Of a DNA stretch of 64,000 bases, positions 1 through 64,000 are shown piece by piece (the first letter of the stretch is position 1; each line of letters opens with the position of its first letter). The notes beneath the pieces were generated by a model. That model saw only the letters and a list, made by a program, of their open reading frames with translations. It had not been told where the DNA came from and did not search any database. Where the stretch lies: positions 55,108 through 119,107 of the forward strand of contig NZ_JAFEIG010000003.1 of the NCBI RefSeq assembly GCF_017495225.1. The letters run 5' to 3'. This DNA is from Daejeonella sp. Its GTDB lineage: Bacteria; Bacteroidota; Bacteroidia; Sphingobacteriales; Sphingobacteriaceae. The translations under genes and the position numbers were made by a program.

Positions 1-873
1 AAAATCAATAATTCCAAAAAGTTGGTCGAGTTGAGCAGTAAGGACTGTTGTTTTATTTAAGGAGAAATCATCGTCATCTTTCGGACCAAGCCTATGAATA
101 GAACGCATGGTTCCTTTCAGTTCACTTTCGAGCTCATCAACAGAAATATTTTCTCTGCCTTTTATAGTAATTTGCGGTCCGTAGCGCTCATCCTCCACCT
201 TTATCACTCCTTTGGCAAAGTTTAGCGGAATTAATACAGTTTTATCTGCCGAGACACCTAACATGTCCTCCCCTTCCTCAGTAAAAACACCCACAATGGT
301 AGTCTTTCTTCCCAAAACAGTAATCACTTTTCCAATTGGATCTTCATTTGGAAATAAGCCGTCGGCAATAGAATAACCAATAATTGCTATTGGTCTGCCG
401 CTCTTTGATTCACTTTCAGTAAAATATCGTCCACCTTGAAAATCAAATTTCCAAACTTTATAATAGTCGTGAGATGCTGCTCTAATTTCTGCACCTTCAA
501 TACTGTTATTTCTATATTTTATAGTTCTATTGCCAATTCCAACTTCAAATGATATACCTTCTGCAGTTTGTAATCGTTCTGTAAGTTTATTGTAATCGCG
601 CAAAGAAGGTTCCGGTCTGCTAATATATTTCCACCACGGAAAATCTGGTCCGCCAACCCAAGGCCATTTCTGAATATAAATGGTATTACTCCCCAATTTC
701 TCAACACTACTTTGAATATTATTACGCAGAGTGTCAACGGCAGAAAAAACGCCTACAATGGTCATTATTCCGATTGTTATCCCTAATAAGGATAATAATG
801 TTCTAAGTTTATTTTGCCTAAGAGCTTCAAAGGCAAACAAAAAACTCTCTTTTAATAGTTTGAGAAATATCAT
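1..873 (-). CDS. MacB-like ABC transporter permease (partial, runs off left edge)
   Basis: The reverse strand is open from an ATG at 873 to the window edge, about 291 codons with no stop; the ORF track shows only a shadow here. The N-terminus (LRQNKLRTLLSLLGITIGIM) is the typical cytoplasmic stretch plus first membrane helix of the MacB/FtsX permease family, and the rest fits the periplasmic MacB_PCD domain. The C-terminal helices lie outside the window. Members work with a LolD/MacB-type ATPase in mechanotransmission across the periplasm, in export or lipoprotein handling; the substrate is unknown. A matching ATPase lies at 4163-4924 on the same strand but is separated by plus-strand queA and ispD, so the two are not an operon. 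Confidence 0.88.
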   Translation of the reverse strand, partial: MIFLKLLKESFLFAFEALRQNKLRTLLSLLGITIGIMTIVGVFSAVDTLRNNIQSSVEKLGSNTIYIQKWPWVGGPDFPWWKYISRPEPSLRDYNKLTERLQTAEGISFEVGIGNRTIKYRNNSIEGAEIRAASHDYYKVWKFDFQGGRYFTESESKSGRPIAIIGYSIADGLFPNEDPIGKVITVLGRKTTIVGVFTEEGEDMLGVSADKTVLIPLNFAKGVIKVEDERYGPQITIKGRENISVDELESELKGTMRSIHRLGPKDDDDFSLNKTTVLTAQLDQLFGIIDF

Positions 874-992
874 ATACGAGATTAGACCAAATTTACAGAA
901 AAACGTTACAGGTCGCTATAAGAAATACGAATATAATTAAAATTTACTAAATTTCTATCATTATAGATTAAACAAATGTGGTTTTAATTTGC

Positions 993-1000
993 TAAATTTG
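993..1000 (+). promoter_or_regulatory. -7 promoter element of queA
   Basis: TAAATTTG matches the Bacteroidota primary-sigma -7 consensus TAnnTTTG and ends 26 nt before the queA ATG. No convincing -33 TTG was found at the expected distance. Confidence 0.6.
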
Positions 1001-1026
1001 CGCCCTGAAATCCATTAAAAATAATT

Positions 1027-2076
1027 ATGAAATTATCTCAGTTCAAATTTGATTTACCTGAATCATTAATAGCCCACAATCCTGTTGAAAACCGCGACGA
1101 GGCACGTTTAATGGTGCTGGACAAGAAAACCGGAGCAATTGAACATAAAATATTCAAGGATATTTTAGGCTATTTTGATGAGAAGGATGTGATGATTTTA
1201 AACAATACCAAGGTTTTTCCTGCCCGTTTATATGGAAATAAGGAAAAAACTGGTGCTACAATTGAAGTTTTTTTACTTCGTGAACTTAACCGTGAACTTC
1301 GTCTTTGGGATGTTCTTGTAGATCCTGCAAGAAAGATTAGAGTAGGCAATAAATTATACTTCGGTGATGATGATCTTCTAGTTGCTGAGGTGGTAGATAA
1401 TACTACTTCTCGCGGTAGAACTATCCGTTTCCTTTTTGATGGAACTGATGAAGAATTCCGCAGAAATATTGAAATCCTAGGAGAAACACCACTTCCAAAA
1501 TATATTAAGCGTAAAGCTACTGCTGAAGATAAAGAGAGATATCAAACCATTTTCGCGAAATACGAAGGTGCTGTTGCCGCTCCTACTGCAGGCTTACACT
1601 TTAGCCGCGAATTAATGAAACGCCTCGAATTAAAAGGCGTTGATTTTGCTGAGGTTACACTACACGTAGGATTAGGAACATTCAGAACTGTTGAGGTTGA
1701 GGATTTAACCAAACATAAAATGGATTCTGAGCAGTTTATTATTGAGCAAAAAGATGCAAATATTGTAAACAAAGCCATTGCTGAAAAAAGAAGAATCTGT
1801 GCTGTTGGTACAACTTCAATGAGAGCTATTGAATCGGCTGTATCTGCAGGAAAAGAATTGAAAGCTGCAAACGACTGGACAAGTAAGTTTATCTTTCCTC
1901 CATACGATTTCAGCATTGCAAATAGCATGGTGACTAACTTCCACACTCCAGAATCAACTTTATTGATGATGGTAGCTGCATTTGGTGGTTATGAGCACGT
2001 AATGAATGCCTATGAAGTAGCTGTAAAAGAGAAGTATCGTTTCTACAGCTATGGTGATGCCATGCTGATCATATAA
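1027..2076 (+). CDS. queA: S-adenosylmethionine:tRNA ribosyltransferase-isomerase
   Basis: QueA transfers and isomerises the ribosyl moiety of SAM onto 7-aminomethyl-7-deazaguanine at tRNA position 34, giving epoxyqueuosine. The 349-aa protein is normal family length. It starts [19 protein letters not shown] and carries the conserved segments [18 protein letters not shown]-like [11 protein letters not shown] and [16 protein letters not shown]. The ATG at 1027 is supported by a TAnnTTTG promoter just upstream. It stands alone on the plus strand, with ispD about 65 nt downstream. It is a cytoplasmic tRNA-modification enzyme; no other queuosine genes lie in the window. Confidence 0.97.
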
Positions 2077-2141
2077 TTGCTTAGGTGGTAAAGAATGTAA
2101 ATTCCAATCCACCAAAGCTTAATAATATCTGATTTTTAGCT

Positions 2142-2813
2142 TTGAAATATTACGCAATTATAGTTGGTGGAGGCTCTGGAAGCAGAATGCAATCGGAAAT
2201 ACCCAAACAATTTATGCTTTTAAATGGCAAACCCATTTTAATGCATACCATTGAAGCTTTCTACCATTCAGACCTAAAACCAGAAATTATTCTTGTCCTA
2301 AATATCGATTTCCATACTTTTTGGGAAGACCTTTGCTTAAAATACAATTTCACCATTCCTCATAAATTGGTTAAAGGCGGATTACAACGCTTTCATTCTG
2401 TTAAAAACGGAATAAATTGTGTCAAAGAAAAAGCAATCATCGCAATTCATGACGCAGTGAGACCATTAGCAAGTAATGACCTAATTACACGTTCATTTTT
2501 AGCAGCAGAAGAATTAGGAAATGCAGTGGCAGCCATTAAATCGAAGGATTCTGTGAGGCAACAAAATGACAGCAGAAGCCAATCATTAAATAGAGATGAA
2601 ATCTATTTAGTACAAACACCACAAACATTCAAATCAGAAATTCTTAACAAGGCTTATAATCAGGAATTTAGAAATGAATTTACTGATGATGCCTCAGTTG
2701 TAGAGCGCATAGGAATCTCAATAAATATCATTGAAGGCGAAAGTAAAAATATAAAAATCACCTTCCCTGAAGATATTCAACTTGCCGAATTCTACTTAAA
2801 TCAAAAAAAATAA
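2142..2813 (+). CDS. ispD: 2-C-methyl-D-erythritol 4-phosphate cytidylyltransferase
   Basis: IspD makes CDP-methylerythritol in the non-mevalonate isoprenoid pathway. The 223-aa protein has the N-terminal nucleotidyltransferase signature AIIVGGGSGSRMQSEIPKQF and the core IHDAVRPLA. The start must be the TTG at 2142: an in-frame TGA sits at 2130 and the catalytic loop begins five residues later, so no ATG can replace it. TAGCTTTG at 2137-2144 overlaps this start and looks like a -7 box. If that box is used, the transcript would begin inside the gene, so the real promoter may be farther upstream, possibly readthrough from queA. Confidence 0.94.
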   Translation: MKYYAIIVGGGSGSRMQSEIPKQFMLLNGKPILMHTIEAFYHSDLKPEIILVLNIDFHTFWEDLCLKYNFTIPHKLVKGGLQRFHSVKNGINCVKEKAIIAIHDAVRPLASNDLITRSFLAAEELGNAVAAIKSKDSVRQQNDSRSQSLNRDEIYLVQTPQTFKSEILNKAYNQEFRNEFTDDASVVERIGISINIIEGESKNIKITFPEDIQLAEFYLNQKK

Positions 2814-2848
2814 TCGTATCAGTCTGAATTTGACAAATACGATTATTT
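2808..2848. terminator. bidirectional terminator between ispD and the small membrane gene
   Basis: Perfect 12-bp inverted repeat AAATAATCGTAT / ATACGATTATTT around a 17-nt loop. It overlaps the ispD stop codon and lies between convergent genes. The A-run on the left gives a U-tract for leftward transcripts. Confidence 0.6.
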
Positions 2849-2854
2849 AATTCA

Positions 2855-3010
2855 TTAAACAGTCCCGCCACGAATTACACGAAGTAATATTGCAATAACA
2901 GCAATTACCAGCAAGATGTGAATTAATCCTCCGCCAAAAGGGGTAATAAAGAAGCCAAATATCCAGGCTATGATCAAAATAACTGCGATTAAATAGAGTA
3001 GATTTCCCAT
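2855..3010 (-). CDS. lmo0937-family (DUF5670-like) small membrane protein
   Basis: This ORF is too short for the supplied track. It encodes 51 residues starting MGNLLYLIAVILIIAWIFGF, followed by a glycine turn (PFGGGLIHI) and a second hydrophobic segment ending in LLRVIRGGTV. Two transmembrane helices with a Gly-rich hinge and a short basic tail are typical of the lmo0937/DUF5670 family, common in Bacteroidota and often linked to stress or stationary-phase expression. No molecular function is established. It faces ispD and shares the hairpin at 2808-2848 as terminator. Confidence 0.85.
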   Translation of the reverse strand: MGNLLYLIAVILIIAWIFGFFITPFGGGLIHILLVIAVIAILLRVIRGGTV

Positions 3011-3101
3011 AATTCATTTTTAAGTTTAACTATTAAATAATAACACTAAACTTTTAAAAATGTTTAAAAGGACTAAAAAATCGATTTTAATGGGACAAAA
3101 A

Positions 3102-3121
3102 AACCCTGCTAATGCAGGGTT
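3102..3121 (-). terminator. terminator of the DUF2795 gene
   Basis: AACCCTGC / GCAGGGTT, an 8-bp stem with a 4-nt loop. On the minus strand it is followed by a run of T residues, and it sits directly downstream of the DUF2795 stop codon. Confidence 0.85.
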
Positions 3122-3126
3122 AAATT

Positions 3127-3348
3127 TTAATATTCGTCTTCATTAAAGAAGAAATCATCCTTTGTGGGATAATCTGGCCAAATTTCTTCTATATTCTCAT
3201 ATGGCTCACCATCATCCTCCAATGCTTGCAGGTTTTCAATAACTTCCACTGGTGCCCCAGAACGAATTGCATAGTCAATAAGTTCATCTTTGGTAGCCGG
3301 CCATGGCGCATCTTCTAAATGAGATGCTAATTCTAATGTCCAATACAT
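3127..3348 (-). CDS. DUF2795 domain protein
   Basis: This is a 73-aa acidic protein. The segment LELASHLEDAPWPATKDELI matches the DUF2795 family, a small helical domain of unknown function that is common in Bacteroidota. The C-terminal half is rich in Asp, Glu and Phe (KDDFFFNEDEY). A -7 box CAAAAGTA (reverse TACTTTTG) lies 32 nt upstream and a strong terminator follows, so it is probably transcribed alone. No function can be inferred from its neighbours. Confidence 0.88.
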   Translation of the reverse strand: MYWTLELASHLEDAPWPATKDELIDYAIRSGAPVEVIENLQALEDDGEPYENIEEIWPDYPTKDDFFFNEDEY

Positions 3349-3380
3349 ATTTCTTAGAATTTGGTTTATACTATTTTTTG

Positions 3381-3388
3381 CAAAAGTA
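3381..3388 (-). promoter_or_regulatory. -7 promoter element of the DUF2795 gene
   Basis: Reverse-strand TACTTTTG fits TAnnTTTG and lies 32 nt before the ATG. Confidence 0.5.
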
Positions 3389-3431
3389 TAATAAATTAAA
3401 TAACAAAATTAATTATTTTTCAACACCTGAC

Positions 3432-3980
3432 TTAAACACGTGGAAACCACTGATTTTCAGGCACATTTCTATCAAAACACAACTTTCTAGCAAGAACAAA
3501 TAGATAGTCGCTTAGTCTATTTAAATAAACTACTACCTTTTCATCTACAAAACTTTCCGACTTTAAGTGAACGATGATACGTTCTGCTCTTCTGCAAACA
3601 CATCTTGAAACATGGCAGAATGAAACCACCGGACTCCCGCCAGGCAATATAAAATGCTTTAATTCAGGCAGTACCAAATTCATCTCATCAATTTGATTCT
3701 CAAGAAATGTAATATCCGAAAGATGAAGATCTGGAATTTTCATTTTCGATTTCTCAGGATCAGAAGCAAGTGCAGCACCAATGGTAAATAACCTGTCTTG
3801 TACCTCCTTTAGAACATCTTTCTGAGCAGCATCAATATCATGGTCGCGGATCATACCGATATATGAATTAAGCTCATCAACTGTGCCATAGCTTTCAATC
3901 CTAAGATCATATTTTGGAACACGTGTCCCACCAATTAGTGAGGTTAAGCCCTCATCTCCAGTTTTGGTATAAATTTTCAT
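3432..3980 (-). CDS. cob(I)yrinic acid a,c-diamide adenosyltransferase (PduO type)
   Basis: It transfers the adenosyl group of ATP to cob(I)alamin to form adenosylcobalamin, the cofactor of enzymes such as methylmalonyl-CoA mutase. The 182-aa length is normal for the PduO/MMAB type. Diagnostic stretches are the N-terminal ATP loop MKIYTKTGDEGLTSLIGG, CRRAERIIV, and the C-terminal YLNRLSDYLFVLAR. The cytoplasmic enzyme is a trimer in known relatives. No other cobalamin genes are nearby, which fits a salvage role. Confidence 0.95.
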   Translation of the reverse strand: MKIYTKTGDEGLTSLIGGTRVPKYDLRIESYGTVDELNSYIGMIRDHDIDAAQKDVLKEVQDRLFTIGAALASDPEKSKMKIPDLHLSDITFLENQIDEMNLVLPELKHFILPGGSPVVSFCHVSRCVCRRAERIIVHLKSESFVDEKVVVYLNRLSDYLFVLARKLCFDRNVPENQWFPRV

Positions 3981-4162
3981 TTCTTTTTAATCGTTAGATT
4001 TCTAGATAAAGCAGAGTTCATTTTTAAGAATTGCGATATTAAGAATTATTAAGCAGAATATTAGGATTGTGGAAATGTTAATACCCTTATTTTGACATTT
4101 ATAAAACATAAGTCGGGAATGCACCCAAATAAAAATCAAGAATGCTTTTCAACCAAATAAAA

Positions 4163-4924
4163 TTATTGAATCTTCTCGAAATCAGAATCTTTGGATTTCA
4201 TATCAGCCAAACGTGGAGAAACAGTTTTTACATTCTCATTGAGATAATCGTTTTCGATTAATCCATCACGCATTCTAACAATTCGATGAGCATGCTGAGC
4301 GATATCCTCCTCATGAGTTACAAGAATAATGGTATTTCCTTTAGAATGAATCTCTTCCAAAAGTCCCATAATCTCTACCGATGTTTTAGTATCTAGATTA
4401 CCTGTAGGCTCATCTGCAAGAATAATTGAGGGATTGTTTACAAGCGCTCTAGCAACTGCTACACGTTGACGTTGACCTCCAGAAAGTTCATTTGGCTTAT
4501 GGTCTACCCTATTCCCTAAACCAACATTTTCTAGTGTTTTTTGAGCACGTTCTTCACGCTCCTTGCGACCAACACCAGCATAAACTAATGGTAGAGCAAC
4601 ATTTTCGAGCGATGAAGATCTAGGAAGAAGATTAAATGTTTGGAATACAAAACCAATTTCTTTATTTCTGATTTCGGCAAGCTCACTGTCGGTCATTTCA
4701 CTAACCTGATTACCGTTTAAGATATAAACTCCCTTTGATGGTGTATCTAAACAACCAAGGATATTCATTAGGGTGGATTTTCCAGAACCTGAAGGACCCA
4801 TAAGAGCAACAAACTCACCCTTATTTATAGTTAATGAAACCGATTTCAAAGCATGTATAGTTTCTGCTCCAATTACGTATTTCCTACCAATGTCTGTTAA
4901 AGTGATTAGGGGTTCTTGTGCCAT
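4163..4924 (-). CDS. LolD/MacB-type ABC transporter ATP-binding protein
   Basis: The 253-aa ATPase shows every ABC motif: Walker [10 protein letters not shown], a Q-loop in [10 protein letters not shown], signature [15 protein letters not shown], Walker [12 protein letters not shown] and the switch His in LVTHE. The family energises MacB/FtsX-like permeases. Relative to LolD it has a short C-terminal tail (about 25 residues) of unknown role. It is the third gene of a probable plsC-gatC-ATPase operon, 54 nt after gatC. The nearest candidate permease is the truncated gene at the left edge, but partnership is inference. Confidence 0.93.
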
Positions 4925-4978
4925 TTTTTTTATTTTTTAGACTATCGGTATGTATATTTTGTTACAATATTTTTAAAA

Positions 4979-5272
4979 TTAGGCTTTATTAATCACCTTA
5001 GCTACCCTGAAAAATTTCCCATCTGACTTGGGAGCATTTTTTAAAGCTATTTCGGTGCTAATCTCTTGCTTTACTTCATCTTCACGTAGTACATTAACTT
5101 CATCGTTCAGATAAACTAAAGGCTCTATTCCCTGAGTATCCACTTCATTTAGCTTATCCATGAAGGTCAGAATTTTATTCATATCGTCTAAAAGACCTTG
5201 TTTTTCATCCTCTTGGACTTCCAATCTGGCCAGATGGGCGATTTTATCGATTGTTTCCGAATTTACTTTCAT
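4979..5272 (-). CDS. gatC: Asp-tRNA(Asn)/Glu-tRNA(Gln) amidotransferase subunit C
   Basis: GatC is the small subunit that stabilises the GatCAB complex, which amidates misacylated tRNAs. The 97-aa protein has the family pattern: N-terminal KIAHLARLEVQEDEKQ, then a helix ending in FMDKLNEVDTQGIEPLVY and a conserved LREDEV segment. gatA and gatB are not in the window, as is common in Bacteroidota. It lies 39 nt after plsC on the same strand. The window also encodes AsnRS, so the amidotransferase may mainly serve Gln-tRNA; that is inference. Confidence 0.95.
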   Translation of the reverse strand: MKVNSETIDKIAHLARLEVQEDEKQGLLDDMNKILTFMDKLNEVDTQGIEPLVYLNDEVNVLREDEVKQEISTEIALKNAPKSDGKFFRVAKVINKA

Positions 5273-5311
5273 AATTGAATAAAAATCATTATATTAAATG
5301 AAGAGACATTT

Positions 5312-6058
5312 TTATTGAATCTTCTTCTGATAAGAGTCTAGTTGATTATAAATAATATCATAAACCTTATTTTTCAGCTCATCAGCATCGTCAGTAGTTA
5401 AACTTGCCGTATCGATGGGCGCATGAACACAAATATCGCAAATTCCGGGACGAGTACCGTATCGTTTACCATCATCCCACATTAAATTCCAATTATTGCA
5501 AATAGTAACTGGTAAAATTTGGACGCCCTGCTCAATAGCTAGTCTGAAGGGACCGTTTTTAAATGGCTGCAAAACTGGCGGATAATGCTCACTAATCATC
5601 CCCTCAGGGAAAATTACCACAGTTTTACCATCTTTTAGCTTCTCTTCAGCCTTTTTAAATGCCCTAAAGGCAGATATTTTACTCTCTCGATTTACTGGAA
5701 TATCGATAGTACGAAAGTAAATTCCAGTTACGAAGTTATCGAGTAATTCTTCTTTACCAAAGAACACATAATTACGTTTTGCTAAAAGAATGATAGCCGT
5801 AATATCCAAATTAGAGGTATGATTGGCACAAATAATGTATGTTTTCGACCAATCAAGCTTTTTCTCGTAGGTGAAACGAAATAAAAAACCAGAAAAAAGA
5901 GAGCTTAAATAACTAAATATCCATCGCATCCTATTCATGGCATGAAATTTTACAGGATGACGAGAAAAGTAATAAATTACAGGATAGAGGCTCGTAAAAA
6001 ATAGGCCAAGCCAAACCTGAAAATAATAAAGATGGACGCTCTTAAAAAGTCTTTTCAT
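5312..6058 (-). CDS. PlsC-type 1-acyl-sn-glycerol-3-phosphate acyltransferase
   Basis: This membrane-bound acyltransferase probably makes phosphatidic acid from lysophosphatidic acid. Visible motifs are the catalytic NHTSNLD (HX4D), FGKEEL, and the substrate loop FPEGMIS, after an N-terminal hydrophobic segment (VWLGLFFTSLYPVIYYF). The track starts at a TTG at 6085, but a perfect -7 box (reverse TATTTTTG, 6064-6071) lies inside that extension. The ATG at 6058, giving MKRLFKSVHLYYF, is therefore preferred. It is the first gene of a likely operon with gatC and the LolD-type ATPase. Confidence 0.9.
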   Translation of the reverse strand: MKRLFKSVHLYYFQVWLGLFFTSLYPVIYYFSRHPVKFHAMNRMRWIFSYLSSLFSGFLFRFTYEKKLDWSKTYIICANHTSNLDITAIILLAKRNYVFFGKEELLDNFVTGIYFRTIDIPVNRESKISAFRAFKKAEEKLKDGKTVVIFPEGMISEHYPPVLQPFKNGPFRLAIEQGVQILPVTICNNWNLMWDDGKRYGTRPGICDICVHAPIDTASLTTDDADELKNKVYDIIYNQLDSYQKKIQ

Positions 6059-6063
6059 CGTGT

Positions 6064-6071
6064 CAAAAATA
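6064..6071 (-). promoter_or_regulatory. -7 promoter element of plsC, 5 nt from the ATG
   Basis: Reverse-strand TATTTTTG matches TAnnTTTG and ends 5 nt before the ATG at 6058. This predicts a leaderless or near-leaderless message. Confidence 0.6.
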
Positions 6072-6156
6072 CGAAATTCTGTCAAGCTTTTTAATTATAG
6101 CTTCAATAGTATAACAATGAGATTCTGTTACAGAAAAAATCCTTACTTTCGCGGAT

Positions 6157-7152
6157 ATGGAAACTGTTGTAAGTGGTATTCGCAGTACCGGTAAACTGCA
6201 TTTAGGGAATTTCTATGGCGCTGTAAAAAACTTTGTACAGATGCAAAATGAGTTTAACTGCTATTTTTTTATAGCAGATTTTCATTCATTAACCACACAC
6301 CCTACCCCTGAAGATCTACATGGTAATGTGAAGCAAGTATTAATTGAATATCTTGCTGCTGGAATTGACCCTGAAAAAGCAACTATTTATGTCCAGTCGG
6401 ATGTGCCTGAAATAGCTGAATTATACCTTTATCTTAATATGAATGCCTACCTAGGAGAACTAGAAAGAAGTACTTCATTTAAGGATAAAGTTCGTGCGCA
6501 TCCTGATAATGTAAATGCTGGATTATTAACCTATCCAGTATTGATGGCTGCTGATATCTTAATCCACAAGGCTACAAAAGTGCCAGTGGGTAAAGACCAA
6601 GAGCAACATTTAGAAATGGCTAGAACTTTTGGAAACAGATTTAACAGACTTTATAATAACGAATACTTCCCTGAACCATTTGCATTTAATTTCACCGAGA
6701 AATTAGTTAAAGTGCCAGGTTTGGATGGAAAAGGTAAAATGGGAAAATCAGAGGGTGAAGGCAATGCTGTTTACCTTTCGGATGAGCCAGAAATTATCCG
6801 TAAAAAGGTAATGAGAGCGGTTAGTGATAGCGGTCCAACAGAAGAAAACCAAGCAAAACCAGAATCTATTCAAAACCTTTTTGATTTGATGAAGATTGTA
6901 TCACCGTCGAGTACTTATGAGCACTTCGATAATCTTTACAATAAATGTGAGATTAGATACGGCGATTTCAAGAAACAATTGGCAGAAGATATGATTATTG
7001 CTACAGCGCCTATGCGCGAACGCATTAATGAAATTTCAAAAGATGAGACATATTTAAGGCAGGTAGCCCGTTTCGGAGCAATTAAAGCCCGTGAAAGTGC
7101 CTCAAAAACAATTAGAGAAGTTCGTGAAATTATTGGATTTAAAAACTTTTAA
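6157..7152 (+). CDS. trpS: tryptophanyl-tRNA synthetase
   Basis: This class I synthetase charges tRNA-Trp. The 331-aa protein has the HIGH-like motif HLGNFYG near the N-terminus (residues 15-21) and the KMSKS-like KMGKSEG around residue 195, with the usual LTYPVLMAADIL segment. A near-consensus -7 element, TACTTTCG, ends 5 nt before the ATG, the same close spacing seen at other genes here. It diverges from plsC. Charged tRNA-Trp is the signal read by the trp attenuator at 45 kb, so this enzyme is functionally linked to it, although there is no genomic linkage. Confidence 0.97.
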   Translation: METVVSGIRSTGKLHLGNFYGAVKNFVQMQNEFNCYFFIADFHSLTTHPTPEDLHGNVKQVLIEYLAAGIDPEKATIYVQSDVPEIAELYLYLNMNAYLGELERSTSFKDKVRAHPDNVNAGLLTYPVLMAADILIHKATKVPVGKDQEQHLEMARTFGNRFNRLYNNEYFPEPFAFNFTEKLVKVPGLDGKGKMGKSEGEGNAVYLSDEPEIIRKKVMRAVSDSGPTEENQAKPESIQNLFDLMKIVSPSSTYEHFDNLYNKCEIRYGDFKKQLAEDMIIATAPMRERINEISKDETYLRQVARFGAIKARESASKTIREVREIIGFKNF

Positions 7153-7223
7153 CTCGTTTGATCATAACAATTTTTAATTAAAACATTAATAGCTTTTAAA
7201 AGCTAAACATTTAAGGAAACATC

Positions 7224-7838
7224 ATGCACATTGCCATAGTTGGAAATATCGGGGCTGGGAAAACTACCCTTACAGAATTGCTTTCGAAGCATCTGGGTTA
7301 TGAAGCACAGTTTGAAGCTGTTGACAATAACCCTTATCTTGAAGATTTTTATAGCGATATGAAAAGATGGAGCTTCAATTTGCAGATTTACTTCTTAAAT
7401 AGCCGTTTTCAGCAGATTTTAGAACTTCAAAATACTGATAGAAAAATAATCCAAGATAGAACCATCTATGAGGATGCTTATATTTTTGCGGAAAACCTAC
7501 ACGATATGGGTTTAATGTCCTCTAGGGATTATGAAAATTATTGTTCAATTTTTGAGAACATCACCTCATTTATCAAACCACCCGATTTATTGATTTATTT
7601 GAAAGCTTCAGTCCCAACTTTAGTAAATAATATTCAAAGACGTGGTAGAGAGTATGAGGCTGGAATTCGTATTGATTACCTTTCTAAGCTTAATGAAAAG
7701 TATAAAAAATGGATCGATTCTTATACAAAAGGCAAATTATTGGTTTTAGATAAGGATAAACTTGATTTTGCTAATAAACCAGAGGATTTAGGTTTTGTAA
7801 TTAATAGCATTGAAAGAGAAATCAACGGATTATTTTAA
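7224..7838 (+). CDS. deoxynucleoside kinase (dGK/dCK family)
   Basis: It phosphorylates deoxynucleosides for nucleotide salvage. The 204-aa protein has the P-loop GNIGAGKTTL at residues 6-15, the DRx motif in QDRTIYEDA that contributes catalytic and substrate contacts, and the Arg-rich lid QRRGREYEAGI. Substrate preference (dA, dG or dC) cannot be read directly. It lies 71 nt after trpS and 21 nt before kdsB on the same strand, so they may be cotranscribed. A 16-bp palindrome, TAGCTTTTAAAAGCTA, sits in the gap after trpS. Confidence 0.92.
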   Translation: MHIAIVGNIGAGKTTLTELLSKHLGYEAQFEAVDNNPYLEDFYSDMKRWSFNLQIYFLNSRFQQILELQNTDRKIIQDRTIYEDAYIFAENLHDMGLMSSRDYENYCSIFENITSFIKPPDLLIYLKASVPTLVNNIQRRGREYEAGIRIDYLSKLNEKYKKWIDSYTKGKLLVLDKDKLDFANKPEDLGFVINSIEREINGLF

Positions 7839-7859
7839 TAGCAATTAATTCTTTGGCAA

Positions 7860-8597
7860 ATGAAGACCCTCGGAATTATTCCAGCACGATTTCAATCTAG
7901 CCGCTTTCCTGGCAAACCATTAATTGATATTGCCGGAAAAAGCATGATTCAACGTGTATACGAGCAATGCCAAAAATCCACTAAACTTGATAAAGTGATT
8001 GTCGCTACTGATGATCAGCGAATCATGGAACATTTGCAAAGCTTTGGCGCTGAGGGAATTATGACCAATTCAAATCATATTAGCGGAACAGATCGATGCG
8101 GTGAAGTTGCGTCAAAATATCCAGAATTTGATATTCTAGTTAATATTCAAGGTGATGAGCCTATGATTGATCCCTCTCAAATAGATCTTCTTTGCTCCTG
8201 CTTCGATAAATCAGAAACTCAAATAGCTACTCTAGTTAAGATAATCGGTTCAGATGAAGAACTTTTTAATGAAAACACTCCAAAAGTGATTCTTAACAAT
8301 AAACAAGAAGCCCTTTATTTTAGTCGACAAACAATCCCCTTCCTAAGAGGGAAACAAAGCAATTCTTGGCTTAAAGAACATACTTTTTATAAGCATATTG
8401 GGATTTATGGTTTTAGAAATAAAAGTCTCTCTGAAATCATTAAACTGCCCCAATCGAGCTTAGAATTAGCCGAAAGTCTGGAACAATTACGCTGGATTGA
8501 AAACGGCTATTCTATTCAATGTGCGATTACCGATAAAGAAAGTCAGGCAATTGACACCCCCGCCGATTTAGAAAAATTATTAAATATTCTTAATTAA
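7860..8597 (+). CDS. kdsB: 3-deoxy-manno-octulosonate cytidylyltransferase
   Basis: KdsB activates Kdo as CMP-Kdo for the inner core of lipopolysaccharide. The 245-aa length is normal. Clear motifs are the nucleotide-binding IPARFQSSRFPGKPL at the N-terminus, VATDD, ISGTDRCGEV, VNIQGDEPMI and a C-terminal IDTPADLEKL. The presence of this gene confirms a Gram-negative envelope with Kdo-containing lipid A core. It follows the deoxynucleoside kinase by 21 nt. Confidence 0.97.
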   Translation: MKTLGIIPARFQSSRFPGKPLIDIAGKSMIQRVYEQCQKSTKLDKVIVATDDQRIMEHLQSFGAEGIMTNSNHISGTDRCGEVASKYPEFDILVNIQGDEPMIDPSQIDLLCSCFDKSETQIATLVKIIGSDEELFNENTPKVILNNKQEALYFSRQTIPFLRGKQSNSWLKEHTFYKHIGIYGFRNKSLSEIIKLPQSSLELAESLEQLRWIENGYSIQCAITDKESQAIDTPADLEKLLNILN

Positions 8598-8667
8598 TTT
8601 TTTAACCTTTTTTGTAAAATAAGATTCGTTTATATTTCATAAATTGGATTTATAAATTTTACGGAAA

Positions 8668-9759
8668 ATGAAATATATTTTTGTTGTTTTTTGTCTTTTG
8701 ATAGTTCAAAAATCTGCTGCGCAAGTAGAAAAACGCCTCGACTCGCTATTAAAAAGTAGTGTTGGACGTAATGAACCTGGAATAGCCCTTTACATTGAAA
8801 ATAATGGTCGTGTAATTTATAATAAAGGCTTCGGGATAGTAGAAGATGAAAGTCTGAAGCAACTCAAGCCCAATACAAATTTCAGATTAGCTTCCGTATC
8901 AAAGCAATTCACTGCAATGTGTATTTTATTGCTTGAACAGGACAAAAAGCTATCAATAGACGATCCAATAAGTCGATATTTCCCTGAATTACCCAAGTCA
9001 GTTTCAGATAAAATTTCTATTCGTCAATTAATTACACATAACTCAGGAATTATTGATTATGAAGAAGTTATGGATAATTCAATCCTTAAACCATTATTGG
9101 ATATTGATGTTCTAAACATCCTAAGTAAACAAGAAAAAACTTATTTCAAGCCTGGGACTGAGTTCAGGTATAGTAATTCGGCTTATGCCCTACTGGCATT
9201 AATTGTTGAGCGAGTTTCGGGGCAATCATTTCCGGAATTCATGAAGGAGAGAATATTTAAACCCTTGAAAATGAAAAATTCAATGGTTTATGAGGCCATT
9301 GCGCAAATCCCGAATCGATCTTTTGGCTTTGCAAGAGATAAAAACGAAAATATTTACCCAAACGATCAAAGTTTAACTAGCGCGATACAAGGAGATGGTG
9401 GTGTTTATACCTCATTAAATGAGTATAAAAAATGGACTCATGCATTATGGGATAATACATTAATAGATCTTCCAATTGTCTTAAAACGCTTAAATTCGCC
9501 AATTAAAGAGCTCACAAATAGTTATTATGGTCCCGGATGGTTTTACTTCGAAAATGCCAATCCGGCCTTATTTCATTCGGGAAGCACCTGTGGCTTCAGT
9601 ACCTATTCTATCAATATCCCAAGTCAGAAAATATCAATTGTTTATTTCTCAAATATTGCAGGAAATTCAGAGCCATTTAAAAAAATATTGGAAATACTTA
9701 AGTCGGAAGGTATTGAAAACCCCGCAGATGTATTTACTTTGCATCAATTAACACGATAG
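8668..9759 (+). CDS. secreted serine hydrolase, beta-lactamase/PBP (class C) family
   Basis: The 363-aa protein has a signal peptide (MKYIFVVFCLLIVQKSAAQ) and the three active-site motifs of the family: SxxK in ASVSKQFT, YxN in RYSNSAYA, and HxG in FHSGST replacing KTG. This set is typical of D-aminopeptidase/esterase-like beta-lactamase homologs and not of resistance enzymes. It is periplasmic or exported; its natural substrate is unknown. The next gene, a pentapeptide-repeat protein, starts only 2 nt after its stop, so the two are probably one transcript. Confidence 0.92.
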   Translation: MKYIFVVFCLLIVQKSAAQVEKRLDSLLKSSVGRNEPGIALYIENNGRVIYNKGFGIVEDESLKQLKPNTNFRLASVSKQFTAMCILLLEQDKKLSIDDPISRYFPELPKSVSDKISIRQLITHNSGIIDYEEVMDNSILKPLLDIDVLNILSKQEKTYFKPGTEFRYSNSAYALLALIVERVSGQSFPEFMKERIFKPLKMKNSMVYEAIAQIPNRSFGFARDKNENIYPNDQSLTSAIQGDGGVYTSLNEYKKWTHALWDNTLIDLPIVLKRLNSPIKELTNSYYGPGWFYFENANPALFHSGSTCGFSTYSINIPSQKISIVYFSNIAGNSEPFKKILEILKSEGIENPADVFTLHQLTR

Positions 9760-9761
9760 TT

Positions 9762-10331
9762 ATGGAGTTTATTGAAGATAAAATATTTGAAGGTATAAAG
9801 TTTCAAGAGGAGCCTCTAGCCAAGGCTGAATATGAAAATTGTGTCTTTAAACATTGTGATTTTTCAAGTGCCAATTTATTTGAATTTAAATTTAGTGATT
9901 GCGAATTTATTGGATCTAATTTAAGTTTGGCAAATATCAGTAAAACTGCATTTAGAGATATTAAATTTAAAGAATGTAAGTTGTTGGGACTACATTTTGA
10001 GCATTGTAATGAATTCGGATTAGCCTTTTCATTTGAAAACTGTCAGCTAGATCATTCAATATTTTACAAGACAAAAATCAAAAAAACAAATTTTAAAGAT
10101 TCACAATTAAAGGAGGTTGATTTTACGGAATGTGATTTAACAGAGTCTGTATTTGAGAATTGCGATTTGAACAATGCTAATTTTGACCAAACGATACTCG
10201 AAAAAGTGGACTTAAGATCTGCTTATAATTATTCCATCGATCCAGAGAACAATCGAATTAAAAAGGCTAAATTTTCAATTCAGGGTATCTCCGGACTCCT
10301 CAACAAATACGACATTAAGATTGAAAATTAA
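9762..10331 (+). CDS. pentapeptide-repeat protein
   Basis: The 189-aa protein is built of A(D/N)LXX-like repeats, e.g. CDFSSANLFEFKFSDCEFIGSNL, with Phe/Leu at the centre and recurrent Cys, giving a predicted right-handed quadrilateral beta-helix. The tail (KFSIQGISGLLNKYDIKIEN) is not repetitive and is shared with McbG/Qnr-like Bacteroidota proteins. Some relatives protect DNA gyrase by DNA mimicry, but the net charge here does not prove that role. It lies 2 nt after the serine hydrolase gene. Confidence 0.9.
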   Translation: MEFIEDKIFEGIKFQEEPLAKAEYENCVFKHCDFSSANLFEFKFSDCEFIGSNLSLANISKTAFRDIKFKECKLLGLHFEHCNEFGLAFSFENCQLDHSIFYKTKIKKTNFKDSQLKEVDFTECDLTESVFENCDLNNANFDQTILEKVDLRSAYNYSIDPENNRIKKAKFSIQGISGLLNKYDIKIEN

Positions 10332-10431
10332 TTTTTCAAATGCAGAGAAATGAATGTTTTGACAAAGCAAAAACAATCTTTTCACTAAATTTACATTGTT
10401 TCTGAAGAACAAGATCTTGGGAATAGATAGG

Positions 10432-11244
10432 ATGAAGGACGAATTTTTAAGGCATATATTCAAAAAGCAACAAGAAGCAAATTCGGTACCATCAAACGAA
10501 GAAATTTCGAATTGGGCTTTAGAACTAATTCAATTGCTCTATCCAGAAAAATCGAAGCGTACTTTACATTCCATTGACGAGCTCAAAACCGAATTCAAGA
10601 AGCTTGAAGTTGAACTTTGTAAGATCATGGAATCCACAAAAGCATGTTTACATTGTAATCATGCCCAATTGTCTAAAGATTTTTTTGAGACATTACCAGA
10701 AATATACCGACTCTTGAATACCGATATCAAGGCCATTTTCGATGGCGATCCGGCAGCAAAGAGTGAATTTGAAGTCGTGAGAGCCTACCCAGGCTTTTAT
10801 GCCATCTCATTTTATCGCCTGGCACATGCGCTATATAAATTAGGGATCCCTTTATTGCCACGAATTTTCACAGAATATGCCCATTCAAAAACGGGTATCG
10901 ACATACATCCAGCAGCGGAGATTGATGAGTATTTTCACATTGATCATGGAACAGGAATTGTAATTGGCGAGACCTGCAAAATTGGAAAACATGTAAAAAT
11001 GTACCAGGGAGTAACTTTAGGAGCCTTGAGTGTCCATAAAAGTATGGCAGATACTAAAAGGCATCCCACCATTGGCGACCGTGTAGTTGTTTACTCGGGA
11101 GCGACGATTCTTGGTGGAGAAACAGTTATTGGAAATGACAGTACCATTGGAGGAAATGTATGGCTCACCAAAAGCGTTCCTGCAGGCTCCTTTGTTTATA
11201 ATATCGCTGAAGTAAGAATATCATCCACAAAAGAGAAATCATAA
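10432..11244 (+). CDS. cysE: serine O-acetyltransferase (CysE/EpsC type)
   Basis: It acetylates L-serine to O-acetylserine, the first step of cysteine synthesis. The C-terminal left-handed beta-helix (hexapeptide repeats) contains the family motif IDIHPAAEIDEYFHIDHGTG and the GAT IL/GGxTVIG coils. The track begins at a TTG (10396), but the ATG at 10432, preceded by AGG, gives the natural N-terminus MKDEFLRHIFKKQQ. The stop codon overlaps the cysM start by one base, so the two subunits of cysteine synthesis are translationally coupled. Confidence 0.93.
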   Translation: MKDEFLRHIFKKQQEANSVPSNEEISNWALELIQLLYPEKSKRTLHSIDELKTEFKKLEVELCKIMESTKACLHCNHAQLSKDFFETLPEIYRLLNTDIKAIFDGDPAAKSEFEVVRAYPGFYAISFYRLAHALYKLGIPLLPRIFTEYAHSKTGIDIHPAAEIDEYFHIDHGTGIVIGETCKIGKHVKMYQGVTLGALSVHKSMADTKRHPTIGDRVVVYSGATILGGETVIGNDSTIGGNVWLTKSVPAGSFVYNIAEVRISSTKEKS

Positions 11245-12116
11245 TGGCAGGAATCATTGATTTAGTAGGAAATACCCCTCTGGTGGAGTTGCAGCGCTTA
11301 AACCCCAACCCGAACGTAAAAATTTATGCCAAATTAGAAGGCAATAATCCAGGAGGAAGTGTTAAAGACAGAGCAGCGCTAAATATGATAAGAAGTGCCA
11401 TTGAGCGGGGTGATATTAGCAAAAAAACAAAGCTTATCGAAGCAACCAGTGGTAATACAGGAATCGCTTTAGCGATGATTTCAAGCTTGTATGGCATTGA
11501 AATAGAATTAGTTATGCCATCTAATTCAACAAGAGAGCGTACCTTAACCATGGAAGCTTTTGGTGCGAAAGTAACCTTACTTGATGGAATTGAACTTTGC
11601 AGAGATTATGCTGAAGAAAAAGCTGCGAGTGGTAAAAGCTATCAACTCAATCAATTTGCTAATCCAGATAATTTCATGGCACATTATAAAACTACGGGAC
11701 CAGAAATCTGGCGAGATACAGAGCAAAAAATAACGCATTTTGTGAGTTCTATGGGGACCACAGGCACTATTATGGGATGTTCAAGATTTCTAAAAGAAAA
11801 GAATCCCAACATACAAATTATTGGATGCCAGCCAACTGAGGATTCATCTATTCCCGGGATACGCCGTTGGCCAGAGGCATATTTACCAAAAATATTTGAA
11901 CCTAGCCGCGTAGACCGCATCATGGATATTTCTCAAACTGAGGCCACTGTTATGAGCCGTAAATTGGCGAAAGAAGAAGGAATATTTGCAGGAATGAGTA
12001 GTGGTGGTGGGGCTTCCGCAGCTATCAGATTAGCTTCAGAATTGGAGGAAGGAGTGATTGTATTTATTGCTTGCGATCGAGGAGATCGATATTTGAGTAG
12101 TGATCTTTTTGGATAA
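11244..12116 (+). CDS. cysM: cysteine synthase B (O-acetylserine sulfhydrylase)
   Basis: This PLP enzyme replaces the acetyl group of O-acetylserine with sulfide or thiosulfate. Motifs are GNTPLVEL, the PLP Lys in PGGSVKDRAALNMI, EATSGNTGIALAM, the phosphate cradle GTTGTIMG, and GMSSGGG. The 290-aa length and the C-terminal sequence fit CysM better than CysK. It starts one base inside the cysE stop and ends 2 nt from the convergent glycosyltransferase gene. Both cys genes form a compact biosynthetic pair. Confidence 0.94.
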   Translation: MAGIIDLVGNTPLVELQRLNPNPNVKIYAKLEGNNPGGSVKDRAALNMIRSAIERGDISKKTKLIEATSGNTGIALAMISSLYGIEIELVMPSNSTRERTLTMEAFGAKVTLLDGIELCRDYAEEKAASGKSYQLNQFANPDNFMAHYKTTGPEIWRDTEQKITHFVSSMGTTGTIMGCSRFLKEKNPNIQIIGCQPTEDSSIPGIRRWPEAYLPKIFEPSRVDRIMDISQTEATVMSRKLAKEEGIFAGMSSGGGASAAIRLASELEEGVIVFIACDRGDRYLSSDLFG

Positions 12117-12117
12117 T

Positions 12118-13146
12118 TTAATGATTGCCATATTTCTTAAAATCTACAATTTTAGGCGAATGACAGTGTTTATTGATGATTTGATTTATAATTTCATGCG
12201 TCATATCTGGATAATTAACCTCAGTAATTTTTGATGAATGTATCCAAGCATTGATAATCATATCATTTTTATCATGCAGATTTTTAATAACAGGAACACC
12301 CATTTCTTTTAATGCAGCAGCGTTTAATTGCTGCTCATATTGATTTTTCATGGGAATAACCAAGAGCTTCTTTTTCATAAATAAAGCCTCGGCAGGAGTT
12401 TCAAAGCCAGCCCCACATAGCACCCCCTCTGATGAAGCCATGCTACTTACAAACATCTCATTATGAATGGGTTGTACGGTAATATTTTTATGGGTAAATG
12501 CTTTCCGATTATGTTTTGAAAACACATCCCATCTTACATTTTTAAATTGACTTAACTTTGCAATCAATCGCTTATCATCGTAGGCAGGAAGATAAACCGT
12601 ATAATGTCCTTTATTTTCAATCTTTTGATTTCTAACCTGAGCTCTAATTACCGGAGTGAAAATATGATTTTCATAAGATTTAAAGTGAAAACCATATTGT
12701 GCAGTATTAGGTGCATAATTTTTGAGAATTAACTTACCTAACATATCAGTATGTTCTGCTTTGGGAGCCTCCTCAGCTAAAACTGCAGCTTGATGACTCA
12801 ATCCGATGCAAGGAATATTCTTCATGTAGCAAGCCCATGATGATACCGGTTCAAAATCATTGATAACCAAGTCATAGTTCTCCACTGGTAAAGCATTGAT
12901 TTCTTTAACTAGCTTACGAATATTAGATTTCACGAAGGTTTTCCAGAGATCAACACCTCCAGCCTTCCCGAAAATAAAACTGAGTCCGCGTAATTTATAC
13001 TTCAAATGGAAAGGCAAACTAAGATCACCCTGGGTGCCACTCACAAGAATATCGACATTTCCATGTTGCTTAAGACAAGGAATTATATCCATTGCCCTAC
13101 TTAAATGTCCATTTCCTGTGCCTTGAATGGCATAAAGTATATTCAT
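12118..13146 (-). CDS. MJ1255/VC2487-type glycosyltransferase family protein
   Basis: The 342-aa protein starts MNILYAIQGTGNGHLSRAM, the signature N-terminal GxGxGH loop of the MJ1255/VC2487 glycosyltransferase family (GT-B-like, related to UDP-sugar transferases). The C-terminal half has the donor-site-like CGAGFETPAEALFMKKKLLVIP. It probably acts at the cytoplasmic face of the inner membrane on an envelope glycan or lipid. Donor and acceptor are unknown. It converges on cysM with a 1-nt gap, which leaves no room for a separate terminator. Confidence 0.85.
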   Translation of the reverse strand: MNILYAIQGTGNGHLSRAMDIIPCLKQHGNVDILVSGTQGDLSLPFHLKYKLRGLSFIFGKAGGVDLWKTFVKSNIRKLVKEINALPVENYDLVINDFEPVSSWACYMKNIPCIGLSHQAAVLAEEAPKAEHTDMLGKLILKNYAPNTAQYGFHFKSYENHIFTPVIRAQVRNQKIENKGHYTVYLPAYDDKRLIAKLSQFKNVRWDVFSKHNRKAFTHKNITVQPIHNEMFVSSMASSEGVLCGAGFETPAEALFMKKKLLVIPMKNQYEQQLNAAALKEMGVPVIKNLHDKNDMIINAWIHSSKITEVNYPDMTHEIINQIINKHCHSPKIVDFKKYGNH

Positions 13147-13276
13147 TAATTAGGAGATAATCTGCTGCTAAATTGCTAAAAATCTATGAGACCTCATCGC
13201 AAAAAGAAAAATTAAGATTTCCTATTATTAAATATAAATTACAAAAATTAATTTTATTTTAAAAATTATAATGAAA

Positions 13277-13310
13277 ATAACAAAAAACCTCCGTAAAGGT
13301 TTTTTGTTAT
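13277..13310. terminator. bidirectional terminator
   Basis: A 14-bp stem (ATAACAAAAAACCT with its complement) closes a 6-nt loop. It has A- and T-runs in the arms and lies immediately downstream of the 102-aa membrane-protein gene on the minus strand. Confidence 0.8.
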
Positions 13311-13316
13311 AAAATT

Positions 13317-13625
13317 TTATAAAAGCAAAATTAAGACCAAAAGAATAATGATTATCGCACCAACAGAAAGATAAACACCTCCATTAGTAACCTTTAATTC
13401 CTTTTTCATTTCAATTAATTCGTTGCGTAGGTTTTTTCGTTCTTTCGAATTTAATTGAGATCTATCGATATTTTTAATTTCTTCAATTCTCTTTGTAATT
13501 ACCTCAATACGGGCTTTTTGAGTCTCTGTCAGTACGGGTTTATTATTTTTCTCCTTTGCAATTACACTTGAGAACGACAAAAGGAAAATTAATGTGGTAG
13601 CGATTAAATACTGTTTCTTTTTCAT
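13317..13625 (-). CDS. small exported coiled-coil membrane protein, unknown function
   Basis: I do not recognise a named family. The preferred start is the ATG at 13625 (MKKKQYLIATTLIFLLSFSS), because it opens a clean signal peptide; the track start adds 15 unlikely residues. After cleavage near VIA-KE comes a charged helical stretch (about residues 25-75) with coiled-coil character, then one C-terminal transmembrane helix (VGAIIIILLVLILLL). The mature protein would therefore be a membrane-anchored helical stalk facing the periplasm. It is followed by a strong terminator. Confidence 0.75.
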   Translation of the reverse strand: MKKKQYLIATTLIFLLSFSSVIAKEKNNKPVLTETQKARIEVITKRIEEIKNIDRSQLNSKERKNLRNELIEMKKELKVTNGGVYLSVGAIIIILLVLILLL

Positions 13626-13778
13626 GATGATTTTAAGGTTAAATGAATAATAAATACGAATGTGGGCCATTCCAATAATGAATAAACAATTATTGAGCCA
13701 TTAATAGAAAAGGCTTTTTTGCGAAGAATTGAGGGCTTAACAAGGAAAACTGTCTTGAAATCAGGAATAAATCTAATA

Positions 13779-15152
13779 TTAATCCAAAATTGCTCTAGTT
13801 TTAAATGGGAATTGTATGGAATGATTAAAGATTAGATTCCGTATATAATCATTTGATGGATAGGGAGTTAAATTCTTTTTAAGATTTGATATATCCTGAT
13901 CAATTTCATCCGCTGAGACATATCCCATTCCATAAAAATGACCATTTTCTACTAAAATACAGCTTTTCTCTGCTAGATTACGACCATCATCAACAAGTAA
14001 AAAACCCGGTAAACTTGCTTTAAGATTATGTATAGCATCAAGTACACGTTGATTATAGCATTCTGGACTTTCAATTTGCTGGCATGCTTGTTTACATATT
14101 TGTTCATTTATAGATATACAGGGTTCAGCATTTTTTTGAACAAAGCATAATTTGGGACAAAGATTAAACTCACCTATTAAATTTTTAATCATTGTATGTC
14201 CTTCGAGCACCCGATTAAAGGTATAAAAAGGCTTAGAAAACTTATTACGTTTATCAACGGCCATGCGTAAATATCCATTTTGATCTTCATATAGGTATAA
14301 ACCATAAGTATGTTCAAACCTTTTTAAAGAACGGTTATAAGCCGGCCATAGACGCTTAATTTCAACAGCCTCCAAAATAAAAGCCATTAATTCTGTACCA
14401 CATTCTTGAAAACTTATATGATGAACATCCCTCAAAAACTCTTGTTTTTGTTTACCTGGTTTATTATTCGCAAAATGACTTGAAACACGCTTTTTAATAT
14501 TTTTTGCCTTGCCAACATAAATCACTTTTGATTTACTATTGTGGAAATAATAAATTCCAGAAACAGATGGCAATTTATCCATATCCTCTCTAGGTAAATG
14601 TGGAGGAAGAGACTGTTCCTTAGAACGAGGATTTAATGTTTTGTTGATATGTCCTTCTTGATCATTTTCTAGTAACATAGAAAATAGCACTGCCGTAGCT
14701 TCCGCATCTCCCATAGCTCTATGTCTGGCTAAAATATCAATTCCAAGTGAGGAACAAAGTTTACCAAGGCTGTATGAAGGTAATCCTGGTAGAATTTTGC
14801 GACTTAATCTGACAGTACATAGTTTCTTTGTTTGTAAATTATAGCCAGACTTTGCTAGATGATAGTGAAGAAAGGAAAAATCGAAATTGACATTATGTGC
14901 GACAAATATTTTATCATGTAGAAGCTCATAAATCTCTTTTGCATAATGATCAAAGGTAGCTGCAGTACTAACCATTTCATTACTAATCCCTGTGAGCGAT
15001 TGAATATAAATTGGTATGGGAATTTTGGGATTAATGAGGGTCTGGAATTTATCAACTATTTCCCTCCCATTATGAATTACTATTGCGATTTCGGTAATCC
15101 CATTCGCACTGGCATGGCTTCCTGTTGTTTCAATATCAACTATCGCGTACAT
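13779..15152 (-). CDS. DnaQ-like exonuclease fused to GIY-YIG nuclease (UvrC/Cho-like)
   Basis: The 457-aa protein has two nuclease modules. Residues 1-170 are a DEDDh exonuclease: Exo I AIVDIETTG, Exo II HNVNFDFSF, and Exo III with ARHRAMGDAEA. Residues 190-290 are a GIY-YIG endonuclease: VSGIYYFHN and the downstream VIYVGKAKNIKKRV with catalytic Arg. A C-terminal region resembles the UvrC/Cho middle domain, including several Cys (CPKLCF, CKQACQ). This layout matches Cho-like repair proteins that incise and then trim DNA 3' ends. It is monocistronic behind a -7 box (15168-15175). Confidence 0.88.
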   Translation of the reverse strand: MYAIVDIETTGSHASANGITEIAIVIHNGREIVDKFQTLINPKIPIPIYIQSLTGISNEMVSTAATFDHYAKEIYELLHDKIFVAHNVNFDFSFLHYHLAKSGYNLQTKKLCTVRLSRKILPGLPSYSLGKLCSSLGIDILARHRAMGDAEATAVLFSMLLENDQEGHINKTLNPRSKEQSLPPHLPREDMDKLPSVSGIYYFHNSKSKVIYVGKAKNIKKRVSSHFANNKPGKQKQEFLRDVHHISFQECGTELMAFILEAVEIKRLWPAYNRSLKRFEHTYGLYLYEDQNGYLRMAVDKRNKFSKPFYTFNRVLEGHTMIKNLIGEFNLCPKLCFVQKNAEPCISINEQICKQACQQIESPECYNQRVLDAIHNLKASLPGFLLVDDGRNLAEKSCILVENGHFYGMGYVSADEIDQDISNLKKNLTPYPSNDYIRNLIFNHSIQFPFKTRAILD

Positions 15153-15167
15153 TTTATTGTTTTAGCT

Positions 15168-15175
15168 CAAATGTA
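15168..15175 (-). promoter_or_regulatory. -7 promoter element of the DnaQ/GIY-YIG gene
   Basis: Reverse-strand TACATTTG matches TAnnTTTG and ends 15 nt before the ATG at 15152. Confidence 0.5.
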
Positions 15176-15219
15176 TTTATTTTTACTAATATTTTTAGTA
15201 AAAAAGTAAAATTAAAGAA

Positions 15220-15429
15220 TTATTTCTTTAAAGGTTTTAGAAGATATTCCAGCCCGTTTAATTTGATCTCATACATTGTTGCCAATAAGGTACCTAATTT
15301 GCCAGCAGGAAAGCCATTAGAATGATACCAAACCAGATAAAACTCAGGCAAATCACAGATCAATCGTCCTTTATATTTACCAAAAGGCATCCTCATAGTA
15401 ACCAGCTCTAACAAAATTTCAGGATTCAT
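15220..15429 (-). CDS. DUF3820 family protein
   Basis: This is a 69-aa protein with the DUF3820 pattern MPFGKYKGRLICDLPEFYLVWY, where a glycine-lysine turn leads into an aromatic helix. The family is small, cytoplasmic and of unknown function; one name in use, quorum-sensing-regulated virulence factor, rests on limited data. It starts 3 nt after the MFS transporter stop, so the pair is probably one transcript. Confidence 0.88.
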   Translation of the reverse strand: MNPEILLELVTMRMPFGKYKGRLICDLPEFYLVWYHSNGFPAGKLGTLLATMYEIKLNGLEYLLKPLKK

Positions 15430-15432
15430 TTA

Positions 15433-16608
15433 TCAAATTGATTTTGAAGATGGCCTATAAATAAACTGAAGATAAATCAATGCAAGCATAGTAAATGAGC
15501 CTATTACATAAAAAGTAAGTGGAATCATGGCTACATCGCTTACAAACAAAGCACCCGCAACAAAGGCTCCTAGTCCAATGCCAGCCTCAAGGGCGATATA
15601 CATGGTGGCGATTGCTTTTCCTCTAAAATCAGGGTGACTAAGATCAACGATCCATGCGGTAATTGCCGGAGATAACATTCCTGTGGCGATGCCATAAACT
15701 GCCGAAGCCAACATGAGTGCTAAAGGAGAGTTAGCTCTTGCAATTAAAACCATGGCAATCACTAGTAAAAACAAAGATGATTTGATGATTTTAACTCTCC
15801 CAATTCGATCTGATAGTTTTCCAGATAAAAAGCGTATCAACAGTGATGAAACAGTAAAAACCATAAAGAATAGTCCCTTATTGGCTACTCCCAAATGACT
15901 TCCCCAATCAGAAATAACAGTAAGTATTGCACCATAGCTTAAATAGGAAAGAAAAGTAATTAAAGCGCCTGGCAATACCCTTAATTCAATTAATTCACTA
16001 CGATTTAACTTAAACATAGAAAAATTGAAAGGCTCTTTCTTTTTGAGAGTTTCTTTCATATTCATTAGGATTATGATGGATAAAAGTGCAATAAAAGAGG
16101 AGCAATAAAACATGGCATTAATTGAAAACTGCTCTGTTAATTCACTACCAATAGCGGGACCAATAGCTAAACCAGTACTAAAACAGAGTCCGTGGATACC
16201 CATAGCCTCTCCCCACCTATTTGCGGGTATAATATCAGCAACATAGGCGGCGGTTGCTGTAGGCTTAAATCCTGTAGAGAAACCATGAAACAATCTCAAC
16301 CATAAAAAACCGGCAACAGTAGTAAGAAGAGGATATAAAAAACCACAAATTACACAGACTAAAGATCCTACAGCCATAACTGGCACTCTTCCAATTTTAT
16401 CAGTTAATTTTCCGCTAAATGGTCTTGCAATTCCTGCAGTAATGGTAAAGAGTCCGATGATATAGCCTTTATACTCCGCCCCACCCATGCTACTAAGGTA
16501 GGCGGGCAGTTCTGGAATAAGCATATTAAAACTTGCTGAGAACAAAAAAGAGCTCAAACAAAGCAGTGCAAATTGTAAATTATAGATAGGGTGTTTAGGA
16601 GTTGGCAT
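15433..16608 (-). CDS. MFS transporter
   Basis: The 391-aa protein has twelve predicted hydrophobic helices and both MFS loop motifs: GKLTDKIGRVPVM after TM2 and the repeated GKLSDRIGRVKII after TM8. This fits drug/sugar-type major facilitator carriers of the inner membrane driven by proton gradient. The substrate cannot be deduced. It is followed directly by a DUF3820 gene. A one-mismatch -7 sequence (reverse TTAATTTG) lies upstream. Confidence 0.9.
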   Translation of the reverse strand: MPTPKHPIYNLQFALLCLSSFLFSASFNMLIPELPAYLSSMGGAEYKGYIIGLFTITAGIARPFSGKLTDKIGRVPVMAVGSLVCVICGFLYPLLTTVAGFLWLRLFHGFSTGFKPTATAAYVADIIPANRWGEAMGIHGLCFSTGLAIGPAIGSELTEQFSINAMFYCSSFIALLSIIILMNMKETLKKKEPFNFSMFKLNRSELIELRVLPGALITFLSYLSYGAILTVISDWGSHLGVANKGLFFMVFTVSSLLIRFLSGKLSDRIGRVKIIKSSLFLLVIAMVLIARANSPLALMLASAVYGIATGMLSPAITAWIVDLSHPDFRGKAIATMYIALEAGIGLGAFVAGALFVSDVAMIPLTFYVIGSFTMLALIYLQFIYRPSSKSI

Positions 16609-16721
16609 AAATCAGGTTGAAGCAAATTAAGCAAAATTTTATGGATATTTTTTGAAATAATCAGATCGGTAACAAAATTCAATTAAATAAAAAATAATGG
16701 CTTTATTTCGGGGATTCTTGA

Positions 16722-16729
16722 TAGTTTTG
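16722..16729 (+). promoter_or_regulatory. -7 promoter element of the EnvC-like gene
   Basis: TAGTTTTG matches TAnnTTTG and ends 19 nt before the ATG at 16749. Confidence 0.5.
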
Positions 16730-16748
16730 CGACGAGAAATCACGATTT

Positions 16749-18035
16749 ATGCGCCCGCTTAAACTAATTACCTTTTTAGTACTATTTTTAACTTTAGGTT
16801 CAGCATTCGGGCAGAGTAGTTCGGCTTTAAAGAAACGTAAAGACCTTATTAATAAGGAAATTGAGCAGCTAAAAAGAAGCCGAAGCAAAATCGACAAAAG
16901 TAAAAAGCTTTCACTAAATCAGATCAACTTATTAAATACCCAAATTAGGTTAAGAGAAGAAAAGATCCGTACCATCAATACGGAGATTAAAATGCTGGAT
17001 ACCAAAATTATCAGCAATACCACTGAGGTAAAAAGTTTGCAGTCGAATTTAGAGAAACTGAAGGCTGAATATGCCAAAATGGTCGTTTTCGCTTTCAAAA
17101 ACAAGGGTGCTTATCATAAATTAATGTTTCTTTTTGCAGCTAAAGATTTTAACCAGGCCTACATGCGTCTAAAATATATTCAGCAATCGGGGCAGTTTAG
17201 AAAAAAGAAGGCAAATGAAATCCAGAATACTCAAACTAATTTAAAGAAAGAAATTTCGGTATTAGACCTAAATAAGAAGGAGAAAAGCGATTTATTGATG
17301 GATCAAATTTCTGAAAAACAGGACTTAGGAAAAGATAAAGTCCAGCAATCAAAAATTCTAAATTCCTTAACCAAGCAGGATAAAAATCTTCAGCAGCAAT
17401 TATCAAAGAAACAAAAGGAAGCTGCCGCACTAAATAGCGCCATTCAGGCGGCCATTCGCAAAGAAATTTTAGCTGAGCAGAAAAAAGCTGCTGAACGTGA
17501 AAGACTTGCCGCAGAGGCAAAGGCAAAAGCCAATAAAACGAAAGAACCTGTAACTGCAATAAATGAAAGTGCAAAGAAAACTAGCATTGAAGCCAAAGGC
17601 TCCTCTATTTTAGCTTCAAGTCCCGCAGACGCAAAACTATCTTCCTCATTTTTAGGAAGCAGAGGCCGTTTACAAAAGCCGGCAAAAGGAATTGTAACTC
17701 AAGGTTTCGGTCAACAGAAATATAATAATGTTACTGTATTTAACCCAGGAATAACTATCAAAACAGAGCCTGGGGCAACAGTTTCGGCAGTTTATGGGGG
17801 CAAAGTAAGTAAGGTAATTTTCTTAGTCAATTCTTATACGGTAATCATCCGTCATGGGGAGTATTTTTCTATCTATTCGAAGCTGAAAAACGTGAGTGTA
17901 AGTGCAGGTCAGGAAGTACAAGCACGACAAAGCCTTGGATCAGTTGCAACCGATCAATCAGACGGTGTAACAGAAATGCAATTTCAAATCTGGAAAGGTG
18001 GAACTCCAGTAAATCCATCCGGCTGGATTCTGTAA
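16749..18035 (+). CDS. EnvC-like murein hydrolase activator with degenerate LytM domain
   Basis: The 428-aa protein has a signal peptide (MRPLKLITFLVLFLTLGSAFGQ). Long Lys/Glu/Gln-rich coiled coils cover about residues 25-265, and a C-terminal M23/LytM-like domain covers 315-428. The metal ligands of active LytM enzymes are missing: the GHxGxD position reads FNPGITI, the HxH position reads MQFQIW, and the TxYaHL motif reads SIYSKL. This matches EnvC/NlpD-type activators, which stimulate amidases at the division septum and do not cut murein. No ftsX/ftsE is adjacent. Confidence 0.9.
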   Translation: MRPLKLITFLVLFLTLGSAFGQSSSALKKRKDLINKEIEQLKRSRSKIDKSKKLSLNQINLLNTQIRLREEKIRTINTEIKMLDTKIISNTTEVKSLQSNLEKLKAEYAKMVVFAFKNKGAYHKLMFLFAAKDFNQAYMRLKYIQQSGQFRKKKANEIQNTQTNLKKEISVLDLNKKEKSDLLMDQISEKQDLGKDKVQQSKILNSLTKQDKNLQQQLSKKQKEAAALNSAIQAAIRKEILAEQKKAAERERLAAEAKAKANKTKEPVTAINESAKKTSIEAKGSSILASSPADAKLSSSFLGSRGRLQKPAKGIVTQGFGQQKYNNVTVFNPGITIKTEPGATVSAVYGGKVSKVIFLVNSYTVIIRHGEYFSIYSKLKNVSVSAGQEVQARQSLGSVATDQSDGVTEMQFQIWKGGTPVNPSGWIL

Positions 18036-18145
18036 GCTTATTTCAGAATTAAAGAATAGTCCTAATAAGAATATCGCAAAATCAAAGAATTCCGATTTTA
18101 CTAGGAAAATTGATAAAATTTTAGTATATTATTTGAAGGGTTCAA

Positions 18146-19027
18146 CTATTTCCCAGAATTTTCTTCAATAAGAAGTTGAATTATTCCATCGACTAAACCC
18201 ACTCTCGGGACAAATATCTGCTTCACACCGCCCCATTTCATCACGCTAAGGTAAATCTCTGATGCTGGAATAATTACATCAGCTCGATCATGATTGAGAC
18301 CCAAGACATTAATTCTATCCTTCAAAGAAAATGAATTAAGATAATCATAAAGGGCTTTCAATTTGGCGAATGAGAGTGCTGAACCATCCTTTTGATCAGA
18401 CATTTTAAATAATTTATTAATATTACCCCCTGTACCGATTCCTGACAAGTTTTTATGATTTTGCGCCTGACTTTTCACCCATTCTTTCATCTCTGCCCAA
18501 GTCTCATCCTTATCTTGATTATCTAGAATACGTATTCCGCCAAGGTTAAATGAACGTGAAGCAATCATTTCGCCTTTACTAAAAACAGAAAGCTCAGTAC
18601 TACCACCACCAACATCAATGTATAAGTAATTTTTCTTTTGGTCTAGGCTCTCTTCAATATGACTTGCATAAATAATTTTGGCCTCTCTTTGTCCTTCTAC
18701 AATTTCTAAATCAATGCCTGCATCTTTCTTAATCATTGCCACAATTTCTGCTCCATTTGTAGCTTCACGCATGGCAGAAGTGGCACAAGCCATATATTCA
18801 GACACTTTATAAACATCAATTAAATTACGAAAAGCTACCATCGTTTTTAAAAGATCTTCAATCTTCTTCGCTGAAATATTCTTGTCGAGGAATGCATCAT
18901 CACCAAGCCTTAAAGGAACACGAATAAGCGTATTCTTTTTGAAGCTAATAGTTGCTTCATTCTGCTTAATATCAGCTATTAATAACCTGACAGCATTCGA
19001 TCCTATATCAATAGCGGCGTATCTCAA
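18146..19027 (-). CDS. ppx: Ppx/GppA family exopolyphosphatase
   Basis: It hydrolyses polyphosphate or pppGpp in the ASKHA fold. The 293-aa protein (the short form) has the phosphate-1 motif AAIDIGSNAVRLLIADI, the phosphate-2 motif YIDVGGGSTELSVF and GIGTGGNINKL. The start codon is TTG at 19027; no in-frame ATG or GTG lies between it and the ppk stop. Only 4 nt separate the two genes, so a polyphosphate synthase and its likely degrading enzyme are cotranscribed. Specificity for polyP over pppGpp is inferred from this linkage. Confidence 0.9.
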   Translation of the reverse strand: MRYAAIDIGSNAVRLLIADIKQNEATISFKKNTLIRVPLRLGDDAFLDKNISAKKIEDLLKTMVAFRNLIDVYKVSEYMACATSAMREATNGAEIVAMIKKDAGIDLEIVEGQREAKIIYASHIEESLDQKKNYLYIDVGGGSTELSVFSKGEMIASRSFNLGGIRILDNQDKDETWAEMKEWVKSQAQNHKNLSGIGTGGNINKLFKMSDQKDGSALSFAKLKALYDYLNSFSLKDRINVLGLNHDRADVIIPASEIYLSVMKWGGVKQIFVPRVGLVDGIIQLLIEENSGK

Positions 19028-19031
19028 TGTA

Positions 19032-21086
19032 TTATTTCTTATATTTTAAATAATGATAAATATCTGTCTGGGCTCTTACAGGTATTTTACTTTTAGTCTT
19101 ACGATAACGATTATTATTTTGCTGATTAATTTCTCTAGCCTTAGTATTATCATTTAGTTGAATATCGATAATTTTAAGAATTTCAGATTTCACTTCCTGA
19201 TCTAAAATTGGAAAACCAACCTCTACCCTTTGGTCCAAATTTCGAGCCATAATATCGGCAGAGGTAAGATACACTTTTTCTTTGCCCGAATTGGCAAAAA
19301 TCCAAACTCTGGCATGTTCTAAAAATCGATCAATGATACTAATTACCTCAATACGCTCACTAAAGCCTTTCACACCTGGCACAAGACAACACATACCTCT
19401 TATGATCAGCTTAATATTTACACCGGCATTATTAGCCGCATACAGTTTAGCAATAACCTCCTCATCCGTTAAGCTATTCATTTTAAGGATTATATAGGCA
19501 ATCTTCCCTGCTTTAGCATTTTTAATTTCTTGATTAATTAAACTATTCAGCTTTTGCCTGCTTTCAAGTGGTGATACAATCAAGTGAGTATATCCCTTAT
19601 AAAAAGTTTGGGTTCGTAAACCCTCAAATAATTTCACCAATTCGGCATTTATTTCAGTATTAGCGGTAAAAAGACTATGATCACCGTATAATTTGGCAGT
19701 TTTCTCATTAAAATTACCTGTTGCAAGGTTTGAGTAATACTTAATATGGCCTCTTTCCTGCCTTTTTACTAAACAAATTTTAGAATGTACTTTATAGTCG
19801 AGGATACCATAATTAACAATTACCCCCTCCTCTTCGAGTTTATTAGACCAATAAATATTAGCACGCTCATCAAATCGAGCCTTCAGTTCCAAAAAGCAAT
19901 AAACCTTTTTACCGTTTTTGGCGGCATTAATCAAAGCGTGAATTACCCTCGAATTTTCAGCAAGTCGGTATAAAGTAATACTAATCTCTTTTACCTTGGG
20001 ATCTATTGCCGCTTCTCTTAAAAAATGGATGATATAATCGAATGACTGATAAGGTAAGTTAATGAGATAATCACGCTTAGATATTTGTGCAAATATGCTA
20101 CTCATGATCGACAATCCATTTACTGGAAGTGAAGGTAAAGGCGAATACTCAAGACTAGCATCTCCAACATTTGGAAAGCTTATAAAATCCTTAAAATTAT
20201 GATATCGATTACCTGGAATGAGTCCGTCGATATTTAAATCCAATTTATCAACCAAATAATTAACCATATCTAAAGGCATGTCCTTATCGTATAGCAATCG
20301 CATTGGGCGGCCCTTACTCCTCTTATTTAAGCTTTTTGTTAAAGCTTCAATAAACTTATCACTTACATGTTTATCCAAATTTAACTCTGCATCGCGCGTT
20401 AGCTGTATCGAATAAGATTCTATTTGATCATATTTAAAAATAAAAAATATCTCATCTAGGCAATATCGAATTACATCATCAATGAGCGTAATAAACTTCA
20501 ATTTATTAGTCTCAGGAAGCTCTAAAAATCTGTTGGGACCAGCTGTTGGGATTTCTATTAAAGCTAGGCGCGATTTTTCAAGATTTTTATTCTGAACTAG
20601 TCTAACGAAAAAATAAATAGCCCGATCCTTTAACTCAGGAAAAGGCTCATTTTTATCAATCATTACAGGAACAAGGGTGGAAAGCACCTTTTCCCTGAAA
20701 TAATTTTGCACGTACAAACCTCGCGAAACGTTTAATTGCTGTTCGTTTAAAATAAAAATTTTCTGTTGCTCAAGCTCCTTGAGAATTATATCCCGATATA
20801 AATGATTGAACTTATTCTCTTGTTGAACAACAATATTTTTTATCTCATTTAAGGTTTTCTTTGGATTAAAGCCTAATAACTCTTTCGATTTAGTATTGAC
20901 ACTAGAAAGTCTATTTAAAGTAGCTACTCTTACGCGATAAAATTCATCTAGGTTGGATGAAAAAATTGCTAAAAAACGAATACGCTCAACAAGAGGGACA
21001 GATTTATCGGCTGCCTCCTGCAATACCCGGTCGTTGAACGACAACCAGCTAATCTCTCGATTAATAAGCGGAATATTTTTGGGCAT
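19032..21086 (-). CDS. ppk1: polyphosphate kinase 1
   Basis: PPK1 polymerises the gamma phosphate of ATP into polyphosphate. The 684-aa length and order of segments are standard: N-terminal INREISWLSFNDRVLQEA, the autophosphorylated His region YKVHSKICLV, TGNFNEKTAKLYGDHSLFT, GMCCLVPGV, and the second conserved His in FLEHARVWIF. All key residues are present, so it should be active. It is the first gene of the ppk-ppx pair. The gap to the Lys/Ala-rich gene is about 125 nt with no obvious hairpin. Confidence 0.97.
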   Translation of the reverse strand: MPKNIPLINREISWLSFNDRVLQEAADKSVPLVERIRFLAIFSSNLDEFYRVRVATLNRLSSVNTKSKELLGFNPKKTLNEIKNIVVQQENKFNHLYRDIILKELEQQKIFILNEQQLNVSRGLYVQNYFREKVLSTLVPVMIDKNEPFPELKDRAIYFFVRLVQNKNLEKSRLALIEIPTAGPNRFLELPETNKLKFITLIDDVIRYCLDEIFFIFKYDQIESYSIQLTRDAELNLDKHVSDKFIEALTKSLNKRSKGRPMRLLYDKDMPLDMVNYLVDKLDLNIDGLIPGNRYHNFKDFISFPNVGDASLEYSPLPSLPVNGLSIMSSIFAQISKRDYLINLPYQSFDYIIHFLREAAIDPKVKEISITLYRLAENSRVIHALINAAKNGKKVYCFLELKARFDERANIYWSNKLEEEGVIVNYGILDYKVHSKICLVKRQERGHIKYYSNLATGNFNEKTAKLYGDHSLFTANTEINAELVKLFEGLRTQTFYKGYTHLIVSPLESRQKLNSLINQEIKNAKAGKIAYIILKMNSLTDEEVIAKLYAANNAGVNIKLIIRGMCCLVPGVKGFSERIEVISIIDRFLEHARVWIFANSGKEKVYLTSADIMARNLDQRVEVGFPILDQEVKSEILKIIDIQLNDNTKAREINQQNNNRYRKTKSKIPVRAQTDIYHYLKYKK

Positions 21087-21210
21087 GCGATAAAATAAAA
21101 TCCTTTCTAAAGGAATATAGAAGAGTAAAAATCAGAAATAAATGTTAACAAATTATTAAGTCCAGATTAAATCTAATAATCCTTAAAAATAAACCATATT
21201 TGGCTTAAAT

Positions 21211-21762
21211 CTAGATTTTAGGCGCTTTTGCTGGCACAGGCTTTTTTGCCTTTGGCGCCGACTTAACCGTTACAGCCTTTTTAACAGCACTTGCTTTTGG
21301 TTTAGCAGCACTAGCCTTAGTTTCATCCTTCGCAACGCGGGCATTTGGCTTAATTACTGTAATACCGCCAGACTGCATTCTTTCTTTTAAGGTACTTTTA
21401 GCTTTAACCACCTTCTTTTCCTCAACTGTTTTAGTTGCAGGTGCTTTTTTTACAGGTGCTTTGGCTGCATTTGCCTTAGCAACTGTCGGACTTTTAATCT
21501 TTTTAATTTTTATTGTAGCAGGTTTTTTAACCATTTTTTCTTCCACTGCAAGCTTCACTTCGCTATATTTCTTAGAAATCTTTTTTGCCAATACCTTACT
21601 CGACTTTTTCACTTCTTTTGAAAACTTTTCAGCATCATAACCCAAACCTTTTAGGGCATCTAAAAATTTATGTGTAATTGAAGCTTCTAGTTCTTTTTTT
21701 ACAACTTTCTGAGCTGATTTTTTCTCAGCCTTTTCGGATATTTTTGATTTGTTAGCTTTCAT
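21211..21762 (-). CDS. Lys/Ala-rich histone H1-like protein
   Basis: The 183-aa protein is extremely basic. Residues 1-70 contain a short ordered-looking segment (THKFLDALKGLGYDAEKFSK). The rest is a low-complexity tail of KKAPATK/SAAKPKASAVKK-type repeats, much like eukaryotic H1 tails and bacterial Hc1/AlgP-like proteins. A nucleoid-binding role is inferred from composition alone. It lies between ppk (same strand) and yajQ (divergent). The repeat tail makes copy-number slippage likely between strains. Confidence 0.8.
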   Translation of the reverse strand: MKANKSKISEKAEKKSAQKVVKKELEASITHKFLDALKGLGYDAEKFSKEVKKSSKVLAKKISKKYSEVKLAVEEKMVKKPATIKIKKIKSPTVAKANAAKAPVKKAPATKTVEEKKVVKAKSTLKERMQSGGITVIKPNARVAKDETKASAAKPKASAVKKAVTVKSAPKAKKPVPAKAPKI

Positions 21763-21782
21763 AATCTTTCTATTAATGATTG

Positions 21783-21790
21783 TATCTTTG
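21783..21790 (+). promoter_or_regulatory. -7 promoter element of yajQ
   Basis: TATCTTTG matches TAnnTTTG, 44 nt before the yajQ ATG. Confidence 0.5.
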
Positions 21791-21834
21791 TAATCATTTA
21801 AATATATTGAAAAAATTGTTTAAAACACATAATT

Positions 21835-22326
21835 ATGCCAACATTTGATATAGTAAGCAAGATTGATGGACAAACGCTCGACAATGCAATCAATACTGCA
21901 AAAAAGGAAATTTTAAACCGTTATGATTTTAACGATTCAAAAAGCAGCGTTGAGCTAGATAAAAAATCGAATGAAATAACCATCATTACCGAAAATGACA
22001 TGCGCCTAAAAGCTATTCAGGACGCTATTATTTCACGCATGGTAAAACATAACCTCGACCCTTCGAGCATGGATTTAGGTAAAGAGCAATACGCTTCAGG
22101 AAATATGCTTCGTAAAGAAATCAAAATTAAAGAAGGTATTGATAAGGAAGTGGCCAAGAAAATCGTTAAAAAAATTAAAGATAGTGGTTTAAAGGTTCAA
22201 GCCTCGATAATGGATGATCAACTGAGAGTTCAGGGCAAAAAAATTGATGATTTACAGGCTGTTATTTCACTGTGCAGAACTGAAGATTTCGGACAGCCAT
22301 TACAATATATCAACATGAGAAATTAA
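21835..22326 (+). CDS. yajQ: YajQ family nucleotide-binding protein
   Basis: The 163-aa protein has the YajQ N-terminus MPTFDIVSKIDGQTLDNAIN and the conserved core NRYDFNDSKSSVELD and KEIKIKEGIDKEVAKKIVKKIKDS. The fold has two RNP-like domains. Members bind nucleic acid or nucleotides, and a Xanthomonas member binds cyclic di-GMP; whether this one does is unknown. It has its own TAnnTTTG box 44 nt upstream and diverges from the histone-like gene. Confidence 0.95.
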   Translation: MPTFDIVSKIDGQTLDNAINTAKKEILNRYDFNDSKSSVELDKKSNEITIITENDMRLKAIQDAIISRMVKHNLDPSSMDLGKEQYASGNMLRKEIKIKEGIDKEVAKKIVKKIKDSGLKVQASIMDDQLRVQGKKIDDLQAVISLCRTEDFGQPLQYINMRN

Positions 22327-22372
22327 GGTTAAAAAGCCTTAATAAGCCAAATAATGAAGAATAATTTAATTA

Positions 22373-23683
22373 TTAAATAGTCTTTACAAATTTGGTATCG
22401 TACTCATCAATATCCATAATATACGAATTTTGAATCAAAAATTCAAATAAATGCTTTGCTTCATTTGAAACAGGCATATTACGGGTAGTAATGATTTGAT
22501 TGTTATCCTTATCTAAGTACGGATAGGCATAAAGCTTTACATTCTTGCTGAACAAATCGCTAATGTAGGCCAAAAGCTCATCCGTATAGTTTTCACTATA
22601 GTTTTTAGAATTAAAAATATTCTTTAGGTTGGCAATATTAGTAGAGATACCTACACTATGCGGATTACAGCGTGATAGATATTGAGCCAATTTGTGATTT
22701 CGAGTAAAATCGGAAACAATTACGTAGTTACCTGTTGCGCAAAGTTCTTCTGCACGTTTAGCAAATTTCTCAAGCTCCTCATTACCCAACTCTGACTGAT
22801 CATCAAGGAAATTATTCATAAGAACCTCAATCATCACGATAATATTCTTGTCGTCGACGTTTTGAGTCCGCTTAAATTGTTCAACAGCTTTATTAAAAAG
22901 ATCAAAATTAGGCTTAGATTTTTGTCCGAATTTGGTACGCAAAATCATCACATCTTTTTTATAAAGTACATCTTTTGATTGGCGAGCTTGCCCAGTTTGA
23001 TCAAAAATTGCAGCACCAGAGAAACCTTTTGCAATTAAATATAGGTTCACCAAGCGATCATTCGCATTTTTAAATTGTGGTCCGCTTAAGCTAATTAAAT
23101 CTATTTCTACTGAGCCTACTGTTAAGTTATCAACGAGCGACTCTATCATATGCTGAATATTATCGTGGTAAAAATAGGCAGCATAAACTAAGTTCACGCC
23201 TAAAATTCCGAGTACATTTTGTTGCAAACTTGAGTCGCTATCCAATAAACGGACATGAAAAACGATGTCATTTGGCTCGCCACCCGGAGTTAGCTGAAAA
23301 CGAATTCCTAACCAACCATGTGGATCATTCGTTTTATTGAAATTTAGAGTAGTTACTGTATCGGCGAAAGCGAAAAATGTTTTACCCTCGTATTTAGGAC
23401 CAGTTAAACGCTCAGATAATAATTCAAACTCATGTTGAATCATTTTATCGAGCCTTGACTCAGAAACATATCTACCTGATTCTTCAGCACCATAAATAGA
23501 ATTACTGAACACCATATCGTAGGCCGACATCGTTTTAGCAATTGTTCCAGATGCTGCACCAGCTGTAAAAAAGTTACGTGCAACCTCCTGACCAGCACCT
23601 ATTTCGGCAAAAGTTCCGTAAATAGATTCATCCAAATTGATCTTAAGTGCTTTCCTCTTATTCTCTAAAATTTCTCTCGGCAT
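22373..23683 (-). CDS. conserved 436-aa protein of unknown function (widespread in Bacteroidota)
   Basis: I recognise this family by its N-terminus, ALKINLDESIYGTFAEIGAG and ARNFFTAGAASGTIAKTMSAYDM. Database names for it are inconsistent and include nicotinate-nucleotide adenylyltransferase and TonB-dependent receptor. Neither fits: there is no signal peptide or beta-barrel character, and I see no HxGH nucleotidyltransferase motif. The protein looks like a soluble cytoplasmic protein of mixed alpha/beta content. A -7 box ends 4 nt before the ATG, so its mRNA is probably leaderless. Neighbours (yajQ, hsp20) give no role. Confidence 0.8.
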   Translation of the reverse strand: MPREILENKRKALKINLDESIYGTFAEIGAGQEVARNFFTAGAASGTIAKTMSAYDMVFSNSIYGAEESGRYVSESRLDKMIQHEFELLSERLTGPKYEGKTFFAFADTVTTLNFNKTNDPHGWLGIRFQLTPGGEPNDIVFHVRLLDSDSSLQQNVLGILGVNLVYAAYFYHDNIQHMIESLVDNLTVGSVEIDLISLSGPQFKNANDRLVNLYLIAKGFSGAAIFDQTGQARQSKDVLYKKDVMILRTKFGQKSKPNFDLFNKAVEQFKRTQNVDDKNIIVMIEVLMNNFLDDQSELGNEELEKFAKRAEELCATGNYVIVSDFTRNHKLAQYLSRCNPHSVGISTNIANLKNIFNSKNYSENYTDELLAYISDLFSKNVKLYAYPYLDKDNNQIITTRNMPVSNEAKHLFEFLIQNSYIMDIDEYDTKFVKTI

Positions 23684-23687
23684 GGTG

Positions 23688-23695
23688 CAAAATTA
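23688..23695 (-). promoter_or_regulatory. -7 promoter element of the 436-aa gene, 4 nt from ATG
   Basis: Reverse-strand TAATTTTG matches TAnnTTTG. Only GCAC-type spacing of 4 nt separates it from the ATG. Confidence 0.6.
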
Positions 23696-23731
23696 CGATT
23701 TTTGTGCTTGATGCTATAATTTAGAAGAAGA

Positions 23732-23759
23732 AAAGGCAAGCATTTTACTGCTTGCCTTT
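23732..23759 (-). terminator. terminator of hsp20
   Basis: AAAGGCAAGC / GCTTGCCTTT, a 10-bp stem with an 8-nt loop. A T-rich stretch follows on the minus strand, about 25 nt after the hsp20 stop. Confidence 0.85.
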
Positions 23760-23783
23760 AAAATAATCGTTAAAATTTATTTT

Positions 23784-24233
23784 TTACTGAATAGAAATCG
23801 CTCTAGCTTGAATTTTCAATTCTTCCTTCTTCGAAATTCGAATGTTTAAAATACCATCTTTGTACTCTGCATAAATTTTATTCGAATCAGCAGTTTCAGG
23901 CAAGTTAAAATCCCTCGAAAATACAGCATAATTAAATTCCCGTCTATTATACTTTTTATTGGCATTCTCATCATTAGCAGACTCCATTTCTCCAGCCGAA
24001 ACACTTAATTTATCCTCCTCTAAGTTTATCTTAAAGCTTTCCTTATTTAGGCCTGGAGCAGCAATTTCAATTAAAAATTCATCTTCATTTTCAAGTATAT
24101 TTACAGCTGGTGTACGGTTAATAATACTTTTGGATAAAAATTGATCGGTATTGAAAAACGAATCAAAAAGATCATTGTAAGATGTTTTAAATACTTTACT
24201 ATTGTTTCCTGGTGCAAATTTTACGAGTGTCAT
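23784..24233 (-). CDS. Hsp20/alpha-crystallin small heat shock protein
   Basis: This is an ATP-independent holdase chaperone. The 149-aa protein has the alpha-crystallin domain from about residue 40 (PAVNILENEDEFLIEIAAPGL) to DGILNIRISKKEE, which includes the conserved GxL-type DGILNI. It has a short C-terminal tail with ARAISIQ in place of a clear IxI motif. The start is marked by a perfect Shine-Dalgarno sequence, AAAGGAGG, which is rare in this window. Strong translation initiation and a strong terminator suggest high, isolated expression on stress. Confidence 0.93.
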   Translation of the reverse strand: MTLVKFAPGNNSKVFKTSYNDLFDSFFNTDQFLSKSIINRTPAVNILENEDEFLIEIAAPGLNKESFKINLEEDKLSVSAGEMESANDENANKKYNRREFNYAVFSRDFNLPETADSNKIYAEYKDGILNIRISKKEELKIQARAISIQ

Positions 24234-24240
24234 AATTTTT

Positions 24241-24248
24241 CCTCCTTT
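24241..24248 (-). promoter_or_regulatory. perfect Shine-Dalgarno site of hsp20
   Basis: Reverse-strand AAAGGAGG lies 7 nt before the ATG at 24233. Other genes in the window have poor or no such sites. Confidence 0.8.
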
Positions 24249-24352
24249 GTTTATTAATTTTAGAAAATCATAATCAATAGCAATACCAATTGGTTTTTAA
24301 GAATAAAATACTCTATCCCAAACGACAATTTGACAGTTAAATTTAAAATAAT

Positions 24353-24781
24353 ATGACAAATAGGCAGCTTAATGCAATTGAAGACTTTAAATACAGGGTT
24401 AAAATACCGATACGTTTTGCTGATATTGATGCATTTGGACATGTGAACAATGCCATTTATCTCACCTATTTTGAGATTGCACGATCATCTTATTGGGATG
24501 AAATAATTGAATGGAATTGGGATGAGTTAGGAATAATAATTAGGCGATCTTTGGTAGATTATCTGAAGCCAATTCACCTCAATGATGAAATTTACGCCTA
24601 TGTAAAAACCTCTAGGATTGGTAATTCAAGCTTCGACCTTGATTATATTTTAGTAAAAATTATCGATGGTAGGGAAGAAATCTGCACAAGCGGACAGACG
24701 ATGTGCGTTACTTTCGATTATAAAAGCAAGTTATCGGTTCCAATATCCGAAAAACAAAGAAATAAAATGATTGGAAACTAA
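24353..24781 (+). CDS. acyl-CoA thioesterase (4HBT hot-dog fold)
   Basis: The 142-aa protein carries the 4-hydroxybenzoyl-CoA thioesterase motif with the catalytic Asp, RFADIDAFGHVNNAIYLTYFE, and the standard hot-dog length. It probably hydrolyses a short- or medium-chain acyl-CoA or aryl-CoA in the cytoplasm; the exact substrate is unknown. It diverges from hsp20 and converges on folB with a 26-nt gap. Confidence 0.9.
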   Translation: MTNRQLNAIEDFKYRVKIPIRFADIDAFGHVNNAIYLTYFEIARSSYWDEIIEWNWDELGIIIRRSLVDYLKPIHLNDEIYAYVKTSRIGNSSFDLDYILVKIIDGREEICTSGQTMCVTFDYKSKLSVPISEKQRNKMIGN

Positions 24782-24807
24782 TAATGAAATATAGGAAGAG
24801 CTCAATT

Positions 24808-25173
24808 CTATCTTTTGAATACTAATTCAATAGCCGAATTTCTGACTTCTGCACCCATTGGCGGATTTAGTTTACGGATAGACACGCGAATAGTTTGCAC
24901 CGCTAAAAACTCATGTCGGATGCGTTCTAGAATAGAATGGGCCACCGTTTCGATGAGTTTTCTGGTAATTTTCATTTCTTCAGAAGCAATTTCAAAAAGC
25001 CTTACATAATTTACAGTATTGGCCAAATCGTCCTTCCCATTATCAAAAACATCGAGAGAAGCATCAATATCTAAAATAAATTCGGTTCCTAAAACCTGCT
25101 CCTCTGGATAAAAACCGTGAAAGGCAAAAAAACGAACACCTTCTAGACTTACTTTTTGACTGATAGTTCCCAT
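24808..25173 (-). CDS. folB: dihydroneopterin aldolase
   Basis: FolB cleaves dihydroneopterin to 6-hydroxymethyl-dihydropterin in folate synthesis. The 121-aa protein has EGVRFFAFHGFYPEEQ with the pterin-binding His/Tyr, and the C-terminal catalytic Lys region RKLNPPMGAEVRNSAI. The track start is a GTG; the ATG two codons later (25173) is preferred because a perfect -7 box lies immediately upstream. No other folate genes are nearby. It converges on the thioesterase gene. Confidence 0.94.
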   Translation of the reverse strand: MGTISQKVSLEGVRFFAFHGFYPEEQVLGTEFILDIDASLDVFDNGKDDLANTVNYVRLFEIASEEMKITRKLIETVAHSILERIRHEFLAVQTIRVSIRKLNPPMGAEVRNSAIELVFKR

Positions 25174-25178
25174 GATCA

Positions 25179-25186
25179 CAAAAGTA
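25179..25186 (-). promoter_or_regulatory. -7 promoter element of folB, 5 nt from ATG
   Basis: Reverse-strand TACTTTTG matches TAnnTTTG and ends 5 nt before the ATG at 25173. The transcript would begin at or near the start codon. Confidence 0.6.
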
Positions 25187-25305
25187 TGAATTTAGATTTA
25201 TGAAATATCTTATGTAGAATCTCAACAAAAAAAATCAGAATTAAGAGAGAAAATATTACCTTCAAATACAATTAGCAATTTGAATTTAAGCGGAAACAAT
25301 AAATT

Positions 25306-26082
25306 ATGAAACGTATCTTTTTAATCAGCGTATTTTTAACAAGTTCTTTCACCTATGTAAATGCACAGAAAGGTGGCAATCCAAAAGACACCGAAGCATG
25401 GTCGCCAGTACCCAAAGTAGTAGAACTCAAAAGTGCTCTTACAGAAATCCAGCAGGCACCATCAGACGCCATCATATTATTTGATGGTAAAAATTTAGAC
25501 CAATGGCTTTCGGTAAACGATAAATCTGCAGCCAAATGGACTATAAAAGACAATAGCTTTACAGTCAAAAAAGGTACAGGCAATATCCAAACCAAGCAAT
25601 CATTTACAAATTATCAATTGCATATTGAGTGGTTAATACCTGCGGATATTAGTGGCAGCGGACAAGGAAGAGGGAATTCAGGAATTTTCTTAGCATCAAC
25701 TGGGCCTGGCGACGATGGTTATGAAATACAAGTACTTGATTCCTATAAAAATGCAACTTATAGCAACGGACAAGCAGGAAGTATTTACAAGCAAGCCATT
25801 CCATTGGTAAATGCATCTAGAAAGCCGGGAGAATGGCAATCTTATGATATTTTATGGACTGCTCCACAATTCAATGAAGATGGAACCTTAAAATCTGCTG
25901 CCAGAATTACTGCTTTTCACAATGGCGTACTCATCCAAAATAACACCGAAATAAAGGGGGAAACAGTTTATATCGGTGCTCCATTTTACAAGAAACACGG
26001 TCCCCTACCAATCAAATTACAAGATCATGGCGATCCAAGTGAGCCCATTAGCTTCCGTAATATTTGGATTAGAGAACTGTAA
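25306..26082 (+). CDS. secreted DUF1080 (3-keto-disaccharide hydrolase-like) protein
   Basis: The 258-aa protein has a signal peptide ([20 protein letters not shown]) followed by a single concanavalin-like DUF1080 domain. Signatures are [14 protein letters not shown] near residue 55, [15 protein letters not shown], and the terminal [18 protein letters not shown]. Members are exported and several act on 3-keto-sugars or related glycosides; the substrate here is unknown. It is transcribed alone and is followed by a strong terminator. Confidence 0.9.
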
Positions 26083-26125
26083 AAAAGGCAGAATAAACTG
26101 CCAAAATTGTATTTATTAAAAATTG

Positions 26126-26157
26126 AAAAGCCAGGCAATATTTTTGTCTGGCTTTTT
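26126..26157 (+). terminator. terminator of the DUF1080 gene
   Basis: AAAAGCCAGGC / GTCTGGCTTTT, an 11-bp stem with one G-U pair and a 9-nt loop, ending in a T-run. It lies 43 nt after the stop. Confidence 0.85.
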
Positions 26158-26283
26158 AATGGAATTTAAATCCCTTAAAATCAATAATTTATTTATGTAA
26201 ATCACATTCACAGTCTGACACAATCCTGTTTTATGACATTTTTTGGCTTGAATATTGAATTGTAATACGAAAAACCTTAGAAG

Positions 26284-27735
26284 ATGAAGAACATATTTAT
26301 ATACACTAGCCTAATAGCCTCAATTTTTATAATCAATTCATGCGCTGTAAATCCCGTAACCGGAAAAAAGCAAATTGTATTAATGTCGGAGGAGCAAGAA
26401 ATTGCAATGGGCAAAGATGCTGATCCACAAATTGTTGCGCAGTATGGTTTATATGAAAATAAGGCACTTCAAGACTTCATTACTCTGAAGGGAAAAGAGA
26501 TGGCTGCCATTTCGCACCGTCCGAATTTAAATTATGAATTTAAAATTTTAGACTCAGAAATACTGAATGCATTTGCTGTACCTGGTGGATATGTTTATTT
26601 CACTAGGGGTATTATGGCACATTTTAATAATGAAGCCGAGTTTGCAGGAGTTTTAGGCCATGAGATTGGGCATATTACTGCTAGACATTCGGTATCACAG
26701 CAAACTAAGGCTGTTTTGGGTCAGGTAGGATTAATTGGCAGCATGATACTTGTCCCGCAAGTAGCTGAATTTGCAGAACCCCTCTCTCAAGGTTTAGGAT
26801 TATTATTTTTAAAGTTTGGGCGCGATGCTGAAACCCAATCAGACCAATTAGGTGTAGAATATTCATCTAAAATAGGATATGATGCCAGAGAAATGGCGGG
26901 TTTTTTCAATACATTGGACAGAAAAAGCAATGGTAGTGGAAACGCAGAATTACCTGATTTCTTATCAACACACCCTAATCCGGGTTCAAGAAATATTGCG
27001 GTTATGAATTTATCTGTAGAGTGGAAAAACAAGTTAAAACTCAATAATCCAAGCGTTAATCGCGATAGTTATTTAAGAAAAATTGAGGGTTTAGTTTATG
27101 GTGAGGACCCGAGACAAGGTTTTCTTGAAAACAATGTTTTTTACCACCCAGAATTAAAATTTGAGTTCCCAGTGCCACAAGGCTGGAGCTATCAAAATAC
27201 CCCGCAGCGTGTTCAAGTGGCACCAAAAGACGGTAAAGCAATCATGATGATGACTTTAGCGAGCGGCAATAATTTACAAGCAGCAGCAGAGAAAGCCGTT
27301 GCGGATAATAATTTAAGGGTAATTGAATCGAATCAAATAAAGGTTAACGGATTAAATGCTATTTCAGTCCTTGCAGATGTAAAGCCAAAAGAAGGTGCGC
27401 AAAGCTCTTCTGCAAGAACATTAAGCTATCTGATACAGTATAATAATGCTATTTACCATCTTTTAGGTGCCAGCTCTGTGGCCGATTTCCAATCCTATTC
27501 TGCTTATTTTTCACAAAGCATGAAAAATTTCAAGGAATTAAAAGATGCCTCAATGTTGAATAAGAAAGCTGAAAGAATTCGTATAAAAACCGTACAAAAG
27601 TCAGGCACATTGAAGCAAGCATTAAGTGCTTTCAAAGTACCAGAAAGTCGCATGGAAGAACTTTCTATCCTTAACGGGATGCAATTAAGCGATAATGTGC
27701 AACAAGGTTCATTGATAAAGATCATTGCAAATTAA
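26284..27735 (+). CDS. lipoprotein M48 family metalloprotease
   Basis: The 483-aa protein has a lipoprotein signal with lipobox before Cys (IINSCAVNPVTGKKQ). The zinc protease motif is HEIGHITARHS (HExxH, around residue 126), and the third-ligand Glu lies in AETQSDQLG. Conserved N-terminal text (VLMSEEQEIAMG) matches the BepA/LoiP-like group of periplasmic outer-membrane-associated proteases involved in envelope quality control. The C-terminal 60 residues (KSGTLKQALSAF...LSILNGMQLSDNVQQGSLIKII) look like a LysM-type repeat, possibly binding peptidoglycan. Confidence 0.92.
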   Translation: MKNIFIYTSLIASIFIINSCAVNPVTGKKQIVLMSEEQEIAMGKDADPQIVAQYGLYENKALQDFITLKGKEMAAISHRPNLNYEFKILDSEILNAFAVPGGYVYFTRGIMAHFNNEAEFAGVLGHEIGHITARHSVSQQTKAVLGQVGLIGSMILVPQVAEFAEPLSQGLGLLFLKFGRDAETQSDQLGVEYSSKIGYDAREMAGFFNTLDRKSNGSGNAELPDFLSTHPNPGSRNIAVMNLSVEWKNKLKLNNPSVNRDSYLRKIEGLVYGEDPRQGFLENNVFYHPELKFEFPVPQGWSYQNTPQRVQVAPKDGKAIMMMTLASGNNLQAAAEKAVADNNLRVIESNQIKVNGLNAISVLADVKPKEGAQSSSARTLSYLIQYNNAIYHLLGASSVADFQSYSAYFSQSMKNFKELKDASMLNKKAERIRIKTVQKSGTLKQALSAFKVPESRMEELSILNGMQLSDNVQQGSLIKIIAN

Positions 27736-27786
27736 TCCTCTTGGCATGCATATTTGATGCATTGGTTTAATTATAGCCGGTTTTTC

Positions 27787-27817
27787 TTGCTTATATGCCC
27801 TAATTTTCGTATTTTTG
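27787..27817 (+). promoter_or_regulatory. promoter of the small basic protein gene (-33 TTG, -7 TATTTTTG)
   Basis: TTG at 27787-27789 and TATTTTTG at 27810-27817 are separated by 20 nt, the expected Bacteroidota spacing. The predicted start leaves a 5' leader of roughly 175 nt before the ATG at 28000. Confidence 0.6.
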
Positions 27818-27868
27818 TAAACAAAGCGTAAGCTATTCTTTATTCACAGCTGTAGATTAATTCGTCAA

Positions 27869-27919
27869 ATCTGTATAATGGATTTTCAAAACAATCTTGT
27901 TTAGCATCCATTTACAGAT
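27869..27919 (+). promoter_or_regulatory. structured 5' leader hairpin
   Basis: ATCTGTATAATGGAT and ATCCATTTACAGAT pair over 14 bp with one bulged base around a 22-nt loop. It lies inside the predicted long 5' leader of the 70-aa gene. This could be a cis-acting RNA element or a small RNA; no known family was recognised. Confidence 0.5.
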
Positions 27920-27999
27920 CATTTCTCCGAGTCGAATTTCACTACCCTCCTAGCAGCGAAAATATAAGCGGATAGTATTTTATTATTTAACACTAAAAC

Positions 28000-28212
28000 A
28001 TGGCTAAATCACAAGCAACTTTTATGAAGAAGCAGCTCGAAAAAAATAGAGCGAAAAAGAAAGAGGAAAAAGAACATCGTAAGCAAGATCGTCAACAAAA
28101 TTCAACTGGTGGAAAGCTAGAAGATATGATGGCTTATGTAGATGAGAATGGAAACATCAGCTCTACCCCGCCAGAGCCTAAGAAAGTTTTCACTCCACAA
28201 GCAAAAAAATAA
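28000..28212 (+). CDS. small basic protein resembling the N-terminal part of Bacteroidota cold-shock proteins
   Basis: The 70-aa protein begins MAKSQATFMKKQLEKNRAKK, continues as a highly charged helix, and has the motif MMAYVDENGNISSTPPEPKK. This text matches my memory of the N-terminal extension found ahead of the cold-shock domain in many Flavobacteriia/Sphingobacteriia proteins, but no cold-shock domain follows here. It may act alone on RNA or ribosomes; that is inference. It sits behind a predicted leader of about 175 nt containing a strong hairpin. Confidence 0.7.
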   Translation: MAKSQATFMKKQLEKNRAKKKEEKEHRKQDRQQNSTGGKLEDMMAYVDENGNISSTPPEPKKVFTPQAKK

Positions 28213-28405
28213 TATATTTCTGAACTACCGTCCTAAGGTATTTTATAAAACAGGAAATATTAAAGAAATGATTTCTAGAGGAAATGATAGAAATCCATTA
28301 TTCGAAATCTATTTTAAGGAATGTATCAGATGATTCAAATGATTTGAAGACATCATTACAATCCTTAAAAAGAGGTTTCAAAGATTAAAATTTAACCAAT
28401 CAATT

Positions 28406-28591
28406 CTACTTCTTAGGAAATTCTGGCAGCGCCATCCAATGAGTAAAGTCTTCCAAATCCACTTTATCATCTGCCACAACAAATTTATCATAAATTTCGC
28501 TGTAAAAGCCAAAATAAATTTGTCCACCATCAAATAATAATACGTCTTTAGCCTGCTCTGGCAATTCTTCTTTTACTAATTTCCAAGTCAT
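28406..28591 (-). CDS. DUF551 domain protein
   Basis: This is a 61-aa protein with the DUF551 pattern: N-terminal WKLVKEELPEQAKDVLLF, a central tyrosine-rich strand, and the terminal THWMALPEFPKK. The family is frequent in phages and bacterial genomes and has no known function. A perfect -7 box ends 4 nt before the ATG, so the mRNA is probably leaderless. No phage genes surround it. Confidence 0.85.
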   Translation of the reverse strand: MTWKLVKEELPEQAKDVLLFDGGQIYFGFYSEIYDKFVVADDKVDLEDFTHWMALPEFPKK

Positions 28592-28595
28592 GATT

Positions 28596-28603
28596 CAAAG
28601 ATA
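28596..28603 (-). promoter_or_regulatory. -7 promoter element of the DUF551 gene, 4 nt from ATG
   Basis: Reverse-strand TATCTTTG matches TAnnTTTG and is 4 nt from the ATG at 28591. Confidence 0.6.
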
Positions 28604-28826
28604 GGATAATTGTTGAAAAGGGGCTGATTTTATAGATTCTTTAGAAAAGCTTTCAATTAAATTTAATCATTTTTTGGTATCTACATAAAAAACAGAATGA
28701 TTAGAAAGGCAAAAACTATAAATTAAAAACGCAAAATTATTCTTTTTAGTTAATTTTTTATAGCTTAGGTATATGCTTATATTTTAAAAATATCGCTTAT
28801 CATACTATTACTAAATAGCCCTAAAC

Positions 28827-29663
28827 ATGAAAACAATTAAGCTAATCTTATTACTGTTTTTTATAACAGGCATGGTGGATGAATCATTTGCAATTTATTT
28901 AGGTTGGGATAAACTAGTTTATAATGGTAAAACATTTCAAATTGATAGACAGCCCCGTCAAAAACTCTATGGCAAGAGTCCATCAAAACATTTTTTAACT
29001 TTAAAAGAAAACGAAATCAAAGAATTTGATAGTACCTGTTCGTATTATTATGCAGAATGGGAAATTATTGACAATCAACTTTATTTGACAGGTATTTTCA
29101 GTTGTTACTATCGAGAAAATGGCTTAAAAGCTGATTTACGTAAAATATTTGGCAAAAAATTTATCAATGGTAAAGTCAAGGCCGACTGGGTTAGCGCTAA
29201 TATTTTTGGCCATCAAGGAAAAATGCTAGTGATTGTTGATATGCTTACTTCAATTTTTGAAAAAAACATAGAATTTCAAATTGAAAAGGGAAAACTTATT
29301 GGAACAAAAATACACGACAATTCTAAATCAAAAAGATCTGATTATTTCGAACATCGAGGCAAACTAATTGAGTTTGTTTACAAAAATATAAATTGGGATA
29401 CACTCCCCGAGCTCAACGATAAAAAAATCGCTGTGCGTGTTCAATATTCGGCAAACGAATATGGCATTATTGACAGTGCAAAAATAGTAAGTGGCGAAGG
29501 AGGACTATTTGACAAGGAAGCTATCCGAGTAATTAAATCTATTCCAGAGTGGGAGGTTTTTTATGAAAATGGAAAACATTGGCGTAGAACACATTCGTTT
29601 GAAATTATTTTTAACAATGAGAGAAGAAAAAAGTATGGTGAAAATCTGCGAAAAGTAAATTGA
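28827..29663 (+). CDS. secreted protein with TonB-C-like C-terminal domain
   Basis: The 278-aa protein has a signal peptide (MKTIKLILLLFFITGMVDES). Its N-terminal 170 residues are not recognised. The C-terminal about 80 residues (KIAVRVQYSANEYGIIDSAKIVSGEG...DKEAIRVIKSIPEWE) have the pattern of the TonB C-terminal domain. Without a transmembrane anchor and proline spacer it is unlikely to be an energy transducer. The next gene carries a similar terminal domain, so the two may have arisen by duplication and may act together in the periplasm. Confidence 0.7.
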   Translation: MKTIKLILLLFFITGMVDESFAIYLGWDKLVYNGKTFQIDRQPRQKLYGKSPSKHFLTLKENEIKEFDSTCSYYYAEWEIIDNQLYLTGIFSCYYRENGLKADLRKIFGKKFINGKVKADWVSANIFGHQGKMLVIVDMLTSIFEKNIEFQIEKGKLIGTKIHDNSKSKRSDYFEHRGKLIEFVYKNINWDTLPELNDKKIAVRVQYSANEYGIIDSAKIVSGEGGLFDKEAIRVIKSIPEWEVFYENGKHWRRTHSFEIIFNNERRKKYGENLRKVN

Positions 29664-29726
29664 AAAGATGAGCTCCTTTATTGATACAAAGCCTTTTTAA
29701 AAAACATAATTCAAAAGAACAAAACA

Positions 29727-30380
29727 ATGAAAAGGACTATTTTATTCCTATTGTTTTTTTTGCCTGTAATATTAATGGGTCAAGAAACGAGAAAAGTGAC
29801 TAATGGAGAAAAGAATGAACAATTCCATGTTCTTAAGTCGGATAAACAAACCAGACATGGTAAATACCAAAAGTTTAGTCTTAAAAATAAATTATTAATC
29901 AAAGGAAATTATTACAACGGTGTTAAAGACAGTGTTTGGGTATTCTATGCTTCCGATGGTCAAATTAATTCAAAATATGATTATTCCAAAAATGAACTTA
30001 TTTATTTCAAATATGATAATTTTAATGCACAGAGAGAACATAAGGTTATAAAAGGTAGCAGTAGCATAATGACGACACTAAGCAGGCCTCCTATACTCCT
30101 AGGCGGATCAGATAACTATGCTAACATACTAATAAAAAACCTTCAATATCCACAAGATGCCCGAGAAAATAGAATAACTGGGCTGGTACATGTTTTATTT
30201 ACTATTAACAAGTCGGGGCAGGTAAGTGATTACCGCATAGAGAAACCACTGGGTTATGGGATTGATGAAGAGGCTATTAGAGTTGCAAAGCTTTTTCAAG
30301 AGTATTGGGTAGCTGGAATTATTAATAATCAAACAGTTGATGTAGAGATGAGATTTCCATTTTATTTTCAACTACAATGA
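29727..30380 (+). CDS. secreted protein with MORN-like segment and TonB-C-like domain
   Basis: The 217-aa protein has a signal peptide (MKRTILFLLFFLPVILMGQ). Residues 45-95 (GKYQKFSLKNKLLIKGNYYNG...VWVFYASDGQ) look like MORN/YwqK-type strands. The C-terminal domain RITGLVHVLFTINKSGQVSD...EEAIRVAKLF matches TonB-C. This arrangement is common in Bacteroidota proteins annotated as energy transducers, but no membrane anchor is visible apart from the signal peptide. It lies about 60 nt after the related upstream gene. Confidence 0.75.
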   Translation: MKRTILFLLFFLPVILMGQETRKVTNGEKNEQFHVLKSDKQTRHGKYQKFSLKNKLLIKGNYYNGVKDSVWVFYASDGQINSKYDYSKNELIYFKYDNFNAQREHKVIKGSSSIMTTLSRPPILLGGSDNYANILIKNLQYPQDARENRITGLVHVLFTINKSGQVSDYRIEKPLGYGIDEEAIRVAKLFQEYWVAGIINNQTVDVEMRFPFYFQLQ

Positions 30381-30488
30381 TGAATAGGTGGAATAGAAGT
30401 TTTTAATGTTATAAAATTCTTGAAATTCAAATTCATGTCATAATCATTTAGTCAAATTATAAGCTTTCGAATTACCACCAGATTTTAC

Positions 30489-30496
30489 TAATTTTG
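30489..30496 (+). promoter_or_regulatory. -7 promoter element of the acyl-CoA dehydrogenase gene
   Basis: TAATTTTG matches TAnnTTTG and ends 16 nt before the ATG at 30513. Confidence 0.5.
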
Positions 30497-30512
30497 AAAA
30501 AAGCATATTGCC

Positions 30513-31733
30513 ATGTCTAATCAAAATTACGACCTAAATTCAATCCAAAAATCATCTAAAAAAGACCTTTTTGAAGCTCCTGATTATTATCAGATAGATG
30601 AATTATTGACTGATGAACATAAATTAGTCCGTGATACCGTTCGCAGCTGGGTAAAGAAAGAAGTAAGTCCCATAATTGAAGATTGCGCACAGAAGGCTAT
30701 TTTCCCTAAACATTTGCTTCCTGGATTGGCTGAGGTTGGTGCTTTCGGTCCGACAATACCCGCAAATTATGGCGGAGCAGGTTTAGATTATATTTCCTAT
30801 GGTTTAATCATGCAAGAAATTGAACGCGGCGATTCAGGCATTCGCTCTACTGCTTCTGTTCAAGGTTCTTTGGTAATGTATCCAATTTTTGCGTTCGGTT
30901 CGGAAGAGCAAAAAATGCATTATTTACCCAAATTAGCTTCAGGGGAGTACATGGGATGCTTTGGATTAACGGAGCCTGACCATGGTTCTGACCCAGGCAG
31001 TATGATTACCAATATTAAAGATATGGGCGACTATTACTTGCTAAATGGCGCCAAAATGTGGATTTCGAACTCTCCTTTTGCAGATATAGCTATTGTTTGG
31101 GCAAAAGATGAGGAAGGCATAATTCGTGGAGTGATCGTTGAAAAAGACATGGAAGGTTTTAGCGCACCAGAAATTCATGGAAAATGGAGTTTAAGAGCTT
31201 CGGCAAGTGGCGAATTGGTGTTCGACAATGTGAAAGTGCCTAAAAAGAATTTATTACCAAATATAAAAGGATTAAAAGGTCCTTTGAGTTGCTTAAACCA
31301 AGCACGTTACGGAATAGCTTGGGGGGCATTAGGTGCAGCCATGGACTGCTACGATACAGCTTTGCGTTATTCTAAAGAACGTATTCAATTTGGAAAACCC
31401 ATTGGTGGATTTCAATTACAGCAGAAAAAATTAGCGGAGATGATTACCGAAATCACCAAAGCACAACTCCTTGTTTGGCGTTTAGGAGTTTTAAAAAATG
31501 AAAATAGAGCCACTCCCGCACAAATTTCAATGGCAAAGCGAAATAGCGTTGAAACGGCTATAAATATTGCCCGTGAAGCACGTCAAATGCTCGGTGGAAT
31601 GGGTATTACTGGCGAATATCCTGTTATGAGACATATGATGAACCTAGAATCAGTAGTTACCTATGAAGGCACTCATGATATTCATTTGTTGATTACTGGA
31701 ATGGATATTACTGGTCTGAACGCGTTTGTATAG
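30513..31733 (+). CDS. glutaryl-CoA dehydrogenase-like acyl-CoA dehydrogenase
   Basis: This 406-aa FAD enzyme has flavin and substrate segments GCFGLTEPDHGSDPGSM, WISNSPFADIAIVWAK and QMLGGMGITGEY, and the catalytic Glu in VTYEGTHDIH. Several stretches, including IRSTASVQGSLVMYPI with the substrate Arg and LNQARYGIAWGALGA, closely follow glutaryl-CoA dehydrogenases. It should therefore oxidatively decarboxylate glutaryl-CoA to crotonyl-CoA in Lys/Trp catabolism. No other catabolic genes flank it; a general acyl-CoA dehydrogenase is the alternative. Confidence 0.88.
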   Translation: MSNQNYDLNSIQKSSKKDLFEAPDYYQIDELLTDEHKLVRDTVRSWVKKEVSPIIEDCAQKAIFPKHLLPGLAEVGAFGPTIPANYGGAGLDYISYGLIMQEIERGDSGIRSTASVQGSLVMYPIFAFGSEEQKMHYLPKLASGEYMGCFGLTEPDHGSDPGSMITNIKDMGDYYLLNGAKMWISNSPFADIAIVWAKDEEGIIRGVIVEKDMEGFSAPEIHGKWSLRASASGELVFDNVKVPKKNLLPNIKGLKGPLSCLNQARYGIAWGALGAAMDCYDTALRYSKERIQFGKPIGGFQLQQKKLAEMITEITKAQLLVWRLGVLKNENRATPAQISMAKRNSVETAINIAREARQMLGGMGITGEYPVMRHMMNLESVVTYEGTHDIHLLITGMDITGLNAFV

Positions 31734-32082
31734 GATTTAGGTGGTATGGTGAGAAATGAGTTATGATCAAGGAATAAGGAACAAAGAATAAGGAGCTAAG
31801 AACAAGGAGCAAGGAATAAGGAATAAAGATTAAAGATAAAAAGAGTAGCGCTAATAAAATCTAATGTTTTTGATTAAACATTTCTAAATACTATGTACTA
31901 AATACTATGTACTAATAAAGGTTGTCTGAACTATGATTTTTGTGATTGATGGGATTGCGGAGATTAGAGGAAGGAATAAGGAACAAGGAGCAAGGAATAA
32001 GGAGCAAGGAATAAAGACAGTTTAGAGTAAGTTTTTGTTTAAACTATTTTCTCTCTCCGCCCAGCCTGATAACTGATAACTC

Positions 32083-32126
32083 GGCTTCGAGAACCTCAGC
32101 CACCGGGTAACAGATGACGCCAGCCT
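32083..32126. repeat. 44-bp direct repeat, copy 1
   Basis: Starts GGCTTCGAGAACCTCAGCCA and ends GATGACGCCAGCCT. It differs from copy 2 by one base. Confidence 0.9.
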
Positions 32127-32160
32127 GACAACTGACAACTGACAACTGACAAAAATAACG

Positions 32161-32204
32161 GGCTTCGAGTACCTCAGCCACCGGGTAACAGATGACGCCA
32201 GCCT
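32161..32204. repeat. 44-bp direct repeat, copy 2
   Basis: Starts GGCTTCGAGTACCTCAGCCA. Its spacing from copy 1 (78 nt start to start) is filled by ACTGACA tandem units. Confidence 0.9.
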
Positions 32205-32240
32205 AACCAACTAACTACTAACCACCTAACTACTAACCAC

Positions 32241-33392
32241 CTACTTCGAATAAACCGATTTCACCCGTTCACGCAAATTATATCCTGAAGACATCACCTC
32301 ACCATAGGCACCAGCGGTTCTAATGGCAATTAAATCGCCACGAAAAGATTCTGGAAGTTCAACTTCTTTGCCAAAACAATCGGTACTCTCACAAATTGGT
32401 CCCACCACATCATACTTAATCTTTTTAACAGATAAAGAGCTAATATTCTCAATCTTATGGTAAGCTTGATAAAGTGCCGGACGCATTAATTCGGTCATTC
32501 CAGCATCTAAAATCAAGAAATTCTTTTTTAATCCATTTTTTACATAGAGAATACGACTAATCAAGCTTCCGCATTGAGCAACTAGTGCCCTACCCAATTC
32601 AAAATGGACTTCCTGATCATTTCTACGTTCTAAAAACTGGTTAAAAATTGTAAAATAGCTATCAAAATCATTTATTGGGTTTTCGTCAGGTGCATGATAA
32701 TCCACACCTAAACCGCCCCCCACATTTAAAACCTTTAATTGATATCCATGATCTGCAAACCAAACATTAAGCTCATTTACTTTCAAACATAGGCTTTTAA
32801 AGACCTCTAGATTAGTGATTTGTGATCCGATATGAAAATGTATTCCTATAAGGTTTAACTGCTTACAAGCCTTTAATTGCTCTATACAAGCATTAAGCTC
32901 CCATTGATTTATCCCAAACTTATTTTCTTCAAGTCCCGTAGTAATATATTGATGCGTATGCGCATCAACATTCGGATTAATACGAAGTGCTACACGAGCT
33001 TCTTTCCCGAGCTTAGCTGCTAGTCCGTTGATAATTTCAAGCTCTTGCACCGACTCCACGTTAAAACAATAAATATCACTATTTAGAGCTTCGGTAATCT
33101 CCTTATCCGACTTCCCCACACCAGCAAAAACTACTTTTTGAGAGTCGAAACCTAGGTCGATTGCCTTTTTTACTTCATTACCACTCACACAATCAGCTCC
33201 AAAGCCGATTTTGCGAATAGCCTCCAAAACTTGCTCATTAAAATTGGCTTTCAAAGCATAATGAACATGGAAACCGAATTTATCGGCCGCCATGCGACAA
33301 GACTCAAGTGTCTGCTCTAGCAACTTAAGATCATAATAATAAAAGGGAGTTTCTAACTCGTTGAAACTTGAAATTGTATCCTTATTTAGCAT
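32241..33392 (-). CDS. lysA: diaminopimelate decarboxylase
   Basis: LysA decarboxylates meso-diaminopimelate to lysine using PLP. The 383-aa protein is a fold-III PLP enzyme: PLP Lys in HYALKANFNEQV, the glycine loop NVGGGLGVDY, the LGRALVAQCG segment and the active-site Cys in GPICESTDCFGK. It follows lysC by 36 nt on the same strand, so the first and last steps of lysine synthesis are cotranscribed. It ends at the edge of the repeat region. Confidence 0.96.
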   Translation of the reverse strand: MLNKDTISSFNELETPFYYYDLKLLEQTLESCRMAADKFGFHVHYALKANFNEQVLEAIRKIGFGADCVSGNEVKKAIDLGFDSQKVVFAGVGKSDKEITEALNSDIYCFNVESVQELEIINGLAAKLGKEARVALRINPNVDAHTHQYITTGLEENKFGINQWELNACIEQLKACKQLNLIGIHFHIGSQITNLEVFKSLCLKVNELNVWFADHGYQLKVLNVGGGLGVDYHAPDENPINDFDSYFTIFNQFLERRNDQEVHFELGRALVAQCGSLISRILYVKNGLKKNFLILDAGMTELMRPALYQAYHKIENISSLSVKKIKYDVVGPICESTDCFGKEVELPESFRGDLIAIRTAGAYGEVMSSGYNLRERVKSVYSK

Positions 33393-33428
33393 ATAAAAAA
33401 ATATATCTACCGAAGCAGATTGAGTATC

Positions 33429-34742
33429 TTATTCAAATAAACGGTTATGTAATGACCTGAGAACCTCTACTTTATCCACATTTTTAACAAGTAAAGAAAT
33501 ATTGTAGCTACTTCCTCCGTAGGAAATCATACGAAGTGGAATATGTTTAATTGCCTCTAGAACGCGAGCGGCAAAACCATGTTTTTCTACACCAAAATCG
33601 CCTACCACACAAACAATTGTTTGATTATGGTCAACCTCAACTGTGCCAAAGCTATTCAATTCTTTAAGAATTTCATCGAGGTGCTGTGTTTCATCAATTG
33701 TTACAGAAACGGCCACTTCCGACGTTGTAATCATGTCAATTGGGGTTTTATAGCGCTCAAAAACCTCAAAAACACGTCTCAAGAAACCATACGCTAAAAG
33801 CATACGACTGGATTGGATTTTAATGGCCGTAATACCATCTTTAGCAGCGATAGATTTAATTTTCCCACGTTCACTTTCATTGGTAATTAAGGTTCCAGGA
33901 GCATCAGGCTCCATGGTATTGAGCAAACGAACCGGTACTTTATATTTTTGGGCAGGAAAAACACTCTGAGGGTGAAGAATCTTAGCACCGAAATAAGCAA
34001 GCTCGGCAGCTTCATCAAAAGATAAAACAGCAATTGGCTTGGTACCTTTTACAATTCTAGGATCATTATTGTGCATCCCGTCGATATCGGTCCATATTTG
34101 CACTTCCTCGGCAGCAATGGCCGCACCAATTAATGAAGCTGTATAATCACTTCCGCCACGACGAAGATTATCAATTTCACCAAAAGAGTTACGACAAATA
34201 TAACCTTGCGTGATAAACAAAATATCAGTTGGATATTGATCAAGCAATACTTTTAAGTGTTCAGAAATAAAAGGAATTATGGGCTCATTATCCTCATCAA
34301 TCTTCATGAAATCAAGTGCAGGCAAAAGCACCGACTTTACCCCTATTTCTGTAAGATAAATATGGTAAAGTGTAGTTGAAATGAGTTCGCCCTGAGCTAA
34401 AATAACCTTTTCTTCAATAGCTGTGAACAATTCATTAGCAAAAGAAGACAATAAATTGAAGTGATAATCAATTAAATCCTTCCCATTTTCATAACCCTCA
34501 TCGCTAGAAAAAAGTTCTTTTATAAATATTTCATATTTGGCTTTCAGTGCAGAAATTAAGTCGGAAGCCTTCTGTTTATCCTCAGCTAGATAAGCCTGTG
34601 AAATCTCCAAAAGACTGTTTGTAGTCCCAGAAACAGCAGAAAGAACAACAATCTGCTTGTTTTTAGGTTTAATAATATCCAATAAATTCTTCATTCGATC
34701 GGGACTTCCAACCGATGTTCCACCAAACTTTAATACCTTCAT
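33429..34742 (-). CDS. lysC: aspartate kinase
   Basis: It phosphorylates aspartate at the head of the Lys/Thr/Met pathway. The 437-aa monofunctional enzyme has the N-terminal kinase motif KFGGTSVGSPDRM, IWTDIDGMHNNDPRIV and LAYFGAKILHPQSV. Two C-terminal ACT domains (from about residue 295) would mediate feedback inhibition, probably by lysine given the lysA linkage. No riboswitch-like structure was seen in its 165-nt upstream gap, which is shared with the divergent phosphohexomutase gene. Confidence 0.96.
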   Translation of the reverse strand: MKVLKFGGTSVGSPDRMKNLLDIIKPKNKQIVVLSAVSGTTNSLLEISQAYLAEDKQKASDLISALKAKYEIFIKELFSSDEGYENGKDLIDYHFNLLSSFANELFTAIEEKVILAQGELISTTLYHIYLTEIGVKSVLLPALDFMKIDEDNEPIIPFISEHLKVLLDQYPTDILFITQGYICRNSFGEIDNLRRGGSDYTASLIGAAIAAEEVQIWTDIDGMHNNDPRIVKGTKPIAVLSFDEAAELAYFGAKILHPQSVFPAQKYKVPVRLLNTMEPDAPGTLITNESERGKIKSIAAKDGITAIKIQSSRMLLAYGFLRRVFEVFERYKTPIDMITTSEVAVSVTIDETQHLDEILKELNSFGTVEVDHNQTIVCVVGDFGVEKHGFAARVLEAIKHIPLRMISYGGSSYNISLLVKNVDKVEVLRSLHNRLFE

Positions 34743-34826
34743 TTAATCTTGAATTTTAAATTGCCACAAATGATTTTTATACTTGCGGATTGAGATGCTA
34801 AAAATAGAAAAAACCATTCTATTTTT

Positions 34827-34854
34827 CACACCAAACAAAATTAAATTTGGTGTG
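34827..34854. promoter_or_regulatory. inverted repeat over the pgm -7 box
   Basis: CACACCAAA and TTTGGTGTG form a perfect 9-bp inverted repeat with a 10-nt spacer. TAAATTTG (34842-34849), a consensus -7 element for the plus-strand gene, lies inside the right half. The geometry suits a dimeric repressor operator; the regulator is unknown. Confidence 0.5.
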
Positions 34855-34907
34855 TTTAGCCATGATCATTCCCGGTCAGAATAAAATACAAATAAAAATT
34901 AATAATT

Positions 34908-36644
34908 ATGCACGAGTTGGAGTCCTCAATTTTAGACAAAATCAATGTTTGGCTTAATGGAAGCTATGATTTAGATACCAAAAATGAAATTAAGTCTTTA
35001 TTAGATTCGGGCTCCACAACAGAGCTTATTGATTCATTTTATAGGGACTTGGAATTTGGTACTGGCGGACTAAGAGGAACAATGGGTCCGGGTACTAACC
35101 GCATCAATAAATATACCATTGGCTCAGCAAGTCAGGGATTAAGTAATTTCTTATTAAAAAAGTATCCAGGAGAGAAAATCAGTGTTGCCATTGCACATGA
35201 TAGCAGAAATAATTCTGATTATTTTGCGAGGATTACTGCCGATGTCTTTTCAGCAAATGGAATAAAAGTTTATTTTTTTAAAGAATTAAGGCCAACTCCC
35301 GAATTATCTTTCGCGATCCGTCAATTAGGATGCAAGAGTGGTGTGATGATTACGGCTTCCCATAATCCTAAAGAATATAATGGTTATAAGGCTTATGGAA
35401 GTGATGGCGGACAATTCACATCACCAGATGATAAATTGGTGATGGATGAAGTATCGAAAATAAGCTCGGTTGATCTTGTAAAATTTGATCGAATTGAAGC
35501 TAATATTGAGCTCCTTGACGACAAAATAGATCATTTATATCTAGAAAAAATAAAAGAACTTTCTGTCTCACAGGATGCCATTTCGCGCCAAAAAGACTTA
35601 AAAATTGTGTACTCTCCTATCCATGGAACGGGAATTACATTAGTCCCAGCCGCATTAAAACACTTCGGTTTTACCAACCTTACCCTAGTTGAAGAGCAAT
35701 CTATCCCTGATGGAAACTTCCCGACGGTAATCTATCCAAATCCGGAAGAAAAAGAAGCATTGACTTTGGCCCTGGCTAAAGCGAAAGAAATTGATGCCGA
35801 TTTAGTCTTGGCTACTGATCCAGATGCCGACCGCGTTGGAATCGCTGTAAAAAATAATGAAGGCGAGTTCATTTTACTGAATGGAAATCAGACAGGTAGT
35901 TTATTAATTAATTATCTATTGACAGCCTGGGAGCAAAAAGGAAAGCTTACTGGCAATGAATATATAGTTTCTACGGTAGTTACCACTAAATTAGTGGAAG
36001 AAATTGCCAAATCAAAGAAAGTAAGTTTTTATGAAACCTTAACTGGATTTAAGTGGATAGGTGCATTAATTACCGCGCTTGATGGTAAGAAAACCTTTAT
36101 TGCTGGAGGAGAAGAAAGTTATGGCTATTTAGTAGGTGATTTAGTGAGAGATAAAGATGCCGTAATTTCATGTGCTTTTATTGCAGAAATGACTGCTTTT
36201 TACAAGGACAAAGGCAGTAGTTTGTACGAGGCCATGCTTAATATGTATCAAGAATATGGCTTTTACAAAGAGAAATTGGTTTCTATTACCAAAAAAGGCA
36301 AGACTGGTGCAGAAGAGATAAAAGCATTAATGGAACGTTTCAGGACTAATACTCCGAAAAGTTTAGGCGGTTCTAAAGTGGTGTGCTTAAAAGATTATGA
36401 ACTAGGGAAAGAAATCGACCTAAATACAAGTTACGAAAAAAATCTGGATTATCCAAAATCTGATGTTTTACAGTTTATTACTGCTGATGGTAGCATCATT
36501 TCAGCAAGGCCATCGGGCACCGAGCCAAAAATCAAATTTTATTGCAGTGTAAAGACTGATCTTCCAAATAAAAACGAGTTTAGCGCTAAGGAACATTTAT
36601 TAGATGAAAAAATCGATCTGATTATGAAAGATTTAGCAGTCTAA
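34908..36644 (+). CDS. phospho-sugar mutase (phosphoglucomutase/phosphomannomutase)
   Basis: The 578-aa alpha-D-phosphohexomutase has all four active-site loops: phosphoserine loop TASHNPKEYNGYK, metal loop DPDADRVG, sugar loop GGEESYGY and phosphate loop RPSGTEPKIK. The length and N-terminal FRDLEFGTGGLRGTMG match the long PGM/PMM group (PgcA-like) that interconverts glucose or mannose 1- and 6-phosphates. It feeds nucleotide-sugar synthesis for envelope glycans. Its promoter overlaps an inverted repeat, so regulated transcription is possible. Confidence 0.93.
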   Translation: MHELESSILDKINVWLNGSYDLDTKNEIKSLLDSGSTTELIDSFYRDLEFGTGGLRGTMGPGTNRINKYTIGSASQGLSNFLLKKYPGEKISVAIAHDSRNNSDYFARITADVFSANGIKVYFFKELRPTPELSFAIRQLGCKSGVMITASHNPKEYNGYKAYGSDGGQFTSPDDKLVMDEVSKISSVDLVKFDRIEANIELLDDKIDHLYLEKIKELSVSQDAISRQKDLKIVYSPIHGTGITLVPAALKHFGFTNLTLVEEQSIPDGNFPTVIYPNPEEKEALTLALAKAKEIDADLVLATDPDADRVGIAVKNNEGEFILLNGNQTGSLLINYLLTAWEQKGKLTGNEYIVSTVVTTKLVEEIAKSKKVSFYETLTGFKWIGALITALDGKKTFIAGGEESYGYLVGDLVRDKDAVISCAFIAEMTAFYKDKGSSLYEAMLNMYQEYGFYKEKLVSITKKGKTGAEEIKALMERFRTNTPKSLGGSKVVCLKDYELGKEIDLNTSYEKNLDYPKSDVLQFITADGSIISARPSGTEPKIKFYCSVKTDLPNKNEFSAKEHLLDEKIDLIMKDLAV

Positions 36645-36682
36645 TTCCTTCGATTTATTGCCTAAAAGAGTAAAAAAGCAAG

Positions 36683-36690
36683 TATATTTG
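36683..36690 (+). promoter_or_regulatory. -7 promoter element of the SCO gene, 4 nt from ATG
   Basis: TATATTTG matches TAnnTTTG and is followed by CATC and then the ATG at 36695. The predicted transcript starts at or near the start codon. Confidence 0.6.
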
Positions 36691-36694
36691 CATC

Positions 36695-37345
36695 ATGAAA
36701 AAGGTACTATTTATTGCTCTTTTAGGCTTGATTCTTAAGTCTTGTACAAATACATCTGAAGAAAAACTTCCCATTCTAGGAGAACGTGAGCCCATTGAAA
36801 AAACGGTGGATGGAAAAGTAGTAATTGACACGCTTTACCAAAGCATCCCAGCTTTTAGCTATTTCAATCAAGACAGCATTCTTATAAGTGATAAAGATTT
36901 CGACAATAAAATTTATGTAAGCGATTTCTTTTTCACCTCATGCAATACTATTTGTCCGATTATGCACCGCAACATGCTCAACGTGTATAATAAATACAAA
37001 GGTGATTCAAAAGTTAAATTTCTCTCCCATACCATTGATATCAAATATGATTTGCCTTCTAGATTAAAAAAATATGCCACAAAACTTGGCCTTGAGGGTA
37101 ATCAGTGGGAGTTTGTGCATGGTAGCCGTGATTCTATTTTCAATATTGCCGCAAAAAGTTATTTAGTGGCGGCTTATGAAGATAATACTGATCCACAGGG
37201 ATTGGTACATCAGGGTTGGTTTATACTTGTAGATACTAAAAAACGTATCAGAGGTGCTTATGATGGTACAAAAGAAGATCAAGTTAAGCAGTTAATGCTC
37301 GACATGGATATTTTGCTGAAGGAAGAATTTGGTGATGCGAAATAG
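36695..37345 (+). CDS. SCO family copper chaperone lipoprotein
   Basis: The 216-aa protein has a lipoprotein signal (LLGLILKSC) and the SCO copper site: CxxxC in TSCNTICPIM and the distal His in GLVHQGWFILVD, on a thioredoxin fold. SCO proteins deliver copper to the Cu-A site of cytochrome c oxidase or keep its thiols reduced, outside the cytoplasmic membrane. Its stop overlaps the next gene, a c-type cytochrome, by 11 nt. The two are cotranscribed and probably serve respiration. Confidence 0.93.
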   Translation: MKKVLFIALLGLILKSCTNTSEEKLPILGEREPIEKTVDGKVVIDTLYQSIPAFSYFNQDSILISDKDFDNKIYVSDFFFTSCNTICPIMHRNMLNVYNKYKGDSKVKFLSHTIDIKYDLPSRLKKYATKLGLEGNQWEFVHGSRDSIFNIAAKSYLVAAYEDNTDPQGLVHQGWFILVDTKKRIRGAYDGTKEDQVKQLMLDMDILLKEEFGDAK

Positions 37346-37760
37346 CCTAATTTACACCGTTTTATTGGCCTTAGGAATTGGAGTTAGTGTTCAATCTTGC
37401 CAAGATGAAAACAGTTTAGATTATAAGCGCTACTATGTTAATGGTAAACGTATTTATGAAAAGAGTTGCCAAAGTTGTCATGGTGCTGATGGCAAGGGGC
37501 TTGGGACTTTATACCCACCATTAACTGATACGACCTATTTAAAATTAAATAAAAATCAATTATCCTGCATAATCAGAAATGGTCAGCAGGGTGAAATAAA
37601 AATAAATAACATCACTTATGATGAAATAATGCCGGGTAATGAAACTTTAGCCGACATAGATATCGCACAGGTAATTGTTTATATCACCAATAGTTTTGGC
37701 AATAAACAGGGTTTTTATGATACCGAGGCTGTAACAAGCGACCTCAAAACATGTAAATAA
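37335..37760 (+). CDS. c-type cytochrome lipoprotein
   Basis: From the ATG at 37335 the protein has about 141 residues; the track's earlier TTG is less likely. It has a lipobox (LGIGVSVQSC) and one class I heme site, CQSCHG, with the axial Met probably in EIMPGNETL. It should be an outer-leaflet or periplasmic electron carrier with one heme c. It overlaps the SCO gene, which suggests a joint role in delivering electrons or copper to a terminal oxidase. Cytochrome maturation genes are not in the window. Confidence 0.9.
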   Translation: MRNSLIYTVLLALGIGVSVQSCQDENSLDYKRYYVNGKRIYEKSCQSCHGADGKGLGTLYPPLTDTTYLKLNKNQLSCIIRNGQQGEIKINNITYDEIMPGNETLADIDIAQVIVYITNSFGNKQGFYDTEAVTSDLKTCK

Positions 37761-37784
37761 TCATTCTGCAGACCTAAGCTTAAA

Positions 37785-37815
37785 CTTGTGGTTAACAGAA
37801 CGATTTGTATTTTTG
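37785..37815 (+). promoter_or_regulatory. promoter of asnS (-33 TTG, -7 TATTTTTG)
   Basis: TTG at 37785-37787 and TATTTTTG at 37808-37815 are separated by 20 nt. The -7 box ends 17 nt before the ATG at 37833 and lies inside the N-terminal extension of the track ORF, which argues against that longer start. Confidence 0.65.
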
Positions 37816-37832
37816 CAATTCATACAAAAAAG

Positions 37833-39281
37833 ATGGCTAAGCGTACAAAAATTAAAGATTTATTAAATTCTAGTGATTTCGGAAAACAAGTTTCCGTAAT
37901 GGGATGGGTTAGAACATTTAGAAACAATCAATTTATTGCTTTAAATGATGGCTCTACAATAAATAATATTCAAGCAGTTGTTGACTTTAATGCGCTGGAT
38001 GAAAGCCTCTTAAAAAGAATTACTACTGGTGCAGCTGTATCTATTCAAGGAGAAGTTGTTGAATCATTAGGAAAAGGTCAGAAAATTGAAATTAAGGTAA
38101 ATAAAATTGAAATTTTGGGTGATAGTGATGCCGAAAAATTCCCTTTGCAACCTAAAAAACATAGCCTTGAATTTTTACGTGAGATTGCCCATTTAAGATT
38201 TCGCACCAATACCTTCAATGCTGTATTCAAAATCAGACATGCACTAGCCTTCGCTGTACATAAATTCTTCAACGACAAGGGATTTGTTTACATGCATACT
38301 CCAATTATTACTGCTTCTGACGCAGAGGGTGCTGGTGAGATGTTTCGCGTTTCAACCTTCGACCCAGACCATATTCCACGTAATGAAGATGGAAGCGTTA
38401 ATTACAAAGAAGATTTCTTTGGTAAAGCCACTAATTTAACGGTATCTGGTCAGCTGGAAGGCGAATTAGCCGCTATGGCATTTGGTGATATTTACACTTT
38501 TGGACCTACTTTTAGAGCCGAAAACTCAAATACAACACGTCATTTAGCCGAGTTTTGGATGATAGAGCCAGAGATGGCCTTTTACGATTTGACCGATAAT
38601 ATGGACTTGGCAGAAGAATTACTGAAATATGTAATTCGCTATGCGATAGAGCATTGTGCTGATGAGCTCGAGTTCTTAAAAAATAGACTTTTAGAAGAAG
38701 ACAAACAAAAACCCCAGGCTGAACGTTCTGAGTTTGACTTGTTAACCAAATTGAATTTCTGCTTGGAAAATGATTTTGAGAGAATAACTTATACGGAAGC
38801 TATTTCTATCTTAAGAAACTCAAAGCCTAATCAAAAGAAACAATTCAAATATTTAATTGAGGGATGGGGTTCAGATCTTCAATCGGAACATGAACGCTAT
38901 TTGGTTGAAAAGCACTTCAAAAAACCGGTTATTTTAACAGATTATCCTGCCGACATCAAATCATTCTACATGAGAATGAACGAGCCTGATGCCGAAGGAA
39001 GAACAACTGTTCGTGCCATGGACATTCTTTTCCCGGGCATTGGCGAAATTGTTGGTGGATCTCAGCGGGAAGAAAGATTAGAGAAATTAGAGAAAAGAAT
39101 GACAGAGATGCACATTCCAGCAGAAGAAATGTCGTGGTATTTAGACACCCGTCGTTTTGGATCAGCCCCACATGCGGGATTTGGCTTAGGATTTGAAAGG
39201 TTAGTACTTTTCGTAACTGGAATGACCAATATTAGAGATGTTATTCCTTTCCCAAGGACACCTAAAAACGCTGAATTTTAA
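37833..39281 (+). CDS. asnS: asparaginyl-tRNA synthetase
   Basis: This class IIb synthetase charges tRNA-Asn directly. From the ATG at 37833 ([11 protein letters not shown]) it is 482 aa. An N-terminal OB-fold anticodon domain ([20 protein letters not shown]) is followed by the catalytic core with motif 2 [19 protein letters not shown] and motif 3 [16 protein letters not shown]. The text [15 protein letters not shown] is characteristic of AsnRS over AspRS. The track's GTG start is rejected because the promoter would fall inside the gene. Confidence 0.96.
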
Positions 39282-39286
39282 TCTAA

Positions 39287-39307
39287 AAACGGGTTAAAAG
39301 CCCGTTT
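39287..39307 (+). terminator. terminator-like hairpin after asnS
   Basis: AAACGGG / CCCGTTT, a 7-bp stem with a 7-nt loop, 5 nt after the stop. The T-tract is weak, so termination may be partial. Confidence 0.5.
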
Positions 39308-39359
39308 AGTTAGGTCTGATTTTACAAAATTGCTTTTGAGAAATTAATAAATATCCATT

Positions 39360-39980
39360 ATGCTGATTAAAATCTACCCAGAAAACCCAAATGAAAAAGC
39401 AATTCAGCAGGTTGTTGAGGTGCTTAAAAAAGGAGGAATAATAATTTATCCTACTGATACGGTTTATGGAATGGGCTGTGATATTACTAATTCAAAAGCA
39501 ATAGAAAGAATTTGTAAAATAAAAGGCATAAAACCAGAAAAAGCGAATTTTTCATTTGTCTGTTACGATTTAAGGCACATTTCAGACTACACCAAACCCA
39601 TTGATAATGAGACCTATAGGATTTTGAAAAAAGCACTTCCTGGTCCGTTTACATTCATTTTCAATGCCAATAAAAATGTACCGAAATTGCTAAGTTCCAA
39701 TAAAAAAACTGTCGGTATTCGGGTACCAAACAATTCTATAGCACGCTCAATTGTTCAATTGTTAGGAAATCCAATAATCTCTACATCCATACATGATGAA
39801 GATGAAATTATTGAGTATTCGACTGATCCTGAGTTGATTCATGAAAAATATGAAGAGCTTGTAGATTTAGTGATTGATGGTGGATATGGAGATAATCAGC
39901 CATCCACTATTGTAGATTGTAGTGAAGGTGATTTTGAGATTATACGCCAAGGCAAAGGCGATTTGAGTCAATATTTATAA
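39360..39980 (+). CDS. Sua5/YciO/YrdC-type L-threonylcarbamoyladenylate synthase
   Basis: The 206-aa protein has the YrdC-fold N-terminus LKKGGIIIYPTDTVYGMGCD, with KxR-type contacts in KIKGIKPEK, and ends GDFEIIRQGKGDLSQYL. The family makes threonylcarbamoyl-AMP for the t6A modification of ANN-decoding tRNAs. Within the family this sequence is closest to the YciO/YwlC-like short form lacking a Sua5 C-terminal domain, so it may be a paralog with a different role. It follows asnS by 78 nt, past a weak hairpin. Confidence 0.88.
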   Translation: MLIKIYPENPNEKAIQQVVEVLKKGGIIIYPTDTVYGMGCDITNSKAIERICKIKGIKPEKANFSFVCYDLRHISDYTKPIDNETYRILKKALPGPFTFIFNANKNVPKLLSSNKKTVGIRVPNNSIARSIVQLLGNPIISTSIHDEDEIIEYSTDPELIHEKYEELVDLVIDGGYGDNQPSTIVDCSEGDFEIIRQGKGDLSQYL

Positions 39981-40087
39981 TAAATTAAAGATAAGAATAT
40001 GGAAAACATAACAATTTTGGATTTTCAAAATGGGATTTTCACTATTCTAAAACCCCTCGTCTGAATTATTTTAGTATTTTGGTGGCT

Positions 40088-41278
40088 ATGGTAAAAGCAA
40101 TAAACTTAAAACCCTTTAAAGATTTCCTTAGATCCGAACAAATTGGCGGAGTCATTCTCATTTTTTGTGTCATAATTTCGCTAATTATTGCGAATTCTAA
40201 TTTAGGAGAAGCATTTGAGAATTTTTTAAGTACCCAAATTGGATACAGTAACCCAAGTATTCAATTAGAATATTCTATTTCTCTCTGGATAAATGATGGC
40301 TTGATGGCTATTTTCTTCCTCTTAGTGGGATTGGAAATTAAGAGAGAAATTATTGAGGGCGAATTATCAAGCCCTAAAAAGGCAGCCATGCCCATTTTTG
40401 CTGCAATTGGAGGAATGCTTTTTCCTGCCGGTATTTATGCATTATTCAACTCAGGATCCCCTACTGTACATGGATGGGGAATTCCAATGGCGACAGATAT
40501 TGCTTTTGCTTTGGGAGTAATTTCACTCTTAGGAAAACGAGTTCCTTCATCCCTAAAGATATTCCTTGCTGCCTTAGCTATAGCAGATGATCTTGGTGCT
40601 ATACTCGTAATTGCAATTTTTTACACCAATGAATTACATTGGATGCAACTAGGATATTCTGCGGGGATTCTAGCACTTTTAATCGCAATGAATTGGTTCG
40701 GTGTAAAAAGGTTATTCTTTTACATTATTCCTGGTGTATTTTTATGGTATTTTGTTCATCATTCAGGCATTCATGCCACTATTGCAGGGGTGTTATTAGC
40801 ATTAACAATACCTACAAATCCAGAAAAAGACGAATCACCATTAGAGAAATTAGAGCATATCATCATTTGGCCTGTTAACTTCTTAATTATGCCGATTTTT
40901 GCTTTAGCTAATACCAATATCGAATTTGAAAGCAAAATGATCGACGGATTGGGTAGTCCCCTAGGTTTAGGGATAATCTTTGGATTAGCCTTAGGGAAAC
41001 CTATTGGAGTAACTTTGTTCTCTTGGTTATCTGTTAAGTTAGGTTTCTCAAAATTACCCAATAGGGCCAATTGGAAACACATTTTTGGCTTGGGATTACT
41101 TGCAGGAATTGGATTTACCATGTCTATCTTCATCGCACTTTTATCATTCAGCAATCCTGAATATAAGGTTGAAGCGAAATTTGCGATACTCGTTGCATCA
41201 ATACTCTCAGGACTAGCAGGTTACCTTTTCTTAAACGCCTTAAATAATAAAGAGAAAAAAAAGATAGAAGAAGCCTAA
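40088..41278 (+). CDS. nhaA: Na+/H+ antiporter NhaA
   Basis: NhaA exchanges two protons for one sodium ion across the inner membrane. The protein (about 396 aa from the ATG at 40088) has the membrane architecture and signatures of the family: GLEIKREIIEGELSSPKKA, the interrupted-helix text MATDIAFALGVISLLG and the ion-binding Asp pair in LAIADDLGAILVIA. The track starts at a TTG three codons earlier. Its stop codon overlaps the trpA stop codon on the other strand, so no terminator separates the convergent genes. Confidence 0.95.
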   Translation: MVKAINLKPFKDFLRSEQIGGVILIFCVIISLIIANSNLGEAFENFLSTQIGYSNPSIQLEYSISLWINDGLMAIFFLLVGLEIKREIIEGELSSPKKAAMPIFAAIGGMLFPAGIYALFNSGSPTVHGWGIPMATDIAFALGVISLLGKRVPSSLKIFLAALAIADDLGAILVIAIFYTNELHWMQLGYSAGILALLIAMNWFGVKRLFFYIIPGVFLWYFVHHSGIHATIAGVLLALTIPTNPEKDESPLEKLEHIIIWPVNFLIMPIFALANTNIEFESKMIDGLGSPLGLGIIFGLALGKPIGVTLFSWLSVKLGFSKLPNRANWKHIFGLGLLAGIGFTMSIFIALLSFSNPEYKVEAKFAILVASILSGLAGYLFLNALNNKEKKKIEEA

Positions 41279-42045
41279 GAACGAATAGATTTGATAAATT
41301 CTGGAATTCTTTCCAAAGCATTGTCGGAATCTAAAAACTTAACAAAGGCACTACCAACAATTGCTCCTCGAGTATACTCGGCAGCTTTATTGAAGCTCTT
41401 TTGATCTGAAATACCAAAACCAATCATGGTAGGATTTTTCAAATTCATGGCCTTAATTCTTGCGAAATAAGCATCAGCCTCATTAGAAACAGTTAAATTT
41501 TTTCCAGTTGTTGAAGATGAGGAAAGTAAATAAATGAAAGCATTGCTAAGCTCATCAATTTTACGGATACGCTCTTCTGAAGTTTGAGGCGTAACCAAGA
41601 AAATATTACTGATATTATTATTCAAAAAATCATCCTTATAAAATTCTTCATACTCAACCATTGGAAGATCTGGAACAATAACTCCATCCACTCCTACTGC
41701 GGCACAAGATTCACAAAAATCCTTAACTCCATACTGTAAAACTGGATTTACATATCCCATCAATAATACTGGTATGGAAACACGCTCACGAAGCTCTTTT
41801 AACTGCTCAAACAAAAATTTAAGATTCATCCCGTTTTGAAGTGCTATTAAAGAACTATTTTGTATTACGGGACCATCTGCCAAGGGGTCGGAATATGGAA
41901 AGCCAATTTCTATAAAATCGGCACCCGCCTTCTGTACAGCCTCGGCAATATCTAAAGTACTTGATAAATTGGGATATCCTGCAGTAAAATATATGGATAA
42001 AAGAGATTCTTTTTTATTTTGAAACAATTGATTCAGTCTATTCAT
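41275..42045 (-). CDS. trpA: tryptophan synthase alpha chain
   Basis: TrpA cleaves indole-3-glycerol phosphate and channels indole to TrpB. The 256-aa TIM barrel has the catalytic Glu in FIEIGFPYSDPLADGP, the second acid in GVDGVIVPDLP, and the phosphate-site loop near GFGISDQKSF. It is the last gene of trpDFBA, 41 nt after trpB. The operon is controlled by the attenuator at 45.03-45.2 kb. Its stop overlaps the nhaA stop on the opposite strand. Confidence 0.97.
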   Translation of the reverse strand: MNRLNQLFQNKKESLLSIYFTAGYPNLSSTLDIAEAVQKAGADFIEIGFPYSDPLADGPVIQNSSLIALQNGMNLKFLFEQLKELRERVSIPVLLMGYVNPVLQYGVKDFCESCAAVGVDGVIVPDLPMVEYEEFYKDDFLNNNISNIFLVTPQTSEERIRKIDELSNAFIYLLSSSSTTGKNLTVSNEADAYFARIKAMNLKNPTMIGFGISDQKSFNKAAEYTRGAIVGSAFVKFLDSDNALERIPEFIKSIRS

Positions 42046-42086
42046 TTTTTGTTATTATCAATTATAAAATATTGATTAAGAGCAAT

Positions 42087-43295
<1,209 letters not shown>

Positions 43296-43326
43296 ATTTT
43301 TATTTTTTCACCCCGAGAGGTTGATT

Positions 43327-43971
43327 TTATTTTCTAATTATATCAAATGCAGATTGAAGACTATCGATATCTTTCAAACCAGGTTCTATTTCAAATTTAC
43401 TATTCAAATCAACACCCAATAACTGTTTATGATTTAAATTAAAAACTTCTTGGATGTTTTCGGGACTTATTCCGCCACTCAAGAAAAAAGGTTTATCCAA
43501 TTTACATTCGCTCAAAACACGCCAATCAAAACTGATTCCTGAACCTCCATGTTCTACTGTTTTAGTATCGAATAAGAAAGAATCTACGTTGTTTTGGAAA
43601 GAATTAAGTGTTTCAAAATCAAAACTTGAACTTATTCCAAATGCCTTCCAAATCTCTATTTCAATGAAAGGCGAGGTTCTAGTCAATTCTCTTTTTAATT
43701 CTCTGCAATATTCTACAGATTCAGATCCATGAAGTTGAATGGCACTTAAATTAAATTTTTGTACTATTTCAAGTACATTTTCTAAACTTTCATCAACAAA
43801 TACGCCAGTCAGTTTGATTGATTTGGGCAATACGCCTAAAACCGATTTATCCAAATCACCTACAAAACGTTTTGAAAGTGGATAAAAAATCAAGCCTAAA
43901 TAATCCGGTTTTAATTCCGCTAAAGCGAAAATATTTTCCGGATTTCGCATGCCACAAACCTTTATTCTCAT
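43327..43971 (-). CDS. trpF: phosphoribosylanthranilate isomerase
   Basis: TrpF isomerises N-(5-phosphoribosyl)anthranilate. The 214-aa TIM barrel has the catalytic Cys in IKVCGMRNPENI, the general acid Asp with phosphate site in GGSGISFDW, and FLSGGISPENI. The start codon overlaps the trpD stop (ATGA type), so translation is coupled. trpC, normally found between trpD and trpF in related Bacteroidota and needed for the next step, is missing here. Confidence 0.96.
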   Translation of the reverse strand: MRIKVCGMRNPENIFALAELKPDYLGLIFYPLSKRFVGDLDKSVLGVLPKSIKLTGVFVDESLENVLEIVQKFNLSAIQLHGSESVEYCRELKRELTRTSPFIEIEIWKAFGISSSFDFETLNSFQNNVDSFLFDTKTVEHGGSGISFDWRVLSECKLDKPFFLSGGISPENIQEVFNLNHKQLLGVDLNSKFEIEPGLKDIDSLQSAFDIIRK

Positions 43972-44954
43972 GATAACATTTTCTTAAAACTTAGGAGTGC
44001 TTTTTTACTAAGCAATGCCTCTTCTGCTTCATAAAAACAATCTGCAAAAGATAGGTCAGGCTTTATCGTTCTAATAGCTACCGCTGCATTTGAAACAACC
44101 ACATTATTTTGTTCAGAACTGCCATTCCCCTCCAATACTGATTTGAAAATATCTGCAGACTCTTTAACAGTGCTACCCCCTTCAATGGATTTAGGATCAA
44201 TTTTTTCGAAACCCAATTGATCAATTGAATAAATATGCTCGCCTGAGGTAGAAAAAGTCTTAAAATCACAGGTTAAAGAAATCTCATCATAACCTTCTAA
44301 AGCATGTAAAATGGTGTATTTTGTATCTGCCTTTTGATAAAGATAAGCATACAAACGTGCCAATTCAAGACTAAAAACCCCAACCATTTGATATTTCGGA
44401 CGCGCAGGATTTACCAAGGGCCCTAACATATTAAAAAAAGTTTTAACACCTAATTCCCTTCTTATTGGAGCAACAGTTTTCATAGCGGGATGAAATAATG
44501 GAGCATGAAGAAAACAAATCCCAGCCTCATCTAAAGTTTTCTTCAAATGATCTGTCTCATTTGAAAAAGAATAGCCTAGATATTCCATTACATTGGATGA
44601 ACCGCATCCAGAAGAAACACCATAATTACCGTGCTTTGAAACCTTATAACCAGCACCTGCGACCACAAAAGAGGCCAAAGTGGAGATATTAAAAGTATCC
44701 TTACCATCACCGCCGGTACCACATAAGTCGATTAAGTCATAGGCTTTTAAATCCGGCTTCAAACAAATATCAAGCATCCCATCTCTAAATCCTTCAAGTT
44801 CATCAACGGTAATACTTCGCATACAAAATGCAGCCATAAATGCAGCCATTTGGGAAGAATTGTACTTTCCTTGGGTGATATTTGTCAAAATCTCTTTCGA
44901 TTCATCCTTAGTAAAGGTTTTATGCTCAAATAAGTGATTTAAGATTTTTTTCAT
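43968..44954 (-). CDS. trpD: anthranilate phosphoribosyltransferase
   Basis: TrpD joins anthranilate and PRPP. The 328-aa protein has the PRPP motif LCGTGGDGKDTFNIST, the VSKHGNYGVSSGCGSSNVME loop and TFFNMLGPLVNPA. It is the first structural gene of the operon, about 80 nt downstream of the attenuator. trpE and trpG, which make its substrate, are not upstream. The anthranilate synthase must therefore be encoded elsewhere in the genome. Confidence 0.97.
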   Translation of the reverse strand: MKKILNHLFEHKTFTKDESKEILTNITQGKYNSSQMAAFMAAFCMRSITVDELEGFRDGMLDICLKPDLKAYDLIDLCGTGGDGKDTFNISTLASFVVAGAGYKVSKHGNYGVSSGCGSSNVMEYLGYSFSNETDHLKKTLDEAGICFLHAPLFHPAMKTVAPIRRELGVKTFFNMLGPLVNPARPKYQMVGVFSLELARLYAYLYQKADTKYTILHALEGYDEISLTCDFKTFSTSGEHIYSIDQLGFEKIDPKSIEGGSTVKESADIFKSVLEGNGSSEQNNVVVSNAAVAIRTIKPDLSFADCFYEAEEALLSKKALLSFKKMLS

Positions 44955-45033
44955 GCTTCTGATAAATTAAGACCTATAATCTGTCTTTTGTTAATGTAGT
45001 GAAAGTAAAAATTCAAAATTGTTTAAAACAAAA

Positions 45034-45058
45034 AAGGGCTGCTCTTTGAGCAACCCTT
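45034..45058 (-). terminator. trp attenuator terminator
   Basis: On the minus strand AAGGGTTGCTC and GAGCAGCCCTT form an 11-bp stem (one G-U pair) with an AAA loop, followed by a run of T. It lies between the Trp-rich leader peptide and trpD. The 5' arm (GGTTGCT) can instead pair with GGCAATC at the end of the leader-peptide coding region, an antiterminator. Confidence 0.88.
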
Positions 45059-45091
45059 AGTAAAAATTTCTTTATATAAAAAAATACACAA

Positions 45092-45157
45092 CTAACTGAT
45101 TGCCAAATGTTTAGACATTTGCCACCACCAGATTGTATAAATTTGTTTCGTTTTCAT
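45092..45157 (-). CDS. trpL: trp operon leader peptide
   Basis: This 21-codon ORF is missing from the track. It begins MKTKQIYTIWWWQMSK and ends with TAG at 45092, so three consecutive Trp codons (plus-strand CCACCACCA, 45122-45130) lie at codons 10-12. A hairpin CAAATGT/ACATTTG overlaps and follows these codons, and the last codons provide the antiterminator arm. This is the classical layout of ribosome-mediated attenuation: with scarce Trp-tRNA the ribosome stalls at WWW, the GGCAATC:GGTTGCT pairing forms, and trpDFBA is transcribed. The product has no expected function beyond its translation. Confidence 0.9.
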   Translation of the reverse strand: MKTKQIYTIWWWQMSKHLAIS

Positions 45158-45164
45158 TCTTTAA

Positions 45165-45195
45165 CAAATATGAATAAAATTTTTATAGCTACAAA
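45165..45195 (-). promoter_or_regulatory. promoter of the trp operon (-33 TTTG, -7 CATATTTG)
   Basis: On the minus strand TTTG (45195-45192) and CATATTTG (45172-45165) are separated by 19 nt. The -7 box has one mismatch to TAnnTTTG and ends 7 nt before the leader-peptide ATG, so the leader peptide is likely translated from a very short 5' end. Confidence 0.75.
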
Positions 45196-45246
45196 CCTTT
45201 TCTAAATTATTACAAAAAACAGAGAAATGGTATCATACAAATAAAA

Positions 45247-46290
45247 CTATTTAACAGCTTTTCCTCTACTCAAAAACAGCGTAAAAACCACTGAGAGTAA
45301 AAATAACATTCCTACAAACTGGTGTAAAACACCGTAAGACAATGGAATTTCACCTGTTGTATTTAATACAGTAAGTACCCCTAAGAGTATTTGAACAAAC
45401 AATAAAAGTACAGGTACAAAACGAAATTTATGCAATAATGTAGTTTGAGCTAAATCTTTAGATTTCCAAAACCATATTAAAACAGGAATACAAATGATAT
45501 AGGCTAATCCACGATGAATGAATTGCACAGTAATCAAATTATGGGTGATATCGGCCCAAAATCCACCCTCAGTAAGCATCCCGACTGGCCATAGCCTCCC
45601 ATTGATGTCTGGCCAAGTCCTTGCAGCCAATGCAGCATGAAGTCCCGCCATAAATGCCCCATAAATTAGTTGGAAAAACAATATAAGCAATAGCCAAAGA
45701 TTAATTTTCTTTAGGTTGGGCACATACAAAATTTGCTTTTTATCAATACTCAGTTTTAGGGCAAACCAAAATACATAGCACAATAAAATTAATGCCGACA
45801 TGAAATGGACGGCCAAACGAATATGACTTACATATAAATCTTGATCATTTAGTCCGCTTTGCACCATTATCCAACCAATTGCACCTTGTAAGCCTCCCAA
45901 AAGAAACAATACAATCATTGGCACAACCATATTTTTCTGGATTTTATTTGTAATCAAAAAATAAATAAATGGAAAAATAAACACGAGTCCCATGAACCTT
46001 GCCCAATCCCGATGCAGCCATTCCCAAAAGAAAATAAACTTGAAATCTTCTAAGGAAAAGTGACTATTTAAATGCTTAAACTGGGCAATTTCCTTGTACT
46101 TATTGAAGGCCTCCTGCCAAGCTTGTTCATTCATCGGTGGGAAAGCGCCAATAATAGGTTTCCATTCGGTAATAGATAAGCCTGATCCAGTTAAACGGGT
46201 AATTCCACCAATAATAACTTGAATCATTATCATGACCAAACCAATATATAACCAAATAACTACCTGACGATTGTTTTTAGGCGAATCCAT
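45247..46290 (-). CDS. ctaA: heme A synthase (COX15/CtaA family)
   Basis: It oxidises the C8 methyl of heme O to a formyl group, giving heme A for aa3-type oxidases. The 347-aa membrane protein has eight predicted helices in two four-helix halves and the conserved heme ligands in EWLHRDWARF, SHIRLAVHFM, QFIHRGLAYI and LHQFVGMLFL, plus GGITRLTGSGLSI at the N-terminus. Its presence fits the SCO and cytochrome c genes at 37 kb. It stands alone on the minus strand. The 265-nt gap upstream is AT-rich and shows no clear element. Confidence 0.94.
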   Translation of the reverse strand: MDSPKNNRQVVIWLYIGLVMIMIQVIIGGITRLTGSGLSITEWKPIIGAFPPMNEQAWQEAFNKYKEIAQFKHLNSHFSLEDFKFIFFWEWLHRDWARFMGLVFIFPFIYFLITNKIQKNMVVPMIVLFLLGGLQGAIGWIMVQSGLNDQDLYVSHIRLAVHFMSALILLCYVFWFALKLSIDKKQILYVPNLKKINLWLLLILFFQLIYGAFMAGLHAALAARTWPDINGRLWPVGMLTEGGFWADITHNLITVQFIHRGLAYIICIPVLIWFWKSKDLAQTTLLHKFRFVPVLLLFVQILLGVLTVLNTTGEIPLSYGVLHQFVGMLFLLSVVFTLFLSRGKAVK

Positions 46291-46555
46291 TGTTTTAATT
46301 TTTGATTTTAAGGATAAAAATATCGCTCAAATATCTGAATTAAAATTTTATTGATCTGAGAATAAAAACAAAGGAATGTAAAAATTCATGCTGCAATTCA
46401 GCATATAAACACAAAATTTTAAAATGATAATTTTATTTCGTAAATTGTATGTAGGAAATTTACACGAAACCAATAATCTAGTGAGCACCTGCTCTGTGAA
46501 TTTGCATTATAAATTATTGAAAACGATTCAATTGAGCTTAACCTAAATTACTGTT

Positions 46556-47842
46556 ATGAAAAAAGCAATCAAATCAATCAATAGAGAAATTAAAATTATA
46601 GCTCTATTTCTTTTCATTTTGGGTTTAGTTTCTGCAGAAGCGAATACATTAAGCAGTAACTTAATTGAGAATGATTCTACAAAATTCTCACAATTTAAAG
46701 GTAAGGTTAGCGACAGCCGAACAAAAAATGCATTAAGCTTTGCCACATTATCATTAATTGGTGAAAATATTTCAACCGTAACAAATAGTGAAGGTGAGTT
46801 CTCGATTAAGATCCCAAACAATAAACTAGAGGGTCGTTTATTAATTAGTTTTATTGGTTACAAAAAGAAAACAATTAATGTAAAGGAGTTAAAAGCAGAA
46901 GATAATACAATTTTACTTGAGCCTTTTAATATCGCATTAGGAGAAGTAATTGTTTCAACAAATAATGCTAATCAACTGATAGAGCAGGTTTTAAGTAAAA
47001 TTAATCAAAATTACGGCTCAGATCAAAACCTCATGACTGGCTTTTACCGTGAAACAATAAAAAAGCGTAAAACTTATTTATCACTTACCGAATCAGTTGT
47101 AGAAATTGAGAAACAAGCCTATAACAGTAATGTAGATGATATTATACAATTATTTAAAGGTAGAAAATATACGGATTATAATAAGTTAGATACCTTAAGT
47201 TTTAAGTTACAGGGTGGCCCCTATACTTGTATTTATTTAGACATTATGAAGAATCCAGAAATGATATTTACTGATGATCCACTAGCAAACTACAATTTTA
47301 CTTTAGAAAATAACACACAAATTGGAGATAATAAGGTGTATGTATTGTCTTTCAAACAGAAACCACAAATTGTTGAACCACTTTATTTTGGTAAATTATA
47401 TATTGATATGGAGAGTTTAGCAGTAATTAGTGCCACCTTTAATCTAAATATTGAGAACAAAAAGGCATTAAGTAAGCTTTTAATTCAGAAAAAGCCAATT
47501 GGCTCTGAAGTTTATCCGATTTTAGCTAGCTATCAAATTAACTACCGTGAATCAGATGGGAAATGGCTTTTCGCTTATTCACGTGGCGACATTAACTTCA
47601 AAGTAAACTGGGCTAAAAAACTGTTTAATAGCAATTATGATTCTACTATTGAATTGGCTGTTACCAAGGTGGAGAAAAAATCAAATGAGGCTAATAAATC
47701 GACTGAGCGACTTAAACAAAACGTAATCATGATTGATAAGGTGTCAAACTTCGCGGATGTCGAATTTTGGGGCGAATACAATATTATTGAGCCTGAGAAA
47801 TCAATTGAAGCGGCAATTAAGAAGATTCAAAAGCAGCTTTAA
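46556..47842 (+). CDS. secreted CarboxypepD_reg-like domain protein
   Basis: The 428-aa exported protein has an N-terminal hydrophobic signal (IIALFLFILGLVSAEA). A carboxypeptidase-regulatory-like beta-sandwich follows at residues 48-125 (FKGKVSDSRTKNALSFATLS ... FIGYKKKTINV). The larger C-terminal part is beta-rich, with pairs such as GFYRETIKKRKTYLSLTESV. This architecture is common in Bacteroidota surface or outer-membrane-associated proteins of unknown role (DUF5686/DUF4488-like contexts). No SusD partner is adjacent. Confidence 0.78.
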   Translation: MKKAIKSINREIKIIALFLFILGLVSAEANTLSSNLIENDSTKFSQFKGKVSDSRTKNALSFATLSLIGENISTVTNSEGEFSIKIPNNKLEGRLLISFIGYKKKTINVKELKAEDNTILLEPFNIALGEVIVSTNNANQLIEQVLSKINQNYGSDQNLMTGFYRETIKKRKTYLSLTESVVEIEKQAYNSNVDDIIQLFKGRKYTDYNKLDTLSFKLQGGPYTCIYLDIMKNPEMIFTDDPLANYNFTLENNTQIGDNKVYVLSFKQKPQIVEPLYFGKLYIDMESLAVISATFNLNIENKKALSKLLIQKKPIGSEVYPILASYQINYRESDGKWLFAYSRGDINFKVNWAKKLFNSNYDSTIELAVTKVEKKSNEANKSTERLKQNVIMIDKVSNFADVEFWGEYNIIEPEKSIEAAIKKIQKQL

Positions 47843-47907
47843 CAAGGTTTTTTAGGCTGTTTTCGAGTTGTTACAGAATGGGGTACAAATATTTCTGTGT
47901 GATTTTT

Positions 47908-48192
47908 CTATTTCGAAAATAATTTTTTGTCCGCGTAAAATGTACCAAAAGGTATTAATGAAGCGATAAAACCTAGGCTAAACTTCCAAAATGACCATTT
48001 ATAGAGATAAGTTACCTGTATCAACAATAAAACATAAATAATAAATAATACTCCATGCACCATTCCTACCACTTTGTTAGGCTCTGGCATATCGTATCTA
48101 TATTTTAAAATCATTGTAATACCAATAAGCAAAAAAGAAATCCCTTCTATCAAGGCAATAAATCTAAAACGATCAAGCGGGTTTTTAAACAT
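47908..48192 (-). CDS. DUF3817 small integral membrane protein
   Basis: This 94-aa protein has three predicted transmembrane helices and the DUF3817 text RFRFIALIEGISFLLIG, HGVLFIIYVLLL and IPFGTFYADKKL. The family is an inner-membrane protein of unknown function, widespread in Bacteroidota and Actinobacteria. It stands alone on the minus strand, and the gap to the esterase gene shows no clear operon signal. Confidence 0.88.
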   Translation of the reverse strand: MFKNPLDRFRFIALIEGISFLLIGITMILKYRYDMPEPNKVVGMVHGVLFIIYVLLLIQVTYLYKWSFWKFSLGFIASLIPFGTFYADKKLFSK

Positions 48193-48281
48193 GGAAAAGT
48201 CTTAATATTTAATACAAAATTATGGAATATCTATATTATAAAAATCAGCGGAAAGTAAATCCTTTGATAATCTAAGGCGAA

Positions 48282-49124
48282 TTAGATATTAGAATTCATA
48301 AAATTCAAAATCATATCATACATTTTGTTACTTCGAAAGATCATTTGCGAAATCATTCCAACGTGTTTTTTACCTTGAATAATGGTCAGTTCGCTCTTCT
48401 TATTGGCATTGATAAGTTCCTTATTTAATCTATCCGACTGCTTTTTAATTGCTGGATAGGTATTTTCACCAACAAAAATCAAATATGGATTTTGTACATT
48501 TTCAAGATAAAACATGGGAGAACCAAGCTTCCAAAGATTTGCATCTTTAGAGAAAGTATTCATAAAGCTCTCCGTTTGCTTATTTTTTTCTGCAACATTC
48601 AAATATTCATGCATATCCATTCCGAAGCCATCATTTAATATAACCGCTCGAATTGGATTAGTAATCCCTATTTTATTAAAAAAGCGAGGGTCATTATTAA
48701 TTAAGGCAGCTAAATGTCCTCCAGCAGAGTGCCCCATCACAAAAATACGATCCGGATTACCACCAAATTGCGAAATGCTATCCTTCACCCATTTTATCGC
48801 TTCTGAGCAATCTAGAGCCATTTTATCATATTTGGCTTCGGGACTTAAACTATAATTAATTATCACAGAAACCACATTATTTCTTGCCATATTTTTTCCT
48901 AGCCACCAATAGGTTTCTTTTTTACCAGAATCCCAAGAGCCACCATGAATAAAGACAAGAACATCTTTTGAAGATTCGGTTTTCTTAGGATAATATACAT
49001 CTAAGAGATTCCTAACATTAGGTGTTTGCCCACGGTAATTGATATTTCGTTTTACATCGATTCCAGCAAATGCGGTTGATATTCCGGAGAGCAAAAAATA
49101 CATAAATAAGATATAAGATTTCAT
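48282..49124 (-). CDS. secreted alpha/beta hydrolase (esterase)
   Basis: The 280-aa protein has a signal peptide (MKSYILFMYFLLSGISTAFA), the oxyanion-hole motif VFIHGGSWDSGKK, the nucleophile elbow VMGHSAGGHLAAL and the catalytic His near QGKKHVGMIS. These define the hormone-sensitive-lipase/BD-FAE-like esterase group. The substrate is unknown but is probably a short-chain ester met in the periplasm. Its start overlaps the SDR stop by 4 nt (ATGA), so it is the last gene of recR-SDR-esterase. Confidence 0.88.
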   Translation of the reverse strand: MKSYILFMYFLLSGISTAFAGIDVKRNINYRGQTPNVRNLLDVYYPKKTESSKDVLVFIHGGSWDSGKKETYWWLGKNMARNNVVSVIINYSLSPEAKYDKMALDCSEAIKWVKDSISQFGGNPDRIFVMGHSAGGHLAALINNDPRFFNKIGITNPIRAVILNDGFGMDMHEYLNVAEKNKQTESFMNTFSKDANLWKLGSPMFYLENVQNPYLIFVGENTYPAIKKQSDRLNKELINANKKSELTIIQGKKHVGMISQMIFRSNKMYDMILNFMNSNI

Positions 49125-49936
49125 TTGATGAGCGGATCTTTTTCTTTAGTGAAATGATTATAAACTAGTCCATCTAACCAAGCTGGCAATATTTTATTAA
49201 GGAAAACAGTCAATTTGCCTTGTGCAGTCATAACCAGTGAGCGTTTACGCTGTTCCACACCTTTAATAATTATTTCAGCAACTTGATCAGAACTCATCAT
49301 TTTGGCTTCATCCATACTAGTTTCACCTTGAGATGTACCATCTTTTGCAAGAGCTACATTACGGATATTTGAAGCTGTAAAACCGGGAGAAGCAATCATT
49401 ACATGTAAGCCTGTTTTTAAGTTTTCTACTCTCAAAGATTCCAGAAAACCATTCAATGCAAATTTGGATGCCGAATAGCCCGTCCTTCCTGGAAGTCCGC
49501 GGTAACCCGCAATCGAGGAAACTCCAACCACAGAACCTTGATTTTTAAGCAATTCGGGTAAAGCATACTTAGTACAATAAACAGCACCCCAGAAATTAAC
49601 ATCCATTAAATTCTTGAGTACTAATAAATCCAAATCCTTAAATAAGGCCCTCATGGATATTCCTGCATTATTTATAAGCACATCAATACGCTTGAATGAA
49701 TTATTAGCTTGATCAATCAAATCTTTACAATCAGATTCTATAGAAACATCACATTGAACTGCAATTGCCTTAATTCCATAACGTTTTTCAAGATCTTGAG
49801 CCACCTCACATAGTGTTACATACTGACGTGCGCCCAGCACCAAATTAGCTCCCTTTTTAGCAAACTGCTCAGCACATGACTTACCAATTCCTGATGATGC
49901 ACCCGTAATAATGACTGTTTTGTTTTTAAGATTCAT
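49121..49936 (-). CDS. SDR family oxidoreductase
   Basis: This 271-aa classical short-chain dehydrogenase has the nucleotide loop TGASSGIGKSCAEQ, NNAGISM, the catalytic Ser segment VVGVSSIAGY, and YSASKFALNG with the Tyr-Lys pair. The residues after strand beta-2 (GARQ) favour NADP(H). The substrate is unknown. A hydrophobic C-terminal segment (KLTVFLNKILPAWLDGLVYN) suggests membrane association as in DHRS7-like members. It lies 41 nt after recR and overlaps the esterase gene. Confidence 0.9.
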   Translation of the reverse strand: MNLKNKTVIITGASSGIGKSCAEQFAKKGANLVLGARQYVTLCEVAQDLEKRYGIKAIAVQCDVSIESDCKDLIDQANNSFKRIDVLINNAGISMRALFKDLDLLVLKNLMDVNFWGAVYCTKYALPELLKNQGSVVGVSSIAGYRGLPGRTGYSASKFALNGFLESLRVENLKTGLHVMIASPGFTASNIRNVALAKDGTSQGETSMDEAKMMSSDQVAEIIIKGVEQRKRSLVMTAQGKLTVFLNKILPAWLDGLVYNHFTKEKDPLIK

Positions 49937-49977
49937 TGATAAAAATTTTGTTAATTGAAATATATTAAATGGAAAAA

Positions 49978-50595
49978 TTATCTGCTTAGAGAATTTTCGT
50001 AGGGTACGCGAGTGGCAATGGATCTTCCCAAAGTAATTTCATCTACATACTCCAATTCGCCACCAAATGCAATTCCACGAGCTATTGTACTAATTTGCAC
50101 TCCAGAATCTTTCAATTTTTTATAAAGATAAAAAATAGTTGTATCCCCTTCCATAGTGGCACTGATAGCAAGAATAACCTCCTTTATTCCACCCTCTTTC
50201 ACCCGATCAACAAGCTTATCAATGCTTAAATCTGATGGCCCAACACCATCCATCGGCGAAATCAATCCGCCAAGAACATGATAAACACCCTGATAAGTCC
50301 CCGTATTCTCGATGGCCATTACATCCCGAGTATCTTCAACCACACAAACCAGCGTTTTATCCCTTTTTAGGGAGCTACATATCTGACATACAGCATGATC
50401 TGAAATATTAAAGCAAACTTCGCAAAAACGAATGTCCCTTTTTAATGTTGTAAGAGCATTACTGAACTTTTCTACCTCAACAAGCGGTTGATTTAACAGA
50501 TGTAAAACCAAACGCAAGGCAGTTTTCTGACCAATTCCCGGTAAAGCAGAAAATTCGTTGACCGCGTTTTCCAACAGTTTAGATGAAAAATTCAT
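49978..50595 (-). CDS. recR: recombination mediator protein RecR
   Basis: RecR acts with RecO (and RecF) to load RecA on SSB-coated gaps. The 205-aa protein has the HhH region [17 protein letters not shown], the Cys4 zinc finger [16 protein letters not shown] and the Toprim segment [19 protein letters not shown] perfect -7 box ends 4 nt before the ATG, so its message is predicted to be leaderless. It heads an apparent operon with an SDR and an esterase that have no clear link to recombination. Confidence 0.96.
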
Positions 50596-50599
50596 GTTG

Positions 50600-50607
50600 C
50601 AAATTTA
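50600..50607 (-). promoter_or_regulatory. -7 promoter element of recR, 4 nt from ATG
   Basis: Reverse-strand TAAATTTG matches TAnnTTTG and ends 4 nt before the ATG at 50595. Confidence 0.6.
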
Positions 50608-50749
50608 AATTTAAAAATACTGATTTTCGTACATGATTGATGCTTAATTTATTAGACTCTGCGGAATTAGAAAATTATCATTACAAGCAAATGAATGAAG
50701 GGAAATATGAAATAATTGTTAATTTAGACGTTTACAAAAATAAAAAAAT

Positions 50750-52258
50750 ATGGCTCCAGGCATTTTACTAAGCTTTTTATTAGGATATTTTATTATCCTA
50801 CTCAGTATTTCTTACTTTACATCAAAAAAATCATCCGACAACTCCACATTTTTTACTGCGAACAGAAATTCAAAATGGTATTTAGTTGCCTTTGGAATGA
50901 TTGGAACCGCATTATCTGGAGTAACGTTTATTTCAGTCCCCGGAGAAGTAGGAAACCCTGCAGGAAATGAATTCAAATATTTTCAATTTGTTTTAGGAAA
51001 TGCGATTGGTTTTATTTTGATAGCAACTGTTTTGCTACCTCTTTATTATCGCATGAATTTAACTTCAATTTATACCTATATTGAAGAACGCCTAGGTACT
51101 TACAGCTATAAAACAGCAGCAACAATCTTTCTTTTAAGCAGAACTATCGGTTCATCCTTTAGACTATATTTAGTAGTAATTGTTTTACAACGCTTTATTT
51201 TCGACTCCTACGGTGTACCATTTTGGGCTACTGTACTAATTTCGCTGGGTTTAATTTGGTCGTACACATACAAAGGAGGCTTAAAAACAATCATTATTAC
51301 AGACATGCTCCAAACGATTTTTTTGGTTTTGTCAGTAATTTTAACTATATTCTTCATTACCGACAGCCTAGACCTAAATATCTTCCAAGCATTTGAAACA
51401 ATTAAAAACAGCGGTTATTCCAAGGTGTTCTTCTACGAGGATTTTATAACCAGTAAATTTCACGTGAGCAAGCAATTGTTGGGTGGGATATTTGTAACCA
51501 TCGCAATGACGGGCTTAGATCAAGATATGATGCAGAAAAACTTAAGCTGCAAAAATATAGGCGAAGCACAAAAAAACATGTTCACTTTTACTGCGGTATT
51601 TGTAGTGATTAATATCTTCTTTTTAAGTGTTGGAGCATTATTGTATGTTTATGCATCTAAAAACGGAATTGCACTTCCTTTGGATAGCATCACTGGTAAG
51701 CCACGTACCGATTTCCTTTTCCCAGAAATAGCCTTAAATCATTTAGCAGCTGTACCTGCCATTGTGTTTATGTTAGGATTAACCGCAGCAACTTTTGCGA
51801 CAACAGATTCTGCCTTAACTGCCTTAACAACGTCATTTTGTGTTGATTTTCTAGGTTTTTCAAAAAAGGAAGACATCAATTCTAAAGCTTCAATTAGAAA
51901 CAGACACCTTGTGCATATTGGTTTTTCATTATTTATGTTTCTGGTAGTAATTCTCTTCAATGCAGTGAATAATGCAGCCGTGGTGAGTGCTATTTTTGTT
52001 GTTGCATCTTATACTTACGGACCATTATTAGGGCTTTATGGATTTGGATTATTTGTTAAAAGTAGAGGAGTTAGAGATAAATTAGTACCAATTATCTGTC
52101 TTATTTCGCCGGCTGTTTGTTATTTCTTAAATGCAAATTCAGCTACATTAATGGGTGGGTATGTTTTTGATAATGAGCTTATTGTTGTTAATGGGTTAAT
52201 CACTTTTATCGGATTAATGCTCATTAGCAAGCCTAAAACAGGCAATACGGAATTTTAA
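50750..52258 (+). CDS. sodium:solute symporter (SSS family)
   Basis: The 502-aa protein has about 13 predicted transmembrane helices and SSS family text: FTANRNSKWYLVAFGMIGTALSGVTFISVPG near the N-terminus, and a sodium-site helix with SALTALTTSFCVDF. Members import sugars, amino acids or sialic acid with sodium; the solute is unknown. The next gene (LOG protein) starts 17 nt downstream and may be cotranscribed. It diverges from recR. Confidence 0.9.
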   Translation: MAPGILLSFLLGYFIILLSISYFTSKKSSDNSTFFTANRNSKWYLVAFGMIGTALSGVTFISVPGEVGNPAGNEFKYFQFVLGNAIGFILIATVLLPLYYRMNLTSIYTYIEERLGTYSYKTAATIFLLSRTIGSSFRLYLVVIVLQRFIFDSYGVPFWATVLISLGLIWSYTYKGGLKTIIITDMLQTIFLVLSVILTIFFITDSLDLNIFQAFETIKNSGYSKVFFYEDFITSKFHVSKQLLGGIFVTIAMTGLDQDMMQKNLSCKNIGEAQKNMFTFTAVFVVINIFFLSVGALLYVYASKNGIALPLDSITGKPRTDFLFPEIALNHLAAVPAIVFMLGLTAATFATTDSALTALTTSFCVDFLGFSKKEDINSKASIRNRHLVHIGFSLFMFLVVILFNAVNNAAVVSAIFVVASYTYGPLLGLYGFGLFVKSRGVRDKLVPIICLISPAVCYFLNANSATLMGGYVFDNELIVVNGLITFIGLMLISKPKTGNTEF

Positions 52259-52275
52259 TTCAAATAGGGAAGATT

Positions 52276-52983
52276 ATGAGTATGGATGATAAACTTAGAA
52301 ATGCCTTTGAAAATAAAAATTGGCAAGAAATAAAAGTAACCGACTCTTGGCAGATATTTAAAATTATGGCCGAGTTTGTGGATGGCTTTGAAAAACTCGC
52401 CAAAATTGGTCCCTGTGTTTCTATTTTCGGATCCGCTCGTACTAAAACTGAAAACAAATACTATAAAATCGCAGAGGATTGTGCTCGAATGCTAACAGAA
52501 CGCGGTTATGGGGTTATTTCTGGTGGCGGACCAGGCATTATGGAGGCCGCTAATAAAGGAGCATTTGAGGCAGGAGGTAAATCGGTAGGTTTGAATATCG
52601 ACCTTCCATTTGAACAATTCCATAATAAATATATTGATCGAGATAAAATCCTTGAATTCGACTATTTCTTTGTCCGAAAGGTAATGTTCATGAAGTACTC
52701 CCAAGGCTTTATCGTGCTTCCTGGAGGCTTCGGAACTATGGATGAACTATTTGAAGCGTTAACACTTATTCAAACAGGAAAAATTGCTCGATTCCCTATC
52801 GTTCTTGTAGGAAAAGATTATTGGTCAGGATTAATGGATTGGTTCCAAAACACGATGTTAAATGCAGAAAATAACATCAAAGAAGATGATTTAAATCTAT
52901 ATAGATTGGTTGATACGGCTGAGGAAGCTACTGAGCATATCTTCCGTTTCTACGATAAGTACGTATTAAAACCTAATTTCTAA
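52276..52983 (+). CDS. TIGR00730 (LOG) family protein, large form
   Basis: The 235-aa Rossmann protein has the LOG motifs SGGGPGIMEAANKGA and PGGFGTMDELFEALTL, the latter carrying the active-site Glu/Thr of cytokinin-type nucleoside 5'-monophosphate phosphoribohydrolases. In bacteria it likely hydrolyses AMP or similar nucleotides to base and ribose 5-phosphate. A second, shorter LOG protein lies at 54974-55558. It follows the symporter by 17 nt and is followed by a strong convergent hairpin. Confidence 0.92.
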   Translation: MSMDDKLRNAFENKNWQEIKVTDSWQIFKIMAEFVDGFEKLAKIGPCVSIFGSARTKTENKYYKIAEDCARMLTERGYGVISGGGPGIMEAANKGAFEAGGKSVGLNIDLPFEQFHNKYIDRDKILEFDYFFVRKVMFMKYSQGFIVLPGGFGTMDELFEALTLIQTGKIARFPIVLVGKDYWSGLMDWFQNTMLNAENNIKEDDLNLYRLVDTAEEATEHIFRFYDKYVLKPNF

Positions 52984-52989
52984 TGAATT

Positions 52990-53031
52990 AATGTATGAAA
53001 ATGAGGATTTCAATCTTCATTTTCATACATT
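52990..53031. terminator. long bidirectional hairpin between LOG and PhzF genes
   Basis: AATGTATGAAAATGA and its complement form a 15-bp perfect stem. A few further pairs (GGAT/ATCT with one G-U) close on a 4-nt loop, about 19 bp in total. It sits between two convergent stop codons (52983 and 53036) and nearly fills the gap. Confidence 0.7.
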
Positions 53032-53035
53032 CTAA

Positions 53036-53830
53036 TTACATGTTGACGAATATCTCACCTTGAAGATAAGTCACAGCCCTCCCCGACATCAGCACACGTT
53101 CTCCCTGTAATTCACACCATAATTCACCCTTTCGAGCCGATACTTGAAAGGCATGCAATTTATCTTTCCCTAATTTTGATGCCCAATAAGGAATTAAATT
53201 ACAATGAGCTGAACCCGTAACAGGATCTTCATCGATTCCCACGGCAGGCGCAAAAAATCGCGACACAAAATCACTATTTAGTCCCGGGGCTGTTACCACG
53301 AAACCAAGAGAATCAATTTGTTTTAATTTACTAAAATCAGGCTTTAGCGACTTAACCATATCTTCATTTTCGTAAACAATAAAATAATCTCGAGAACGAA
53401 GAATTTCATTAGGTTCCAATCCTCCAAGAGCCTCAATTAGTCCCGCAGGCACTTCACCAGCATGCGGAGGCCTTGAAGGGAAGTTGAGCGTGTACAAATC
53501 ATTATCCTTGCTTACAGTTAATGTTCCTGCTTTTAAGGTATGGAAATGAATCGTGTTGGATGCATAGTTTAACTGTTTAAATAAAACATGAGCAGTAGCA
53601 AGAGTAGCATGTCCGCATAAATCCACTTCCGACTCAGGAGTAAACCATCGCAATTCAAAATCATTGCCTTGGCGGATAAAGAAGGCAGTTTCGGCTAGAT
53701 TATTTTCTGCTGCAATCTTTTGCATGAGAGGAGCTGGTAGCCATTCAATTAAGGGACAAACAGCTGCGGGGTTTCCACCAAATAATTTATCGGTAAAAGC
53801 ATCTACTTGAAATATGGGAATAGTTAGCAT
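53036..53830 (-). CDS. PhzF family protein
   Basis: The 264-aa protein has the diaminopimelate-epimerase-like double fold. It has the N-terminal VDAFTDKLFGGNPAAVCPL, the catalytic Glu in ENNLAETAFF, DLCGHATLATAHVLF and DPVTGSAHCNLIPYW. PhzF isomerises a phenazine precursor, but most family members are unassigned isomerases; no phenazine genes are present, so the substrate is unknown. It lies just downstream of rpoD, beyond the rpoD terminator. Confidence 0.93.
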   Translation of the reverse strand: MLTIPIFQVDAFTDKLFGGNPAAVCPLIEWLPAPLMQKIAAENNLAETAFFIRQGNDFELRWFTPESEVDLCGHATLATAHVLFKQLNYASNTIHFHTLKAGTLTVSKDNDLYTLNFPSRPPHAGEVPAGLIEALGGLEPNEILRSRDYFIVYENEDMVKSLKPDFSKLKQIDSLGFVVTAPGLNSDFVSRFFAPAVGIDEDPVTGSAHCNLIPYWASKLGKDKLHAFQVSARKGELWCELQGERVLMSGRAVTYLQGEIFVNM

Positions 53831-53862
53831 AGCAATGATAATTAAGAATTAAAAGGTAAAAA

Positions 53863-53890
53863 AAAAGATCGGGCAATAACCCGATCTTTT
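53863..53890 (-). terminator. rpoD terminator
   Basis: AAAAGATCGGG / CCCGATCTTTT, an 11-bp stem with a 6-nt loop. On the minus strand it is followed by an uninterrupted T-run. It lies 22 nt after the rpoD stop. Confidence 0.92.
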
Positions 53891-53911
53891 CAAATTTTCA
53901 ATGAGATTATA

Positions 53912-54772
53912 TTATCCGAGATAAGATTTTAAAATCTTACTTCTAGAAGTATGACGTAGGCGTTGTAAAGCTTTATCTTTAATCTGACGCACACGCTCAC
54001 GAGTTAGGTTAAACTTCTCACCAATTTCTTCAAGAGAAAGAGGATGATTGGTACTCAAACCGAAAAATAATACGATAATTTCACGTTCTCTTTCAGTAAG
54101 AGTTGATAATGAACGCTTAATCTCTTCAGATAAAGACTCATTAATCAAATTGCTATCTGTATTGGGATCACTATTTTCAAGAACATCAAGCAAAGTATTC
54201 TCTTCACCTTGAACAAATGGCGCATCCATTGAAACATGGCGACCAGAATTACTTAGGGTATCTGAAATTTTCTCAACTGTAGTTTCTAAGTTATCAGCTA
54301 ATTCTTCTGGAGATGGCTCGCGCTCAAACTCCTGCTCTAATCTTGAAAAAGCCTTGCTAATTTTACTTAAAGAACCAACTTGATTTAAAGGAAGACGAAC
54401 AATTCTTGATTGTTCAGCGATAGCCTGTAAAATTGACTGACGAATCCACCAAACGGCATAAGAAATAAACTTAAAACCTTTAGTTTCATCAAAACGTTTT
54501 GCTGCCTTAATTAATCCTAGGTTTCCCTCATTAATCAAATCACCCAAAGTAAGTCCCTGATTTTGATATTGCTTAGCAACAGAAACCACAAAACGTAAAT
54601 TGGTTTTTGTTAAACGCTCAAGAGCTGCCTGATCGCCCTCTCTAATTTTTTGAGCGAGAATTACTTCTTCCTCGGCTGTAATTAAATCTACCTTACCAAT
54701 TTCATGTAAATACTTGTCTAGGGACTGTGATTCACGGTTGGTAATCGATTGGGTTATTTTGAGTTGTCTCAT
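53912..54772 (-). CDS. rpoD: primary RNA polymerase sigma factor (RpoD/SigA)
   Basis: This 286-aa sigma-70 lacks region 1.1, as is typical for the housekeeping sigma of Bacteroidota, which reads TTG/TAnnTTTG promoters. Region 1.2 is [20 protein letters not shown]. Region 2 includes [18 protein letters not shown] and the melting helix [19 protein letters not shown]. Region 4.2 ends [21 protein letters not shown] consensus -7 box lies 30 nt upstream and a strong terminator follows. The many TAnnTTTG elements listed in this annotation are presumably its targets. Confidence 0.97.
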
Positions 54773-54802
54773 TTATGAATAAATACGCTTTATGAAAGTC
54801 CG

Positions 54803-54810
54803 CAAATCTA
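54803..54810 (-). promoter_or_regulatory. -7 promoter element of rpoD
   Basis: Reverse-strand TAGATTTG matches TAnnTTTG, 30 nt before the rpoD ATG. Confidence 0.5.
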
Positions 54811-54973
54811 AATAAAATCCGCGACCAACGCGACATTTTTTATTAAAATTTAGCTGATTTTTAAGGATTTAGCAATAATTTTTGCTTATTTTCATACCAC
54901 AAAAACTATTCCATTTTTATGATTTATGTATAATTATTACATAATTAACGGAATATATTCCAGAACTGTATAG

Positions 54974-55558
54974 CTAGATCAAATTTCTATCTCTAAACCA
55001 CACATCATCTGGCTTCGAATCAAATTGTTCCATAATAGAAACAAGTTCAGCAGGATTCTCATGTGAAATAACTAAATCTCGATTTATCGGTTTTAGAAAC
55101 TTGTTATTTACCATCATATCCATTTGCAGTAATAAAGGATCATAAAAACCATTTACATTTAATATTCCTATAGGATTATTATGTAAGCCAAGTTGTAACC
55201 AAGTTAGGACTTCAAAAAACTCCTCCATAGTACCAAAACCACCTGGCAAAGTAATCACGCCATCTGAAATATCGGCCATTTTCTGTTTCCTTTGGTGCAT
55301 ATTTTCGGTAATAATCATTTCAGTTAATCCGGTATGTCCAACCTCTTTGTCCATTAAAAACTGAGGTATCACCCCTATCGCCTTTCCCCCGCGCTCCAAC
55401 ACCGAATCAGCCATTAAGCCCATCACCCCTACGCTACCACCACCAAACACCAAAGTAATATCCTTAGCAACAAACACATCCGCCAATTGGTGAATTGCTT
55501 TTAGTAACACCGGATCGCCACTAAAGTTTGCGCCGCAGAACACAGAGATTGATTTCAT
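54974..55558 (-). CDS. TIGR00730 (LOG) family protein, short form
   Basis: The 194-aa Rossmann protein starts MKSISVFCGANFSGDPV and has FGGGSVGVMGLMADSVLERGG and the active-site motif LPGGFGTMEEFFEVLTW. These mark a nucleoside 5'-monophosphate phosphoribohydrolase (LOG) like plant cytokinin-activating enzymes. In bacteria the usual activity is hydrolysis of AMP-type nucleotides. It is the second LOG protein within 3 kb but is too divergent from the first to be a recent duplicate. A -7 box lies 37 nt upstream. Confidence 0.92.
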   Translation of the reverse strand: MKSISVFCGANFSGDPVLLKAIHQLADVFVAKDITLVFGGGSVGVMGLMADSVLERGGKAIGVIPQFLMDKEVGHTGLTEMIITENMHQRKQKMADISDGVITLPGGFGTMEEFFEVLTWLQLGLHNNPIGILNVNGFYDPLLLQMDMMVNNKFLKPINRDLVISHENPAELVSIMEQFDSKPDDVWFRDRNLI

Positions 55559-55595
55559 TTTATTAGATATGTAATTTTTGAATTTTAATGGATGG

Positions 55596-55603
55596 CAAAG
55601 CTA
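55596..55603 (-). promoter_or_regulatory. -7 promoter element of the short LOG gene
   Basis: Reverse-strand TAGCTTTG matches TAnnTTTG, 37 nt before the ATG. Confidence 0.5.
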
Positions 55604-55717
55604 AGGATTATGGTGGGAATTCGAAAAAAGGGAAATTGGGTTGGGAATATCATGGAGCAAATGGCTGAGATTTTTTTGAAGGAATGAATGGGCTTGCTTG
55701 CAGGATGCAGAAAATTG

Positions 55718-55747
55718 GCTCCCGCAGATTTCGCGGATCAGCGCAGA
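55718..55747. repeat. 30-bp interspersed repeat, copy 1
   Basis: GCTCCCGCAGATTTCGCGGA followed by TCAGCGCAGA; identical to copy 2. Weaker similarity continues for about 12 nt beyond it. Confidence 0.9.
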
Positions 55748-55902
55748 GAGGGCTTCTCGCGAAAACGCAGAGAAATACCACCGTTAAAAAAGATATGATG
55801 ACAACACCAACCAGAGATTGAACAAGAGCTTATTTACATAAATGAACCGAATCACCTTAATAAACCTTAATCCCTTAATGTTTATAAATTGGGTACCTAG
55901 GT

Positions 55903-55918
55903 ACAGGTCGCGACCTGT
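55903..55918. repeat. palindromic repeat ACAGGTCGCGACCTGT, inverted copy
   Basis: Perfect 16-bp palindrome. Its right flank (CCTCTTTCAAAT) resembles the left flank of the two copies near 62.7 and 63.8 kb in reverse orientation. A second palindrome, GTACCTAGGTAC, abuts on the left. Confidence 0.85.
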
Positions 55919-56012
55919 CCTCTTTCAAATCAATAAAAAATTGCACCACCAAATCTTTGTAAGCAAAAAACAGCGGGAAAATCTGCGGAATCTGCGGGAA
56001 ACAAAAAAAGAA

Positions 56013-56042
56013 GCTCCCGCAGATTTCGCGGATCAGCGCAGA
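56013..56042. repeat. 30-bp interspersed repeat, copy 2
   Basis: Identical to the copy at 55718-55747, 295 nt downstream in the same orientation. Confidence 0.9.
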
Positions 56043-56188
56043 AAAGGTTTCTCGTGGAGCTGTAATGAACTAGTAGATTTTAATTTCGGGGCTTGAAAAT
56101 GACCTATTTCCCTTAGACAAGCCCTTTAGTATTAAAACTTTGATATAAATATTAAGATAGAATTTATTGAAATAGCTAATTTTTTAAT

Positions 56189-56322
56189 ATTAAAGAAATT
56201 AATTATATTAGAACAATCGTTTTAAAATTCAAATAAATATTTTATTAAAAAAATTGCTTTTCATTTTTTTAATTCATGAAATGGTTTTCTATTAATTAGC
56301 GAATTTTTAAATTTCAATTAAG
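56189..56322 (+). repeat. duplicated upstream segment, copy A
   Basis: Shares ATTAAAGAAATTAATTATA at its left end and TCATGAAATGGTTTT plus ATTTTTAAATTT at its right end with 58450-58629. The poly-T-containing middle is also similar. It precedes the 63-aa membrane protein gene. Confidence 0.8.
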
Positions 56323-56356
56323 TAGTGTACGGTAAAATATTTTCAATTTCATAGTC

Positions 56357-56548
56357 ATGATAAATTATAAAACTCAATTTTTCCTATTTGTAACAATGAT
56401 TTCAATTTGTTTGGCAACATACATATTCATTGCAGTAAATTACAATGAGAACAAGACCTATCTGATTGCTTCCTTGCTTACACTTAACGTTTTAATGATG
56501 ATTCTTGTAAGTCAAGCAAAAAAAAATTACAAGAAGATTAAATGGTAA
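56357..56548 (+). CDS. small two-helix membrane protein, unknown
   Basis: I do not recognise a family. The 63-aa protein has two hydrophobic helices (FFLFVTMISICLATYIFIAV and LIASLLTLNVLMMILV), a short polar loop and a lysine-rich tail (KKNYKKIKW), which predicts both ends inside. Size and topology match the 62-aa protein next to the bacteriocin-like peptides and many immunity proteins, but the two sequences are not clearly homologous. It follows duplicated segment A, so it may be an orphan immunity-type gene left after loss of a peptide gene. Confidence 0.6.
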   Translation: MINYKTQFFLFVTMISICLATYIFIAVNYNENKTYLIASLLTLNVLMMILVSQAKKNYKKIKW

Positions 56549-56642
56549 CTAATGGTGAATTTTCATCCTAATCGCCCAGAACCTGCTCTCGTTTAGAATG
56601 ATTTTATAGTGTTTGGGCTTGAAACGCCGAGTTTATGTTTTT

Positions 56643-57539
56643 ATGATGAAATTTATTTTATTTTTTTTAATCCTATGCTCAATCAATGTATTTGCTCAAG
56701 AGAATACTTTAGTGAAGGGCAAAATTATTAATCTCGAGACTAAAGAACCCATTCCCTATTGTTCTATAGTATATCTAAAAAAGGATAAAGGTGTTTTTTC
56801 TGATAGTTTGGGGAACTTTATTTTAAAGAAAGATCCTTTGCTTGATTCTATACAAATTACATCTTTAGGCTATGAGAAAAAGCTTTTATCAATACAAATA
56901 CTTGAAGCAAATAATCTTGTCATTTCATTAAAGCCAATCTATTTTAAACTTAATGAAGTCGCAATTACTCCAGATGACAATAAAATAAAACAAAAAAAAA
57001 ACAAGAAAAAGCTAGGTCCTATTGCAACGAAACTAAACTCGCCAAAGGGAATTGGACCAGGAGTCTTAGGTAGAATATCTGCAATTTATGTGGCAAATCA
57101 GACGCAAAATATACCTAAAAAAATAACTGAAGTTCATTATGATTTAAGAAACAGAAAAAATTCAATTGTCAGGGTTCAATTGTATCATAGAAATGAATTA
57201 ACAAATTTACCAGACAAAGCATTGATTTTAGAAGATTTAATTGTCAAGTTGAAACCTGGCCAAAATCGCTTAAATGTTAATATTGAAAAATATAATTTAA
57301 TGATGCCAAATAACGGTTTATTCGTCAGTTTGCAATGGTTAGGAGAGTTGGATGCTAAGGGACGTCACACAAATACTTATCTAAATATTAGTCCTGATTA
57401 CACCTTTAATGTAGATGACCATAATATATTAAATTATGTTAGTTTTTTAAATAAAAACTGGATAGCTGATAATTTCTTTTATGAAAAAAAATATTGGATC
57501 CCCCGTTTTGGCATTTCAGTTATAGAATATTCTAAATAA
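56643..57539 (+). CDS. secreted CarboxypepD_reg-like protein, paralog 1
   Basis: The preferred start is the ATG pair at 56643/56646 (MMKFILFFLILCSINVFAQ), which begins a clean signal peptide; the track TTG adds ten residues. Residues 20-95 form a carboxypeptidase-regulatory-like domain (VKGKIINLETKEPIPYCSIV ... SLGYEKKLLSI). The C-terminal domain contains VRVQLYHRN, PNNGLFVSLQWLGEL and the end FGISVIEYSK, shared closely with the next gene. It starts 2 nt before nothing else; its partner begins 2 nt after its stop, so they form a transcript. The role is unknown but is probably extracytoplasmic. Confidence 0.75.
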   Translation: MMKFILFFLILCSINVFAQENTLVKGKIINLETKEPIPYCSIVYLKKDKGVFSDSLGNFILKKDPLLDSIQITSLGYEKKLLSIQILEANNLVISLKPIYFKLNEVAITPDDNKIKQKKNKKKLGPIATKLNSPKGIGPGVLGRISAIYVANQTQNIPKKITEVHYDLRNRKNSIVRVQLYHRNELTNLPDKALILEDLIVKLKPGQNRLNVNIEKYNLMMPNNGLFVSLQWLGELDAKGRHTNTYLNISPDYTFNVDDHNILNYVSFLNKNWIADNFFYEKKYWIPRFGISVIEYSK

Positions 57540-57541
57540 GG

Positions 57542-58414
57542 ATGAAAACTTTAATTTTCTATTTCTTTCTCCAATTTATTTTTTTGGATTTAGTTGCTCA
57601 AAGCAAGTATATTAAAGTGCTTGATAATACCACAAAAAGGCCTATAGAATATTGCACAATTACCTGCTCTAATGATGCAAAGGGTGGTTTTACAAATATC
57701 GATGGTTTATTAAAAATTACTGACTTAAAGGATTGTGCTAGTATTACAGTAAATACTATTGGATATAAAAAAAGAATTGTGGATTTAACTAAGCTGCAAT
57801 TAGGTTTAGACACGTTATACTGCCTTTTAACTAAAGATACCATTCAATTAAATGAGATTAAAATCACTCCAAATAAAGATAAAGCAAAGAAGGTATTCTA
57901 TAATTTAGGCCATTTTAAAGCTAAAAATGAAATTTATAATCGAACAGGGGACATAGGTAGAACTGACGCACTTTACATCCCTAACCTTAATAAATCTCTA
58001 AATATTAAAATTGAAAAATTATTGTATTCAATTGATGCTACTGAATCGGCAAAAGTTAGATTACACATCTATACATCATCCAATTTAAAAACACCCGGTA
58101 CGCCTCTTATTAATGATGATCTTGTAATTAAAGTTGAGAAGGGTGCCAAGAAGATTGTTGCAGATGTTTCAAAATATAATCTAATAATGCCAGAGGATGG
58201 TTTGTTTATCTCCTTACAATGGCTCGGAGAGATAAAGGCAATGAATAAAACTAAGAATATTAACCCTATTATTAAATCACATTGGGACAAAGATTTTAAT
58301 AGTGTTACTTTTTTTAAATTCCTTGATGGAAATTGGGAAAAAAGATATTTTAAATCCAAAAATGGTAATATTATACCAAATTTTGGTATTTCAGTTATAG
58401 AATATTCTAAATGA
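57542..58414 (+). CDS. secreted CarboxypepD_reg-like protein, paralog 2
   Basis: The 290-aa protein has a signal peptide (MKTLIFYFFLQFIFLDLVAQ), an N-terminal regulatory-like domain (YIKVLDNTTKRPIEYCTITC ... TIGYKKRIVDL), and a C-terminal domain ending PNFGISVIEYSK, nearly identical at the end to paralog 1. Tandem duplication is clear. It lies just before the bacteriocin-like peptide locus and is enclosed by duplicated segments A and B, so it could belong to that accessory module. No enzymatic motif is visible. Confidence 0.75.
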   Translation: MKTLIFYFFLQFIFLDLVAQSKYIKVLDNTTKRPIEYCTITCSNDAKGGFTNIDGLLKITDLKDCASITVNTIGYKKRIVDLTKLQLGLDTLYCLLTKDTIQLNEIKITPNKDKAKKVFYNLGHFKAKNEIYNRTGDIGRTDALYIPNLNKSLNIKIEKLLYSIDATESAKVRLHIYTSSNLKTPGTPLINDDLVIKVEKGAKKIVADVSKYNLIMPEDGLFISLQWLGEIKAMNKTKNINPIIKSHWDKDFNSVTFFKFLDGNWEKRYFKSKNGNIIPNFGISVIEYSK

Positions 58415-58449
58415 AGGTTATAATTCAATCAAATAACAAAATTTCATAC

Positions 58450-58629
58450 ATTAAAGAAATTAATTATACCAAAACGGTTATTTTTATCTTTAAAAAATAT
58501 ATTTTACAAAAAACTTGCTTTCTATTTTTTTTTTTTGACTTTAGGTTAATGTTTGGCCAACAGCATAACAAAACTGTACTCATGAAATGGTTTTGTATTA
58601 ATTAACAGATTTTTAAATTTAAATTAAAG
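58450..58629 (+). repeat. duplicated upstream segment, copy B
   Basis: Aligns with 56189-56322 along its length but carries an extra stretch of about 40 nt (from GACTTTAGG to AAACTGTAC) containing the palindrome TTGGCCAA. It ends 5 nt before the ATG of the 60-aa peptide, so the repeat includes that gene's promoter region. Confidence 0.8.
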
Positions 58630-58633
58630 AAAA

Positions 58634-58816
58634 ATGAAAACATTGAATTTAAAGGAAATGGAAGTTATTGAAGGTGGGGGAATGAACCAAAGAAATTGCG
58701 GAATATCTGGAGCTTGTATTGCAATTGGTGTTATTGCTGGTTTCGCTAGTTTTGGGTTGGGTTGGAAGGCTGCAGGAGCCTGTGCTGCAATTGCTCTAGC
58801 TGGTGATTGTTTTTAA
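58634..58816 (+). CDS. bacteriocin-like peptide with double-glycine leader (60 aa)
   Basis: The precursor begins with a 15-residue double-glycine leader, MKTLNLKEMEVIEGG, with the hydrophobic pattern (L, M, I) that C39 peptidases recognise. The predicted 45-residue mature part is Gly/Ala-rich, has four cysteines (RNCGISGAC, GACAAIALAGDCF) and a central hydrophobic helix, typical of membrane-active class II bacteriocins. Two disulfides are possible. A C39 ABC exporter and a thioredoxin-like protein lie downstream. Antibacterial action is inferred; a signalling peptide is the alternative. Confidence 0.85.
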   Translation: MKTLNLKEMEVIEGGGMNQRNCGISGACIAIGVIAGFASFGLGWKAAGACAAIALAGDCF

Positions 58817-58842
58817 ATTAAGCATGCTAAATAAAATAAAAT

Positions 58843-59031
58843 ATGTATAATAAAAGTAAAGTGAGCACTGATATTTTGTTAATATGCCTTAGTGTATTTT
58901 TAATATTAAACTTGCAAATTAAATTTTGCGACCCAACATGGAATCTTGGTGTTCCTGTCTTTTTTTTATTACATCATGCTAGTCAAATTATTGAAAAATT
59001 AAAAACAAAAAAAAATGAAAAAAATAACTAA
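58843..59031 (+). CDS. small membrane protein, candidate immunity protein
   Basis: I do not recognise a family. The 62-aa protein has two hydrophobic segments (ILLICLSVFLILNL and LGVPVFFLLHHA) and a lysine-rich C-terminus (KLKTKKNEKNN). It sits between two double-glycine peptide genes, 26 nt after the first, and its end overlaps the start of the second by 17 nt in another frame. Immunity proteins of class II bacteriocins often have this size, topology and position, so immunity is a reasonable but unproven role. Confidence 0.6.
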   Translation: MYNKSKVSTDILLICLSVFLILNLQIKFCDPTWNLGVPVFFLLHHASQIIEKLKTKKNEKNN

Positions 59032-59167
59032 TGTAGAAATGTCAAATATCCAAGGCGGTATAAAATGCATTTACCATTTTATGGCTGTATTACCTCTTGG
59101 GATTTGGAATGTATTTGGTAACGGAAAGTCTGTTATAGAATGTTGGAATAATCACCACAAAGAATAA
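59015..59167 (+). CDS. second double-glycine leader peptide (50 aa)
   Basis: This ORF is below the track's length limit. The leader MKKITNVEMSNIQGG has the same length and pattern as the first peptide (V/I, M, I, GG). It is followed by a 35-residue mature part (IKCIYHFMAVLPLGIWNVFG...) with two cysteines, aromatic residues and a polar His-rich tail. It overlaps the preceding membrane gene by 17 nt and ends 8 nt before a strong terminator. Two precursors in one transcript suggest a two-peptide bacteriocin or two separate cargoes of the same exporter. Confidence 0.8.
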   Translation: MKKITNVEMSNIQGGIKCIYHFMAVLPLGIWNVFGNGKSVIECWNNHHKE

Positions 59168-59175
59168 AAATCTTT

Positions 59176-59205
59176 AAAACAGGGGCCAAAACACCCCTGT
59201 TTTTT
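59176..59205 (+). terminator. terminator after the peptide genes
   Basis: AAAACAGGGG / CCCCTGTTTT, a 10-bp stem with an 8-nt loop and a T-run, directly after the 50-aa peptide gene. It separates the peptide transcript from the export genes. Confidence 0.92.
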
Positions 59206-59222
59206 AATAACTCATTGTCTTT

Positions 59223-59879
59223 ATGCTCAACCAACTCAAGACCTACCCCACGGTATGGCTATTCATATTTTATTGCCTTTATCTTTCTTGTATCAACTAT
59301 TTCGTACAAACATTTTTATTTACTGAAAATGTTATTTACAATAGCTATGCGGAACAATTAAGCTTTGATAGAATTGAAGAAATCATTGATGAACAAAACA
59401 AATATTCATGGCTTGGATATTTAATAATTCCTTTACTACAAGCTATAAAATTCTTTTTAGTAGCCTGTTGTTTAGCGGCTGGCGCTTTGTTTTTTGATTT
59501 AAAACTAAAATTTGGCCAAGCCTTTAAGGTGGCACTTTTAGCAGATGTAGTTTTTATTGTGCCCATGTTAATTAAAATTTTCTGGTTCATGGTAATAAAG
59601 CAAGATTATACATTACAAGATTTGCAAATGTTTAGTCCGCTTTCTGTACTAAACCTAATGGACACCAAAAATATAGGTGTTTTATGGCTTTACCCACTTC
59701 AATTACTTAATGTTTTTGAGCTTGTATATATTTTATTATTAGGTTTTTGGGTTTACCAATTTGTTGCTAAAAGTTTTGAAAAAGGCTTAAATATGGTATT
59801 AAGCTCCTATTTGCCTGCACTATTTATCTGGATAGTTTTAGTAATGTTTGTTACATTAAATTTAAACCCGCAAGCTTAA
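59223..59879 (+). CDS. polytopic membrane protein of the peptide export locus, unknown
   Basis: I do not recognise a named family. The 218-aa protein has about five or six predicted transmembrane helices (e.g. VWLFIFYCLYLSCINYFV, LLQAIKFFLVACCLAAGALF, LPALFIWIVLVMFVTLNL) and a loop with several acidic residues after the first helix. It overlaps the next gene by one base (TAATGA), so it is coupled to the thioredoxin-like gene and the C39 exporter. It could be an export accessory factor or an immunity protein. No CAAX protease motif is visible. Confidence 0.7.
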   Translation: MLNQLKTYPTVWLFIFYCLYLSCINYFVQTFLFTENVIYNSYAEQLSFDRIEEIIDEQNKYSWLGYLIIPLLQAIKFFLVACCLAAGALFFDLKLKFGQAFKVALLADVVFIVPMLIKIFWFMVIKQDYTLQDLQMFSPLSVLNLMDTKNIGVLWLYPLQLLNVFELVYILLLGFWVYQFVAKSFEKGLNMVLSSYLPALFIWIVLVMFVTLNLNPQA

Positions 59880-60394
59880 TGAAAAAGAAAAAATATCTTT
59901 TACTGGCCATTGTATTAGTTTTAATGAGTTTTACTGGCTATTTAGTGAGTAAAATTATAATTACCAAACAACAAAATGCTATTGTAAAGTCCACCAAACA
60001 AACCCTACCCAATTTTACTTTTTACAATTTAGATAGTCTTGCTACTAACAGTACTTTTATAAAAAAGGGTAAGTCCGTTTGTATTTTTTATTTCAATGCA
60101 GAATGTGAGTACTGCCAAAACGAAGCCAGAGACATCAGTAAAAACATTGCGCTATTTAAGGACACTCAAATTGTGATGGTAAGCTTTAATACCATTGCTG
60201 ATATTAAAAAATTTGCTTTAGAATATGGCTTGAATTATCCCAATATTGTTTTTTTACAAGATCCCAAATTTCAATTTTCAAGCTGGTTTGGCAAATCGAG
60301 TATTCCTTCCGTTTTTATATATAATGCGCAGCATCGTTTGGTAAAAGAATATCAAGGAGAAACCAAGATTGAAGCCATAATTAAGTATCTCTAA
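59879..60394 (+). CDS. membrane-anchored thioredoxin-like (TlpA/redoxin) protein
   Basis: The 171-aa protein has one N-terminal transmembrane anchor (YLLLAIVLVLMSFTGYLV) and a thioredoxin-fold domain with CxxC in NAECEYCQNEA and the cis-Pro loop SSIPSVFIY. The domain should face the periplasm. It lies inside an operon exporting cysteine-containing peptides, so it probably forms, reduces or shuffles their disulfides; that is inference from position. It overlaps the membrane-protein gene by one base. Confidence 0.88.
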   Translation: MKKKKYLLLAIVLVLMSFTGYLVSKIIITKQQNAIVKSTKQTLPNFTFYNLDSLATNSTFIKKGKSVCIFYFNAECEYCQNEARDISKNIALFKDTQIVMVSFNTIADIKKFALEYGLNYPNIVFLQDPKFQFSSWFGKSSIPSVFIYNAQHRLVKEYQGETKIEAIIKYL

Positions 60395-60435
60395 ACCAGT
60401 TTAACCCTCATTTTTTATTCTTCTCTTAACCTTTT

Positions 60436-62604
60436 ATGCTAAAGTTATCTTCTATTAAAAAGACTTTTGTTTTGCAACAAGATCAAAGCGATTGTGGCGT
60501 GGCTTGTTTATTGTCTTTAATTAATTATTACAAAGGTACCAATAGCTTAGAAAAGCTTCGCGAATTGAGTGGTACTACAATCACTGGGACCACACTTTTA
60601 GGTTTATACCAATGTGCAAACCAAGTAGGATTTACTGCAGAAGCATTTGAGGCAGATATGCCTAATCTAAAAGCCCTAAATGAGCCTTGTATTTTACATG
60701 TTTTAATGGAGGGCAATCTGGAACATTATATAGTATGTTACGGCTATGAACATGATTCTGCAACATTTATTATAGGTGATCCTGGAAAAGGATTAACGCA
60801 AATAACTGAACTAGAATTAGACCAAATTTGGCAAAGCAAGGCACTTTTACAGCTTATTCCAAAAGACAGCTTTGAGCTTAAAAAACAGCAACATAATGCT
60901 AAATGGCTATGGTTTAAACAATTAATAAAGGATGATTTAAATATTTTAACCATAACAATGGTACTGGGTGTTTTGGCTACAGTACTTAATTTGGCAACAG
61001 CAATTTTTTCGCAAAAATTAATAGACAATATTCTGCCATCGGGTAACCAACAGAAACTTATAATTAGTTTAGTTTTATTGTTTTTAGTCTTGCTTATTAG
61101 AGTAGGACTTACTTTTATAAGGCAACATTTTCTATTGTTGCAAAGTAAAGATTTTAACAATCGTATAGTAGGTAGTTTTTTCGATGCACTCGTTCACTTA
61201 CCAAAATCGTTTTTTGATAGCCGAAAAACAGGTGATATGATTACTCGAATGAATGATACCGCACGCATTCAAGAAAATATAGCTTATATTTCTGGCTATG
61301 TATTTATAGATATAATTATTTTATTTACCAGTTCATTTTTCTTAATTAACTACTCACTAAGCATTGCATTAATAACCTTTGCTTTTATACCTATAATTGT
61401 TCTTGTTATTTTAAGCTATACAAAGCCCATCAAAAACCATCAAAAAAATTTAATGATGGCAAGTGCTTTAAATGAAAGCAATTATATAGACACAATAAAC
61501 GGCATCATGGTAATTAAAGCTCAGGGCGAAGAGCGTTTTTTTACCCAAAAAATAAAAACTGTTTATGCTAATCTTCAGGATAAATCTTTTGCCTTGGGTA
61601 AGTTGGGCAATCGTTTTTCAATAACTACCGATATCATTAGTGTGGTATTAAGTTTGGTTTTAATTACAGTTGCTTCATTCATGGTGCTAAATAAACAGTT
61701 AAAAGTAGGTGAAATGATGGCCATAATTTCCTTGACGAGTACTTTAATACCAGCGGTTGGTCGTTTGTCGCAAATTAACCTGCAAATACAAGAATCAAAA
61801 GTAGCTTTTGATAGGATGTATGATTTTACTTCGATATCGCCTGAATTTGAAGTGGAGTCAATTGTACCCTTCGATTTTAAAAGTTTAGAGGCAAAAAACA
61901 TTTCTTTTCGTTTTGCCGGTCGGAAGCCTGTACTTCAAGATATTAGTTTTACCCTTGCCAAAGGTGAGATGATCGCTTTACTAGGCGAAAGTGGTTGTGG
62001 CAAAAGCACAACAATGGCTATTTTAGAAAAATTTTATCAGCCCGAAACTGGCGATATTTTGGTTAATGGTAAATCTTTGCAAAGCATTTATACACCAGCT
62101 TGGAGAAGCATGGTGGCTGTGGTACCCCAAGAAATAAAGCTTTTTAACGGCACATTATTGGAAAACATTGCCATTGGCAACCTTAGAGAAGATGAAGTAA
62201 TTAACATTATTCATTTTTGTAATCAAATGGGTTTTGATAAATATTTTGAAGCTTTACCACAGGGTTATTTTACCTTAGTTGGTGAAGAAGGGATAAACCT
62301 TAGCGGCGGCCAGAAACAGTTGCTTGCTTTAGCTAGAGCATTGTACCGAAAGCCTCAAGTACTGTTATTGGATGAGGCTACTTCTGCAATGGACAGAAAT
62401 ACAGAAAAATTTATTTTAAACTTGTTGGAAAGTCTAAAAAATGAAATGGCCATTTTACTAATTACACATAAAATGCAAACTGCAAAAATATCAGATCGAA
62501 TTTATGTAATTGAAAATGGGAAAATTACATCAAATGGCAGCCCAAATCAATTAATGGAATCAGATAATTTCTTTAGTCAGCTAGTTTCGGATGCAGTAAT
62601 GTAA
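60436..62604 (+). CDS. C39-peptidase-containing ABC transporter (bacteriocin exporter)
   Basis: This 722-aa protein cleaves double-glycine leaders and exports the cargo. Residues 8-140 are a C39 peptidase with catalytic Cys in QDQSDCGVACL, His in LEHYIVCYGY and Asp in IGDPGKG. A six-helix ABC membrane domain follows (about 165-450). The ATPase has Walker A GESGCGKST, signature LSGGQKQLLALARAL, Walker B VLLLDEATSAMD and the switch His in LITHK. All catalytic residues are intact. It lies 41 nt after the thioredoxin gene; no HlyD-type adaptor follows. Confidence 0.95.
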   Translation: MLKLSSIKKTFVLQQDQSDCGVACLLSLINYYKGTNSLEKLRELSGTTITGTTLLGLYQCANQVGFTAEAFEADMPNLKALNEPCILHVLMEGNLEHYIVCYGYEHDSATFIIGDPGKGLTQITELELDQIWQSKALLQLIPKDSFELKKQQHNAKWLWFKQLIKDDLNILTITMVLGVLATVLNLATAIFSQKLIDNILPSGNQQKLIISLVLLFLVLLIRVGLTFIRQHFLLLQSKDFNNRIVGSFFDALVHLPKSFFDSRKTGDMITRMNDTARIQENIAYISGYVFIDIIILFTSSFFLINYSLSIALITFAFIPIIVLVILSYTKPIKNHQKNLMMASALNESNYIDTINGIMVIKAQGEERFFTQKIKTVYANLQDKSFALGKLGNRFSITTDIISVVLSLVLITVASFMVLNKQLKVGEMMAIISLTSTLIPAVGRLSQINLQIQESKVAFDRMYDFTSISPEFEVESIVPFDFKSLEAKNISFRFAGRKPVLQDISFTLAKGEMIALLGESGCGKSTTMAILEKFYQPETGDILVNGKSLQSIYTPAWRSMVAVVPQEIKLFNGTLLENIAIGNLREDEVINIIHFCNQMGFDKYFEALPQGYFTLVGEEGINLSGGQKQLLALARALYRKPQVLLLDEATSAMDRNTEKFILNLLESLKNEMAILLITHKMQTAKISDRIYVIENGKITSNGSPNQLMESDNFFSQLVSDAVM

Positions 62605-62938
62605 TTTTCATTTAATGTTGTTCTTCTCGAGCAAATTGCACTATGCTAGGCGGTATTAACCATTACAATTAATCAACATTTTCTACACTCCTATCCCAGC
62701 CAGCCCTAATTCTCTGATTTCAAAGAGGACAGGTCGCGACCTGTCCCTACGCATAGGTGCTAAGCCAAATTTATCCGCCCAGCCTGACAACGGATAACGG
62801 TTTTGCAGTTAAGCGTGAGTTGAACTTTCGAAGTAATCATTGTCAACTAAGCAGAAAATTGATAAATGCACAAAGCTTGATTTAACCAAGAAAAATCAAT
62901 TTGGGTAGCTGCTGTTGTGAATTCGGTTTTCTTTTCTG
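62605..62938. other. gene-free gap with palindromic repeat
   Basis: No gene is visible. It contains copy 1 of the 64-bp direct repeat, a short CAGCCTGACAACGGATAACGG segment related to the heptamer repeats at 32.1 kb, and otherwise unremarkable sequence up to the end of higA. Confidence 0.8.
62711..62774. repeat. 64-bp direct repeat flanking higBA, left copy
   Basis: Starts TCTCTGATTTCAAAGAGG and contains the 20-bp palindrome GGACAGGTCGCGACCTGTCC (62727-62746). It is identical to 63821-63884. Confidence 0.92.
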
Positions 62939-63265
62939 TCAAGCGAGTTTAACAAAATTGTCTTCAAGTTTTACATTAAAATTAATTTCTGCTTTTAATG
63001 CTTTGAACACTTTTAATATCGTGTCAATGGTCGCACTATTGGCACTACTTTCAAGTTTAGAGATTTGAGCTTTCTGAACTCCAACAAGTCGTCCAAGTTC
63101 TTCTTGTGTCAAGTTTCTTTCTTGTCTAGCAGTTTTAATCATCTTTCCTAAAACGTCCATACGAAGTTCGTATTCATATTCGTCACGCTCTTGTGTCCCA
63201 ACTATACCGATATACTTATCTTTCATTTCGGCAAGCGAGTAGGTCTTTAATTCTTTAGTTGCCAT
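62939..63265 (-). CDS. HigA-type XRE antitoxin
   Basis: The 108-aa protein has a helix-turn-helix domain (RQERNLTQEELGRLVGVQKAQISKLE, residues about 48-75) after a conserved N-terminal segment. It is the second gene of a toxin-first pair, and its start overlaps the toxin end by 11 nt, the usual HigBA order. It should bind the toxin and repress the shared promoter. The base composition is less AT-rich than the neighbouring peptide genes, which suggests separate acquisition. Confidence 0.9.
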   Translation of the reverse strand: MATKELKTYSLAEMKDKYIGIVGTQERDEYEYELRMDVLGKMIKTARQERNLTQEELGRLVGVQKAQISKLESSANSATIDTILKVFKALKAEINFNVKLEDNFVKLA

Positions 63266-63611
63266 ATGATTTCTTTTTAAGTTTGTTGTTAAAATATTTG
63301 TCTCTTAGCCTTAATGCCCGGTCAATTTCGTTTGCCGAAACTTTGTCAACTTTCTTTATAAAACCGTGCGTCGCAAGAACTAAAGTTTCTTTATTATCAG
63401 TCTTGTCCCAAAATGCAAGTAGTCTGATTTGAAGTCCTGCGAACTTGGTCCGAAACTCCCAAATGTCATTTTGAAGTTTCTTAAAAAGTTTTGGATCATT
63501 CGTCTGCTCAGCAAGGTCAATATTGTAAAAGATTTTCTTAATAGTCTTTGAGTCAAGTTGCGAAATGAACTCGTCTGCTTCTTCTAAAAATATTGTCTCG
63601 AAATATCTCAT
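63255..63611 (-). CDS. HigB-type RelE/ParE toxin (Gp49-like)
   Basis: The 118-aa protein matches the RelE/ParE superfamily, Gp49/HigB branch: FLEEADEFISQLDSKTIKKI, IWEFRTKFAGLQIRLLAFW and TLVLATHGFIKKVDKV. Such toxins cleave mRNA in the ribosome. It precedes its antitoxin, with overlapping reading frames, behind a consensus -7 box. The pair is bracketed by a 64-bp direct repeat, which suggests it arrived or duplicated with its flanks. Confidence 0.9.
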   Translation of the reverse strand: MRYFETIFLEEADEFISQLDSKTIKKIFYNIDLAEQTNDPKLFKKLQNDIWEFRTKFAGLQIRLLAFWDKTDNKETLVLATHGFIKKVDKVSANEIDRALRLRDKYFNNKLKKKSYGN

Positions 63612-63634
63612 TAAATTTGTCTAGTTAGACTTCA

Positions 63635-63642
63635 CAAAGATA
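63635..63642 (-). promoter_or_regulatory. -7 promoter element of higBA
   Basis: Reverse-strand TATCTTTG matches TAnnTTTG, 23 nt before the higB ATG. Confidence 0.5.
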
Positions 63643-63820
63643 GCAAAAGTTTCTATAATTGGAAACAGCATTTTTCGATATTTTGTTCTGGATAGGATTT
63701 CTTAGCTGGCGCAACTAATAAAGACAAGCACTAGAACTAGGAATAAAGAGCAGTAGAATAAAGACCTTTTATTCTACTAAACAGGTGATTTCTAATCACT
63801 TATCCCACCCAGCCTCCCTC

Positions 63821-63884
63821 TCTCTGATTTCAAAGAGGACAGGTCGCGACCTGTCCCTACGCATAGGTGCTAAGCCAAATTTAT
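63821..63884. repeat. 64-bp direct repeat flanking higBA, right copy
   Basis: Identical to 62711-62774, including the palindrome GGACAGGTCGCGACCTGTCC at 63837-63856. Both copies are followed by a CAGCC-containing stretch. Confidence 0.92.
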
Positions 63885-64000
63885 TCACCCAGCCAGATAA
63901 GATAAAGGTTAGAACAAGGAATAAGGAATAAAGAATAAATCCTGATCACCAACAAATTCCTGTTTTACTATTCCGCCAAGCCCGATAACTGATAACTGGC

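Follow-up and report, generated by a model that had tools for sequence, protein, structure and literature searches.

The region preceding trpD in the window (the whole stretch of DNA that was analyzed, 64 kb) probably contains a ribosome-mediated Trp leader-peptide transcription attenuator controlling trpDFBA, an assignment to which a probability of about 0.9 is given on the basis of sequence and predicted folding. A conserved Trp-codon ORF ahead of trp genes, an intrinsic terminator and a mutually exclusive antiterminator, the last seen in predicted folds, speak for placing the locus in this class. Classical attenuation of this kind had been proposed by the sequence-only reading, for which lack of conservation in close relatives would have been a refutation. 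That conservation was checked here, the refutation failed, and classical attenuation is the best explanation. The regulated unit is one half of a split pathway, the trpEGC half having a leader of its own.

Organization of the leader region

The elements of the locus are listed below in the direction of transcription. The promoter pair, the 21-codon WWW ORF, the hairpin, the terminator and the GGCAATC:GGTTGCT pairing had been described beforehand and were found to be correct base for base, at the same positions.

45247-46290, minus strand: COX15/CtaA gene upstream of the leader
45195-45192, minus strand: -33 promoter element TTTG, from sequence
45172-45165, minus strand: -7 promoter element CATATTTG, 19 nt from the -33 element and 7 nt from the ATG
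45157-45092, minus strand: leader peptide ORF MKTKQIYTIWWWQMSKHLAIS, 21 aa plus TAG (45094-45092)
45130-45122, minus strand: three Trp control codons, TGGTGGTGG
45121-45115 and 45110-45104, minus strand: arms of the 1:2 hairpin CAAATGT-CTAA-ACATTTG (anti-antiterminator or pause hairpin)
45104-45098, minus strand: antiterminator 5′ strand, core GGCAATC
45095-45091, minus strand: antiterminator 5′ strand, distal UUAGU, overlapping the leader stop codon
45061-45057, minus strand: antiterminator 3′ strand, distal ACUAA
45058-45048 and 45044-45034, minus strand: arms of the intrinsic terminator AAGGGTTGCTC-AAA-GAGCAGCCCTT, -16.8 kcal/mol
45033-45028, minus strand: terminator U-run, from sequence
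43968-44954, minus strand: trpD, first structural gene (PF00591, PF02885)
43327-43971, minus strand: trpF (PF00697)
42087-43295, minus strand: trpB (PF00291)
41275-42045, minus strand: trpA (PF00290)

The 5′ arm of the terminator includes GGTTGCT, the partner of GGCAATC. With regard to this alternative pairing, the core is as originally noted, but a distal helix, UUAGU:ACUAA, had been missed; a small internal loop lies between it and the GGCAAUC:GGUUGCU core. A search of the 64-kb window revealed no further leader-like ORF followed by a terminator.

Predicted folding and proposed switching

The leader folds with an energy of -40.6 kcal/mol (z -4.73), and none of 200 shuffles was as good. It can be observed in the predicted folds that the antiterminator excludes the terminator, with which it has a strand in common, and is itself blocked by the 1:2 hairpin. 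The core helix of the antiterminator comprises by itself only 7 bp, two of them G-U pairs, and in the window leader the bare ungapped GGCAAUC:GGUUGCU is not improbable alone (shuffle p 0.19). A duplex-energy test against dinucleotide shuffles was used in place of the ungapped 7-bp test, giving z -3.3 and p 0.01 for the two-part antiterminator of the window leader, and p 0.06 when the search region was widened. Conservation of the antiterminator in relatives is stronger evidence than this shuffle test. For the window leader, pairing that involves the loop and 3′ arm of the terminator was also tried and was rejected (p 0.93; genus mean z 0.21).

The effect of a translating ribosome was simulated on nascent RNA that still lacked segment 4, with the 3′ edge of the ribosome set 12 nt past the A site. 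Lacking a ribosome, the RNA gave a probability of 0.01 for the antiterminator and 0.97 for the 1:2 hairpin, while a stall on W1, W2 or W3 raised the antiterminator to 0.87. With the ribosome at the stop codon, no strand is left for the antiterminator, which is impossible, and the terminator reached 0.96. In the full-length RNA at equilibrium the terminator was always preferred (0.93-0.96), indicating that the antiterminator must win kinetically. Other attenuators likewise rely on such a kinetic win.

The proposed course of events, from transcription start to Trp response, is as follows. RNA polymerase would initiate 2-3 nt ahead of the leader AUG, and a ribosome would load at or close to the 5′ end of the RNA. 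When charged tRNA-Trp is scarce, the ribosome would stall at the three UGG codons and cover the 5′ arm of the 1:2 hairpin. GGCAAUC...UUAGU would thereby be freed to pair with ACUAA.GGUUGCU, consuming the 5′ arm of the terminator and allowing readthrough into trpDFBA. When Trp is plentiful, the ribosome would arrive at the UAG inside the antiterminator strand and mask that strand, so that the terminator would form and transcription would stop about 80 nt before trpD. If no ribosome were present, the antiterminator would also be blocked, in this case by the 1:2 hairpin. Elsewhere in the genome, trpEGC would be governed by a second leader with the same logic.

Conservation of the leader in related genomes

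Eighty trpD loci were fetched, 74 from Sphingobacteriaceae and 6 from Cyclobacteriaceae, the latter all with the undivided gene order trpEGDCF(B). An ATG-started short ORF with WW, usually NNNWWW or similar, is present ahead of trpD in 73 of the 74 loci from Sphingobacteriaceae, and the order of leader, hairpin, antiterminator and terminator is likewise kept in 73/74, the distance from leader to trpD ranging from about 120 to 500 nt across the family. The sole exception, L077, comes from a MAG labelled Sphingobacteriaceae; its trpDFB genes are not preceded by a Trp leader. Of 89 trpD-type leaders, 87 had an identifiable terminator. Within the genus, 19 genomes had a usable upstream region, and 18 of their leaders contain WW or W.W; the remaining one (L159) reads LCW, with the architecture kept.

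The antiterminator was better than dinucleotide shuffles in 17/18 genus members (p<0.05, mean z -2.72) and in 43/68 leaders from other members of the family. The core pairs form in each of the 18 genus members aligned, A to G and C to U changes having left pairing intact; the G27 partner pair appears as G-C, G-U or A-U. The core is largely invariant in the genus, which limits covariation there. Pairing in the 1:2 hairpin outlasts complete turnover of its sequence, which takes the forms CAAATG/CATTTG, CAAATT/AATTTG, CCAAA/TTTGG, ACGC/GCGT and CACAACG/CGTTGTG. Support for this hairpin is comparative, because single short stems are mostly not significant. A MAFFT alignment placed the sliding hairpin out of register. 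The position of the stop codon differs between genera. The ORF spans segment 2 in this genus, which would leave a terminating ribosome on the antiterminator strand; leaders of Mucilaginibacter and Pedobacter, like that of E. coli, have the stop codon at segment 2 or immediately ahead of it. A genome-wide DNA pattern, TTTG-ATG-TGGTGG, was also tried and returned 176 matches; it was too loose and was dropped.

Promoter position and the 5′ end of the leader mRNA

In Flavobacterium johnsoniae, 4-5 nt separate the -7 element from the transcription start downstream of it (PMC6847099). This spacing, applied to the -7 box of the window, predicts a start at about 45160 and a 5′UTR of about 2-3 nt. The -7 box lies 4-12 nt before the AUG in 17/18 trpD leaders of the genus and in 52/70 other trpD leaders, with 13-19 nt in Sphingobacterium and its allies. 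In trpE leaders the distance is 4-7 nt in 35 of 43, most commonly 6. Among 220 background genes with free upstream regions, a box was found at 4-12 nt in 10 and at 4-7 nt in 4. In 104 of 109 Trp leaders, a TTG lies upstream of the -7 box at a distance of 18-20 nt. Such spacing, 4-12 nt for trpD and 4-7 nt for trpE, implies a 5′UTR of about 0-8 nt, so that the earlier suggestion of almost no 5′UTR holds as far as promoter spacing goes and extends to relatives. Only 3.7% of 5′UTRs in B. thetaiotaomicron are shorter than 10 nt (PMC7366714), and leaderless mRNAs make up 5.5% in F. psychrophilum (PMC9723704). Compared with the background spacing and with these rare short 5′UTRs, the AUG thus lies at an unusual and conserved distance from the promoter. 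From the promoter spacing we infer that the leader is translated leaderless; Shine-Dalgarno sequences are not used in Bacteroidota (PMC6847099).

The -7 box of the window departs from TAHHTTTG in its first base, which is C. Most trpD leaders have CATATTTG at this position, with C for the nearly invariant first T, and the trpE and Flavobacteriaceae leaders mostly have TA. The C-type box may mark a weaker trpD promoter.

Alternative explanations

That attenuation is real while transcription starts further upstream, giving the leader mRNA a normal 5′UTR, is considered unlikely but deserves some weight. The initial C of the -7 box and the scarcity of short or leaderless mRNAs in the phylum (3.7%, PMC7366714; 5.5%, PMC9723704) would fit such a start, whereas the placement of -7-like boxes speaks against it, both for trpD leaders (17/18 and 52/70 at 4-12 nt against 10/220 in the background) and for trpE leaders (35/43 at 4-7 nt against 4/220), as does the TTG found 18-20 nt upstream in 104/109. 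An additional activity in trans, exerted by the leader peptide or by attenuator RNA after its release, as for peTrpL/rnTrpL of Sinorhizobium meliloti, is improbable. The attenuator RNA of S. meliloti starts at the trpL AUG and acts in trans (PMC7298713), and a second trp operon that could be coordinated is present here, but the peptide outside WWW varies freely between genera, which argues against a conserved peptide target.

Two further explanations would dispense with the leader peptide. The terminator might merely end transcription of COX15/CtaA, a gene of the same orientation whose end lies about 90 nt ahead of the leader ORF, the WWW ORF being a coincidence. This is very improbable, given that the order of elements is kept before trpD in 73/74 family loci at varied distances and that almost every relative has a dedicated promoter just upstream of the leader. 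Sensing of Trp or tRNA by RNA only, by a riboswitch or T-box with an incidental ORF, would suit a structured 5′ region with a terminator before an amino-acid operon. It is scarcely credible, since the Trp-related Rfam matches were RF00513 and RF01692 only, with no T-box or Trp aptamer even at E 10, and since the reading frame of the ORF and its UGG codons persist even as the surrounding RNA sequence turns over.

Comparison with known attenuators

Against RF00513 (Trp_leader), the enterobacterial trpL family, the window leader scored 25.4 bits (E 0.0025 in a 221-base search), below the cut-off of 41. The four-segment logic is shared, and Trp codons, 1:2 hairpin and terminator align over the full length. 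Unlike trpL, the window leader has no Shine-Dalgarno leader, a predicted 5′UTR of almost zero length and a stop codon that falls within segment 2, and it is followed by just one half of the pathway, trpDFBA. The resemblance to enterobacterial logic seen in the sequence-only reading was borne out; its remark that such logic is little documented in Bacteroidota needs amendment, because Trp leaders have already been described there, namely RF01692 ‘Bacteroid-trp’, the Bacteroidete tryptophan peptide leader RNA (Weinberg et al. 2010, PMC2864571), and clues to attenuation before amino-acid operons in Flavobacterium psychrophilum (PMC9723704). Within the literature collection searched, no direct study on attenuation in Sphingobacteria or on trp attenuation in Flavobacteria was found.

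RF01692 resembles the window leader in several respects: its members occur in Bacteroidota, with a short NNxWWW leader before trp genes, a -7/-33 promoter just upstream, a hairpin past the Trp codons and a GGCUUG-type terminator. The window leader aligns with it over the full length (1-131) but, at 22.3 bits, remains below the cut-off of 49, and it does not have the loop and 3′-arm pairing of the Flavobacteriaceae members. A gathering search of 20 family loci matched RF01692 in one, the Sphingobacterium trpD leader L071 (51.6 bits, above the cut-off), and because of this single match Rfam is not usable as a census here. Of the RF01692 loci fetched, 29/30 lie directly before trpE and one (L088) before trpB, whereas the window leader stands before trpD, after the operon split. 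The rival pairing also differs. RF01692 leaders, from Flavobacteriaceae and some others, did not engage the 5′ arm of the terminator (mean z -0.80); in 23 of 29 (from L084-L113) significant pairing involved its loop and 3′ arm, mostly as CGUCGUGA:UCACGAC; in Sphingobacteriaceae it is the 5′ arm that is engaged. The conserved CGUCGUGA:UCACGAC pairing falls outside the Rfam description because the RF01692 model ends before the terminator loop.

Leaderless mRNA is commoner in Actinobacteria and alphaproteobacteria. Leaderless leader-peptide attenuators of these groups share with the window leader an ORF placed at the transcript's 5′ end or close to it. Examples are trpL of S. meliloti (PMC7298713), C. 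glutamicum ilvBNC and the mycobacterial poly-Cys leaders (PMC11857589; Canestrari 2020 via PMC13236596). These belong to unrelated phyla, and in Bacteroidota leaderless mRNA is rare.

The split pathway and its second leader

In the same genome, trpE-trpG-trpC lies on another contig (G000:C18) behind its own Trp leader, MKMKQNTASWWRTLNVAQQARIM, at about 226410-226600, with the -7 box TATTTTTG 6 nt before the AUG and the terminator CCCGGCG...CGTCGGG. A WW or W.W leader precedes trpE in 42 of 44 family trpE loci, and significant pairing of the antiterminator to the 5′ arm of the terminator was obtained for 27 of the 40 trpE leaders tested, the pairing being weak in that of the window genome (p 0.10). 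Both the trpD leader and the trpE leader are found family-wide, and Sphingobacteriaceae therefore carry two probable Trp attenuators for one pathway. In Flavobacteriaceae the leader precedes trpE.

Three points look new: the split operon with a trpEGC leader of its own throughout the family, the predicted 5′UTR of about 0-8 nt, and the use of the terminator 5′ arm. They can be joined in one tentative reading, whose chances are put at slightly below even. The ancestral trp operon may have split in Sphingobacteriaceae, each half (trpEGC and trpDFBA) now carrying a leaderless Trp attenuator of its own. The near-zero 5′UTR may have been selected so that the first ribosome binds the AUG as it emerges, in step with RNA polymerase and with no need for Shine-Dalgarno. 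The antiterminator may have been rewired between two designs within the phylum, engaging the terminator 5′ arm in Sphingobacteriaceae and the loop and 3′ arm in Flavobacteriaceae.

In Bacteroidota, where initiation is not Shine-Dalgarno-dependent and leaderless mRNAs are few, how the first ribosome is timed relative to RNA polymerase is a question that a conserved, apparently near-leaderless attenuator makes testable with one reporter. The features described also provide an annotation rule for Sphingobacteriaceae Trp leaders, which Rfam mostly misses. Natural comparisons are offered by the two antiterminator designs, by one versus two attenuators per pathway, and by intact WWW versus decaying Trp runs. 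Decayed runs were observed in the same-genus trpD leaders L146, L154, L157, L158, L159, L161 and L162, which display the forms WCW, WRW, WWC, LCW, YWW and WWR. Loss of one or two Trp codons may mean that control is relaxed, weaker or lost in some species.

Follow-up and report, generated by a model that had tools for sequence, protein, structure and literature searches.

The locus described here is very probably a bacteroidetocin-type (class IIf) biosynthesis and export cluster, as judged from its gene content, homology, leader and cysteine rules and conservation. It lies in a window of 64,000 nucleotides, the whole stretch of DNA that was analysed, and every feature listed in the preliminary description was found in its place. 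Though that description took the layout for an anomaly, the layout is already published as the bacteroidetocin region, a known system that had been missed, and clusters of this kind, with short cysteine-paired peptides, a dedicated exporter and no separate adaptor, are already described in Bacteroidota. Compared with the portions of the published description considered here, what is new is the helical cargo, unlike bacteroidetocin, and a CarboxypepD_reg protein as a candidate immunity partner beside KFWG-type toxin genes. The features are as follows.

56158..56321, + strand: copy of the P1 upstream region, probable promoter/leader region, ahead of a 63-aa ORF
56357..56548, + strand: 63-aa small membrane protein, two predicted TM segments, in the precursor's place behind the copied promoter
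56613..57539, + strand: CPR1, putative signal peptide, CarboxypepD_reg_2 and a second domain; TTG start, the true start possibly lying further in
57542..58414, + strand: CPR2, tandem paralog of CPR1, 34% identical
58419..58627, + strand: P1 upstream region, AT-rich, repeated at 56158-56321
58634..58816, + strand: P1 precursor, 60 aa, a 15-aa GG leader MKTLNLKEMEVIEGG and a 45-aa mature part with four Cys and a hydrophobic helix
58843..59031, + strand: 62-aa small membrane protein with a basic tail, between P1 and P2; candidate immunity protein
59015..59167, + strand: P2 precursor, 50 aa, a 15-aa GG leader MKKITNVEMSNIQGG and a 35-aa mature part with two Cys; it begins inside the 3′ end of the 62-aa gene
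59176..59205, no strand assigned: intrinsic terminator hairpin with T-runs on both sides, separating the precursor from the export genes
59223..59879, + strand: TM218, 218-aa 5-TM polytopic protein, homolog of the TM protein in KFWG-peptide four-gene loci
59879..60394, + strand: TRX, membrane-anchored thiol oxidoreductase, CEYC motif at residue 76, N-terminal anchor
60436..62604, + strand: C39 exporter (peptidase-permease-ATPase), catalytic and ATPase motifs intact

Bacteroidetocin (class IIf) loci, such as the published region EH213_1842-1845, consist of four genes, which encode a 5-TM protein of unknown function, a GG-peptide with a 15-aa leader, a thiol oxidoreductase and a C39 ABC exporter (Coyne 2019, PMC6671954). 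The four-gene region is sufficient in E. coli, activity is attenuated on deletion of the TM, thiol or peptide gene, neither the TM gene nor the thiol gene confers protection, the mature peptide starts immediately past GG, and the regions are described as acquired DNA (PMC6671954). The present locus likewise has a GG leader within the 15-16 aa range and mature peptides with two or more Cys each, alongside genes for a 5-TM protein, a thiol oxidoreductase and a C39 ABC exporter, and its GC content of 0.299 is the lowest in the window (mean 0.345), which fits acquired DNA as for the bacteroidetocin regions. P1 and P2 fall outside the bacteroidetocins in the strict sense, which as in A-D are 42-48 aa long with four Cys in similar positions and Lys after GG, and which kill Bacteroidota by way of BamA. 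Mature P1 is a Gly/Ala-rich helix beginning GMNQ, and since the mature parts of P1 and P2 are unlike KFWG-type peptides, bacteroidetocin activity is not to be assumed for them.

The exporter has complete Peptidase_C39 (E 2.7e-31), ABC_membrane and ABC_tran domains. Its Q15/C20/H97/D115 residues are retained, as are Walker A (position 517), LSGGQ (622) and the H-loop (676). TRX matches AhpC-TSA (E 1.3e-11); certain members of its ResA/AhpC-TSA group are reductants, an observation that counts against an oxidative role. For TM218, the hydropathy profile shows five segments and the predicted structure five long helices; Pfam/NCBIfam gave no convincing match. The window TM profile matches the TM protein of locus L153 (E 1.3e-19), and that of L105 also aligns, with the KFWG-peptide loci L153 and L220 serving in this comparison as stand-ins for the bacteroidetocin A/B region. 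L153 shows the exact order TM, KFWG peptide (four Cys), TRX and C39; a comparison of its TM protein with plasmids returned no match.

Across the class, including Sphingobacteriaceae, some 30 adaptor-less loci share the order TM-TRX-C39, with TM218 homologs directly 5′ of TRX and C39; the number of precursors per locus ranges from one to six. The leader is exactly 15 aa long in 49 of the 56 precursors from these loci, and its presence in P1 and P2 therefore marks them as more than chance ORFs. The mature parts carry two or four Cys in 50 of 56 cases, against an expected 22.6 (sd 3.7). These cysteine statistics were obtained with a fixed ORF rule that was then tested on unseen loci from another order, where 21 of 23 leaders are 15 aa long and 15 of 23 peptides have two or four Cys (expected 8.8). 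Cysteine parity is weaker in this hold-out, where L221 has four peptides with three Cys. L105, L106 and L154 have no TRX, although their peptides carry four Cys. The leader conservation on which the preliminary description had made its reading depend, and the shared gene order for which it had proposed a search, were thus both found. Its suggestion of disulfide maturation also gains support, because the cysteines of adaptor-less-type peptides are mostly paired, and from the published bacteroidetocin data (PMC6671954).

Neither HlyD_3 nor OEP matches were detected on the contig, where the scope downstream of the exporter is about 1.4 kb, since contig C22 and the window both stop there. The statement that the window holds no HlyD or TolC gene was borne out, the local absence of an adaptor is conserved in the related loci, and bacteriocin-like export by a C39 exporter with no local adaptor is supported. 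The exporter might still belong to an ordinary split type I system and borrow both an adaptor of the HlyD family and a TolC-like channel from other loci in the genome. The genome has many HlyD_3 and OEP proteins, including 12 HlyD_3 matches outside this contig, two of which adjoin C39 exporters of their own; the published sufficiency of the four genes comes from E. coli, a host with its own TolC and adaptors; and the related loci L056 and L061 adjoin a HlyD-C39 pair. However, the HlyD-C39 pairs next to L056 and L061 are each a complete system that includes an exporter, and no HlyD was found directly beside the adaptor-less exporter type in its relatives, being fused or operonic with it in none of about 40 loci. 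In addition, the adaptor-less and HlyD-linked C39 exporters form separate clades (support 1.0), and HlyD-type loci have another leader length, mostly 22-25 aa, with zero, one and two Cys in 10, 5 and 6 cases, respectively. Borrowing of an adaptor is a possible but rather unlikely arrangement.

It is unlikely that the peptides remain in the periplasm as signals or envelope peptides, or leave by lysis only, instead of being actively secreted toxins. Such a fate would suit a cluster that has no outer-membrane component, and Coyne et al. left room for lysis-dependent release (PMC6671954), but bacteroidetocins, which this machinery also makes, kill neighbours and were obtained from plate cultures of the wild type (PMC6671954). 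The small immunity-like proteins beside the precursors also point to toxins. The proposal that the 218-aa protein could stand in for the adaptor was not upheld. HlyD adaptors contain a large coiled coil in the periplasm, together with lipoyl and barrel domains, whereas the prediction for TM218 is a compact helical protein with five TM segments that lies almost wholly within the membrane. It shows no long periplasmic region and, on that side, neither a coiled coil nor a lipoyl or beta-barrel part, which makes adaptor replacement unlikely. That TM218 stands in for HlyD and couples a truly adaptor-less exporter to an outer-membrane channel is very improbable, for although the adaptor is missing in almost all related loci and TM218 is the exporter's most constant companion, it has no fold match in the PDB and one homolog accompanies a C39 protein that has no ATPase domain.

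For the bacteroidetocin-type cluster, the following mechanism is proposed. P1 and P2 would be synthesized in the cytoplasm with the 15-residue leader, and the C39 domain of the exporter would cleave past GG during passage over the inner membrane. On the periplasmic side, the membrane-anchored TRX may aid the pairing of the cysteines, four in P1 and two in P2. TM218 would act in the inner membrane as a partner of either the exporter or the oxidoreductase, required for full activity and serving as neither adaptor nor immunity protein. The cargo is probably a helical Gly/Ala-rich toxin-like peptide, not a KFWG-type bacteroidetocin, and the membrane proteins of about 60 aa probably confer immunity to the helical peptides; similar ORFs of 56-70 aa, with one or two TM segments, adjoin precursors in the related loci. 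The 63-aa protein is accordingly termed a candidate small immunity protein or remnant. CPR1 and CPR2 are probably immunity or surface-protection proteins, which may remain from a lost KFWG-type toxin gene.

The 63-aa protein, CPR1 and CPR2, which were absent from the earlier feature list, are encoded on the same strand directly upstream of the locus. The direct repeats D1 and D4 relate 56158-56321 to 58419-58531 (71%) and 58580-58627 (90%), and the hairpin at 59176-59205 has a dG of -14.6 kcal/mol (z -4.4). CPR1 matches PF13715 (E 2e-10) and has homologs in related clusters; CPR2 matches it at E 9e-7, under the curated cut-off, and was modelled with a SusC-NTE-like domain and a second beta-rich domain (pLDDT 74). 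In the related loci, a secreted CarboxypepD_reg protein of about 300 aa usually lies directly 3′ of the KFWG-type toxin gene, while the window has two copies; from this placement, it is a candidate immunity protein for KFWG-type toxins. No hidden KFWG-type precursor was found upstream of CPR1 (55540-56660). BamP mimicry was considered and rejected: the BamP match of CPR1 (E 5e-4) is confined to the shared N-terminal domain, which SusC N-termini match better, so no specific BAM link was kept.

Taken jointly, these data might describe an adaptor-less C39 lineage of Bacteroidota that exports without HlyD/TolC, reads its own 15-residue leader code, unlike the one used by HlyD-linked exporters of the same cell, and loads disulfide-paired cargo, with the secreted CarboxypepD_reg protein 3′ of KFWG-type toxin genes acting as cognate immunity at the outer surface or the BAM complex; this reading is tentative and rather doubtful as a whole. 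If true, CarboxypepD_reg immunity would explain the non-immunity of bacteroidetocin A/B producers, whose four-gene regions have no such protein, and the pairing offers a concrete candidate immunity gene for the toxin class. Bacteroidetocin-type machinery is not limited to gut Bacteroidales toxins: it extends to Sphingobacteriaceae, Flavobacteriaceae and further Bacteroidota, with peptides of very different kinds. The rule of a 15-aa leader, mostly paired Cys and TM-TRX-C39 neighbours allows these often unannotated peptides to be listed from genomes.

Among known systems, the locus shares with class IIb two-peptide bacteriocins, in which two different peptides work jointly, and with microcin V-type systems its two GG precursors, the hydrophobic helix in P1 and sub-threshold P1 matches to Bacteriocin_IIc (E 0.002) and MccV. 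However, it differs in leader length and in its CxxC and 5-TM partners, and the microcin V-type requirement for adaptor and TolC is unmet locally. The two HlyD-linked C39 loci found in this genome (G000:C6, C35) also combine a C39 exporter with GG precursors in the same cell, but there HlyD adjoins the exporter, leaders are 22-25 aa, Cys are mostly unpaired and the exporters belong to the separate clade. With the bacteroidetocin A/B regions, the locus has in common the 5-TM protein, thiol oxidoreductase and C39 ABC exporter with no adaptor, as well as the GG precursor with its 15-aa leader and Cys residues, and likely acquired DNA. Unlike them, it has helical peptides that are not of KFWG type, precursors 5′ of the TM gene with a terminator in between, and extra small membrane proteins together with two CarboxypepD_reg proteins.

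All six features named in the preliminary description were found on the + strand between 58634 and 62604, and the cluster is real, well preserved and of a known kind, with different cargo. The window ends at the contig end, with 1.4 kb of the 3′ flank covered. The features are as follows:

58634-58816 (+): P1, precursor of 60 aa, leader of 15 residues with terminal GG
58843-59031 (+): 62-aa membrane protein between P1 and P2, its 3′ end overlapping the P2 start
59015-59167 (+): P2, precursor of 50 aa, leader of 15 residues with terminal GG
59176-59205: terminator hairpin (dG -14.6 kcal/mol, z -4.4) dividing the precursor genes from the TM218, TRX and C39 genes
59223-59879 (+): TM218, five-TM protein of 218 aa, 3′ of the hairpin
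59879-60394 (+): TRX, thiol oxidoreductase of 171 aa with a thioredoxin fold and CEYC
60436-62604 (+): C39 peptidase-permease-ATPase exporter of 722 aa, catalytic motifs intact
62939-63611 (-): HTH_3 antitoxin and Gp49-like (HigB-type) toxin pair just 3′ of the exporter, within the 1.4 kb

The hairpin has a T-run on both strands, and a pattern scanner calls the terminator on the - strand only.

TM218 homologs were detected in 43 of 400 genomes of the order, and a search of relatives for the same gene order, as first proposed, revealed that the TM218-TRX-C39 arrangement recurs across the order and class, being kept in the closer part of the 43 genomes and also in Pedobacter, Nubsella, Flavobacteriaceae records and other families of the class. 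The closest relative, with an exporter 87% identical, lies on a contig labelled, possibly through a binning error, as a Chitinophaga pinensis MAG (L097); another TM218 gene is present there in fragments. One family (f16, L145-L152) carries TM218-like genes by profile, with no C39, TRX or CPR (CarboxypepD_reg) match within ~7 kb.

The 6-kb cluster stretch has the lowest GC in the window (0.299; mean 0.345, sd 0.014), and among the other sampled genomes of the genus TM218 occurs in one only, beside an ATPase-less C39 type. A 20-bp palindrome, GGACAGGTCGCGACCTGTCC, lies on both flanks of the cluster, with a third copy 3′ near the contig end (55901-55920, 62727-62746 and 63837-63856; 0 expected). 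The cluster was likely gained horizontally.

Precursors were called by one fixed rule, giving 56 candidates from 31 TM-type loci (TM218-linked C39), 21 from 11 HlyD-type loci (HlyD beside C39) and 23 from a hold-out of loci of another order. The leader, whose lack of conservation had been named as evidence against the initial reading, is exactly 15 residues long in 49/56 TM-type and 21/23 hold-out precursors, so that this rule holds very well. The cysteine rule holds with exceptions: two or four Cys were counted in 50 of the 56 TM-type mature parts (expected 22.6, sd 3.7) and an even number in 15 of the 23 hold-out ones (expected 8.8, sd 2.3), the expectation taking residues as independent and ignoring kinship between peptides. 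The hold-out exceptions come mostly from one locus, L221, and bacteroidetocin C was already noted as an exception by Coyne et al. (PMC6671954). HlyD-type leaders are mostly 22-25 residues long, their mature parts containing zero, one or two Cys in 10, five and six cases, respectively.

The absence of HlyD and TolC from the window, initially described for the one strand, extends to the whole contig, where neither HlyD_3 (12 matches genome-wide) nor OEP (TolC-like) gave any match. In the same genome, two further C39 exporters (contigs C6 and C35) both have HlyD directly 5′ and GG precursors of their own. HlyD was located near a TM218-type cluster in L056 and L061 only, as part of a second, complete HlyD-C39 pair, and the exporter tree splits 11/11 HlyD-linked from 28/28 TM-linked exporters (support 1.0). 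The outer-membrane step is a question for the whole class of systems, not for the window locus alone; for bacteroidetocins, lysis was left possible as a release route (PMC6671954).

The preliminary description had proposed TM218 as a possible adaptor substitute, and the structure model speaks against this. The AlphaFold2 model (13 sequences, pLDDT 82) is all-helical, its five long helices agreeing with the five hydropathy segments; it contains no domain able to span the periplasm, and a PDB fold search with it gave no match. Since such a domain is lacking, and since deletion of the TM, thiol or peptide gene attenuated bacteroidetocin activity (PMC6671954), TM218 more likely serves export or oxidation as a partner protein in the inner membrane than acts as an adaptor.

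Other arrangements of these genes were also observed. At 21 loci, mostly from one genus (L065-L089, e.g., L079:5348-8759), the gene 3′ of the TM218 homolog encodes a C39 protein of 450-505 aa with peptidase and membrane domains and no ABC ATPase, the catalytic C/H/D being present in 21/21 and the P-loop in 0/21. At least 12 of the 21 carry a GG or AG peptide that hardly varies (...CAYNIAVSASVGGLFGGAGAAVGAVAAATGPSCLGWW), and the L079 neighbours include RteC, rhomboid, HTH, MauE, DUF6520 and SusC/D-type genes. Elsewhere in the Daejeonella genome, a 549-aa C39-like, VKOR and thioredoxin fusion (L021:5768-7417, contig C18) adjoins two GG-type precursors with a common leader.

Neither the TM protein nor the thiol protein of bacteroidetocin regions confers immunity (PMC6671954). 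In the window, two tandem CPR proteins of ~300 aa with putative signal peptides (56613-57539 and 57542-58414, +) lie 5′ of P1. CPR homologs are found inside related clusters or adjoining them, usually <100 nt 3′ of a precursor of the KFWG (bacteroidetocin-like) or FPWWG type (L088, L091, L097, L105, L106 and L154; hold-out L213, L217 and L220). By hand count, CPR is present in 7/9 loci with such peptides vs. 1/25 others (Fisher p 5e-5), the one being the window itself. Away from clusters the family is rare (12/121 genomes of the taxonomic family), and seven such loci, one genome each, lacked a TM218-C39 cluster, none of them having a convincing GG peptide next to CPR. Nubsella has two peptide-CPR pairs, and L091 shares the same peptide and the same CPR subtype, which suggests that toxin peptide and CPR are cognately paired. 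Because CPR is absent from the published A and B regions, whose producers are not immune, the simplest reading is that CPR is a candidate immunity protein, and the family is worth testing in that role for toxins of this class. The window CPR genes are preceded by a repeat of the P1 upstream region and by no precursor gene, and therefore a toxin gene formerly there may have been lost. A 409-aa CarboxypepD_reg protein directly followed by a stand-alone 173-aa C39 peptidase was also found on contig C31 (L020:6144-7903).

For helical cargo, the best immunity candidates, judging by position and size, would be the short ORFs (~56-70 aa, one or two TM segments) found next to such precursors at many loci (L053, L055, L093, L097, L098, L102 and L104). 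Near the precursors and export genes of three loci (L053:3831-5971, L058 and L083) lie an ABC ATPase of 251 aa and an unknown protein of ~460 aa, possibly an immunity-type ABC transporter.

The bacteroidetocins described by Coyne et al. 2019 derive from a four-gene region that suffices for E. coli to make the toxin, with one gene each for an unknown protein with five TM segments, a four-Cys peptide with a GG leader of 15 aa, a thiol oxidoreductase and a C39 ABC transporter; further peptides with the common leader length, ≥2 Cys and the same neighbours were reported in four classes of Bacteroidetes (PMC6671954). A later paper names BamA in its title as the bacteroidetocin target (PMC8546649). 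As judged by profile comparison, the window locus is a member of the bacteroidetocin kind by its machinery, because the TM218 profile recovers the TM protein of L153 (E 1.3e-19), where the order is TM, KFWG peptide (4 Cys), TRX and C39. The likeness to bacteroidetocin regions thus lies in the machinery, whereas P1 and P2 are unlike bacteroidetocins in appearance.

Follow-up and report, generated by a model that had tools for sequence, protein, structure and literature searches.

A candidate second-peptide gene of a two-peptide, disulfide-containing bacteriocin with bacteroidetocin-type export in Daejeonella

Does the 50-codon open reading frame (ORF) that begins within the end of a small membrane-protein gene in Daejeonella encode a product, and if so, what might that product do beside another short peptide gene and a peptide exporter? 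We addressed this question in a 64,000-nt window (the whole stretch of DNA analysed, which stops where its contig ends), and the features that bear on it are listed in Table 1. On our reading of the sequence the ORF at 59015-59167 rather probably encodes the second peptide (P2) of a two-peptide, disulfide-containing class II bacteriocin with bacteroidetocin-type export, the first peptide (P1) being encoded just upstream.

Table 1. Coordinates of the peptide module and its export cassette in the window.
Feature	Coordinates	Strand	Description
Candidate promoter/5' region of P1	58411..58633	+	Diverged duplicate of 56150-56356 (repeats D1/D5, alignment)
Peptide 1 (P1)	58634..58816	+	60-aa precursor, GG leader, 45-aa Gly-rich mature part
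62-aa two-TM protein, candidate immunity protein	58843..59031	+	ORF; homologous to TM proteins of L183 and L185
Peptide 2 (P2)	59015..59167	+	ATG start, 50-aa precursor: 15-aa GG leader, 35-aa mature part
Intrinsic-terminator-like hairpin, ACAGGGG...CCCCTGT + T-run	59176..59205	+	Between P2 and the export genes
218-aa multi-TM (5-TM) accessory protein 'TM215'	59223..59879	+	Profile A2; by gene content, equivalent to the TM protein of bacteroidetocin clusters
Membrane-anchored thiol oxidoreductase (AhpC/TSA, TlpA-like), CEYC motif	59879..60394	+	PF00578 E=1.3e-11
C39-peptidase ABC exporter (PCAT)	60436..62604	+	PF03412 E=2.7e-31, PF00664, PF00005

The initial annotation had described a 50-aa ORF that overlaps the end of the 62-aa membrane gene and stops 8 nt before a terminator, and both statements hold. 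The start of P2 and the 3' end of the 62-aa ORF overlap by 17 nt in different frames, and as the P2 stop ends at 59167 and the hairpin with its T-run begins at 59176, 8 nt lie between them; the hairpin has a z of -3.5, with equally good folding in 1 of 200 shuffles. Translation of the ORF gives MKKITNVEMSNIQGG followed by IKCIYHFMAVLPLGIWNVFGNGKSVIECWNNHHKE, the mature part of which carries Cys3 and Cys28 and ends in ECWNNHHKE. With a GG cleavage site closing its 15-aa leader, a short hydrophobic core and a C39 exporter nearby, P2 has the attributes of a double-glycine-leader class II bacteriocin precursor. The resemblance proposed between the P2 and P1 leaders is likewise borne out, both matching the GG-leader pattern and being the sole matches among ORFs of 40-100 aa on both strands of the window. 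Markov-1 random sequence matched in composition yields 0.0003 GG-leader ORFs of this length per 808 bp (~0.02 per 64 kb per strand), against two in the 808-bp region here. Further copies of P2 were not found in the host genome.

Related cassettes (n=59) were collected with profile A2 of the 218-aa TM protein, and the closest parallel to the window module is a Flavobacterium cluster, L183, where P1, TM and P2 genes occur in the same order and the TM gene likewise overlaps the start of P2. All three products are homologous between the two loci. Window P2 retrieves L183 P2 with a phmmer E-value of 1.2e-7 among 11,483 small ORFs, and the mature parts align with a score of 60 versus 21±5 for shuffles, above 5000 of 5000. 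P1 of the window and of L183 are 54% identical (mature parts 124 versus 34, sd 6.6, again above 5000/5000), and the 62-aa TM protein scores 80 against its L183 and 70 against its L185 counterpart where shuffles score 25-28, the L183 score exceeding all 5000 shuffles. The L183 peptides are ISQRNCAVLGAAIALGTIGGFFSFGSSWAFAGAAVLTAANSDCF (P1) and LNCVYHAIAAVFIYTNPITAGIDYFWGSNGTSLSQCLSNSH (P2); P1 of the window reads GMNQRNCGISGACIAIGVIAGFASFGLGWKAAGACAAIALAGDCF. This shared arrangement of three homologous genes shows that the ORF at 59015-59167 is a real gene. That it might instead be a spurious ORF or a decayed peptide gene could be argued from its shortness, the AT-rich DNA, its overlap with another gene and a P2-like ORF elsewhere (L044) that has lost its leader. 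Against this stand the L183 homologue, syntenic and conserved, the chance expectation given above, and an intact frame, leader and terminator, so that this explanation is largely refuted by conservation and was rejected as highly improbable. The L044 ORF itself (L044:6508-6651), which ends in YECWMS and lies behind a fragment resembling an insertion-sequence helper gene, is a decaying P2 beside an intact exporter.

Four more modules of this pattern were found in three other genomes, which together with L183 strongly upholds the view that P2 is a real double-glycine peptide and a partner of P1, located beside an immunity-like TM gene and a C39 exporter of its own. Two of them lie in tandem in L185 as P1-TM-P2 (overlaps of 4 and 17 nt), one in L121 has the same order without overlap, and that of L048 (Capnocytophaga) has the different order P1-P2-TM-TM. 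On the same Flavobacterium contig as the tandem modules (L185:1-1786) there is also an extra TM gene, whose protein (1531-1716) resembles the 62-aa protein of the window. Beyond L183 and, more weakly, L048 (whose P2 scores against window P2 at a level reached by 0.08% of shuffles), P2-like peptides are tied to window P2 more by position and Cys pattern than by sequence. For P1, the other genomes searched in the same genus gave no more than two matches, both partial and borderline (E 0.006 and 0.009), its profile matched in a single one (G1422) of 89 Flavobacterium genomes, and plasmids gave no match.

Curated bacteriocin profiles gave no match above cut-off, the best being PF10439 at 13.1 bits versus a cut-off of 27.1, with all NCBIfam matches below theirs; P1 matches the MccV profile weakly (E=0.016, under the family cut-off), and class IIb-type profiles (lactococcin G, lactobin A/cerein 7B) gave weak sub-threshold matches. 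A PDB profile search with P2 returned nothing convincing, and an AF2 model of P2 with helices at 6-28 and 30-48 (pLDDT 70), built from a two-sequence alignment, is too weak to serve as evidence.

A Cys at mature position 3-6 is common to all six P2 peptides, as is a second Cys 3-7 residues before the end, which lies within CWN in 4/6; GxxxG occurs in one of the six. P1 peptides share a Cys at 3-7 and a further one within 1-3 residues of the end, and 5/6 contain GxxxG. Compared across these modules there is a stable asymmetry, P1 being Gly-rich with its last Cys next to the C-terminus and P2 having an N-terminal Cys and, in most cases, CWN at the C-terminus. In the window, mature P1 contains GxxxG (GVIAG) and four Cys, two more than the shared P1 pair, and mature P2 contains two Cys and no GxxxG. 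The four-versus-two Cys count given by the initial annotation is therefore correct, but it is not the essential contrast between the peptides, since homologous first peptides have two Cys.

Adjacent GG-peptide pairs are present in at least 18 of the 59 cassettes by pattern and in ~24 by eye, the pairs with odd leaders that the pattern census missed (L108, L114, L118, L121, L171, L173) having been added by eye, and small TM proteins of ~50-80 aa follow or separate the paired peptides. The P1 subtype R[NGE]C...[DNE]C[FA] (the R-x-C...xCF type) is found in 5/59 cassettes, and a P2-type second peptide is found in every one of the five (hypergeometric 4e-6, and 1.6e-4 when the strict CW[NM] motif is required, a test to be read as a guide only since the subtypes were defined after viewing the loci and phylogenetically related loci were treated as independent). 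The idea of a two-component bacteriocin put forward earlier holds in part: P1 and P2 recur as a pair, and their joint action is a step that we infer indirectly from this pairing, from the co-occurring subtypes and from the single TM gene that accompanies both peptides in each of the window, L183 and L121. The last two of these observations speak against two independent one-peptide bacteriocins sharing an operon and exporter, each killing alone and possibly on different targets, with the TM protein guarding against one of them, as does the retention of both homologues together in L183. In favour of independence are the two TM genes per two peptides in L185 (P1-TM-P2-TM) and L048, and the many related cassettes with one peptide or several unrelated ones; weighing both sides we regard it as somewhat unlikely, and the system probably works, as far as the sequences tell, as a two-peptide bacteriocin. 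As ~35 of the 59 cassettes are single-peptide by pattern, the export machine has no need for a pair. At the other extreme, five different Cys-containing GG peptides lie upstream of one TM215-thiol-C39 cassette in L122 (2903-4306). One very conserved peptide, containing CGYNIAVSATVGGLFGGAGAVVGAVAAATGPSCLGWW, occurs in L129, L131, L132, L135-L144 and L146-L150 (mostly genus g15); its neighbours in these cassettes are a TM215-like gene and a protein with no more than weak similarity to the C39 exporter.

Downstream of the hairpin is an exporter cassette with the gene content of the bacteroidetocin machinery, which the initial annotation had missed. Relatives of TM215 occur next to GG peptides and C39 exporters; its AF2 model is entirely helical, and a fold search with that model gave no match at E<=0.001. 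The exporter matches TIGR01193 with E=2.5e-130, yet under the curated cut-off, and no HlyD-like adaptor gene was noticed among the cluster ORFs of the window. The nearest exporters, 87% (L041) and 81% (L037) identical to that of the window, carry other peptides, and the homologous pair in L183 adjoins a far more distant exporter; cargo therefore appears, judging from these comparisons, to have been exchanged between export machines.

From these elements a course of events may be proposed. P1, the 62-aa TM protein and P2 would be expressed from one transcript ending at the hairpin 3' of P2, with translation of P2 probably coupled to that of the TM gene through their overlap. By leader and exporter family, the C39 domain would cleave both leaders after GG and the ABC exporter would secrete the peptides. 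By analogy with bacteroidetocin production, where activity is weakened once the TM, thiol or peptide gene is deleted and four genes are enough for production in E. coli (PMC6671954), the thiol oxidoreductase would close the conserved Cys pairs with the assistance of the 5-TM protein. Outside the cell, P1 (Gly-rich and membrane-helix-like) and P2 might jointly target the envelope of related Bacteroidota, the producer being protected by its single 62-aa TM protein. P2 could alternatively be an export-dependent signalling (inducer) peptide with no part in a toxin. Some GG-leader peptides in Gram-positives are inducers, and L183 and L184 have an upstream response-regulator gene; in the window, however, no kinase or regulator adjoins the cluster genes, and P2 resembles a bacteriocin in size and hydrophobicity, retains two Cys and overlaps a TM gene, all of which makes the role of inducer quite improbable.

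How, then, does this putative two-peptide bacteriocin relate to known systems? Bacteroidetocins (class IIf; Coyne et al. 2019) are single-acting, lack an immunity gene and inhibit their own producers (PMC6671954). They share with the window a Bacteroidota host, a Cys-containing GG-leader peptide with a 15-aa leader, and, matched by gene content, a 5-TM protein, thiol oxidoreductase and C39 ABC exporter. By description, bacteroidetocins A and B have similarly placed Cys and mature parts of 42-53 aa; the mature part is 35 aa with two Cys in window P2 and 45 aa with four in P1; single peptides of the GGKFW type (L038, L039, L049, L050) look nearer to bacteroidetocins than the window's pair does. 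Since its module encodes two distinct peptides together with a small TM protein, the cluster is no plain bacteroidetocin system. Class IIb bacteriocins (lactococcin G, lactobin A/cerein 7B) also combine two GG-leader peptides, one small TM immunity-like gene and a dedicated C39 exporter, but the window differs from those of Gram-positives in the conserved Cys of both peptides, its thiol oxidoreductase and 5-TM accessory protein, and its Gram-negative host. Canonical class IIb membership was considered and set aside: neighbouring peptide genes and an immunity-like gene are present, GxxxG in both peptides is not, and because P2 lacks the motif the cluster is not filed under this class and its helix-helix pairing is not indicated. 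Among Gram-negatives, the nearest precedent we found that combines a two-component toxin, a TM immunity protein and type I export is Cdz of Caulobacter (CdzC/CdzD/CdzI; PMC5380434), which likewise has two small leader-bearing peptides. Glycine zippers are present in both CdzC (86 aa) and CdzD (84 aa), and none of the five cdz genes encodes a thiol oxidoreductase (PMC5380434), whereas glycine-zipper repeats are missing in the window peptides (one GxxxG in P1, none in P2). Microcin V-type class II microcins resemble the window in GG leader and C39 exporter but not in its two peptides and apparent want of an adaptor. The description that fits the cluster best is that of a new, two-component form of the bacteroidetocin-type system.

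Within the open-access literature the known class II peptide bacteriocins of Bacteroidota are the single-peptide bacteroidetocins without immunity genes, and a two-peptide bacteriocin from this phylum was not found there; the present cluster suggests that two-component toxins, each with a dedicated immunity protein, also make use of the bacteroidetocin-type export machine. There is perhaps an even chance that such modules form an obligate two-peptide, disulfide-containing bacteriocin family in Sphingobacteriaceae, Flavobacterium and Capnocytophaga, in which a swappable P1/TM immunity/P2 unit is mounted on the bacteroidetocin machine and P2 is a new peptide family. Paired genes as short as these can be missed in annotation; they supply defined, synthesizable peptide pairs for testing against Bacteroidota.

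A sigma-70 promoter scan performed no better than shuffles, and upstream of P1 the Bacteroidota -7 element was not found. The duplicate of the P1 5' region at 56150-56356 precedes a 63-aa two-TM ORF (56357-56548) without a GG peptide; 56150-56548 is possibly an orphan immunity module that has lost its peptide. Similarity between the 63-aa and 62-aa proteins was not detectable. The window also has a tandem pair of genes for secreted CarboxypepD_reg-like proteins (56649-57539 and 57542-58414), for which immunity, receptor decoy or outer-membrane factor are candidate roles. In related loci, genes of this kind are often 3' of GGKFWG-type bacteroidetocin-like peptides (L039, L040, L041, L049, L050, L163), and none of these peptides was seen near those in the window. 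The cluster is also flanked by interspersed repeats with the palindrome GGACAGGTCGCGACCTGTCC (55898-55932, 62711-62790 and 63821-63900) and by two copies, at 55711 and 56006, of a 49-nt repeat containing CCCGCAGATTTCGCGGATCAGCGCAGA.
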